33,034 bases of DNA from Verrucomicrobiota bacterium (GTDB lineage: Bacteria > Verrucomicrobiota > Verrucomicrobiia > Limisphaerales > JACDHS01). How positions within the stretch are numbered: position 1 is the stretch's first letter; each line of letters begins with the position of its first letter. A program made the position numbers and the translations under genes. The stretch spans positions 1 through 33,034 of the forward strand of contig JACDHS010000055.1 of assembly GCA_013820875.1 (NCBI GenBank), written 5' to 3'. The notes under the pieces are model-generated. The model was not told the DNA's origin. It did no database searches and saw nothing but the letters and a program-made list of their open reading frames with translations. Positions 1-33,034 of the stretch are shown here, in pieces.

Positions 1-183
1 AATGTTGCACTCTCAGACGTCCAATCCCTCGAAAAGCTTCATCTTCATCTCCAACATTCACTCCCCTCAATCCTCACCCCAATCAATGCCAGTCAACTTC
101 AAATTAGTTTCCCGCCAGACACTAACTACATCGAATTGATTGTCCGTGGAATCGTTCACAAAAAGAAAACGCGGCGACTGTAA
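1..183 (+). CDS. C-terminal end of an unidentified protein (partial, 5' end outside window)
   Basis: Frame 1 is open from the first base for 60 codons and ends with TAA at 181-183. The translation reads like a protein C-terminus: a helical Leu/His-rich segment, then a hydrophobic stretch (YIELIVRGIV) and a basic tail (HKKKTRRL). No start or known motif is visible, so the product cannot be named. The stop lies inside the hairpin that terminates the facing minus-strand gene, giving a compact convergent arrangement. An open frame of 60 codons can occur by chance, so this is a moderate call. Confidence 0.4.
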   Translation, partial: NVALSDVQSLEKLHLHLQHSLPSILTPINASQLQISFPPDTNYIELIVRGIVHKKKTRRL

Positions 184-192
184 GTCGCCGCG
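160..192 (-). terminator. Rho-independent terminator for the minus-strand PepSY-like gene
   Basis: On the minus strand a 9-bp GC-rich stem (CGCGGCGAC / GTCGCCGCG at 184-192 and 170-178) with a 5-nt loop is followed by a T-rich run (complement of the A-rich tract 160-169). It lies 34 bp past the stop of the gene at 226-807, the expected place. There is no T-run in the + direction, so it is probably unidirectional. Confidence 0.8.
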
Positions 193-225
193 CAGTCTAA
201 AACAAGAAGGCTATTTTCCTGAACA

Positions 226-807
226 TCAATCGATTCGATTAATCTTCAAATCGTTGTGGACGACTTTTCCGGTCTCAGCCGAGACATAAACGTGGCCGAC
301 ATCCGTGGTTTGGTCCGGTTTGCGCAGTTTATACGCCCAAAAACGAACTTTCCAGACATGTCCATAGTCGCGATGACGTTGCAACCACATCTGGCTGGCT
401 TGAAGTTTCACGTTCTTGAGCAGCGGTTCCTCTTTCGCAGTTTCAAGCGCGGCGTCTGAATCGACCTTCATTTTCTCTTTGTCCAATTCGGCATTGCCGG
501 TGGCAAATTCCAGGATGCGCGCCGGACGTTTTACAGACATTTTCTTTCCTGCGCCAAATTTCACTTCCGTCGCCTTGGCCGTCGCATCGGGGTCATAAAA
601 GACCACATACCAAATGTTCGGAACGAGTGAGCCGACCGATTTTTCCGAGCGGATTTCTACAACGCGACCTTTGGCATCTTCGCCAACATGCTTGTTGCCT
701 TCTTTGATCAAATCATAGGCAGTGGTTTCTTTGGCAAAGCCGCTTTGGGCCATTCCAAATGCCACAACCGCAGCTACTAAAATAGTTTTCAGGAAACTCA
801 TCTTCAT
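226..807 (-). CDS. Secreted PepSY-like protein, function unknown
   Basis: A 193-aa protein starting MKMSFLKT with a clear signal peptide (hydrophobic LVAAVVAFGMA, cleavage near GFA-KE), so probably periplasmic. The mature part starts with a small beta-rich segment. It ends with a PepSY-like pattern: a helix (SDAALETAKEE), then strands WKVRFWAYKL and GHVYVSAETGKVVHNDL, the usual alternation of substrate-derived strand and D/E-T-G-x-V turn. PepSY domains are thought to inhibit or chaperone proteases or bind small ligands; the ligand here is unknown. The frame is open upstream to 1350, but that extension runs antisense through the facing Gre gene and has no signal peptide at its start, so ATG 807 (or ATG 801) was chosen. 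No strong Shine-Dalgarno is present. It is divergent from the Gre-like gene, with 261 bp between. Confidence 0.7.
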   Translation of the reverse strand: MKMSFLKTILVAAVVAFGMAQSGFAKETTAYDLIKEGNKHVGEDAKGRVVEIRSEKSVGSLVPNIWYVVFYDPDATAKATEVKFGAGKKMSVKRPARILEFATGNAELDKEKMKVDSDAALETAKEEPLLKNVKLQASQMWLQRHRDYGHVWKVRFWAYKLRKPDQTTDVGHVYVSAETGKVVHNDLKINRID

Positions 808-882
808 TGAACGAAGGGTACGAAATGAACGCCGTTTCGCAAATATTTGTTTAAAGCACACTGTTTTGGAGGGTAAAGCCGG

Positions 883-964
883 GAAAAAGATGACAATTCG
901 TAACTTCCGCTTCCGTGAAATATAAAAATGACGACGATTGGAGACTTTTGCTTCCGTGAAATAT
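883..964. repeat. Two tandem imperfect ~41-bp repeats in a divergent promoter region
   Basis: The 15-mer GCTTCCGTGAAATAT occurs at 909-923 and again at 950-964, exactly 41 bp apart. Each copy is preceded by a related stretch (GATGACAATTCG and AATGACGACGATTGG). The pair lies between the divergent starts at 807 (-) and 1069 (+), where regulator sites would be expected. A 41-bp period is close to four helical turns, which would put both copies on one face of the DNA. No regulator can be assigned. Confidence 0.5.
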
Positions 965-1068
965 TCAACAGACGACACTACGGGAGTGGTATTTGCATGA
1001 AAAAATGCAGGCTTGCCCGGTGCGAGCCCATCTTGAACGATGGAACCCATTGCGGAGTAGCAAATACA

Positions 1069-1548
1069 GTGAACAAACAGGCCATAATTAAGAAAATCGT
1101 CGCGCAACTCGTTAAAGAGTTGGCCATTTATGTCAAAGCGTCCCATGCGGCCCGGGCCGAAGCGACCCACGAGCAGAGCAAGCCCGAGAACAAATATGAC
1201 ACTCGCGGATTGGAAGCTTCCTACCTGGCACGCGGCCAATCGCGTCAGGCAGCGGAGATCGAGCAGGCCATTGAACAATTCAATGCCTTGAACGCTCGAA
1301 AGTTCACCGGGAAAGATCCAATTGATATTGGAGCTTTGGTGGAACTTCAAACGAAGGAGGAACAGTTATATTATTTCATCGGCCCGCGCGCCGGTGGAAC
1401 GGAGGTTTCGCACGGCGGCAAGGAAATCCTCGTCATCACCCCGCAATCCCCGCTGGGACAACAACTATTCGGAAAGAAACAAGGAGACCGACTGCAAATC
1501 ACCATCGCCGGGGCGAAGAACGAATACCGGGTGGTGTCGGTATTGTAA
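1069..1548 (+). CDS. GreA/GreB-family transcription elongation factor-like protein
   Basis: From GTG 1069 the protein is 159 aa, the usual GreA/GreB length. An N-terminal helical region (KKIVAQLVKEL ... HAARAEATHEQSKPENKYDT) corresponds to the coiled-coil that enters the RNA polymerase secondary channel. The motif KYDTRGLEASYLARGQSRQ is typical of this subgroup. The C-terminal FKBP-like domain ends with ITPQSPLGQQLFGKKQGD, the classic Gre pattern (SP-lG-alLGkk-GD). Gre factors stimulate transcript cleavage in backtracked RNA polymerase; many bacteria have several paralogs and this may be a variant. The frame is open back to 928, but that extension overlaps the 41-bp repeats and lacks family similarity. 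A GGAG at 1053-1056 precedes GTG 1069. Confidence 0.8.
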   Translation: MNKQAIIKKIVAQLVKELAIYVKASHAARAEATHEQSKPENKYDTRGLEASYLARGQSRQAAEIEQAIEQFNALNARKFTGKDPIDIGALVELQTKEEQLYYFIGPRAGGTEVSHGGKEILVITPQSPLGQQLFGKKQGDRLQITIAGAKNEYRVVSVL

Positions 1549-1572
1549 TAATGGTTTAGACGCGAAGGTTCC

Positions 1573-1611
1573 TCTTAATCCTAATCGGTTTTCCGAGGAT
1601 TAGGATTAAGA
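1573..1611. repeat. Long hairpin, dispersed TTAATCCTAATC-type element
   Basis: A perfect 14-bp stem (TCTTAATCCTAATC at 1573-1586, GATTAGGATTAAGA at 1598-1611) has an 11-nt loop. It lies just after the Gre-like gene and before hrpA. There is no clean T-tract, so it is not a standard terminator. A related hairpin lies at 22633-22676 (TAATCCTGATCT arms), so this is probably a family of dispersed repeats. Confidence 0.7.
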
Positions 1612-1690
1612 TTAAGAAAGGGGCTACACCAAGTGCGGTTGAATTTGAGACTCGCTACTCCATCCACTACAGTGCCCATCCAAAACTCTG

Positions 1691-4600
1691 ATGCCTGATC
1701 CCCGTATCGAAGAACTAAAGACTCTGTTGCCGCAATGCATGCTGCCCGATTGGGTGCGGCTTGGCTCGCGGCTCATTCGTCTTTTGCGGGACAAGCATCA
1801 TCCCGACAAACACGACGCTTTACTGAAACGTTTGACTGAGCAGGTGCGCGCTTCCATCGCACTTCGCGAGGCACGCCGACTCAACGCACTGCGCGTCAGT
1901 TATCCGCCAGACCTGCCGATCACCGCGCGCAAAGATGAGATCGTCGCCGCGATTCGCGACAACCAGGTGGTCATCATCGCCGGCGAAACCGGTTCCGGCA
2001 AAACGACGCAGATTCCCAAGATGTGCCTCGAAGCGGGTCTTGGCATCGAAGCCAAAATTGGCTGCACACAACCGCGACGGGTCGCTGCGCTTTCCATCTC
2101 GCGACGTATTGCCGAAGAGTTGAACGCCGCGTGGGGACGTGAGGTCGGTTGCACCATTCGGTTCGACGATCGATCCAGTCCGCACACTTACATCAAGTTG
2201 ATGACGGACGGGATTCTCCTCGCCGAAACCCAGGGCGATCCCGACCTTTCCGAATACAATGCGTTGATCATTGATGAAGCGCATGAACGTTCGTTGAACA
2301 TTGATTTTCTTCTCGGTTATTTGAAAGGACTGCTGGCGCGTCGCAAGGATCTAAAGCTGATCGTCACTTCGGCGACGATCGATACCGAAGCCTTCTCGCG
2401 GCATTTCAATGATGCGCCCATCATCGAAGTATCGGGACGGATGTTTCCGGTGGATGTCTTCTATAATCCACTGGACGCGAATTCTGAGGAGAGCGGTGAC
2501 ATCAGCTACGTGGATGCAGCAGTCCAATCGGCTGAAAATATTCTATACGAAAGCAGCTTCGGCGACGTGCTGATCTTCATGCCGGGCGAACGCGACATCC
2601 GCGAGACAAGCGACATGCTCGAAGGCCGTTTTGGGCGTGATGCCGAAATCATCCCACTTTTCGGACGTCTAAGCTCCGGGGATCAGCAACGCGTTTTCGC
2701 TCCATCGGCGCGCCGCAAGATTGTCATTGCGACGAACATCGCCGAGACGTCGTTGACCATTCCCGGTATTCGTTACGTCATTGATGCTGGGCTCGCTCGG
2801 ATCAGCCGTTATAACCCGCGCACTCGCACAAAACGTTTGCCTGTCGAACCGGTTTCACAAAGCAGCGCGAACCAACGCAAGGGCAGGGCGGGGCGTGTGC
2901 AGGATGGTATTTGCATCCGTCTTTATTCCGAAGAGGATTACGATTCGCGCCCGCCATTCACCCAACCGGAAATTCAACGGGCCAATCTCGCGGAAGTAAT
3001 CCTGCGGATGAAAGCGTTTCGGCTCGGAGAAATTGAAACATTTCCCTTCGTTCAACCTCCATCACCCGCGGCCATCGGGAACGGATTCGCGCTCTTGCAG
3101 GAACTCGGCGCCCTGGACGATAAACGCGAACTCACTCCGCTCGGTCGTGACCTTGCGCGTTTGCCGATTGATCCAACGCTCGGACGCATGTTGCTGCAAT
3201 CGCAGAGCGAACATGCCACGCGCGAACTGTTGATCATCGCTGCCGGGTTGAGCATCCAGGATCCGCGCGAACGTCCGCTCGACCAGAAGGATGCTGCTGC
3301 CGCCGCGCACAAACGGTTCAATGATCCGCAATCAGATTTTCTCGCGTTGCTCAACATTTGGAATGAAGTGCATGATCAATGGGAAAAGATCCGCACCCAA
3401 AATGCGCGACGCAAATTCTGCAAACAACATTTCCTCTCTTACCTGCGCATGCGCGAGTGGCAGGATCTTTACTCGCAACTCCACGACGCCCTGGAAGATC
3501 TCGGCACTCTGAAGCTCAACGAAAGCAACGCCGCTTATCCCGCAATTCATCGTTCGATTCTCGCTGGATTGATCGGGCATGTGGCGCATCGCGAAGAACG
3601 CAATACTTATAAAGCTTCCGGTAATCGTGAAGTGACCGTTTTCCCGGGTTCATCTTTGTACGAACGGGGTGAAACGCAGAAGAAGCGCGTTCCGAAGAAC
3701 GAGAAGCAACAACCGAAACAACGCACGAATCAGCCGGAATGGATTGTGGCCGGTGAGATCGTGGAAACGTCGCAACTCTTCGCCCGCACCATTGCCGGGA
3801 TTGATCCGCAATGGATTTTCCAACTTGCGCCACATGCCTGCAAACTGACGCATCAGAATCCGCATTGGAGCGCGAGCAGTGGTCGGGTGTTGGTTGAGGA
3901 AGTGGTCACGTTGCACGGGCTCGAAGTGCAGCGTCGTAAGGTTGCTTATGGGAACATCAATGCCAAGGAAGCGACGGAGATATTTATCAGGTCAGCGTTG
4001 GTTGAGGAGAATATTCTTCCTGCTCGGGGAAACCGACGTGAGGAGCTCAGTGATACAGAAACGCGAGCGAACGCTGAAAGTAATCCTCTATCCCAGCGGG
4101 AGAAAGCATCCGGCAACAGCTACAGCTACTCGATTTCTGAAAACGAATTACCCGCACAATACAATTTCCTTTCCCATAACCGCGCCATTCGCCAGAAAAT
4201 TGAAAACTGGCAAACCCGCGTTCGCCGCTACGATCTCGCCGATCCTGACCAGGCGCTCTTCGATTTCTACGCGAAGCAGATTGAAAATGTTTCTTCGACT
4301 CACGAACTGAATCGTTTACTGGGAGAACGTGGTAATCAGCATTTCCTGCGTGTCACCGAAGCGGATCTCGCTGGCGGACGTTTGTTGAGTTTCGATTCCA
4401 ATGCCTTCCCGGACATCGTGCCGATTGGCGGTCAACCGGTGGCCGTGAGTTACGCTTACGCTCCCGGGGAAGAGAACGATGGTGTCACAATCAAACTTCC
4501 GTTCAGCCTCGCGCAGTCAGTTTCATCCGCGCTCCTCGAATGGGCTGTGCCGGGTTTGCGCGAAGAGCAAATCAGCGAACTTCTGCGTGCTCTACCGAAA

Positions 4601-5833
4601 GCAATGCGCCGGGAATTGATGCCGCTTCCGGAGAAGGTCACGGAGATCGTCCGTGACTTTCAACCAGTTGGCCCATCGTTTCTACACGACCTCGGCCGTT
4701 TCATTCATCAACGCTTCGGCATCGCAGTGAACGAAAATTCCTGGCCCGCGGATTCCCTTCCTCCGCACCTGCGTCCGCGCATTGAAGTGATTGGCAACAA
4801 TCGGAAAACCCTCGGGACAGGGCGCAACCTGAACGAACTCCGCGAACGTTTCGCTTCGGTAAAAATCGAACCAACAAAGGAACCACGCGATTGGCAACAA
4901 GCCGCGCAGAAGTGGGAACGATTCGGCATCACTGCATGGAACTTTGGCGATCTCCCCGAGCGGATCACTGTGCGGGAGGATGCTGATCTGCCGGTTTACG
5001 CATGGCCCGGTTTACACTTCGAGGAAGGCAATGTTAACCTCAAACTATTTCCCACTCCCGACAGCGCCCGCGACGCCAGTCTCAGTGGAGTAAAACGTCT
5101 CGTCGAACTCGCCATTCAACGCGATCTCGGCTGGATTGAAAAAGATCTTCGCGCCCTTATGCGCCTGGATGCCCTTTACGCCCCCATCGGCGGTAGTGAA
5201 GAACTTCGCGAAACTGCTTTGGAGAATCTAAAGCGCCATATCCTCCCCTCCGAACCATTGTCCGCGCTCACTGAAGCGAATTTCCAATACGCCGTAGAGA
5301 ATGCGAAGAAACGTGTTCCGGGAGTTGCGCAACAATTGATGGATCGAGTCGCCACAATTCTGCAAATGCGTCAGCAGGTGCAACAGCGAGTTGGCGTTGT
5401 TGCTGTGCCAGCGGCACCCCGCGCGAAGACGTTCAATGACTTCAGCCAACTCGGACAGGCCGTGGCAAAGCCGCAAACGAATCCGTTTGCCATCGAACTC
5501 GCGAATCTATTGCCATCGCGTTTTCTTGAGCGCGTTTCCTTCGATCGGCTCCCGCATCTTCCGCGCTATTTAAAAGCACTCCTGCTCCGCGCTGAACGTG
5601 CGAAGTTGAATCCGCCTAAAGATCAGGAACGGGTTAAACTGCTTGCCCCGTTTGTAGAGTCCTTGAAAAAGCTCGAAGCCGCCCCACGCCAAACCGCCGA
5701 GACCCGGAAGAACCTGGAAGAGTTCCGTTGGATGATCGAAGAATACAAAGTCTCCCTCTTCGCCCAGGAAGTCGGCACCGCGATTCCTATTTCCCCGAAA
5801 CGCCTCACAGAACAACTACAGAGGTTGCGCTGA
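1691..5833 (+). CDS. hrpA: ATP-dependent RNA helicase HrpA (DEAH-box)
   Basis: A 1380-aa protein with the HrpA architecture. The helicase core follows an N-terminal helical region: Walker A GETGSGKT (98-105), DEAH (195-198), SAT (227-229), motif VI QRKGRAGR (about 395-402). Then come winged-helix/ratchet and OB-fold regions and the long HrpA C-terminal region (DUF3418). E. coli HrpA is about 1300 aa and acts on mRNA and on stalled or colliding ribosomes as a 3'-5' helicase; the same role is inferred here. All ATPase motifs are intact. The sequence between EENIL and YNFLSHNR (about residues 776-816) is low-complexity and absent from the family consensus as I know it; see the separate entry. 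The gene stands alone, with 142 bp upstream containing a repeat hairpin. ATG 1691 has only a weak ribosome site. Confidence 0.93.
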   Translation: MPDPRIEELKTLLPQCMLPDWVRLGSRLIRLLRDKHHPDKHDALLKRLTEQVRASIALREARRLNALRVSYPPDLPITARKDEIVAAIRDNQVVIIAGETGSGKTTQIPKMCLEAGLGIEAKIGCTQPRRVAALSISRRIAEELNAAWGREVGCTIRFDDRSSPHTYIKLMTDGILLAETQGDPDLSEYNALIIDEAHERSLNIDFLLGYLKGLLARRKDLKLIVTSATIDTEAFSRHFNDAPIIEVSGRMFPVDVFYNPLDANSEESGDISYVDAAVQSAENILYESSFGDVLIFMPGERDIRETSDMLEGRFGRDAEIIPLFGRLSSGDQQRVFAPSARRKIVIATNIAETSLTIPGIRYVIDAGLARISRYNPRTRTKRLPVEPVSQSSANQRKGRAGRVQDGICIRLYSEEDYDSRPPFTQPEIQRANLAEVILRMKAFRLGEIETFPFVQPPSPAAIGNGFALLQELGALDDKRELTPLGRDLARLPIDPTLGRMLLQSQSEHATRELLIIAAGLSIQDPRERPLDQKDAAAAAHKRFNDPQSDFLALLNIWNEVHDQWEKIRTQNARRKFCKQHFLSYLRMREWQDLYSQLHDALEDLGTLKLNESNAAYPAIHRSILAGLIGHVAHREERNTYKASGNREVTVFPGSSLYERGETQKKRVPKNEKQQPKQRTNQPEWIVAGEIVETSQLFARTIAGIDPQWIFQLAPHACKLTHQNPHWSASSGRVLVEEVVTLHGLEVQRRKVAYGNINAKEATEIFIRSALVEENILPARGNRREELSDTETRANAESNPLSQREKASGNSYSYSISENELPAQYNFLSHNRAIRQKIENWQTRVRRYDLADPDQALFDFYAKQIENVSSTHELNRLLGERGNQHFLRVTEADLAGGRLLSFDSNAFPDIVPIGGQPVAVSYAYAPGEENDGVTIKLPFSLAQSVSSALLEWAVPGLREEQISELLRALPKAMRRELMPLPEKVTEIVRDFQPVGPSFLHDLGRFIHQRFGIAVNENSWPADSLPPHLRPRIEVIGNNRKTLGTGRNLNELRERFASVKIEPTKEPRDWQQAAQKWERFGITAWNFGDLPERITVREDADLPVYAWPGLHFEEGNVNLKLFPTPDSARDASLSGVKRLVELAIQRDLGWIEKDLRALMRLDALYAPIGGSEELRETALENLKRHILPSEPLSALTEANFQYAVENAKKRVPGVAQQLMDRVATILQMRQQVQQRVGVVAVPAAPRAKTFNDFSQLGQAVAKPQTNPFAIELANLLPSRFLERVSFDRLPHLPRYLKALLLRAERAKLNPPKDQERVKLLAPFVESLKKLEAAPRQTAETRKNLEEFRWMIEEYKVSLFAQEVGTAIPISPKRLTEQLQRLR
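4017..4140 (+). other. Probable in-frame repeat-derived insertion within hrpA
   Basis: This stretch encodes about 41 Arg/Glu/Ser/Asn-rich residues (including REELSDTETRANAESNPLSQ) in the linker between the OB-fold region and the DUF3418 region, where HrpA proteins normally run directly from the strand ending in ALVE to an FLxHN-type motif. The DNA around 4081-4120 (CCTCTATCCCAGCGGGAGAA) resembles the 'NPLSQRE' type of dispersed repeat known from many bacterial genomes. Origin from a repeat is inference; the low complexity and the unusual placement are seen directly. Confidence 0.4.
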
Positions 5834-5908
5834 AAATCGAACGCTTTTGTTTTCCTCGGGATTTTCATCTTCCTGTTCCTGTCTGATTTTTTCTTTGACA
5901 GAAAACAG

Positions 5909-5937
5909 TTGACAGCCCGCTGCAATTGCTATATGAA
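5909..5937 (+). promoter_or_regulatory. Sigma70-type promoter of the envelope operon
   Basis: A perfect -35 box TTGACA (5909-5914) is followed after 17 bp by TATGAA (5932-5937; 4/6 match to the -10 consensus). The start site would be about 5944, roughly 160 nt before the first gene at 6102. A second TTGACA at 5895-5900 has no comparable -10 box. Confidence 0.55.
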
Positions 5938-5938
5938 T

Positions 5939-5960
5939 CCCCTATTCAAATGTATAGGGG
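5939..5960. promoter_or_regulatory. Inverted repeat at the predicted transcription start
   Basis: Arms CCCCTAT (5939-5945) and ATAGGGG (5954-5960) are separated by 8 nt and overlap the predicted +1 of the promoter just upstream. It could be a repressor operator or a 5'-end hairpin stabilising the operon mRNA. No adjacent regulator gene helps to choose. Confidence 0.4.
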
Positions 5961-6101
5961 CATTTCCAGTAAAGATTCGCGATTATACATTCCGGCGAGG
6001 CGTTCGGCGCTCTTGCTTACCGCTCTAGCTTATAAAACAGGAGCGCTCACCTAACTCCGCTAAGCCAATTACTTTCAGTTTAGTAAATAAATATATACCA
6101 T

Positions 6102-6389
6102 ATGCATCAAGAGCCACCGGCACAACAAACCCAACAGGCACCGAAACAGGTAATCATCGTGCAATCCACGAAAAGCGTGGGAGTAGCTATTCTGCTCTCA
6201 TTCTTCTTCGGGCCGCTCGGCATGTTTTACTCCACCGTTTCGGGTGCCGTTGTCATGATTTTCGCGAATTTGGTCGCGGTCTTTCTTACATTGGGGATCG
6301 GACTCGTACTCACATGGCCAATCGGCATGATCTGGGCTGCGCGAGCTGCCAGCGCTCATAATAAGAAGCTACTGACTGGAGTGAACTAA
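6102..6389 (+). CDS. Small inner-membrane protein (TM2-like)
   Basis: A 95-aa protein. The first ~20 residues are Gln/Pro-rich (QEPPAQQTQQAPKQ) and cytoplasmic-like. Two hydrophobic segments follow: VGVAILLSFFFGPLGMFYST (about 27-46) and VVMIFANLVAVFLTLGIGLV (about 50-69), with a further WPIGMIWAARAASAHN motif. The FGPLGMFY and WPIGMIWA motifs recall TM2-domain and related small membrane proteins. It is the first gene after the 5909 promoter and lies 82 bp before the CsgG/PEGA gene, so it probably belongs to that envelope operon. Function unknown. Confidence 0.75.
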   Translation: MHQEPPAQQTQQAPKQVIIVQSTKSVGVAILLSFFFGPLGMFYSTVSGAVVMIFANLVAVFLTLGIGLVLTWPIGMIWAARAASAHNKKLLTGVN

Positions 6390-6471
6390 ACTCTGCAATC
6401 AGTCCATCACGGAACGAACTTGGTGATTTCCTGTCGGTAAATTGCCAGGCAATTGAACAACATAATAAGCT

Positions 6472-7611
6472 ATGAAAATGCGAAATGGTGGTTGGGTGAG
6501 CAATTTGTCACGGTTGTTTACACTGATTCTGTCTCTCCTTATCCCGTGCAGCGTTCTCGCTCAAAACGAGACACCGAGAAAAGCCGCGATCTTTGTGGAG
6601 AACAGGGGAGGAGCAGCGTTGAGCGACCAAGTGCCGGTATTTGAAGACCTCATCACTAGTCGAATTGCTGACAAGGGATTTGTAGTGATTAGTCGGGAAA
6701 CTTCGATCGGCGCTCTAAAAAAGGGAACCCGTCTGGATGAATTACTCGAGAGCAATACATCGGCTCTACGTCTGGCGCAGAGTCTCGGCGCAGATTACCT
6801 CATTGTCGTTTCAATAACTTCCTTCGGCTCTGAAAAGCGCACATTCAAGGATGAGAATCTTAACACTGTGAACCTGATCGAAACGTTGCGTGTCAGTTAT
6901 AAGATACTTGAAGGCGCACAGGGAGGCGCGCTCGCCGGGGCTCCTATCAAGGTGAGTAAGACCACCCGTTCTACTGCCAACAACCAAACGGAAAGCAGCG
7001 ACACAATCAACGAATTGCTGGATGAAGCCGCGGCAAAAATTGCGGATAGCATGGGAACAAAACAATCCATCGTTCGTCAGAAGGTCGTGCCGGCTGACTG
7101 GGTGGAAATTAGCGTAGCTTGCGGGATGCAGGATCTCGCTCAGTTGCCAATCAGTATTCCGGACATTTTCATCTCAGACGACAAAGTGGTGACGATTTCC
7201 GAAAGGAGACTGGAAATTCAACCTCTGGATGTAACGGTCGAACTCAATGGAACGGCTCTCGGTTCCGCTCCAGGAAAGTTTAAGGTGCCACCGGGCCTGA
7301 ATAAAATTCGTCTCACTCGCGAAGGGTTTGCCGATTGGGAACGGACTATTAACACTTACGATGGTCAGGTCCTCAAAGTTGCCCTTCAGATGAGTGAAGC
7401 GGGTTACGCTCGTTGGAAAGATAATACAGCCTTCCTTCAAAAGCTTGAAAACAATCGAAAGTTGACCGACGGCACCGTGAAAGTTCTCGAAGGTTTTGCG
7501 CAAACATTGCGCCAGAGCGGTTACAAAGTGGACGTCAAGCACGACTCATTAGTGAGACACGAGTCGAAAGGGGATGCCCTCATCAAACCACAAATTAGCA
7601 TTTTTAAATAG
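6472..7611 (+). CDS. Secreted CsgG/LpoB-like protein with PEGA domain
   Basis: A 379-aa protein with a signal peptide (hydrophobic LFTLILSLLIPCSVLA, cleaved before QNE). Residues ~37-205 have the CsgG/LpoB-type alpha/beta pattern: AAIFVENR, then LITSRIADKGFVVISRE and LGADYLIVVSI, as in proteins that assemble at or activate envelope machines. Residues ~250-310 form a PEGA domain (PLDVTVELNGTALGSAPGKF followed by GLNKIRLTREGF), a beta module common in surface and envelope proteins. The C-terminal ~70 residues are charged and helical. It lacks a lipobox cysteine, unlike the later LpoB in the same operon. ATG 6472 or ATG 6478 could start it; no clear Shine-Dalgarno. The next gene follows after 5 bp. 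Confidence 0.75.
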   Translation: MKMRNGGWVSNLSRLFTLILSLLIPCSVLAQNETPRKAAIFVENRGGAALSDQVPVFEDLITSRIADKGFVVISRETSIGALKKGTRLDELLESNTSALRLAQSLGADYLIVVSITSFGSEKRTFKDENLNTVNLIETLRVSYKILEGAQGGALAGAPIKVSKTTRSTANNQTESSDTINELLDEAAAKIADSMGTKQSIVRQKVVPADWVEISVACGMQDLAQLPISIPDIFISDDKVVTISERRLEIQPLDVTVELNGTALGSAPGKFKVPPGLNKIRLTREGFADWERTINTYDGQVLKVALQMSEAGYARWKDNTAFLQKLENNRKLTDGTVKVLEGFAQTLRQSGYKVDVKHDSLVRHESKGDALIKPQISIFK

Positions 7612-7616
7612 TTACC

Positions 7617-8510
7617 ATGAAACGTAATGTCATCCGCGCGGTTGCTGTCATTTCAATATTGGCCAGTCACTTTGCTGCATGGGCGCAACTCGATACCCTC
7701 GGAGTCGCCGCTATAACGCCTGGAAAATCGCTCGCCGAAAGCATCAAAAATTCCGGCAAGACGCTGTCCATGGGCCGTGTCACTGAATCCATGGATGGCC
7801 AGTTGCTGGATCGATTCAACGCAACGCGCAAGTTCCAATTGGTTGCTGTCAGCGATCTCAAGGAATTGGTCAAATCACAGGAACGGGCGCATTCAGGGAA
7901 CTATGACGCCGATGATCCTAATCTCCCTCAGTTGTTCAAACTCGCTGGGGTTAAATTCCACGTCATTACCACGGTGGACGATTTTCAGGATGTGACTGAG
8001 AAAGCCAGGTTCTCTGACGGTGGCACTGGGCTCCGCCGAAATGTCAGGCTTTCAGCCGTCGCGAAGATTTACGAAACCGCGACCGGCAAATTACTCGAGT
8101 CCGCCAATTTTCAAGTGACTACCAATTCGGTCCGTGAAGATCTGTCAATTGCATCCCGTGACGGCGAACTGACGGACGAATTGTTCGTTTCCATTGCACG
8201 CGATATTGCGGGGAAAATTGCCAACCATGTGGCTGATGTTGTTTTCCCGGCGAAGGTGCTGGTGAAGCGCGACAAGCAAATCACGATCAACCGAGGTCAA
8301 GGCGCCGGAATTGAGCTGGATCAGATATGGAACGTTTTTGCAGTGGGCGAGGAACTGATCGACCCGGACACCAACGAATCGCTTGGTCGGGAAGAAATTC
8401 CGGTAGGTAAAGCGAAGATTGTCAGTATCCAACCGAAGACGTCCACCGCTCATATCCTTGAAGATTTAGGCATAGATCGCGGGGCTGTTCTACGCCTGCC
8501 CGCTCGTTAG
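7617..8510 (+). CDS. Secreted CsgG-like protein with FlgT-like C-terminal domain
   Basis: A 297-aa protein with a signal peptide (VIRAVAVISILASHFAAWAQ). Residues ~25-200 are a CsgG-type fold: LGVAAITPGK, a helix, FQLVAVSDLKELVKSQ, AGVKFHVITTVDDF, and KIYETATGKLLESANF, the strand-turn-strand seen in CsgG/LpoB proteins. The C-terminal ~90 residues (KVLVKRDKQITINRGQGAGI, then WNVFAVGEEL, IPVGKAKIVSIQP) match the SH3-like domain found at the C-terminus of FlgT and related proteins. CsgG forms an outer-membrane secretion pore and FlgT a flagellar ring; a periplasmic or outer-membrane assembly role is inferred. No lipobox is seen. Confidence 0.75.
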   Translation: MKRNVIRAVAVISILASHFAAWAQLDTLGVAAITPGKSLAESIKNSGKTLSMGRVTESMDGQLLDRFNATRKFQLVAVSDLKELVKSQERAHSGNYDADDPNLPQLFKLAGVKFHVITTVDDFQDVTEKARFSDGGTGLRRNVRLSAVAKIYETATGKLLESANFQVTTNSVREDLSIASRDGELTDELFVSIARDIAGKIANHVADVVFPAKVLVKRDKQITINRGQGAGIELDQIWNVFAVGEELIDPDTNESLGREEIPVGKAKIVSIQPKTSTAHILEDLGIDRGAVLRLPAR

Positions 8511-8554
8511 CGCTGCTCTATAAACACAAACTCAGACAACAAACAAACCCAATC

Positions 8555-10039
8555 ATGAATCCTACTCGATTCGCAACGACACTATTAGCTGCCTGTGCGG
8601 CGCTTATTCTGACCGGTTGCCAGACCTATAATCAGCAGAACACAGGCCTTGCACATTGGCGCAATGGTAATGTGGAACTGGCGGCAAAGGAATATTCCAA
8701 GAAAACGGAAAAAGAAAAGACGACCAAGGACAGTGTGATCTGGCGATTGGAGGAAGGGACCGTGTTGCGAGCCGCAGCGAGGTATGAAGAAAGCAATGCT
8801 GCGTTTACTGCCGCTGAAGAGCAAATTGACGCGTTTGAGGAAAAGGCGAAGATCAGTGTCAGTCGGGAAACCGGAGCGATGTTCTCAAATCAAGCGACGT
8901 TGCCTTATGAAGGGCGTGCTTTCGACAAAATCATGCTGCACACCTATAAAGCATTGAATTATCTGCAATTGGGTGAGTCGGACAAAGCCAGGGTTGAAAT
9001 CATTCGCGCCTATCAGAGGCAGCAGGATGCTGTCGAAGAAAACAAGCGGCGAATCGAAAAGGCTGAGAAGGCTGCAGCAAAGCAGGCAGAAGAATCGGAA
9101 TCCACCGAGACTCCGTCTAAAGGTAAGGCCAAAGAGGAGGCTCAACAGCAAGCCGACGCGCAGAAAAGTGCGGAGCAGGCTAAATCCGATGAACGTTTTC
9201 TGAAACAGGTAGATACGGCTTATGGAGATTTGGATGCAATCAAAGCTTATGCCGATTATGTCAACCCGTTGGCAGTTTACCTGGATGGCATTTTTTTCAT
9301 GAGCAACGCCGCGGATAACTCAGACTTGGAGCGTGCGCGAAAATCCTTGGAACGAACTCTCGCTTTAACCGGGGAAAACAAGTTTATTCAGGAAGATATT
9401 GAAGCACTGGAAAAGGTGACTGCCGGGCAACCGATTTCGCCAACTACATACGTAATATTTGAGACGGGATTGGCGCCTGTTCGCGATCAAATCCGGATTG
9501 ATTTGCCGATCATTTTGGCCGGGTCGCTGAAGGTTCCCTATGTGGGAGCGGCTTTTCCGAAGCTCTTGTATAACTCTTCGAACTTTCTGCACAATGTAAC
9601 CATCTCCACTGCTGAACGCAGCGAACACACCCTGTCGCTCGCCAGTGTTGACAGTATCGTTGCGAACGATTTCAAGAACGAGCTTCCCACGATTATCACC
9701 AAAACGCTCCTTTCGACGACTATAAAGGCCATTGCTGCATATGCAGCTAACAAAGCAGTGGAAAAGGAGGATGCGTTTACCCGCATCGCTGTGGCCCTGG
9801 CGACCGCTACAGCACAGGCAGCAGTCAACATTGCCGATACCCGCACCTGGACGACGCTGCCGAAGGAATTCCAGTTCTGCCGAATTGCGACTCCAGAAGA
9901 TCGAAAGCTGGAAATCATTCATCCAGTATCCGGTGAAAAAGTTTCTGTAGAACTTCAAGAGGGCACTGTGAACCTTCTTTTTGTAAAGGCCATTTCCGCA
10001 AACACTCCACTACTTGTTTCCCAGGCTAAACTTAAATGA
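8555..10039 (+). CDS. COG3014-family lipoprotein with TPR-like helices
   Basis: A 494-aa lipoprotein with signal and lipobox LILTGC (Cys22). TPR-like helices follow: GLAHWRNGNVELAAKEYSKK, then ALNYLQLGESDKARVEIIRA. A highly charged coiled-coil (about 165-215, EEAQQQADAQKSAEQ) interrupts them. The C-terminal half has the conserved beta-rich segment (YVIFETGLAPVRDQIRIDLP) and a helical ALATATAQAAVN region ending in a WTTLPKEFQFCRI strand. This order matches the COG3014 proteins encoded beside YcfL and LpoB in proteobacteria, as it is here. A role linked to LpoB-dependent cell-wall synthesis is inferred. The stop overlaps the next start by ATGA (10036-10039), suggesting translational coupling. 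Confidence 0.8.
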   Translation: MNPTRFATTLLAACAALILTGCQTYNQQNTGLAHWRNGNVELAAKEYSKKTEKEKTTKDSVIWRLEEGTVLRAAARYEESNAAFTAAEEQIDAFEEKAKISVSRETGAMFSNQATLPYEGRAFDKIMLHTYKALNYLQLGESDKARVEIIRAYQRQQDAVEENKRRIEKAEKAAAKQAEESESTETPSKGKAKEEAQQQADAQKSAEQAKSDERFLKQVDTAYGDLDAIKAYADYVNPLAVYLDGIFFMSNAADNSDLERARKSLERTLALTGENKFIQEDIEALEKVTAGQPISPTTYVIFETGLAPVRDQIRIDLPIILAGSLKVPYVGAAFPKLLYNSSNFLHNVTISTAERSEHTLSLASVDSIVANDFKNELPTIITKTLLSTTIKAIAAYAANKAVEKEDAFTRIAVALATATAQAAVNIADTRTWTTLPKEFQFCRIATPEDRKLEIIHPVSGEKVSVELQEGTVNLLFVKAISANTPLLVSQAKLK

Positions 10040-10449
10040 AGACTTTTGTTATTGTTTCTCTCGCCGGTGTCTGCACCGCGTTTACCGGTTGCACCACTAT
10101 CAACACTGTTGAACGCGCCGAACCGATCGCTGCGCGCCAGATGGTCAGCGATCAACGTGTGCTCACGGACAACAGCCTGAACCGCAGTGTCCGCATTTTG
10201 GGAGTCAACGAAAGCACTGGGCCGGGTGACCATCTCAAAGTTCAAATCGAACTGCAGAACACCACCCGTACCACAAAAGGGTTCAGCTACAAATTCGAAT
10301 GGTTCGACGCGAATGGAATGCTTCTGCGCACCCCTGCCTCCGCGTTTGTGCCCCGGCAAATTGAAGGCAAAGAAAGCATTTTCATTACTGCTGTATCCCC
10401 GATCGCCACAGCTAAAGACTTCCGCCTGAAACTGATTGAAAGTCGTTAA
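10036..10449 (+). CDS. ycfL: YcfL-family lipoprotein (DUF1425)
   Basis: A 137-aa protein with a signal and lipobox-like AFTGC (Cys19). The mature domain is a small beta-sandwich: VRILGVNES, LKVQIELQNTT, FSYKFEWFDANGML, then IEGKESIFITAVSP and KDFRLKLIESR. This is the YcfL/DUF1425 pattern; ycfL adjoins lpoB in E. coli, and the same adjacency here supports the call. Function is unknown even in E. coli, but linkage points to the outer-membrane lipoprotein system that controls PBP1b. The start overlaps the previous stop (ATGA). The Phe at position -3 of the lipobox is unusual and may lower lipidation efficiency. Confidence 0.8.
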   Translation: MKTFVIVSLAGVCTAFTGCTTINTVERAEPIAARQMVSDQRVLTDNSLNRSVRILGVNESTGPGDHLKVQIELQNTTRTTKGFSYKFEWFDANGMLLRTPASAFVPRQIEGKESIFITAVSPIATAKDFRLKLIESR

Positions 10450-10465
10450 AACAAATCTTCGTCAC

Positions 10466-11059
10466 ATGAAAAAAACAATATCTACTCTTATTGCGGCTAG
10501 CATCCTCTCCGGTTTGCTCGTTGGATGCGCAACGCCTCAAGCGAAATACGTTGAAGGAACACAGCGTGTCGTCACGGGAAACAAAATTAATGTCCAGGAC
10601 TGGGAGAGCGCTGCTCAAACAATGATTGATTCACTGCTGGATAACGTTGTGAACAAAGGAAAATTGCAAACTCCTCCAGGAGAACCAGCCGTTTTCGCCG
10701 TCAGCCAAATTCGAAACAATACTGGGCAGCACATTGATACAGATTTGCTCACTAAGAAAATTCGAATCGCACTTAATCAGACCGACAAAATTGTGACAAC
10801 GACAACATTCGGTCCCGCGGCCGAGGACCAGATTGCCAAAGGAAGTTCAGAGCGAGATGCTTTTTTGCGAAATGCATCCATTCGGCGCCCCGACTATACG
10901 CTTTCAGGTAAGATCATTGAAGACAGAGTTCGCGCTGGAAACGTGCGGCAGTCCTCATTCATCTTTCAGCTTTCCTTGAGCGACTCACGGGGACTTGCGA
11001 TCTGGGAGGACGAACACCCCATCACAAAACAAGTGAAGGGTGGCTCTGTTGGTTTCTAA
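10466..11059 (+). CDS. lpoB: Penicillin-binding protein activator LpoB
   Basis: A 197-aa lipoprotein starting MKKTISTLIAASILSGLLVG-C (Cys21). It has the LpoB fold pattern: WESAAQTMIDSLLDN, AVFAVSQIRNNTGQHID, LLTKKIRIAL, PDYTLSGKIIEDRV and SFIFQLSLSDSRGLAIWEDE. In E. coli LpoB reaches from the outer membrane through the peptidoglycan to stimulate PBP1b. The long disordered Pro-rich linker that E. coli LpoB has after Cys20 is short here, so its reach would differ. The open frame extends 10 codons upstream, but that start overlaps ycfL and would spoil the signal peptide, so ATG 10466 (16 bp after ycfL) was chosen. No class A PBP is in the window. Confidence 0.85.
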   Translation: MKKTISTLIAASILSGLLVGCATPQAKYVEGTQRVVTGNKINVQDWESAAQTMIDSLLDNVVNKGKLQTPPGEPAVFAVSQIRNNTGQHIDTDLLTKKIRIALNQTDKIVTTTTFGPAAEDQIAKGSSERDAFLRNASIRRPDYTLSGKIIEDRVRAGNVRQSSFIFQLSLSDSRGLAIWEDEHPITKQVKGGSVGF

Positions 11060-11064
11060 ACTGC

Positions 11065-11448
11065 ATGCAAATGCCAGCTATTGAACGAAAACTATTCCGC
11101 TACGCGATCCTGTTTTTAGGGTTTGCAATCCTTTCCGGTTGTGCCGCAGACCGGGTTGGACTGACAAATTCCCAACATCCAGGGCCTGCTATCGGCCAGG
11201 CGGTTGGTTCCACAGTTGGTGCGATTGGTGGAAATGCAGTCGCCGGAGTCGTTGGATTCGGCGAAGGGATTGCTATTGGTGCTGCTGCGCCTTTTGATAA
11301 TACAAAACGCGTCGTCCGACATTGGCGAACGGAAGTCACCGCTGATGGCCGTAATATCCAGGTTCCGGAAAACTACATTGTCGATAATCTTGGGCGCCCC
11401 GTCACCGGGAAGAGTAGCAAAAACGATGTTCGGCGGGGCGTGAGATAA
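11065..11448 (+). CDS. Small glycine-rich lipoprotein
   Basis: A 127-aa protein with signal and lipobox AILSGC (Cys26). A Gly/Ala-rich central segment (about residues 40-75: AIGQAVGSTVGAIGGNAVAG) has glycine-zipper spacing, suggesting a membrane-associated helical hairpin. A polar C-terminal part (HWRTEVTADGRNIQVPENYI) follows. It starts 5 bp after lpoB and is the last gene of the operon. The family is not recognised. ATG 11065 or ATG 11071 could be the start. Confidence 0.7.
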   Translation: MQMPAIERKLFRYAILFLGFAILSGCAADRVGLTNSQHPGPAIGQAVGSTVGAIGGNAVAGVVGFGEGIAIGAAAPFDNTKRVVRHWRTEVTADGRNIQVPENYIVDNLGRPVTGKSSKNDVRRGVR

Positions 11449-11570
11449 CCGCATTTGCCGCGGAAATGAACGGTTGAAAACACATTCGAGCATAACCTCT
11501 CTCCTGTTCTCCTTCTTCAGTTGCACAAACCACAAATTCTCACCTACCGGTCCATTTTTCGAAGGGCAAC

Positions 11571-11759
11571 TCAAACGACTGCGTTAAAACCTCCACACTC
11601 ACAGAACAACTTGAGCGGATGCGGTGACCCACACTGGTAGCAGACGAGGTCACGAGGCTCTAACATTTCAGTGGAAATAGGAAGATGCTTTTCTTTGCTC
11701 TTGGATGCCCGATTCCTCGTTCCGGAGGAACACTTGAAAGCAGCCCAATGTTGAAACAT
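11571..11759 (-). CDS. Doubtful 62-aa ORF with a zinc-ribbon-like C-terminus
   Basis: The C-terminal half contains C-x2-C-x9-C-x-C (CYQCGSPHPLKLFCECGGFN), preceded by a basic ASKSKEKH segment. This is close to the C-terminal ribbon of ribosomal protein L32 (C-x2-C-x9-C-x2-C) but one residue short. The N-terminus and start codon lie inside a palindromic repeat (11742-11765), and the L32 N-terminal signature is absent. It may be a repeat-disrupted remnant, a small zinc protein starting at an inner Met, or chance. Confidence 0.2.
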   Translation of the reverse strand: MFQHWAAFKCSSGTRNRASKSKEKHLPISTEMLEPRDLVCYQCGSPHPLKLFCECGGFNAVV

Positions 11760-11800
11760 TGGGCTATTGTCGGGTGTCCCGCTGGGTCAAGGGCAGACGA
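11700..11800. repeat. Dispersed palindromic repeat (perfect core at 11742-11765)
   Basis: Core AGCCCAATGTT (11742-11752), a 2-nt loop, then AACATTGGGCT (11755-11765): a perfect 11-bp stem. Flanks include GTTCCGGAGGAACAC on the left and ATTGTCGGGTGTCCCGCTGG on the right. From memory, this core-plus-flank pattern is a repeat type common in intergenic regions of Verrucomicrobiota and Planctomycetota. Only one copy is in the window. Confidence 0.6.
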
Positions 11801-12009
11801 GATTCAACTTGAATTCAAACAGTTGGGATTCGTCGGCTACGACTTATGGACAAATAGTTACTAGCCATTTTATTGAATTTGCCTAAATTCCACTCGCTCG
11901 ATAGGGAGATTTCACTGAGTTTATGGCTTTACCCAGGCAGTCAAACAAGCAATGAAGCGGCCCTTCCGATGCAACGTTGCAACAATTCAACGATTCACAT
12001 TTTAAACAA

Positions 12010-15000
12010 ATGACCAGCGCCCAAATCCGCCAAAGCTTTTTAGATTTTTTCAAATCGAAGCAGCACTCCATCGTCCCGTCATCGAGCCTGATGCCTGAAT
12101 CTCCCGGATTGCTCTTCACGAATGCGGGGATGAACCAGTTCGTGCCGATCTTCCTAAACGAACGCAAACCGGATGTCAGCAAGTGGTCTGGCGCCATTCC
12201 CGGCAGCGACACTCGCGCCGCGGATACCCAGAAATGCATCCGCGCCGGTGGCAAACATAACGACCTCGAAGATGTTGGGCTGGATACCTATCACCACACC
12301 TTTTTCGAGATGCTCGGGAATTGGAGCTTTGGCGATTACTTCAAAAAGGAAGCGATCGATTGGGCTTGGGAATTGATTGTCGGGGTTTGGAAATTTCCGC
12401 CGCAACGGCTCTACGCCACAGTTTATAGTCCGGACAAATCTGCAAACGACCCGAGTGAATTCGACCAGGAAGCGTGGGATCTCTGGGCGGAGAAATTCCG
12501 CGCCGCCGGACTCGATCCCGCCGTTCACATTGTGAACGGGAACAAGAAAGATAATTTCTGGATGATGGGCGAAACCGGCCCGTGCGGTCCGTGCTCGGAA
12601 TTGCACGTTGATCTCACTCCAGAAGGCGACACGAAAGGTTCCCTCGTCAACAAGGGAAGCGCGCAATGCATTGAGATCTGGAACCTGGTGTTCATCCAGT
12701 TCACTGCGAACCCGAATGGCACTTTCTCGCCGCTCCCAGCCAAACATGTGGATACCGGGATGGGATTCGAACGTGTCTGCGGCATCATCCAGAACACGAA
12801 GAATTTTACCGATTTCAACAGGATGATTTCGAACTACGACACGGATGTCTTCCGTCCGATCTTCGATAAGCTCGAAAAACTCTCTGGCAAAAAATACACA
12901 TCTACCTTGCCGAAGACCGGTTCGATCGGTGATACCGAGCAGGAGAAAGTTGATATTGCATTCCGCGTCATCGCCGATCACATCCGCACGCTTAGTTTCT
13001 CCATCGCGGACGGCATCCAACCCGGCAACACCGATCGCAATTATGTCCTGCGTCGAATCTTACGCCGCGCCGTTCGTTACGGTCGGACTCTTGGCTTCCA
13101 CGAACCATTCTTTTACAAACTGGTGGATGTGCTCGCAGACAATTTTGGCGCTGTCTTCCCTGAAATTCGTGAACGCCGTAATCATGTTGAAGATGTCATT
13201 AAGCTGGAGGAAGAATCGTTTAATAAAACGCTGGATCGCGGTATAGATCTATTTGGCGAAGAAGCCGGCAAACTTATGCCGGGTGGAACGGGCTACCAGC
13301 CCGTTGCTGCGGGCAACCTGCCCGCAGCTCCTGGCGCGACGTACTCAAGACGGAATTTGCCGCATTTCGAGAAGCCATGGGCCATTTATGCCGTTCATTT
13401 TTGCGCCTTCGGAAATCGACATCTCTCTGAAGCAGCCCGTGACATAGCTTTCGATTGCATCCTTAACTGGCGCGAGAAGCGATTTCGTCTGACCGCAGCT
13501 TGCGTGATGCCCGATCATGTTCATTTGATCCTGCAACCCGGTATCAAAGAAATGGCACAGGACGGAAATCCAGTGTTTTGGCCACTCTCGGAAATTCTCC
13601 ACTCAATCAAATCTTTTTCAGCGAATGAGATTAATAAAGTTGAGAAGAAATCAGGTCCGGTTTGGCAAGAGGAGCGGTTCGATCGCTACGTTCGTTCCGA
13701 TAAGGATCTGGAGGAAAAGTTCCAGTATGTATGTGGAAATCCATGGGCGGCGGGAATTGTTGACCAGACGCAGCCTTATCGTTGGCTGTGGACACAGGAT
13801 ATTGAAGCGGCTCAACCGTATGTTGCGCCGGCTACGTTGCCTTACGGCAAGGCTGCCGGGCAGGTTGCCCGCCAGAACGGGCTGGTAGCCCGTTCCACCC
13901 AGACAAACTCCCGGCAAATCGCCGGGGAGTTTGCCTTTAAACTTTATGACACCTATGGCTTCCCACTTGACCTCACTGAGTTAATGGCGCGGGAACGTGG
14001 CCTGACTGTGGACGTCGAAGGTTTCAACAGATTGATGGAAGAACAACGCACTCGTGCTCGTGCTGCGCAAAAGAAAGAAATCGTTTCCGTTTCTAATATT
14101 GATACATCAAACCCGACGAGTTTTGTTGGTTTTGAAAAACTCTCGGTGCAGGCGACCGTTCAAGAGGTTGTTACTGTTAAGGACAAGGTTGCTGTGATTT
14201 TCGATGTATCGCCTTTCTATGCAGAGATGGGTGGTCAGGTTGGCGACACCGGCGAACTCATCGGTGGCGGACAAATCTGGTATGTCGTTAATACCCAAAA
14301 AGTCGGCAACACCTTCTTACATTTTATCTCCGAGAAAGAAGCTCCCGCAGTTGGCTCCGAAGTGACGCTTACAGTGGAAGCAGGCCGCCGCAATGCGATC
14401 CAACGTCACCATACAGTCACTCACTTGCTCCATTGGGCGCTGCACGAAGTGGTCAGTAAAGAAGCGACTCAGAAAGGTTCTGCGGTTGGACCGGATAAAT
14501 TGACATTCGACTTCAACAGCGCACCGCTCACGGTCGAACAGGTGTCAGCAATCGAGCAACTCGTGAATGAGCGCATCCTTGAGAATGCGTCCGTAAGCTG
14601 GACGGAAGTTCCATACGCCGATATCAAAGGTCGTAAGGACATCATGCAGTTCTTTGGCGAAAAGTACGGCGACAAAGTTCGCGTCGTTCAGATTGGTGGC
14701 GGAGCAGGGGAGTTGAATGGTTATTCCATGGAACTCTGCGGCGGCACACATACCCGGGCGACAGGGGAAATCGGTTTGTTCCGCATCCTCGGCGAAAGCG
14801 CAATTGCTGCGGGCGTCCGGCGGATCGAAGCGGTCGCTGGTCTGCAGGCTTACGAGAAAAGCATCCAGGAACGCGAACTCATCACGAGCGTTGCCGGTAA
14901 AATCAATTCACCCATCGGCGAAGTTGAAAAGAAGATTGAAGCGTTGCTCGTTCAACAGAAAGAGTTGGAGAAACAACTTAAAGCCCTGCAACAAAAGCAA

Positions 15001-15357
15001 GCCGCAGGTCGCGCCAAAGAGTTGGTTGCCTCTGCCCAGGAGATAAACGCGATCCCAGCCATCATCGAAAATCTCGGTGAAACCGATGGTGACACATTGC
15101 AAATCATTGCGGACGCACTGAAATCTCAATTCAAAGGTGTCATCGTTCTCGGCGGTTCCGCCAGTGGCGCCGTTGCTTTGATTGCCGCAGTGACACCCGA
15201 CTTCACCGCCAAAGTGCAAGCTGGCAAAATCATCCAGGGCATCGCTCCAATCGTCGGCGGCAAAGGCGGCGGCAAACCCGACAACGCCCGCGGCGGTGGC
15301 AAAGATGCGAGCAAGCTTGATGAAGCACTCGCAAAAGCGAAGTCCTTGCTCGGTTAG
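12010..15357 (+). CDS. alaS: Alanyl-tRNA synthetase with in-frame transposase insertion
   Basis: Charges tRNA-Ala in the cytoplasm. From ATG 12010 the protein is 1115 aa, about 210 more than a typical AlaRS. Residues 1-~422 are the class II catalytic core and tRNA-recognition region (LFTNAGMNQFVP, THHTFFEMLGNWSFGDYF-type motif at 92-111, GETGPCGPCSE at 187-197, RNYVLRRILRRAVR). Residues ~423-634 are foreign: REP-like ends around a Y1 transposase. AlaRS resumes at IAGEFAFKLYDTYGFPLDLT, and the editing domain has H801-x3-H805 and C910-GGT-H914. A coiled coil and the C-Ala domain (GGKGGGKPDNARGGG) follow. All family motifs on both sides are intact and in frame. The insert sits in the loop between the recognition and editing modules (E. 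coli ELAKLSGDTLDGETAF). The frame is open back to TTG 11977, but ATG 12010 fits the family N-terminus. Confidence 0.93.
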   Translation: MTSAQIRQSFLDFFKSKQHSIVPSSSLMPESPGLLFTNAGMNQFVPIFLNERKPDVSKWSGAIPGSDTRAADTQKCIRAGGKHNDLEDVGLDTYHHTFFEMLGNWSFGDYFKKEAIDWAWELIVGVWKFPPQRLYATVYSPDKSANDPSEFDQEAWDLWAEKFRAAGLDPAVHIVNGNKKDNFWMMGETGPCGPCSELHVDLTPEGDTKGSLVNKGSAQCIEIWNLVFIQFTANPNGTFSPLPAKHVDTGMGFERVCGIIQNTKNFTDFNRMISNYDTDVFRPIFDKLEKLSGKKYTSTLPKTGSIGDTEQEKVDIAFRVIADHIRTLSFSIADGIQPGNTDRNYVLRRILRRAVRYGRTLGFHEPFFYKLVDVLADNFGAVFPEIRERRNHVEDVIKLEEESFNKTLDRGIDLFGEEAGKLMPGGTGYQPVAAGNLPAAPGATYSRRNLPHFEKPWAIYAVHFCAFGNRHLSEAARDIAFDCILNWREKRFRLTAACVMPDHVHLILQPGIKEMAQDGNPVFWPLSEILHSIKSFSANEINKVEKKSGPVWQEERFDRYVRSDKDLEEKFQYVCGNPWAAGIVDQTQPYRWLWTQDIEAAQPYVAPATLPYGKAAGQVARQNGLVARSTQTNSRQIAGEFAFKLYDTYGFPLDLTELMARERGLTVDVEGFNRLMEEQRTRARAAQKKEIVSVSNIDTSNPTSFVGFEKLSVQATVQEVVTVKDKVAVIFDVSPFYAEMGGQVGDTGELIGGGQIWYVVNTQKVGNTFLHFISEKEAPAVGSEVTLTVEAGRRNAIQRHHTVTHLLHWALHEVVSKEATQKGSAVGPDKLTFDFNSAPLTVEQVSAIEQLVNERILENASVSWTEVPYADIKGRKDIMQFFGEKYGDKVRVVQIGGGAGELNGYSMELCGGTHTRATGEIGLFRILGESAIAAGVRRIEAVAGLQAYEKSIQERELITSVAGKINSPIGEVEKKIEALLVQQKELEKQLKALQQKQAAGRAKELVASAQEINAIPAIIENLGETDGDTLQIIADALKSQFKGVIVLGGSASGAVALIAAVTPDFTAKVQAGKIIQGIAPIVGGKGGGKPDNARGGGKDASKLDEALAKAKSLLG
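13281..13328. repeat. Left terminal inverted repeat of the RAYT element (two REP hairpins)
   Basis: It contains ACGGGCTACCAGCCCGT (13288-13304, 7-bp stem, ACC loop) and GCGGGCAACCTGCCCGC (13309-13325, 7-bp stem, ACC loop). It is translated as GGTGYQPVAAGNLPAA. It matches the right end (13852-13900) in inverted orientation with only a few differences. Confidence 0.92.
13852..13900. repeat. Right terminal inverted repeat of the RAYT element (two REP hairpins)
   Basis: The reverse complement begins GGGTGGAACGGGCTACCAGC, identical to the left end for the first 25 bases and near-identical through the second hairpin (GGGCAACCTGCCCG). The two hairpins here are at about 13858-13871 and 13877-13893. 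It is translated in the alaS frame as AAGQVARQNGLVARST. Confidence 0.92.
13904..13933. repeat. Palindrome at the alaS/transposon right junction
   Basis: Arms CAAACTCCCGGC (13904-13915) and GCCGGGGAGTTTG (13921-13933) pair with one bulged base around AAATC. The left junction also folds (CCGGC 13265-13269, GCCGG 13278-13282), and CAAACT occurs on both sides (13269-13274 and 13904-13909). This may be the hairpin-like target into which the element went; it is inferred from sequence only. Confidence 0.55.
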
Positions 15358-15380
15358 AGAATGCTGATTACGTTGCTGTT

Positions 15381-15587
15381 ATGCTGCCTGATGATGGACA
15401 ACCCAGCCCAGAGCAAATTGCGATCCTTCGCAAGATGACACCCGCACAACGCTGGCGAGCGGCGCATCGGCTTTATTGGACGATGCGCCGTCACAAGACG
15501 GCATTTCTGCGAAGTCAGCATCCGGAATGGTCTGATCAGCAACTCCAAGAGACTGTGAAGTCGATCTTCCTTCATGCACGAACCTGA
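15381..15587 (+). CDS. Small basic protein paired with a nucleotidyltransferase
   Basis: A 68-aa protein with a polar N-terminus and a conserved-looking helical core, MTPAQRWRAAHRLYWTMRRH followed by KTAFLRSQHPEWSDQQ and VKSIFLHART. Its last 14 bp overlap the start of the next gene (15574), so the two are almost certainly co-translated. The core recalls small proteins encoded just before NTase genes in other genomes, but I cannot name a family. It may be an antitoxin or a specificity partner. Either ATG 15381 or ATG 15435 (MTPAQRW) could start it. Confidence 0.65.
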   Translation: MLPDDGQPSPEQIAILRKMTPAQRWRAAHRLYWTMRRHKTAFLRSQHPEWSDQQLQETVKSIFLHART

Positions 15588-16131
15588 CTTAATCGAGTTG
15601 TTTGTTGAGCCTCTCAATCGTGCGGGATTTAAATATTTCGTGAGCGGGAGCGTGGCTGCGATGATTTACGGCGAACCACGCGTGACCCATGACATCGATC
15701 TGATTGTCTTCTTACGCCCGGTAGATATTGCCCGGTTGCCGGAACTGTTCCCCTCACCGCGATTTTACGTTCCGCCACAAGACGTCATCGCCATCGAAAC
15801 AGCACGGGAGCAACACGGACACTTCAACGTGATTGATACAGATTCAGCTTTGAAGGCGGACTTCTTTACGGCGAATCAGGACGAGTTGCACGTTTGGGCT
15901 TTTCGCAATCTGAAACAATACTCGACCGGAGAAACGACAGTCTCTCTCGCTCCGCCCGAGTATGTTATTCTGCGTAAGTTGGAATATTATCGCGAAGGCG
16001 GTTCCCAGAAGCACCTGCGCGATATCCGCTCGATGCTCTCAATGTCTGGGGACCAGGTGAACCGCGCAGAGTTGGAAGACTGGATTCGACGCCGGGGGTT
16101 GCAGCTTCAATGGAAAGAAGTGTGCGTTTGA
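15574..16131 (+). CDS. Nucleotidyltransferase-fold protein (DUF6036/AbiEii-like)
   Basis: A 185-aa protein with the minimal nucleotidyltransferase signature. G25-S26 lies in YFVSGSVAAMIYGEPRVTHD, followed by D40-x-D42 (DIDLIV) and a further acidic strand, LKADFF (Asp96). The rest is helical (VILRKLEYYREGGSQKHLRD), a pattern shared by DUF6036 and AbiEii/type IV toxin-like NTases. Such proteins transfer nucleotides to RNA, tRNA or proteins; no substrate can be read from sequence. Overlap with the upstream small gene supports a two-component unit. The minus-strand gene ends only 6 bp away, with no terminator between. Confidence 0.75.
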   Translation: MHEPDLIELFVEPLNRAGFKYFVSGSVAAMIYGEPRVTHDIDLIVFLRPVDIARLPELFPSPRFYVPPQDVIAIETAREQHGHFNVIDTDSALKADFFTANQDELHVWAFRNLKQYSTGETTVSLAPPEYVILRKLEYYREGGSQKHLRDIRSMLSMSGDQVNRAELEDWIRRRGLQLQWKEVCV

Positions 16132-16137
16132 ACGGCT

Positions 16138-17004
16138 TCAGCGGAGCGCTTTGTCGAATGCTTCCATGCCTTCCTTACTGAATTCGTGCTCGGCAGGATA
16201 GAAGTAAACATAGGCAACCTCGCGTCCACCGTAGGACCATTCGAACCTGATCCTACCCGATTCGACAAACTTGTTGGCTGATTGCAATTTTCCGGAGGGC
16301 AGAACGCGGTGTTTGGTGATAACCTGCCCGGTGCCGGTTTCTATTTTGTTCGATTCGTTCGCGCGAAACTGCCAGCGATAGTTGGCGGAGTGTTCCCCGA
16401 AATCAGTGAACTGCACGACCGCGCGACCAGTGCCTGTCTTTACTACAAGGACATCATTGGTTGTGACTTTCGTCACCTTGAAATCGCTTTTTCCAAGCGA
16501 GCCGATTCGGGGGGATATATCCATTCCCGGCCCGAAGATGCGCACCGCGCGTGTGTGCGCGTTTACCCAAACCAGACCGCTGAGCGAGAAGGGCATATCC
16601 GTTATTCGAACTTCCCAAATCCACTCACCAGGTCTGGCGAGATCGCCCATACCACGCCGACCTACCCGGAACAGCCCGGAGACTTGCGCACTTTCCTCAG
16701 CCAGTAAATCGTTGGCTCCAATCCAACGTTCATAAGCTAAAATCTCCGCTGCCCGTTCGGTGGGTAATTGCGACTCCAACAAAAGGCCAAACCACGTTTT
16801 GGCATATTCAGAAGAGGTGTCATGAATGAATGCACGGAACTGTTCCAAGGAATTACCTTCGTAGGTCGAAACGCCTGGTCGGAAGTAGATTTTAGTTTCT
16901 CCCTTGCCGACGCGAAGCCCGCAACCAACATCCAGGCCATCAACAAAAATGAAGTGTGTCGCATGGTGATTTGCCGAAAGTCTCACTACTTCCGGCAAAC
17001 GCAA
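16138..17004 (-). CDS. Unknown secreted protein with apparent N-terminal frameshift
   Basis: The main frame gives 288 aa with a plausible globular C-terminal part (beta-rich: WEVRITDMPFSLSGLVWVNA, VVVQF-type and YVYFYPAEHEF strands; ends AFDKALR). Its own N-terminus (MRLPEVVRLSANHH) is not signal-like. In a different minus frame, ATG 16964 opens MRHTSFLLMAWMLVAGFASA-RE, a textbook signal peptide that runs out of sense after ~40 residues. The frames exchange meaning at about 16880-16905, near GGGAGAAACTAAAATC. The likely original gene is therefore 16138-16964 with one indel there, either a real mutation or a sequencing error. Family unknown. Confidence 0.6.
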   Translation of the reverse strand: MRLPEVVRLSANHHATHFIFVDGLDVGCGLRVGKGETKIYFRPGVSTYEGNSLEQFRAFIHDTSSEYAKTWFGLLLESQLPTERAAEILAYERWIGANDLLAEESAQVSGLFRVGRRGMGDLARPGEWIWEVRITDMPFSLSGLVWVNAHTRAVRIFGPGMDISPRIGSLGKSDFKVTKVTTNDVLVVKTGTGRAVVQFTDFGEHSANYRWQFRANESNKIETGTGQVITKHRVLPSGKLQSANKFVESGRIRFEWSYGGREVAYVYFYPAEHEFSKEGMEAFDKALR

Positions 17005-17297
17005 TTAAGAACTGCCCGATAAATTGTAAACATTTTGTAATCCTCCTATCCGCTACGCAGAGGCAGTGGCCGTTCTAACCGCCCGTTCCAATACATCCAG
17101 CATTGCGCTCACGGCCGTAGCGCCCATCTGGATGGTGAACTGTGCGAGAGTCGGCAAAACCTGTCATCAGGGCAACCGTTGGTTCCAAAAACAGGCCCGC
17201 TCCCGATAGCTGGGATTGGTTTGTTCTCGTAGTTTAAGTTACAAAACGAAGGGAGGGCTTCGCATGATGCGACGCCATCCTGAGGAGGATCAAAACT
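17005..17297. other. Intergenic region upstream of the stress-protein block
   Basis: A 293-bp divergent region with no gene recognised. It must contain the promoters for the stress-protein genes (+) and the unknown secreted protein (-). A strong ribosome site (GAGGAGG at about 17281-17287) marks the end. No convincing -35/-10 pair was found. Confidence 0.5.
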
Positions 17298-17867
17298 ATG
17301 GCAAAAGCAGTTTTTTGCATTGCAACCAGCGAGTTTCAAGCTGAGTCAATCGTGAACGAATTGAAAGTGGCTGGCTTTTCGGACAACGACATTTCTGTCT
17401 TATTCCCCGACAAAACAGGCACAAAAGATTTTGCCCATGAACACCATACCAAAGCGCCGGAAGGAGCAGTGACTGGCGCGGGGACTGGTGGTGTTCTCGG
17501 CGGAGCCATTGGATGGTTGGCCGGCATAGGAGCGCTCGCCATACCAGGCGTCGGACCGTTCCTCGCTGCGGGGCCGATTATGGCTGCATTGAGCGGAGCG
17601 GCGGTGGGTGCGGCAGTGGGCGGTATTACGGGCGCTTTGGTCGGCATGGGAATTCCAGAATTTGAAGCCAAGCGTTACGAAGGAAAAATAAAGGCCGGAA
17701 ACATTTTGCTCTCCGTTCATACCGAAAACAACCAGGAAGCCAAAAGGGCAAAAGAGATTTTTGAGCAGGCGGGTGCTCAGGATATTTCTGCAACCGCGGA
17801 AGCGGGTGTGCGGGAAGAGAAGGGGCGGTCGGAAACACTGCGGGAAGATCGCTGGGAAAAGTATTGA
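17298..17867 (+). CDS. Glycine-zipper general stress protein
   Basis: A 189-aa protein. Residues 1-~45 form a small alpha/beta module (AVFCIATSEFQAESIVNELK, AGFSDNDISVLFPD), as in YflT/GsiB-linked 'heat-induced stress protein' families. Residues ~57-120 are a long Gly/Ala-rich glycine-zipper segment (VTGAGTGGVLGGAIGWLAG). The C-terminal part returns to an alpha/beta pattern (GNILLSVHTENNQEAKRAKE) and ends in charged residues. It is likely a membrane-interacting stress protein. It has an unusually strong Shine-Dalgarno (GAGGAGG), which suggests high expression. It is followed by two tiny membrane-protein genes, probably one operon. Confidence 0.75.
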   Translation: MAKAVFCIATSEFQAESIVNELKVAGFSDNDISVLFPDKTGTKDFAHEHHTKAPEGAVTGAGTGGVLGGAIGWLAGIGALAIPGVGPFLAAGPIMAALSGAAVGAAVGGITGALVGMGIPEFEAKRYEGKIKAGNILLSVHTENNQEAKRAKEIFEQAGAQDISATAEAGVREEKGRSETLREDRWEKY

Positions 17868-17908
17868 GCCGCGATCCAGCCCGTTAACTCAAAAAGAAAG
17901 GACTGTTT

Positions 17909-18058
17909 ATGTTGTGGAGCATTTTTGTAATTCTGCTGGTTCTTTGGCTGCTCGGCCTTGTGACATCCTACACCCTTGGCGGTTTTATCCACATTCTGTT
18001 GGTGATTGCCATTGTCGTGCTGGTGGTTCGCTTGATCGGCGGCAGCAGATCCATTTAA
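17909..18058 (+). CDS. lmo0937-type membrane protein (DUF5670)
   Basis: A 49-aa protein, MLWSIFVILLVLWLLGLVTS followed by YTLGGFIHILLVIAIVVLVV and a short basic tail. It is almost entirely two transmembrane helices and matches the widespread lmo0937/DUF5670 family in length and in the LWLLGLVTSYTLGGFIHILL core. An AAAGGA site precedes ATG 17909. The stop is immediately followed by the next ATG, so the three small genes look co-transcribed. The family is often induced by stress; the function is unknown. Confidence 0.88.
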   Translation: MLWSIFVILLVLWLLGLVTSYTLGGFIHILLVIAIVVLVVRLIGGSRSI

Positions 18059-18256
18059 ATGAATCCTCTCGGGATTGCACTGGTAGTTGCAGGAGTCTGC
18101 TTTCTAATGCTGGGAATGCACGAAAGCGGCTCCTACAGTTCCGGTGTGAATCGGCTCGTGCAGGGCGCAATAGGGGAAAAGGGTCTGTGGTATTTGGTTT
18201 CCGGGACAGTCGCCACAGTCGTCGGTGTTTATCTTCTGGCCATGAAAGCGCAGTGA
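18059..18256 (+). CDS. Small membrane protein (DUF3185-like)
   Basis: A 65-aa protein: helix IALVVAGVCFLMLGM, a loop HESGSYSSGVNRLVQGAIGE, and helix LWYLVSGTVATVVGVYLL. This helix-SF/SS-x-V-x-R-x-x-G-helix layout fits DUF3185. The ATG begins at the base after the previous TAA (0-nt gap), so translation is probably coupled. It ends the stress-protein operon; a terminator follows about 100 bp later. Confidence 0.75.
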   Translation: MNPLGIALVVAGVCFLMLGMHESGSYSSGVNRLVQGAIGEKGLWYLVSGTVATVVGVYLLAMKAQ

Positions 18257-18358
18257 GAGAACTCACGGTTTCCACCTTTAAGTTTGATGTTTTTTTCAAC
18301 TCGGAACCATTCGAAGCTTTTAAGCTTTAATTCCGCGCAAAACTTCAGCTAGTCTTAA

Positions 18359-18393
18359 CCCTGATACGAGAATCAGGGGCTTTCTGTTTTTCT
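18359..18393 (+). terminator. Rho-independent terminator after the small-membrane-protein operon
   Basis: Stem CCCTGAT (18359-18365) / ATCAGGG (18372-18378) with a 6-nt loop, then a T-rich run (CTTTCTGTTTTTCTTTTTCC). It separates the stress operon from the response regulators. Confidence 0.75.
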
Positions 18394-18467
18394 TTTTCCG
18401 TCAACTTCGCACAGATTCGCAGGGTTGATTCTAATGAATCTTCGCGAAAGCTCTTAAGGTATTTGTC

Positions 18468-19151
18468 ATGAAAAACACTCTGCGAAAAAACGAGGCGGCA
18501 CCGAAGAAAGCAAAATACAAGATATTGTTGGTGGACGATCATCCCATTCTTCGTCAGGGATTGGCACAAATGATCAACGAGGAGAAAGACCTCATTGTCT
18601 GCGGACAGTTCGAAGAAGCCAGCAAGGCATTGGATGCTGTCATTGCACTGAAGCCTGATGCGGCCATCGTTGATATCTCCTTAAAAGGGAGCAGTGGCAT
18701 CGAACTGCTGAAAAATATCAAAGTGCAATATCCGAAACTCCTGGTGCTGGTGCTTTCGATGCATGATGAGTCTCTTTACGCCGAGCGCGCCTTGCGAGCC
18801 GGCGCCTCGGGTTACATCATGAAACAGGAAGCCACAGACCAGGTATTGGTGGCACTGCGCAAGGTGTTGAATGGTGAAATTTATCTCAGCGAAAAAATGA
18901 GCAGCAAGCTCATGCACCAACTCGTCAGTGGCAGGGCGACGGATGCTGGGTCGCTTATGGAGCGCTTGAGCGATCGCGAATTGGAAATCTTCGGGCTGAT
19001 CGGCGAAGGCCGGGGCACCCGGCAAATTGCCGAGCAACTACACTTGAGCGTTAAAACAATCGAGTCCCACCGCGCTCATATTAAAGAAAAATTAAACCTG
19101 AAAAACGCTACGGAGTTGGTCCACCGCGCCATCCAGATGCGTGGCGAGTAG
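18468..19151 (+). CDS. NarL/FixJ-type response regulator (REC + LuxR HTH)
   Basis: A 227-aa protein. An N-terminal receiver domain has the acidic pair D23-D24 (LVDDHPILRQG), phospho-acceptor Asp69 (AAIVDISLKGSSG) and the conserved Lys in GYIMKQ (about 119). The C-terminal LuxR-type HTH (about 165-225) is LSDRELEIFGLIGEGRGTRQ, then LSVKTIESHRAHIKEKLNLK. It would activate or repress promoters after phosphorylation. No histidine kinase is nearby, so it is an orphan here. A close paralog follows at 19274. The upstream region 18424-18438 has a GATTC-TAAT-GAATC palindrome, a possible autoregulatory site. Confidence 0.93.
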   Translation: MKNTLRKNEAAPKKAKYKILLVDDHPILRQGLAQMINEEKDLIVCGQFEEASKALDAVIALKPDAAIVDISLKGSSGIELLKNIKVQYPKLLVLVLSMHDESLYAERALRAGASGYIMKQEATDQVLVALRKVLNGEIYLSEKMSSKLMHQLVSGRATDAGSLMERLSDRELEIFGLIGEGRGTRQIAEQLHLSVKTIESHRAHIKEKLNLKNATELVHRAIQMRGE

Positions 19152-19273
19152 CTCAGGTGAAATCTCATTGTCCATCGGGGCGCACGGCAGGTGTTGCGAC
19201 TTGCATGCCCTGATTGTTCTTTATTCGGTGCTTCGGTGTAATCGTAGTCAACAACCCCCCACTAACCGACGCT

Positions 19274-19963
19274 ATGAAGAAGACTATGGGCACGAAAAAA
19301 AACGCGGCACGGATCCTGATTGTTGATGATCATCCGTTGCTGAGACAGGGGATTACTGAACTCATCAATAACGAACCGGACCTGGAGGTTTGCGCAGAAG
19401 CGGAAGATCCACACAAAGCCATTGATCAGATAGAGAAGTTTCATCCTGACATCGTTGTGCTGGATATTTCCTTGCGTGGAGCCAGCGGGATTGAGTTGTT
19501 AAAAAACATCAAAGTCCGTTACCCGCGCCTGCTCGTGCTCATCCTATCCATGCACGACGAATCTGTTTATGCCCATCGGGCTCTTCGGGCTGGAGCTGCT
19601 GGTTACATCATGAAGCAGGAAGGCAGCGACAAAGTATTGAGTGCCCTCCGGAAAATCTTGAATGGCGAAGTTTATCTCAGTGATGAACTCGGCTCCAGAA
19701 TGTTGAACCGCCTGGTGGGCGGCCGATCTGCTTTGAATGGTTCGCCGATTGAAGAATTAAGCGATCGCGAATTGGAAGTGTTCGGTTTAATCGGCCAGGG
19801 CCATGGCACTCGACCCATTGCCGAGAAACTGCATCTTAGCGTCAAGACCGTGGAATCGCACCGGGCGCACATCAAAGAGAAATTGAATCTGAAAAGCGCC
19901 AATGAACTCGTGCATCACGCGATTCAATGGGCGCAGAGCGAAAATTTGGGAGTCAAGGCATAG
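19274..19963 (+). CDS. NarL/FixJ-type response regulator, tandem paralog
   Basis: A 229-aa protein. Receiver domain with D18-D19 (IVDDHPLLRQG), Asp64 (VVLDISLRGASG) and Lys in GYIMKQE; then LuxR HTH (LSDRELEVFGLIGQGHGTRP, LSVKTVESHRAHIKEKLNLK). It matches the preceding gene almost motif for motif over its whole length, so the two arose by tandem duplication. The recognition helices (IAE-LHLSVKT-ESHRAHIKEKLNLK) are nearly identical, suggesting overlapping DNA targets; most differences lie in the receiver and linker. The frame is open 20 codons upstream of ATG 19274, but the family N-terminus fits the ATG chosen. It ends at a strong terminator (19979). Confidence 0.93.
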   Translation: MKKTMGTKKNAARILIVDDHPLLRQGITELINNEPDLEVCAEAEDPHKAIDQIEKFHPDIVVLDISLRGASGIELLKNIKVRYPRLLVLILSMHDESVYAHRALRAGAAGYIMKQEGSDKVLSALRKILNGEVYLSDELGSRMLNRLVGGRSALNGSPIEELSDRELEVFGLIGQGHGTRPIAEKLHLSVKTVESHRAHIKEKLNLKSANELVHHAIQWAQSENLGVKA

Positions 19964-19978
19964 TCGAACGTCACAATT

Positions 19979-20020
19979 GCTGGGAACGGGAACTGAGGAG
20001 AGTTCACGTTCTCAGCCTTT
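19979..20020 (+). terminator. Rho-independent terminator after the second response regulator
   Basis: Arms GCTGGGAACGGGAACT (19979-19994) and AGTTCACGTTCTCAGC (20001-20016) pair over 16 positions with one G-T pair and one mismatch. A 6-nt loop and a CTTTT tail follow. It lies 16 bp after the stop. Confidence 0.7.
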
Positions 20021-20110
20021 TGCTGAATAGCCTTCTAAAGCCCTGTTGTAAGGTCCAAACGGCTTTCACCCTCATTGTTCCGTTTTCTTCGCGGATTAGG
20101 TTTCCGGTAT

Positions 20111-22105
20111 ATGAAAAAGAACGGAAAACTATCAACGTTAGTGCTTTTTGCCTCTACAGGGGCATTTATATGCACAGGATCAGGCGCCTTCGCCGGTGAT
20201 TCCAAAGATCGACAGGCTGAGGTGCAGAGATTGTATCAGACAGAAGAACGCGGCGAAGTTCGCTCTGACGCGCAGCTTGATCGGCAAGGCGCACAATTCG
20301 ATGCGCAAATTATAGAGGAGCCCGCTGGAGCTGAACGGCGAAGCTACCAGCAAACTTCCGGGATTCAATCCCAGCCCTTTATTGCCGTGCATAGGGCGAG
20401 CGACATTATTGGAACGGAAGTTCGCAACCAACAAAACGAAAGACTTGGTGACGTTAAGGACGTGATGGTCGATCTTCATTCCGGGCGCGTTCCATTTGCG
20501 GTGATTTCGACCAGGGGAATGGGTGACCGGCTTATTGCTGTTCCTCCGTCTGCTTTACACACCGGTCCTGATGGACAGCAATTGGTCTTGAATATGGACC
20601 GCGAACGGCTGAGATCGGCTCCGAGCTTCGAACGAAATCGCTGGCCGAATATGGCTAATCAACAGTGGAGTTCCGACGTTTACCGTTTCTACGGTGCGCA
20701 ACCTTATTGGCAGACTGGATCCTACCAGGGTGGGCAGCAGTACCGCTCGGAGGTATATACTGAATCCACCTTTCAAGAGCCAGCTGGAGCGGCATGGGAG
20801 CGCGGAGCGCAATGGAGCACAGAGCGCTACGGTCACCAGTTGGAAGCGGAAGGCATCACGCGTTTAGATGATATCAGCGGGAACAGAGTTCGCGGTGGCG
20901 CAGTGGATTTACAACCATTCGCCTCAAGAAATGAAGGGATCCGGAGGGATTCGTCCGTGGCTCCGCATGAAGCCACCCGTACCCGTGGTATGTATCAGCA
21001 ACGTGAAACCTATCAACAACGCGATCCATATCGCGGGGCGCAGCAGTATCAAATGCAGCCATTAACCACCGATCCTGGAATCAGCAGCATGGGACGTCTG
21101 CATCGCGCCAGTGAACTCACCGGGATGAACATCAAGAATATGCAGAATGAAACAGTCGGTGAAATCAAAGACGTCGTGCTGGACCTTAACTCCGGACATG
21201 TCGCATATACGGTCGTTAGCGCTGACCGATTTCTGAACACGCGAAATGAGTTTGTTGCCGTTCCCCCGAACCTCTTCACTTATGGGGCTGATGATCGCAC
21301 GGTGACTCTGAATGCAAACAGGAACGTGCTGATGAATGCTCCTCGCTTTCAACGCGATGACTGGAACCAGGTAACGAATGAACGATTCGTCTCCCGTGTT
21401 TACACTCATTACGGACAGCAGCCTTATTGGCAGGCACAGGGGTTTCAACCGGGAACGCAATTCCGCGAACCAGCCGGCACGGGTTTTGAACCGCAATATC
21501 AGCAGGAGTTTCAACAGCAGGAATTCCAACAACAGCAAACATTCGAACAGGATCAACTGCAACCGCAACAGGAGTCCTTGTTTCAACAACAACAGGAGAT
21601 CAGGGATCCGGCTGGCGCCCAACCGAGTGACCAGGAGTTGCAACAGCAACAGCAGGACTTGAGTGAGCCAGCTGACGCTCAACGTCTGGATATTCAGCAA
21701 GAAGAGCCGGAGCGTGCGATTAGTGAGCCTTCGGGCGCACAACCGCAACTCGCGCCCGAAGCATCGATTACTCCTGAATTGGAAAGTTCCCAGGAACAGT
21801 CTGCTCCGAGTGCTGGTTTTGGTGAGCCAGTCGAGGAACCAGCAGGGGCTGCAGCAGCTAGGGCAACAACCCAGGATCAGATTCAACAACTTGAGGAACA
21901 GGTGCGTTCCACGTTACAGACTGATGCAGAGTTGGAAGCTCAAAACGTTCAGGTAACCTCGGAAGACGGCAAGATCATCCTGCGAGGAACGGTGAACAGT
22001 GAAACCGAGAAGCAGCAGATCGAGCAGAAGGTGCAGCAACTGATCCTCGATAACCAAATCCGAGTGCAAGGTTCCCAGGAAACCGGTATTCAGACTCAAC
22101 CTTGA
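20111..22105 (+). CDS. Secreted PRC-barrel/PRC-barrel/BON protein with EPAGA repeats
   Basis: A 664-aa protein with a signal peptide (LSTLVLFASTGAFICTGSGAFA). Two PRC-barrel modules lie at about 90-170 (HRASDIIGTEVRNQQNERLG) and 328-410 (HRASELTGMNIKNMQNETVG). Each is followed by a shared WxxxxxxxFxSxVYxxYGxQPYWQ tail. A Gln-rich region (about 460-520) precedes a C-terminal BON domain (about 588-655; QVTSEDGKIILRGTVNSETE). The motif [DE]-P-[AS]-[GD]-[AT] appears seven times (residues 70, 223, 453, 499, 519, 539, 576), the fourth to sixth exactly 20 residues apart. PRC domains bind proteins or RNA and BON domains bind phospholipid; the protein probably acts in the periplasm or envelope under stress. 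The frame opens 12 codons earlier, but ATG 20111 gives a proper signal peptide. A strong terminator follows. Confidence 0.85.
   Translation: MKKNGKLSTLVLFASTGAFICTGSGAFAGDSKDRQAEVQRLYQTEERGEVRSDAQLDRQGAQFDAQIIEEPAGAERRSYQQTSGIQSQPFIAVHRASDIIGTEVRNQQNERLGDVKDVMVDLHSGRVPFAVISTRGMGDRLIAVPPSALHTGPDGQQLVLNMDRERLRSAPSFERNRWPNMANQQWSSDVYRFYGAQPYWQTGSYQGGQQYRSEVYTESTFQEPAGAAWERGAQWSTERYGHQLEAEGITRLDDISGNRVRGGAVDLQPFASRNEGIRRDSSVAPHEATRTRGMYQQRETYQQRDPYRGAQQYQMQPLTTDPGISSMGRLHRASELTGMNIKNMQNETVGEIKDVVLDLNSGHVAYTVVSADRFLNTRNEFVAVPPNLFTYGADDRTVTLNANRNVLMNAPRFQRDDWNQVTNERFVSRVYTHYGQQPYWQAQGFQPGTQFREPAGTGFEPQYQQEFQQQEFQQQQTFEQDQLQPQQESLFQQQQEIRDPAGAQPSDQELQQQQQDLSEPADAQRLDIQQEEPERAISEPSGAQPQLAPEASITPELESSQEQSAPSAGFGEPVEEPAGAAAARATTQDQIQQLEEQVRSTLQTDAELEAQNVQVTSEDGKIILRGTVNSETEKQQIEQKVQQLILDNQIRVQGSQETGIQTQP
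21605..21784 (+). repeat. Three coding 60-bp (20-residue) tandem repeats
   Basis: These three units each begin with the EPAGA-type motif: DPAGAQPSDQ, EPADAQRLDI and EPSGAQPQLA. They are degenerate at the DNA level but in perfect 20-residue register, within the Gln/Pro-rich linker before the BON domain. Confidence 0.65.
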
Positions 22106-22143
22106 CCTCAACGAAGTTGTGGCCAAAGTCAGGTAAGTATATT

Positions 22144-22188
22144 GGCCGATATCGGAGATTACAGGCTCCGGTGTCGGCCTTTTCTTTT
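22144..22188 (+). terminator. Rho-independent terminator after the PRC/BON gene
   Basis: A 14-bp stem, GGCCGATATCGGAG (22144-22157) with CTCCGGTGTCGGCC (22166-22179; two G-T pairs), has an 8-nt loop and is followed by TTTTCTTTT. Confidence 0.85.
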
Positions 22189-22221
22189 GCCTTCGATTTA
22201 TAAGCAAATGAAAGAGATCCT

Positions 22222-22614
22222 ATGTTAAGCACAGCAGCCAGGATTTATGGCGTTCTATTTCTCATCCTTGGGATGCTTGGATTCATCCCTGCGGCAACCC
22301 CGAACGAACATCTGTTCGGATTATTCCACGTGAATGCCGCGCACAACGTGATTCACTTACTCACAGGCGCAGTTGCTTTATCGGTCGGGTTTACGGGCGA
22401 TCGGGCGTCGAAAATATTCTTTCTCACGTTTGGCATCATCTACGGTTTGATCTCATTCCTCGGCTTTCTCGCGGGATCCAGGCCCTTGTTCGGGTTCATG
22501 GCGCATAACATTGCTGATGCCTGGCTGCATCTTGCAATCGCTGCTGTGTCTATCTTCCTGGGTATGCTGCCGGAAACGGATCGAGTCACGGATCGGGAAA
22601 GGGTGGCGTATTGA
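22222..22614 (+). CDS. DUF4383 membrane protein
   Basis: A 130-aa protein with four hydrophobic segments: ARIYGVLFLILGMLGFIP, VIHLLTGAVALSVGF, FFLTFGIIYGLISFLGFLAG and LHLAIAAVSIFLGML. The conserved motifs LFGLFHVNAAHNVIHLLTGA and FMAHNIADAWLHLAIA are typical of DUF4383. An AAAGAGA site precedes the ATG. The repeated AHN motifs may bind a ligand or metal, but function is unknown. It sits between two terminator-like hairpins, so it is probably monocistronic. Confidence 0.85.
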   Translation: MLSTAARIYGVLFLILGMLGFIPAATPNEHLFGLFHVNAAHNVIHLLTGAVALSVGFTGDRASKIFFLTFGIIYGLISFLGFLAGSRPLFGFMAHNIADAWLHLAIAAVSIFLGMLPETDRVTDRERVAY

Positions 22615-22632
22615 TCGCCTTGGGGGGGCTCC

Positions 22633-22697
22633 TAATCCTGATCTCTCAAAACCGATTAAGATTTAGATCAGGATTAAGAGGGGGGCCATCCCCCCTT
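22633..22697. repeat. Hairpin cluster: TAATCCTGATCT-type element plus G/C hairpin
   Basis: Arms TAATCCTGATCT (22633-22644) and AGATCAGGATTA (22665-22676) pair perfectly across 20 nt. Directly after comes GGGGGG-CCAT-CCCCCC (22680-22695) followed by TT, which could act as a terminator for the DUF4383 gene. The first hairpin resembles the one at 1573-1611. Confidence 0.65.
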
Positions 22698-22829
22698 ACC
22701 AACTACCCCAGATCGCGTTCCAACCGGCGGCACGCACGGAGTGCGACGCCCTACCTTTTGAATCTCCGCTAATCTTCTCAGAAGGCACTCGCCTCAGTTT
22801 TAAGTCCTGTTTGGTTTGACTTCATCACT

Positions 22830-22846
22830 GTTATTGCGGCAATAAC
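22830..22846. promoter_or_regulatory. Operator-like palindrome upstream of the ABC exporter
   Basis: GTTATTGC-G-GCAATAAC is a perfect 17-bp palindrome, 41 bp before the ATPase start. A TTGACT (22816-22821) lies 8 bp upstream, so the palindrome would overlap the promoter core, as repressor sites often do. The -10 match is poor, and no regulator gene is nearby. Confidence 0.5.
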
Positions 22847-22887
22847 TAGTGTTCAAGGAATCCTAACCCGCTCTCGATTCAGTATTT

Positions 22888-23589
22888 ATGTTGGAAGCAC
22901 GAAAATTAACGAAGCGCTTCGGCGACCATCTCGCGCTCGACAGTTTGAGTTTGTCCATTCCGCCTGGGGAAATTCTCTGTTTGCTCGGCGCTAATGGCGC
23001 GGGCAAGACGACGACGATCAATCTTTTCCTGGGCTTTCTTCAGCCCGACTCCGGTTCCGCCCTGGTGGATGGCGTGGATGTGGACGAGGATTGCCAGGCC
23101 GCCAGGCATCGGCTGGCTTATATTCCCGAGCAGGTGACGCTTTATCGCAATCTCACCGGTGTCGAGAACTTGCAATATTTCGCCGGCTTGTCCGGCCGGA
23201 AATTGACCCGTGATGAACTGCACGATTATTTGAACAAAGCCGGTTTGCCCAAGACTGCCGTTGATCGCAACGTGGGCACCTATTCCAAAGGGATGCGACA
23301 GAAAGTCGGCATCGCCATCGCCATGGCTAAACAGGCCAAAGCGCTTCTGCTGGATGAACCGACTTCCGGGCTGGATCCAAAAGCGAGCAACGAGTTTTCC
23401 AATCTGATCAAGCAGGTGAGCAAGAATGGCGTGGCTGTGCTCATGGCAACTCATGATTTGTTCAATGCCAAGGAATTGGCCACTCGCATCGGCATCATGA
23501 AAAGCGGCAAGCTGGTCGAGACCCTTGACCCCGAGGCGATCACTCATCGCGATCTCGAACGAATTTATCTTCAGCACATGCACGCATGA
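22888..23589 (+). CDS. ABC transporter ATP-binding protein
   Basis: A 233-aa ATPase with Walker A GANGAGKTT (about 34-42), signature YSKGMRQK (about 132-139), Walker B KALLLDEPTSGLD and the H-loop in ATHDLF (His ~191). It is of the ABC-2 exporter type (CcmA/NosF-like). The stop overlaps the next start by ATGA (23586-23589), so it is coupled to the permease. It energises the two-permease system that follows. Confidence 0.93.
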   Translation: MLEARKLTKRFGDHLALDSLSLSIPPGEILCLLGANGAGKTTTINLFLGFLQPDSGSALVDGVDVDEDCQAARHRLAYIPEQVTLYRNLTGVENLQYFAGLSGRKLTRDELHDYLNKAGLPKTAVDRNVGTYSKGMRQKVGIAIAMAKQAKALLLDEPTSGLDPKASNEFSNLIKQVSKNGVAVLMATHDLFNAKELATRIGIMKSGKLVETLDPEAITHRDLERIYLQHMHA

Positions 23590-25007
23590 TTTTCCACATC
23601 GCCAAAAAGGAGATTTTGGAACTGGTGCGCGATGGCCGGCTGCGATGGCTCGGCGCGTTGATGGCACTGTTGTTGATCGCGGCGTTCTCCCTCGGTTGGG
23701 TGGAGCAGAAACGCGTGGGCTCGGAACGAGCTGAGGCGCTGCTGGAGGAACGCGAAAACTGGTTGGAACAAGGCGACAAGAATCCGCATGGGGCCAGCCA
23801 CGACGGGATGCATGTGTTCAAGCCACTCTCGCCGCTCGCTTTTTTTGACCCGGGCGTGGATGGCTACCTGGGAACTTCCGTGAAACTTGAGTCGCATCGG
23901 CAAAATCACATTGAACATCCGCCGGCGGCAGACTTTGGCGGGTTGCAACGTTTTGGCGCGATTACGCCGGCTTTCCTGCTGCAGTCCATGGCTCCGCTGT
24001 TGTTAATCCTGGCGGCATTTGCTGCCTTCGCGGGGGAACGGGAACAGGGAACATTGCGACAGGCGCTCAGTTGTGGGGCTTCGCCGATGGCATTGCTCGG
24101 AGGAAAATTTTTGGCGGTGATCGCGGTGGTCGGAGGGGTGCTTGTGCTGGCGCTTTTGGGAGCGGTTGCGCTGGTGTTGATGCAGGGAACGTCCACAGGA
24201 GGCGGGACAGAGGTGGGACGATTATTAGTGCTCGCCCTGGGCTACGCCCTTTATTGCGCTGGCTTCGTGGCGCTGACCCTGGCGGTTTCGGCGCGAGTCC
24301 GCGCCGCGCGATCGGCCCTCGTCATCATGCTCGGTTTTTGGGCGCTAACGGTTTTTGTGGCTCCGCGGCTAATGCCGCATGTCGTCCGGTCGGTGGTGAC
24401 GCTGCCCAGTTTGCAGGAATTCGACCACGCGTTGCGCCAGGGTCTCTCCACGGTGCCAGATGGACATAACACCCAGGACGCCTACATCCAGGAGCGAGTC
24501 CATAAACTTCTGATCAAACATAACGTGATGCATCCGGCCGATCTTCCGTTCAACATTCACGGGCTCATCATGCAGGAGGGGGAAGAGCGTTCCATCCCGA
24601 TCATTGACCGGCATTTTGGCTCCTTGTGGGACCGCATTGACAAGCAAACCCGGGTGCGTTTGTGGTTTGGACTGCTGGCGCCGTCCCTGGCTATTGAATC
24701 CTTTTCCATGAGCCTGTCCGGAACTGATTTTGCCCATCATCGCGATTTCGCCAAGGCTGCCGAAAAGCAGCGCCGCATCCTGATTCAGACGCTGAATGAT
24801 GACATGATGAACAATTCAAAGTTTGGGGATCACGGATACGTGGCAACCCGCGAGGTATGGGAGCGGGTGCCGGAATTCCAATATAAAACTCCGGACTCGG
24901 GCTGGGCTTTGAGACAGAGCAGGCTGTCCTTCGTGCTGCTCCTGATATGGGCAGGGGCGACGGGCGCGCTGGCGTTTTTCGCAGTGCGCCGTTTGCAACC
25001 TCTTTAA
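23586..25007 (+). CDS. ABC transporter permease, DUF3526 type
   Basis: A 473-aa permease. N-terminal helix (WLGALMALLLIAAFSLGWV), a large external domain (about 35-125), then helices including PLLLILAAFAAFAGEREQGT, the ABC-2 signature region with the conserved E-R-E-Q-G-T coupling motif. Helices FLAVIAVVGGVLVLALLGAV and VIMLGFWALTVFVAPRLMP follow, then a second large external domain (about 270-440) and a final TM helix. The large external loops are typical of DUF3526 permeases related to NosY/GldF. Substrate unknown. Confidence 0.85.
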   Translation: MIFHIAKKEILELVRDGRLRWLGALMALLLIAAFSLGWVEQKRVGSERAEALLEERENWLEQGDKNPHGASHDGMHVFKPLSPLAFFDPGVDGYLGTSVKLESHRQNHIEHPPAADFGGLQRFGAITPAFLLQSMAPLLLILAAFAAFAGEREQGTLRQALSCGASPMALLGGKFLAVIAVVGGVLVLALLGAVALVLMQGTSTGGGTEVGRLLVLALGYALYCAGFVALTLAVSARVRAARSALVIMLGFWALTVFVAPRLMPHVVRSVVTLPSLQEFDHALRQGLSTVPDGHNTQDAYIQERVHKLLIKHNVMHPADLPFNIHGLIMQEGEERSIPIIDRHFGSLWDRIDKQTRVRLWFGLLAPSLAIESFSMSLSGTDFAHHRDFAKAAEKQRRILIQTLNDDMMNNSKFGDHGYVATREVWERVPEFQYKTPDSGWALRQSRLSFVLLLIWAGATGALAFFAVRRLQPL

Positions 25008-25035
25008 GTGAGATGAACAACGATTTCTAAGATTC

Positions 25036-26463
25036 ATGCTGCGCTACGTCATACAAATGGAATTTCGAACCCTGCGCCGCGACCGCTGGGCCATCGGACT
25101 GTTGATCTTGCTGGGTGCGCTCGTGGCGATGGCCGTGATTCAAGGCTCGCGCTGGCAACGGGAGCAGCAGGAAAAATTGCTCACCGTGCAGAAATCGGAT
25201 GATTCGCGCTACAACTCGTTGCTGCAGCAGCATGTGCGGTTGGACCAAAGCGCCCAACCGCCGCGCGTAAAGGATGATCCGCGGATCACGATGGAAATTG
25301 CGCAGCAAGGGCGCATCATGACCTTGCCGCCGCTCGACACGTCCGTCCTGGCCATTGGCCACGCCGATTTGCTGCCGCAACAGGTTCATGTGTCGGCTGT
25401 CGGCAACGAAAGTTCTCTTTGGAACCGGTTGGAAATTGAGAACCCGATGAACGCCCGGAGCGGTCGATTCGACCTTGCATTTGTCGTGGTGTTTCTTCTG
25501 CCGCTGTTTCTTTTGGCGCTCACATTTCATCTTTTGCCGGGAGATCGCGAGCAGGGGATTATCGCGTTGAGTCTCGCTCAATCGGCCCGCCTCACCCCAG
25601 TGTTGCTGACGCGCCTGGCTGTGCGCGGGTTCCTGGTATGGGCCGTAGTGGCAGGGGTAGCCCTGGTCACAATGTCTTTTATGGATGTGCCATGGCTGGG
25701 ACAACAGAACCTCTGGCGGATCGGCATGTGGCTGGTGCTCGTGATGGGATACACCCTGTTTTGGCTGGCGATTTCCTTTGTCGCCAACGCTTATGCCAGT
25801 AACGCCGCTTCGAGTGCCCTGATGCTTGCGACAGCATGGCTGGCGTTCGTGGTGTTGTTACCCGCGCTGTTCAACGCCGTGCTGGTGCGGGTTTGCGCGC
25901 CCCCTTCCCGTGTTCAACTCGTGAGCGCCATGCGCACCGCCACACGCGCGGCGACGATGGAAGCTTCGAAAACCCTCGCTGAATACTATCAGGACCATCC
26001 TGAATTGCGTCCGCCGGGGACAGCCAGTGACGAAGCCCAATTTATTGCCAGTTATTTTGCGACGCGCGAGCGGACGGAAAAAGATGTCGCGCCGGTGTTG
26101 AGAGCTTTCGTGGAACAAGTGGATCGCCAGCAAGAGTTGGTGGCCCGCTGGCAATACCTGTTGCCGCCTGTTTTGCTCGACGAGGCGTTTGGGGATCTTG
26201 CGGGCACCGGCTCGATCCGGCACGCGCACTTTCGGAACCAGGTGCGTCAGTCCCTGTCTGCGTGGCAGGAGTGGTTCGTTCCCCGGTTGGTGCAGGGGTC
26301 AGTCTTGAAGGTGACTGAGCACGATGCCATTCCGAAACTCGTTTACACCGATGAAAGCAAAGGGACGCTCCTGCGACGGGTGAATTCCGCCGTGGCCCTG
26401 CTTGCGGTCATGACCATCCTGTTTACCGGTTGGGGAGTGGCGCGCTTGCGGCGCGTGAAATAA
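25036..26463 (+). CDS. ABC transporter permease, DUF3526 type (second subunit)
   Basis: A 475-aa paralog of the preceding permease in the same layout: N-terminal TM (WAIGLLILLGALVAMAVI), external loop, TM block with the GDREQGIIALSLAQ coupling motif, further helices (ALMLATAWLAFVVLLPALFN), a long external helical domain (RTATRAATMEASKTLAEYYQ), and a final TM (NSAVALLAVMTILFTGWGVA). It probably forms a heterodimer with the first permease. The gene starts 28 bp after it. A hairpin with T-tail follows the stop. Confidence 0.85.
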   Translation: MLRYVIQMEFRTLRRDRWAIGLLILLGALVAMAVIQGSRWQREQQEKLLTVQKSDDSRYNSLLQQHVRLDQSAQPPRVKDDPRITMEIAQQGRIMTLPPLDTSVLAIGHADLLPQQVHVSAVGNESSLWNRLEIENPMNARSGRFDLAFVVVFLLPLFLLALTFHLLPGDREQGIIALSLAQSARLTPVLLTRLAVRGFLVWAVVAGVALVTMSFMDVPWLGQQNLWRIGMWLVLVMGYTLFWLAISFVANAYASNAASSALMLATAWLAFVVLLPALFNAVLVRVCAPPSRVQLVSAMRTATRAATMEASKTLAEYYQDHPELRPPGTASDEAQFIASYFATRERTEKDVAPVLRAFVEQVDRQQELVARWQYLLPPVLLDEAFGDLAGTGSIRHAHFRNQVRQSLSAWQEWFVPRLVQGSVLKVTEHDAIPKLVYTDESKGTLLRRVNSAVALLAVMTILFTGWGVARLRRVK

Positions 26464-26485
26464 ACTCGGTAGTTAAGCCACAGAT

Positions 26486-26540
26486 GAACAGAGATGGTTC
26501 ATCAAAAAGGCTTTCACCGCCGGGTGATCTCTGTTCTTTT
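26486..26540 (+). terminator. Possible terminator between the ABC operon and the convergent sulfatase
   Basis: Arms GAACAGAGAT (26486-26495) and ATCTCTGTTC (26527-26536), with a 31-nt loop holding a small CACC/GGTG pairing, are followed by TTTT. The long loop makes this less certain than the other terminators. Confidence 0.4.
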
Positions 26541-26604
26541 CGCAACTCCCTTCCTCTCTGTGTCCACCTGGTCCAATGTGGCGGTTTTTAACTGCTTTTT
26601 TGGT

Positions 26605-28104
26605 TCAATTTGATCGTTCACGGATTTTGCGCAGTTGATCCTGCAATTCCTGCGTTTTGGCTGGGTGTCGCGCAGCGAGATTGCGCGTTTCGCCGGGATC
26701 CTCGGTGAGATTGTAGAGTTGCGGAGCGGAATCGTTGCCGAGTTCGATATTTGTATTTTTATTTACGCGCGGTCCTTCGCGCGGCTCGATGTATTTCCAC
26801 GAACCTTGCCGCAACGCCAGCGCCCCAGCCTGTTCAACGAGTTGATCGCGTCCGATTTCCGATTCACCGAGAAGAGCTGGCAAGACGTTGACGCTATCGG
26901 GAGCATCCTTTTCGGATAGCTTCTGCCGGGTGAACGCGGCGAATGAAGCTGGAAAATCAATCTGCGACAAAAGCGCGTCTGAAACACCCGGTTTTACTTT
27001 TCCCGGCCAGCGCAAAATAAATGGCACACGGGTGCCTCCTTCAAACGCACTGTATTTCCCACCACGAAATGGGCCAGCCGGTTTGTGCGTTTCAATTTTT
27101 TCCACGGCATCATCCCTGTAACCGTCGTCCAGGACCGGGCCATTATCGCTGGTGAAAATCACGATGGTATTCTTCGCGAGTTTCTTCCGGTCGAGCGTTT
27201 TTAGAATTTCTCCAACACACCAATCCATTTGCAGGATAACATCGCCACGCGGTCCCATACCGCTCTTGCCGGCAAACCTGGAATGCGGAGTGCGCGGGAC
27301 GTGAATGTCATGAAGTGAGAAAAACAAAAAGAACGGTTTCTTCTTATTCCCGTCGATGAAGTCGATGGCCTTGCGAGTGATGATGTCGGCGATGTCTTCA
27401 TCCACCCAGCGTGCTGATTGCGCTCCGCTCATGTAACCGATGCGACTGATTCCGTTGACGATCGTTTGATCGTGCCCATGACTTGGGTGCATTTTCAGTT
27501 TATCAGGATTTTCTTTGCCGGTCGGTTCGTTCCCCACCTTTTGTCCGAAACTGACCTGTAGCGGATCCTTTGGGTCGAGTCCGATAACGCGATGGTTTTC
27601 GATGAAAACAGCGGGCACACGATCGCCGGTGGCGGGGATCAGGAAGGCGTAATTGAATCCTGTTTCCAATGGGCCAGGCTTGATGTCACCATTCCAATCC
27701 ACGGTTCCATCGCCGAGGCCAAGGTGCCATTTGCCGACGATGCCGGTGTGATAGCCGCCTTTCTGCAAAATGGATTGGAATGTGGTGCTGCCTGGTTCGA
27801 TAATCATGGCGGCGTCACTTCTCAAAATGCCGGTTCCTCGTTTTCGAAAGGCATATTCGCCGGTCATCATGGAGTAGCGGGACGGGGTGCAGGTCGCGGC
27901 AGGCGCGTATCCACTGGTGAAACGAATTCCTTCCCTGGCAAGGCGATCCACATGTGGAGTCTTGATCTTCGTCGCCCCATAACAACTCACATCGCCGTAA
28001 CCCAGGTCGTCAGCATAGATGAGGACGATGTTCGGTTTGATTTCGGCCCATGCGGACGCCAAAGAAATCAAAATGGCCAAAGAGCCAGGGAGAAAAATGC
28101 GCAT
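26605..28104 (-). CDS. Secreted S1-family sulfatase (arylsulfatase)
   Basis: From ATG 28104 the protein is 499 aa with a signal peptide (IFLPGSLAILISLASAWA). Metal-binding Asp-Asp lies in NIVLIYADDLGYGDVSCYG. The formylglycine motif C72-T-P-S-R (CTPSRYSMMTG) requires maturation by a formylglycine-generating enzyme. Further conserved motifs are GKWHLG, the LHDIHVPRTPH block and the TSDNGP metal/substrate motif. It hydrolyses sulfate esters, here probably on a polysaccharide, as the GH43 gene lies upstream in the same direction (84 bp from the longer start at 28143). ATG 28104 gives a better signal peptide than ATG 28143; a palindrome lies directly before it. Confidence 0.92.
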   Translation of the reverse strand: MRIFLPGSLAILISLASAWAEIKPNIVLIYADDLGYGDVSCYGATKIKTPHVDRLAREGIRFTSGYAPAATCTPSRYSMMTGEYAFRKRGTGILRSDAAMIIEPGSTTFQSILQKGGYHTGIVGKWHLGLGDGTVDWNGDIKPGPLETGFNYAFLIPATGDRVPAVFIENHRVIGLDPKDPLQVSFGQKVGNEPTGKENPDKLKMHPSHGHDQTIVNGISRIGYMSGAQSARWVDEDIADIITRKAIDFIDGNKKKPFFLFFSLHDIHVPRTPHSRFAGKSGMGPRGDVILQMDWCVGEILKTLDRKKLAKNTIVIFTSDNGPVLDDGYRDDAVEKIETHKPAGPFRGGKYSAFEGGTRVPFILRWPGKVKPGVSDALLSQIDFPASFAAFTRQKLSEKDAPDSVNVLPALLGESEIGRDQLVEQAGALALRQGSWKYIEPREGPRVNKNTNIELGNDSAPQLYNLTEDPGETRNLAARHPAKTQELQDQLRKIRERSN

Positions 28105-28105
28105 A

Positions 28106-28124
28106 TGCAACGTGGGACGTTGCA
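28106..28124. promoter_or_regulatory. Palindrome immediately upstream of the sulfatase start
   Basis: TGCAACGT-GGG-ACGTTGCA is a perfect 8-bp inverted repeat ending one base before the chosen ATG. It could be a translational-control hairpin or an operator. If translation really begins at 28143 it is coding. A similar TGCAACGTTGCA palindrome lies before alaS (about 11970-11981). Confidence 0.4.
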
Positions 28125-28227
28125 GGCTTGAAATTTGTTTCAATCAAACAGCGATTCGATTGAATTGTGCCCTCAGCGATTGAGAGATGTGCTAACAATG
28201 AACGCTGCCGCTCTCGCCAAAACCAGG

Positions 28228-29271
28228 TCAACGCCGTGTGACATTGTGCAACGGTGCGAAAGATTTCCTGGTTGGGCCGGGCTCGTCCGTCCCTTTAGTG
28301 GCTTTGGCGTGTAGCACGCCGTTCTTGTCGAACCAGATGGGGTCAATGGCGAGGTAACGTTTGAAACTCCGCTCCTCGCTGCGCTTTTGGTGATAGAGCA
28401 TCCAGAGCTTTTTGTCCGGTCCTTCAATCACACAATGGTGGCCGGGGCCGAGGAGTTGTCCTTTACGTTGAACGATGGGATTCCCTTCATACTTAACAAA
28501 AGGGCCCATTGGCGATTTGGATGTGGCATAGCCAATGCCATAATTGGGAGAGTCAGCTCCTGTTCCTGAATAGGTGAGATAATAAATTCCCTTCCGCTTC
28601 AAAATGAACGGTCCTTCCGTAACCTCACCATTGCGCTTCTCCCAGGGTTCAGTGGGGCGCATCACTTCTTTAGCTTCACCTTTGAGTGTCACGGGATCGG
28701 CCATCTCCTGCGCCATGATTTTAAATCCGTCCAGTAGGTGGACGTAGTAGAAATAAAGTTTGCCGTCGTTGTCCTGGAACACGTGGGCATCAATGGAGTT
28801 CTTTACAAAAATCGCTTTATCTTCGAAGGGGCCGAGGGGGCTGTTTGCCACGGCAACACCGATTTGTTTTTCCGCGTAGGATCCGCGGGTGCCCGGCATG
28901 TTATCGGTGAAGTAGAGGTAAAATTTTCCATCGCCGCGTTTATTATGGAACACTTCCGGCGCCCACAAGCCGCGACGATCATTGGAATAGACCGGGCCAT
29001 GATGTTTCCAATTAACCAAATCGTCCGAGATGAACACGTCGTACTGCTTTGTGTTCCATGTTGGATACATGTAATACTTCCCGCCGACTTTTATGACATG
29101 CGGATCAGCCATGTCCATTTCCTCCAGAAGCGGATTGCGGTAGGTGGTGGCGATGGCCCTCGCCGCAACTTCTGAAGGAACCAGTAAAAAAGCGGATAGA
29201 AAGGTAGCAACGATGATGCTGCTTAGTTTACTGGCAATAATTTGATTGGGGCGCATGGATTTCATCCGCAT
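28228..29271 (-). CDS. Secreted glycoside hydrolase family 43-type enzyme
   Basis: A 347-aa protein with a signal peptide (IIVATFLSAFLLVPSEVAARA) and a five-bladed beta-propeller pattern. The three GH43/GH-F catalytic acids can be placed: Asp56 in DMADPHVIKVGGKYYMYP, Asp161 in NSIDAHVFQDNDGKLYFYY, and Glu219 in EVTEGPFILKRKGIYYLTYS. Family members cleave alpha-L-arabinofuranosides, beta-xylosides or galactan; the substrate is not decided. It is probably cotranscribed with the sulfatase. A GAGGA site 5 nt upstream supports ATG 29271 over the inner Mets. Confidence 0.9.
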   Translation of the reverse strand: MRMKSMRPNQIIASKLSSIIVATFLSAFLLVPSEVAARAIATTYRNPLLEEMDMADPHVIKVGGKYYMYPTWNTKQYDVFISDDLVNWKHHGPVYSNDRRGLWAPEVFHNKRGDGKFYLYFTDNMPGTRGSYAEKQIGVAVANSPLGPFEDKAIFVKNSIDAHVFQDNDGKLYFYYVHLLDGFKIMAQEMADPVTLKGEAKEVMRPTEPWEKRNGEVTEGPFILKRKGIYYLTYSGTGADSPNYGIGYATSKSPMGPFVKYEGNPIVQRKGQLLGPGHHCVIEGPDKKLWMLYHQKRSEERSFKRYLAIDPIWFDKNGVLHAKATKGTDEPGPTRKSFAPLHNVTRR

Positions 29272-29421
29272 GCATCCTCAGACGTCGTTTCAAAATTTTT
29301 ATTTGAATTTTTTTCACTCAAACCAGTTGTGGGCGATCGGGTTTGCCTCACGAGATACGCCTATTCCTGCACAGGGCCCCATCCTGATGCCGTTTTGCAG
29401 GGCTTCTGCTGAAATGAGCGG

Positions 29422-30711
29422 ATGAAAACCGAGAAGAAAACGAAGAAACGCCTGCTCCTGGGTTTTTACTTCGTGCTGGCGGTGCTTCTCGTCTCTGGTG
29501 TTTACGCTTATTGGTTCGCTCTCAAACCGATCCGCAAGGAGATCAAAGTCGAATATTCCATTGCCGATCCCAGCTTCAAGCAATCGCTCGATGGCCTGCT
29601 CGGCTTCGCATTTGTCGGTGGGAATCGGATCACAACGCTGGTGAACGGCGATGAAATTTTCCCGGATATGCTCGAGGCCATCCGGGGGGCGCAAAAGTCC
29701 ATCACCCTGGAAACCTATATCTGGAGCGACAGCGAAATCGGCAGGGAATTCAAGAAAGCCCTCTCCGAGCGCGCCCAGGCCGGGGTGAATGTTTACGTGA
29801 TTGTGGATGGAATGGGGAGCATTCGATTGAAACAAACTGAGATCAATTTGATGCGTGATGCCGGCATTCGATTCTACAAGTTCAACCGGCGGAAATGGTA
29901 CAGCGTGAATCTGCAAATCAACCATCGAACTCATCGCAAAATTATGATCGTAGATGGAAAGATCGGGTTCATCGGCGGCAGTTGCATTCACGATTCGTGG
30001 CTGGGCGACGCGGAGACGGAGGATCAATGGCGTGACACCCATTACCGAATCGAAGGACCGAGCATCACCCAGATGCAGGGGATTTTCGCTGAGAACTGGC
30101 GGCAGACTACCGGGGAGATCCTGCATGGCCCGGATTTCTTTCCCAGGATCCAGCCATCGGGCAATCTCCTTGTGCAATGCTACATGAGTGGTCCGAAGGA
30201 TCGGCAGGAGATCGTGCGAGTTTCGTTTCTTTATAGCATGTCAGCGGCGAAAAAGAATATCCGCATTGCACATTCCTATTTCTTTCCAGATGAACTGACC
30301 CGGGTAACGCTTTACGAGGCCTTGAAGCGCGGCGTGGAAATTGAGGTCATCGTCCCGGGAAAACTCGATTCCAAAACTGTCAAAGCCGCCTCTCGCGTGC
30401 ATTGGGCTGACCTGATGGATGCGGGGGTAAAGTTTTACGAATACGGTCCCGCCATGTATCACGTGAAAAAAATCATCGTGGATGACGAACTTGTGATTGC
30501 CGGGTCTGCCAACTTCGACAGTCGTTCGTTCCGAATTAACGATGAGGCCAACTTCAATGTGATGGACCGCCAATTTGCGGCGGAGCAGATCGTAATCTTC
30601 GAAAAAGATAAAGCGCAATGCCGCCAGATGAGTGCCGCAGAATTGCGAAAGCGGTCCGTTTTTGTGAAGGCATTTGATCGCATCGCCGGTTTGTTTAGTT
30701 CGCAGTTTTAG
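29422..30711 (+). CDS. Cardiolipin synthase-like phospholipase D protein
   Basis: A 429-aa protein with one N-terminal TM helix (LLLGFYFVLAVLLVSGVYAYW) and two HKD catalytic motifs. The first is H171-R-K173-IMIV-D178 followed by GKIGFIGG; the second is H347-V-K349-KIIV-D354 followed by ELVIAGSANFDSRSF. These are the family hallmarks and appear complete. It likely joins two phosphatidylglycerols, or PE and PG, into cardiolipin at the inner membrane. The single TM anchor differs from the usual two in ClsA. It is divergent from the GH43 gene, with 150 bp between. Confidence 0.88.
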   Translation: MKTEKKTKKRLLLGFYFVLAVLLVSGVYAYWFALKPIRKEIKVEYSIADPSFKQSLDGLLGFAFVGGNRITTLVNGDEIFPDMLEAIRGAQKSITLETYIWSDSEIGREFKKALSERAQAGVNVYVIVDGMGSIRLKQTEINLMRDAGIRFYKFNRRKWYSVNLQINHRTHRKIMIVDGKIGFIGGSCIHDSWLGDAETEDQWRDTHYRIEGPSITQMQGIFAENWRQTTGEILHGPDFFPRIQPSGNLLVQCYMSGPKDRQEIVRVSFLYSMSAAKKNIRIAHSYFFPDELTRVTLYEALKRGVEIEVIVPGKLDSKTVKAASRVHWADLMDAGVKFYEYGPAMYHVKKIIVDDELVIAGSANFDSRSFRINDEANFNVMDRQFAAEQIVIFEKDKAQCRQMSAAELRKRSVFVKAFDRIAGLFSSQF

Positions 30712-30758
30712 AGGTTTTTTCTCGCCAAGACTTGTGCTGATGTTTATAGCCAGCACTC

Positions 30759-32105
30759 ATGCTTAACTACATTTGGCTTGGCCTGATCTTGCTCGCTGTT
30801 CTGATCGGCGGGGCGGCCGGAAAAATGAAAGAAGTGACCGAGGGCGCTGTGGACGGCTCAAAAATCGCCGCGACAATGTCGATCGGGTTAATTGGCATCA
30901 TGGCGCTGTGGCTTGGGGTGATGCGTCTTGCCGAGAAATCCGGCCTTGTGCTAAAGCTCGCCAGCGGTTTGCGTCCGGTCCTGCGCTGGTTGTTTCCCGA
31001 AGTCCCTGTGAACCACCCAGCCATGGGTTCCATGGTAATGAATATTTCCGCCAATATGCTGGGGTTGAGTAACGCCGCAACGCCGCTGGGTCTCCGGGCG
31101 ATGAAAGACCTCGAAACTCTAAACAAACATCCCGGAACCGCCACCAATGCCATGTGCATGTTTTTGGCGATCAATACCGGTTCAATTCAATTGCTGCCGA
31201 TGACAGCCGTGGCGCTGATGGCCTCGGCTGGTTCCGTCGCTCCGACAGCGATCATAGGGACAGCATTTATAGCGACCCTCTTTTCTTCCACCGCCGGAAT
31301 TTTTGCAGCGAAAACTTTGAGCAAATTGCGTTGGTTCAGAGTGCCTAAGGTCGAAAGCGTTGCCAGCGTTGACGCATCCGGAGAAACAGTCCCCACTAAA
31401 CCGTCTGAAGTGATTGTGGAGACGACAGCGCCGATCGCTCCAGTCAGTGGGTGGGGACAAGTTGTGCTCTGGGCGTTCGCCGCTGCATTTGTTTATTTCT
31501 TCTTCCTGATTGCTTTCCCGCAGTGGTTTGGTCGCCCAATTCCTGAGGATGTGCAACAACAGAACCAGTTGGTTCGCTGTGTGAATGCGATTTCCATCCT
31601 CGCCATTCCGTTGATCCTCTCCTTCTTTCCGCTCTACTCATCGTTGCGCAAGATTCCCGTTTACGAAGAGTTTGTAGAAGGCGCTAAAGAAGGGTTCCAT
31701 GTCGCCATCCGCATTATTCCATTTCTTGTTACGATCCTGGTAGCGATTACTATGTTTAGGAACGCTGGTGGCATTGATATGATTACCGATGCGCTTAGAC
31801 CGGTCTTAAACATAGTCGGGTTTCCGCCAGAGCTCGTGCCGCTTTCGTTGATGCGTCCACTCAGCGGCAGTGGATCAATTGCAATATTAGGTGACATGAT
31901 TAACACACTCGGGCCCGATCACTTGTTTACTCGCATGGCTGCGACGATCTTAGGCAGCACCGAAACGACCTTTTACGTGATCACCTTGTATTTCGGTTCG
32001 GTGGCAGTTCGGAGGACGCGCCATGCCGTTGCAGCCGGTTTGTTTGCAGACGGTGTGGGAATTATTGCTTCCATCATCATTTGCCGAATTGTCTTCGCGA
32101 TCTGA
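30759..32105 (+). CDS. SpmA-SpmB fusion (nucleoside-recognition/Gate domain membrane protein)
   Basis: A 448-aa polytopic membrane protein. The N-terminal half is SpmA-like (VTEGAVDGSKIAATMSIGLI, MVMNISANMLGLSNAATPLG). The C-terminal half is SpmB-like (FVEGAKEGFHVAIRIIPFLV, MRPLSGSGSIAILGDMINTL). A charged linker (about 195-230) joins them. In Bacillus these are separate spore-maturation proteins; fused forms occur in non-sporulating bacteria, so a transport role is likely rather than sporulation. The halves are the two Gate domains. No other sporulation gene is near. Confidence 0.88.
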   Translation: MLNYIWLGLILLAVLIGGAAGKMKEVTEGAVDGSKIAATMSIGLIGIMALWLGVMRLAEKSGLVLKLASGLRPVLRWLFPEVPVNHPAMGSMVMNISANMLGLSNAATPLGLRAMKDLETLNKHPGTATNAMCMFLAINTGSIQLLPMTAVALMASAGSVAPTAIIGTAFIATLFSSTAGIFAAKTLSKLRWFRVPKVESVASVDASGETVPTKPSEVIVETTAPIAPVSGWGQVVLWAFAAAFVYFFFLIAFPQWFGRPIPEDVQQQNQLVRCVNAISILAIPLILSFFPLYSSLRKIPVYEEFVEGAKEGFHVAIRIIPFLVTILVAITMFRNAGGIDMITDALRPVLNIVGFPPELVPLSLMRPLSGSGSIAILGDMINTLGPDHLFTRMAATILGSTETTFYVITLYFGSVAVRRTRHAVAAGLFADGVGIIASIIICRIVFAI

Positions 32106-32185
32106 GCTTTTCTTCAATCGCGTTTGACACCATCTGGCTCGCTAACTATAAACCGATCACGTTAACAATTAACTGAAAACAAATT

Positions 32186-32665
32186 ATGGCACTAAAAATT
32201 GGCGACAAAGCTCCAGACTTCTCATTGAAATCCAAACAAGCCTCCGGCCTGGTGGATGTGAAACTCAGCGATAACTTCGGCAAAAAGAACACGGTCCTGT
32301 TGTTCTTCCCAGCCGCTTTCACCGGCGTTTGCACCCAGGAAATGTGCGACATCACCGCTGGCCTGAGCTCTTACTCAGATGTGAATGCAGATGTGGTTGC
32401 GATCAGCATTGACACTCCCTTTGCGCAGGAAGCCTGGGCGCAGAAGGAAAAAATTTCCATCACACTCGCCAGCGACCTGAACAAGGAAGTCACAAAGGCT
32501 TACGACGTGCTCTTCCCGATGTTGGCCGGGGTAGGGGACACCGCAGCGCGCGCCGCTTTTGTCATCGATAAGGAAGGCGTCATCCAATACGCCGAACAGA
32601 CTCCGACTCCAAAAGACCTGCCGAACTTCACAGCGGTCAAAGAGACCCTGGCAAAACTGAAGTAA
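32186..32665 (+). CDS. Peroxiredoxin (AhpC/TSA superfamily, BCP-type)
   Basis: A 159-aa thioredoxin-fold peroxidase, MALKIGDKAPDF..., with the active-site segment FPAAFTGVCTQEMC. Cys49 is the peroxidatic cysteine; Cys54, five residues on, has the spacing of the resolving Cys in BCP-type peroxiredoxins. It reduces H2O2 and organic hydroperoxides in the cytoplasm using thioredoxin-type donors. It begins 80 bp after the SpmAB fusion and ends at a strong terminator, so it may be its own transcription unit. Confidence 0.9.
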   Translation: MALKIGDKAPDFSLKSKQASGLVDVKLSDNFGKKNTVLLFFPAAFTGVCTQEMCDITAGLSSYSDVNADVVAISIDTPFAQEAWAQKEKISITLASDLNKEVTKAYDVLFPMLAGVGDTAARAAFVIDKEGVIQYAEQTPTPKDLPNFTAVKETLAKLK

Positions 32666-32680
32666 TCGATTTGGAAACAC

Positions 32681-32720
32681 AAAGCGGCCATACAGAACTT
32701 AACTGGATGGCCGCTTTTTT
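32681..32720 (+). terminator. Rho-independent terminator after the peroxiredoxin
   Basis: An 11-bp stem, AAAGCGGCCAT (32681-32691) with ATGGCCGCTTT (32707-32717), includes the start of a six-T run (32715-32720). Confidence 0.92.
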
Positions 32721-33034
32721 CGTTTTGAAGGCTCTGTCGCTGCTTACTGCCAACGAACTGCATCTGCTACCACGACAAATCACAAAAAACTTTGATTCTG
32801 TTTTCTGGCAGACTGGATGTGCTGCTTGGGATCCGGCTGAAACGCCGGTCGTATTTGCAGCGCGAGATTCGCGGTGCGAAGCACTCCCATTCGGTGGGGT
32901 TTTCCTGTGTGAAAACCCTGACTTCTGCCTTCACAACTCGTCGTAAGGTTTGGTGCGTGCGTGTTGTTGTTTAGAGATTTACGGACGGGTCAAAGTTGGC
33001 TTTGTTCCGCTTTGAAATGGCAACACGCACGCAC
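32721..33034. other. Non-coding end of window with inverted repeats
   Basis: No convincing gene is seen. A hairpin GGGTTTTC (32897-32904) / GAAAACCC (32911-32918) lies here. GTGCGTGCGTGTTG (32953-32966) is perfectly repeated in inverted orientation as CAACACGCACGCAC (33021-33034) at the very edge, enclosing 54 bp. The two frames open here lack codon structure or family motifs. Confidence 0.55.

Follow-up and report, generated by a model that had tools for sequence, protein, structure and literature searches.

Results

Gene content of the locus

The window (the whole stretch of DNA analysed, 33,034 nucleotides) is one contig of a 5.7 Mb Verrucomicrobiota draft genome that is 99% complete. On its forward strand lie seven closely spaced genes, here lettered A to G (Table 1), which encode a small membrane protein (A), two proteins predicted to be secreted (B and C) and four predicted lipoproteins (D to G). 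Intergenic distances from A to G are 82, 5, 44, -4, 16 and 5 nt, the negative value reflecting an ATGA overlap between D and E. A preliminary description of this DNA read these genes as a seven-gene operon; the open reading frames (ORFs) and the overlap stand as described, but the unit conserved in relatives is smaller. Gene A has been dropped from that unit because no homologue was found in the 30 or more relatives' loci examined, and comparison across genomes (see below) confirms that the conserved unit is B-C-D-E-F (6472-11059), with G as a movable satellite that occurs near the cluster at 46 of 80 loci containing D, either 5' of B, 3' of F, or on the opposite strand. Sigma70-like matches in the window did not exceed chance expectation, as judged against shuffled sequence.

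Table 1. Genes and promoter-like site of the cluster.
Feature	Position	Strand	Description
Promoter-like TTGACA-17-TATGAA, 5' of gene A	5909-5937	+	Best sigma70-like site, one mismatch to the pattern; not evidence of function
Gene A	6102-6389	+	95-aa small membrane protein; TM2 (E 8.2) and RseC_MucC (0.055) both below cut-off
Gene B	6472-7611	+	Predicted secreted protein; CsgG/FlgT_M-like domain plus PEGA (1.2e-9), no lipobox
Gene C	7617-8510	+	Predicted secreted FlgT-like protein; FlgT_M-like domain plus FlgT_C/TsaP-like C-terminal domain, no FlgT_N
Gene D	8555-10039	+	COG3014-like predicted lipoprotein; TPR helices (residues ~22-290), C-terminal beta/helical-hairpin domain
Gene E	10036-10449	+	YcfL-family predicted lipoprotein; DUF1425 (PF07233), 4.9e-17
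Gene F	10466-11059 (ATG start)	+	LpoB-family predicted lipoprotein, short linker; PF13036, 4.4e-20
Gene G	11065-11448	+	Glycine-rich (glycine-zipper) predicted lipoprotein; weak match to PA1041/YiaD glycine-zipper lipoproteins

The same window contains alaS (11977-15357, + strand), a single ORF of 1126 aa with an in-frame IS200/RAYT-like transposase insert (~13282-13923; Y1_Tnp, E 8e-4) lying between 44-nt inverted repeats (13281-13324 and 13857-13900, 93%); the AlaRS of a relative from the same family lacks the insert and is 925 aa long. Because two other relatives (loci L279 and L280) carry other in-frame inserts at this position, the sequences suggest that insertion at this site of AlaRS is tolerated.

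Lipoproteins D, E and F

The three lipoprotein genes D-E-F stand in the order of the COG3014-YcfL-LpoB trio; D is assigned to COG3014 on its gene position and on its profile similarity to genes of Aeromonas and Azospirillum. No Pfam or NCBIfam model matches D, and no relative was found in a PDB profile search. Its AlphaFold2 model (pLDDT 85) comprises TPR helices and, after them, a beta domain bearing a helical hairpin; for this model Foldseek returned TPR matches only, none with E < 0.001, while the C-terminal domain (within the full-length model) had no clear match; TPR matches are too common to suggest a function.

Protein F is assigned to the LpoB family by PF13036 (72.5 bits vs a cut-off of 22.3), scores 91.2 bits against the NCBI equivalog TIGR02722, below the cut-off of 110.55, and matches LpoB in the PDB (2mii) with E 0.008. 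Its lipobox cysteine, C21, is invariant in 17 orthologues, and its linker from this cysteine to the core spans ~21 residues, vs 54 in Escherichia coli LpoB.

Proteins B and C are relatives of FlgT and CsgG

The window copies of B and C score below threshold for CsgG (PF03783; 14.3 and 13.7 bits, respectively, vs a cut-off of 20.8), and a PF03783 search of their own genome yielded no match, so that single-family searching misses both. Among C orthologues, PF03783 was found in 14 of 15 at E values up to 1 (best 6e-15), and FlgT_M and FlgT_C in five of 15 each; the window's C alone had no Pfam sequence-level FlgT match. Profiles of B and C match one another (hhalign 95.8%, E 7e-9), no similarity to F appeared when either was aligned with it by the same program, and a PDB profile search with B found no relative. 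A lipobox is absent from the window's B and C, from all 13 B orthologues, and, by pattern, from all but one of 15 C orthologues.

The AlphaFold2 model of C (297 aa; pLDDT 79, weak at residues 79-107) contains a CsgG-like fold that begins at about residue 25, directly after the predicted signal peptide, and leaves no room for FlgT_N. Its top Foldseek matches were FlgT (3w1e, 3.4e-14 over 287 columns) and the LPHT ring (8z5n, 1.1e-13), followed, after FlgT, by HpaA, CsgG, LptE, GNA1162 and PelC. A second structural aligner found the same fold in 8z5n (Z 13, 152 residues, rmsd 3.6); over both domains the rmsd is ~12, and their relative placement is uncertain. The C-terminal domain matches, by profile, the TsaP-like proteins of 6ve2 (5.3e-8) and 3jc8 (6.4e-6). 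C is thus nearest by predicted fold to FlgT, a protein associated with flagellar rings, and by sequence to TsaP, which is associated with secretin rings; the FlgT-like C-terminus assigned to it in the preliminary description is borne out by Pfam matches in orthologues, by the TsaP-like profile match, and by Foldseek. LptE and TolB, found in the same lists of fold matches, show that the CsgG/LpoB fold is not confined to ring proteins.

Two more specific roles have been weighed for these proteins. The cluster might encode an accessory ring of another trans-envelope machine, for instance a type IV pilus or a type II secretin, in which C serves as a TsaP analogue, amounting to a scaffold with a named cargo. 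We regard this as quite unlikely: the C-terminal domain of C does match TsaP-type LysM proteins in solved pilus structures (6ve2, 3jc8), but no LysM match was found by Pfam in the window copy or in 15 orthologues, and unsystematic inspection of the neighbouring genes brought up none for a pilus or secretin. Alternatively, B, C or both might make up a secretion pore across the outer membrane, as CsgG does; a pore was also raised in the preliminary description, and the idea is compatible with the high rank of CsgG in the fold matches of C (Foldseek ~3e-6, Z about 11-13) and with the PF03783 matches of its orthologues. A pore nevertheless appears very unlikely, as both proteins lack the lipobox that CsgG has, the window copies fall below the family cut-off, C lies closer to FlgT than to CsgG, the long strands that would have to supply the membrane hairpins of C carry many charged residues (by inspection of sequence and model), and no curli-like substrate was noted in the cluster.

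Conservation across the phylum

Eighty loci were collected by scanning species genomes with the profile of D alone, B and C not being selected for; some record titles among them (Akkermansia muciniphila, Candidatus Brocadia, Hydrogenedentes) look misassigned and were left out as taxonomic evidence. All of B, C, D, E and F are present at 49 of the 80 loci, and C at 60; neither B nor C occurs at 18, some of them on short contigs. Wherever two neighbours are both present they share a strand (B-C, 50/50; C-D, 61/61; D-E, 80/80; E-F, 80/80). Median gaps along B-C-D-E-F are 27, 43, -4 and 23 nt (approximate values, with starts picked nearest the previous stop), the D-E overlap is present in most relatives, and a second HMM round left the picture of the D loci unchanged. 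Given 49 independent loci and a constant shared strand, the co-location of the five genes is not due to chance.

Single-protein searches of 97 genomes of the same order gave strong matches to D in 25, to F in 26, and to C and B in 17 each, with F present in every genome that has D. Of the 17 genomes with C, 16 also have D and one does not (Fisher 4e-11), and 15 also have B (P 1e-13); both P values ignore kinship. In nine of the 25 D-positive genomes of the order the trio D-E-F is found without B-C, and the trio alone is common in the phylum (e.g., loci L255, L261, L264 and L266). Many genomes carry the trio but no B-C, so that D-E-F forms the wider core and B-C is not obligatory.

In a sample of 240 genomes from the phylum, C was matched in 74 and D in 128; many of the weak D matches are probably TPR proteins, and FlgT/CsgG-like proteins other than C probably account for many of the weak C matches. 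In 28 of the 240 genomes the two genes are no more than 6 kb apart, always on the same strand, with C upstream of D in 27. Altered gene orders among 19 inspected loci comprise D-B-C-F, D-B-C-E-F, B-C-E-F without D, B-C-C-D-E-F, C-C-D-F-E-F and B-C-D-F-E-F, and the members of the cluster stay together, even when reordered, in distant Verrucomicrobiota families. Diverged copies of B and C turned up in at least one locus scored as C-negative (L272), and counts of absence are accordingly upper bounds. Several genomes (L144, L262, L265, L270) carry two LpoB-family paralogues per cluster, sometimes flanking ycfL.

The association of a CsgG-like pair with the COG3014-YcfL-LpoB trio, the core of the preliminary description, therefore holds: the linkage is kept across the phylum and survives reordering. 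The same description had named separation of the pair from the trio in relatives as grounds for rejecting its proposal, and on this point the survey is divided, with B-C accompanying the trio across the phylum and some relatives, among them the nine genomes above, having the trio by itself.

The trio outside Verrucomicrobiota

Proteobacterial loci were drawn from a plasmid collection. Aeromonas caviae has D-E-F alone, with a D-profile match (6e-44) directly 5' of ycfL-lpoB; E. coli keeps ycfL-lpoB only, in the same order as E-F. On plasmid p1 of Azospirillum sp. TSH100, D-E-F (D profile, 4e-77) is followed by a DUF6844 protein and then by a FlgT-like protein that matches the C profile (6e-22) and has an extra N-terminal region resembling FlgT_N by eye. 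The DUF6844 gene (L220:7896-9242) lies between lpoB and the FlgT-like gene. FlgT-like matches on Cupriavidus and Caballeronia megaplasmids had no adjoining trio. A FlgT-like partner beside the trio is thus found in two phyla, with Azospirillum the one proteobacterial example.

These distributions bear on whether the products act together at all. Co-transcribed lipoproteins for envelope housekeeping or stress, forming no joint complex, would fit the trio-only genomes of the order, the 18 loci lacking both B and C, and the shifting position of G. We find this reading doubtful, as the clustering outlasts reordering across the phylum and extends to an alphaproteobacterium, beyond what shared regulation ordinarily accounts for.

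Tests of links to wall synthesis and flagella

The preliminary description also suggested that the cluster might tie wall synthesis to an envelope pore or ring, and placed the trio next to PBP1b control in proteobacteria. F, together with E and D, might act as a wall-synthesis regulator like LpoB of E. coli, with B and C as extra sensors or extenders of reach; its match above the PF13036 cut-off, its lipobox, and the identity of the E-F order with that of E. coli ycfL-lpoB all agree with such a role, as does a broad resemblance (structural match rank 16) between D and LpoP of Pseudomonas, a TPR lipoprotein that is another PBP1b activator. LpoB acts on PBP1b via the UB2H docking domain, and both have been described as enterobacterial, arising together (PMC3060616). 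UB2H (PF14814) had no match in this 99%-complete draft genome; across the order, matches to it scored weakly, covered the domain incompletely in most cases, and showed no relation to the presence of LpoB (5 of 26 LpoB-positive genomes vs 16 of 71 others, P 1.0). The only Transgly domain (PF00912, GT51) found in the genome lies behind an O-antigen-ligase-like Wzy_C domain in a fusion of 675+ aa (L274, contig C37, 55475-55960), and two transpeptidase (PF00905) ORFs elsewhere in the genome have no Transgly match. No canonical class A PBP (Transgly plus Transpeptidase) was found, although the unassembled part of the draft could hide one. Because UB2H is unmatched and the sole Transgly domain belongs to the O-antigen-ligase fusion, activation of PBP1b by F in this genome is unlikely, and a link to wall synthesis by that route is not supported. 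The short linker of F and its score below the TIGR02722 cut-off likewise speak against the regulator reading as a whole, which we judge unlikely.

A flagellum is also unlikely, because FHIPEP (PF00771, FlhA) has no match in this genome. Across the 97 genomes of the order C shows no link to flagella, which were found in six of 17 C-positive genomes and 34 of 80 others (P 0.79). One relative that has FlhA encodes, away from the trio, a 454-aa FlgT-like protein (L038:6005-7369, - strand) whose N-terminus is FlgT_N-like by eye.

Discussion

A candidate non-flagellar scaffold anchored to the outer membrane

We infer, with a probability of roughly 40%, that B-C-D-E-F (plus G) encode a periplasmic scaffold anchored to the outer membrane, probably a ring or disk resembling the flagellar H ring but non-flagellar, in which F has a structural role. 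The H ring of Vibrio is built of FlgT together with the lipoproteins FlgO and FlgP (PMC7990780, PMC7693769). By analogy, C, and probably B, would be exported to the periplasm as soluble subunits and form oligomers there via their CsgG/FlgT_M-like domains, and the FlgT_C/TsaP-like C-terminal domain of C would hold on to a neighbouring protein or to a trans-envelope machine as its putative cargo. The lipoproteins D (with its TPR domain), E, F and G would tie this layer to the outer membrane, as FlgO and FlgP do FlgT, and F would be a structural subunit rather than an activator of PBP1b. Counted against this scaffold are the non-ring proteins among the fold matches, the many genomes that have the trio but not B-C, and the lack of hhalign similarity between F and either B or C; operon linkage, too, could reflect shared regulation only. 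The multi-part outer-membrane assembly envisaged in the preliminary description accordingly survives in part: the conserved linkage favours an assembly, for which a ring or scaffold is the best candidate, and its pore form lacks support.

More broadly, and more tentatively, a non-flagellar outer-membrane ring machine might be distributed across Verrucomicrobiota and some Proteobacteria, with LpoB-family and YcfL proteins as structural components beside FlgT-like ones; the PBP1b-activating LpoB of enterobacteria would then be a specialised offshoot, a speculative view that we hold to be possible. That an LpoB relative is kept throughout the phylum in one cluster with FlgT-like proteins, and here in a genome that yielded no enzyme partner for it, suggests that the older role of the LpoB family was structural. 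The cluster further hints that FlgT-type proteins also work where there is no flagellum, and offers a testable setting for the unstudied YcfL and COG3014. The literature searched contained no description of the cluster, which is weak evidence as many journals were not covered, and no match for COG3014 within the same incomplete coverage; all of the folds are known, and it is their combination and setting that are new within that literature.

Comparison with known systems

Like the Vibrio H ring (FlgT, FlgO, FlgP), the cluster combines a protein with FlgT_M- and FlgT_C-like domains, predicted to be secreted and, as in FlgT, lacking a lipobox, with partners that include lipoproteins. It differs in that C has no FlgT_N, the genome has no FlhA match, the partners are COG3014, YcfL and LpoB-family proteins, and no FlgP counterpart was seen. 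The CsgG curli channel shares its fold with C (by model) and with B (by profile match), whereas B and C lack the lipobox, score low for the family, and have no curli-like substrate noted in the cluster. TsaP, the pilus-secretin-associated protein, has a C-terminal domain related to that of C, which carries a CsgG-like domain in place of LysM. Compared with the PBP1b activator LpoB, F belongs to the same family and is likewise a predicted lipoprotein, but has a short linker, falls below the equivalog cut-off, and resides in a genome with no UB2H match and no canonical class A PBP found. Finally, D-E-F shares its gene order with the COG3014-YcfL-LpoB trio of Proteobacteria, as in Aeromonas caviae and Azospirillum; the copy in the window is preceded by B-C, whereas Azospirillum, alone of the proteobacterial copies seen, has a FlgT-like protein, encoded downstream.
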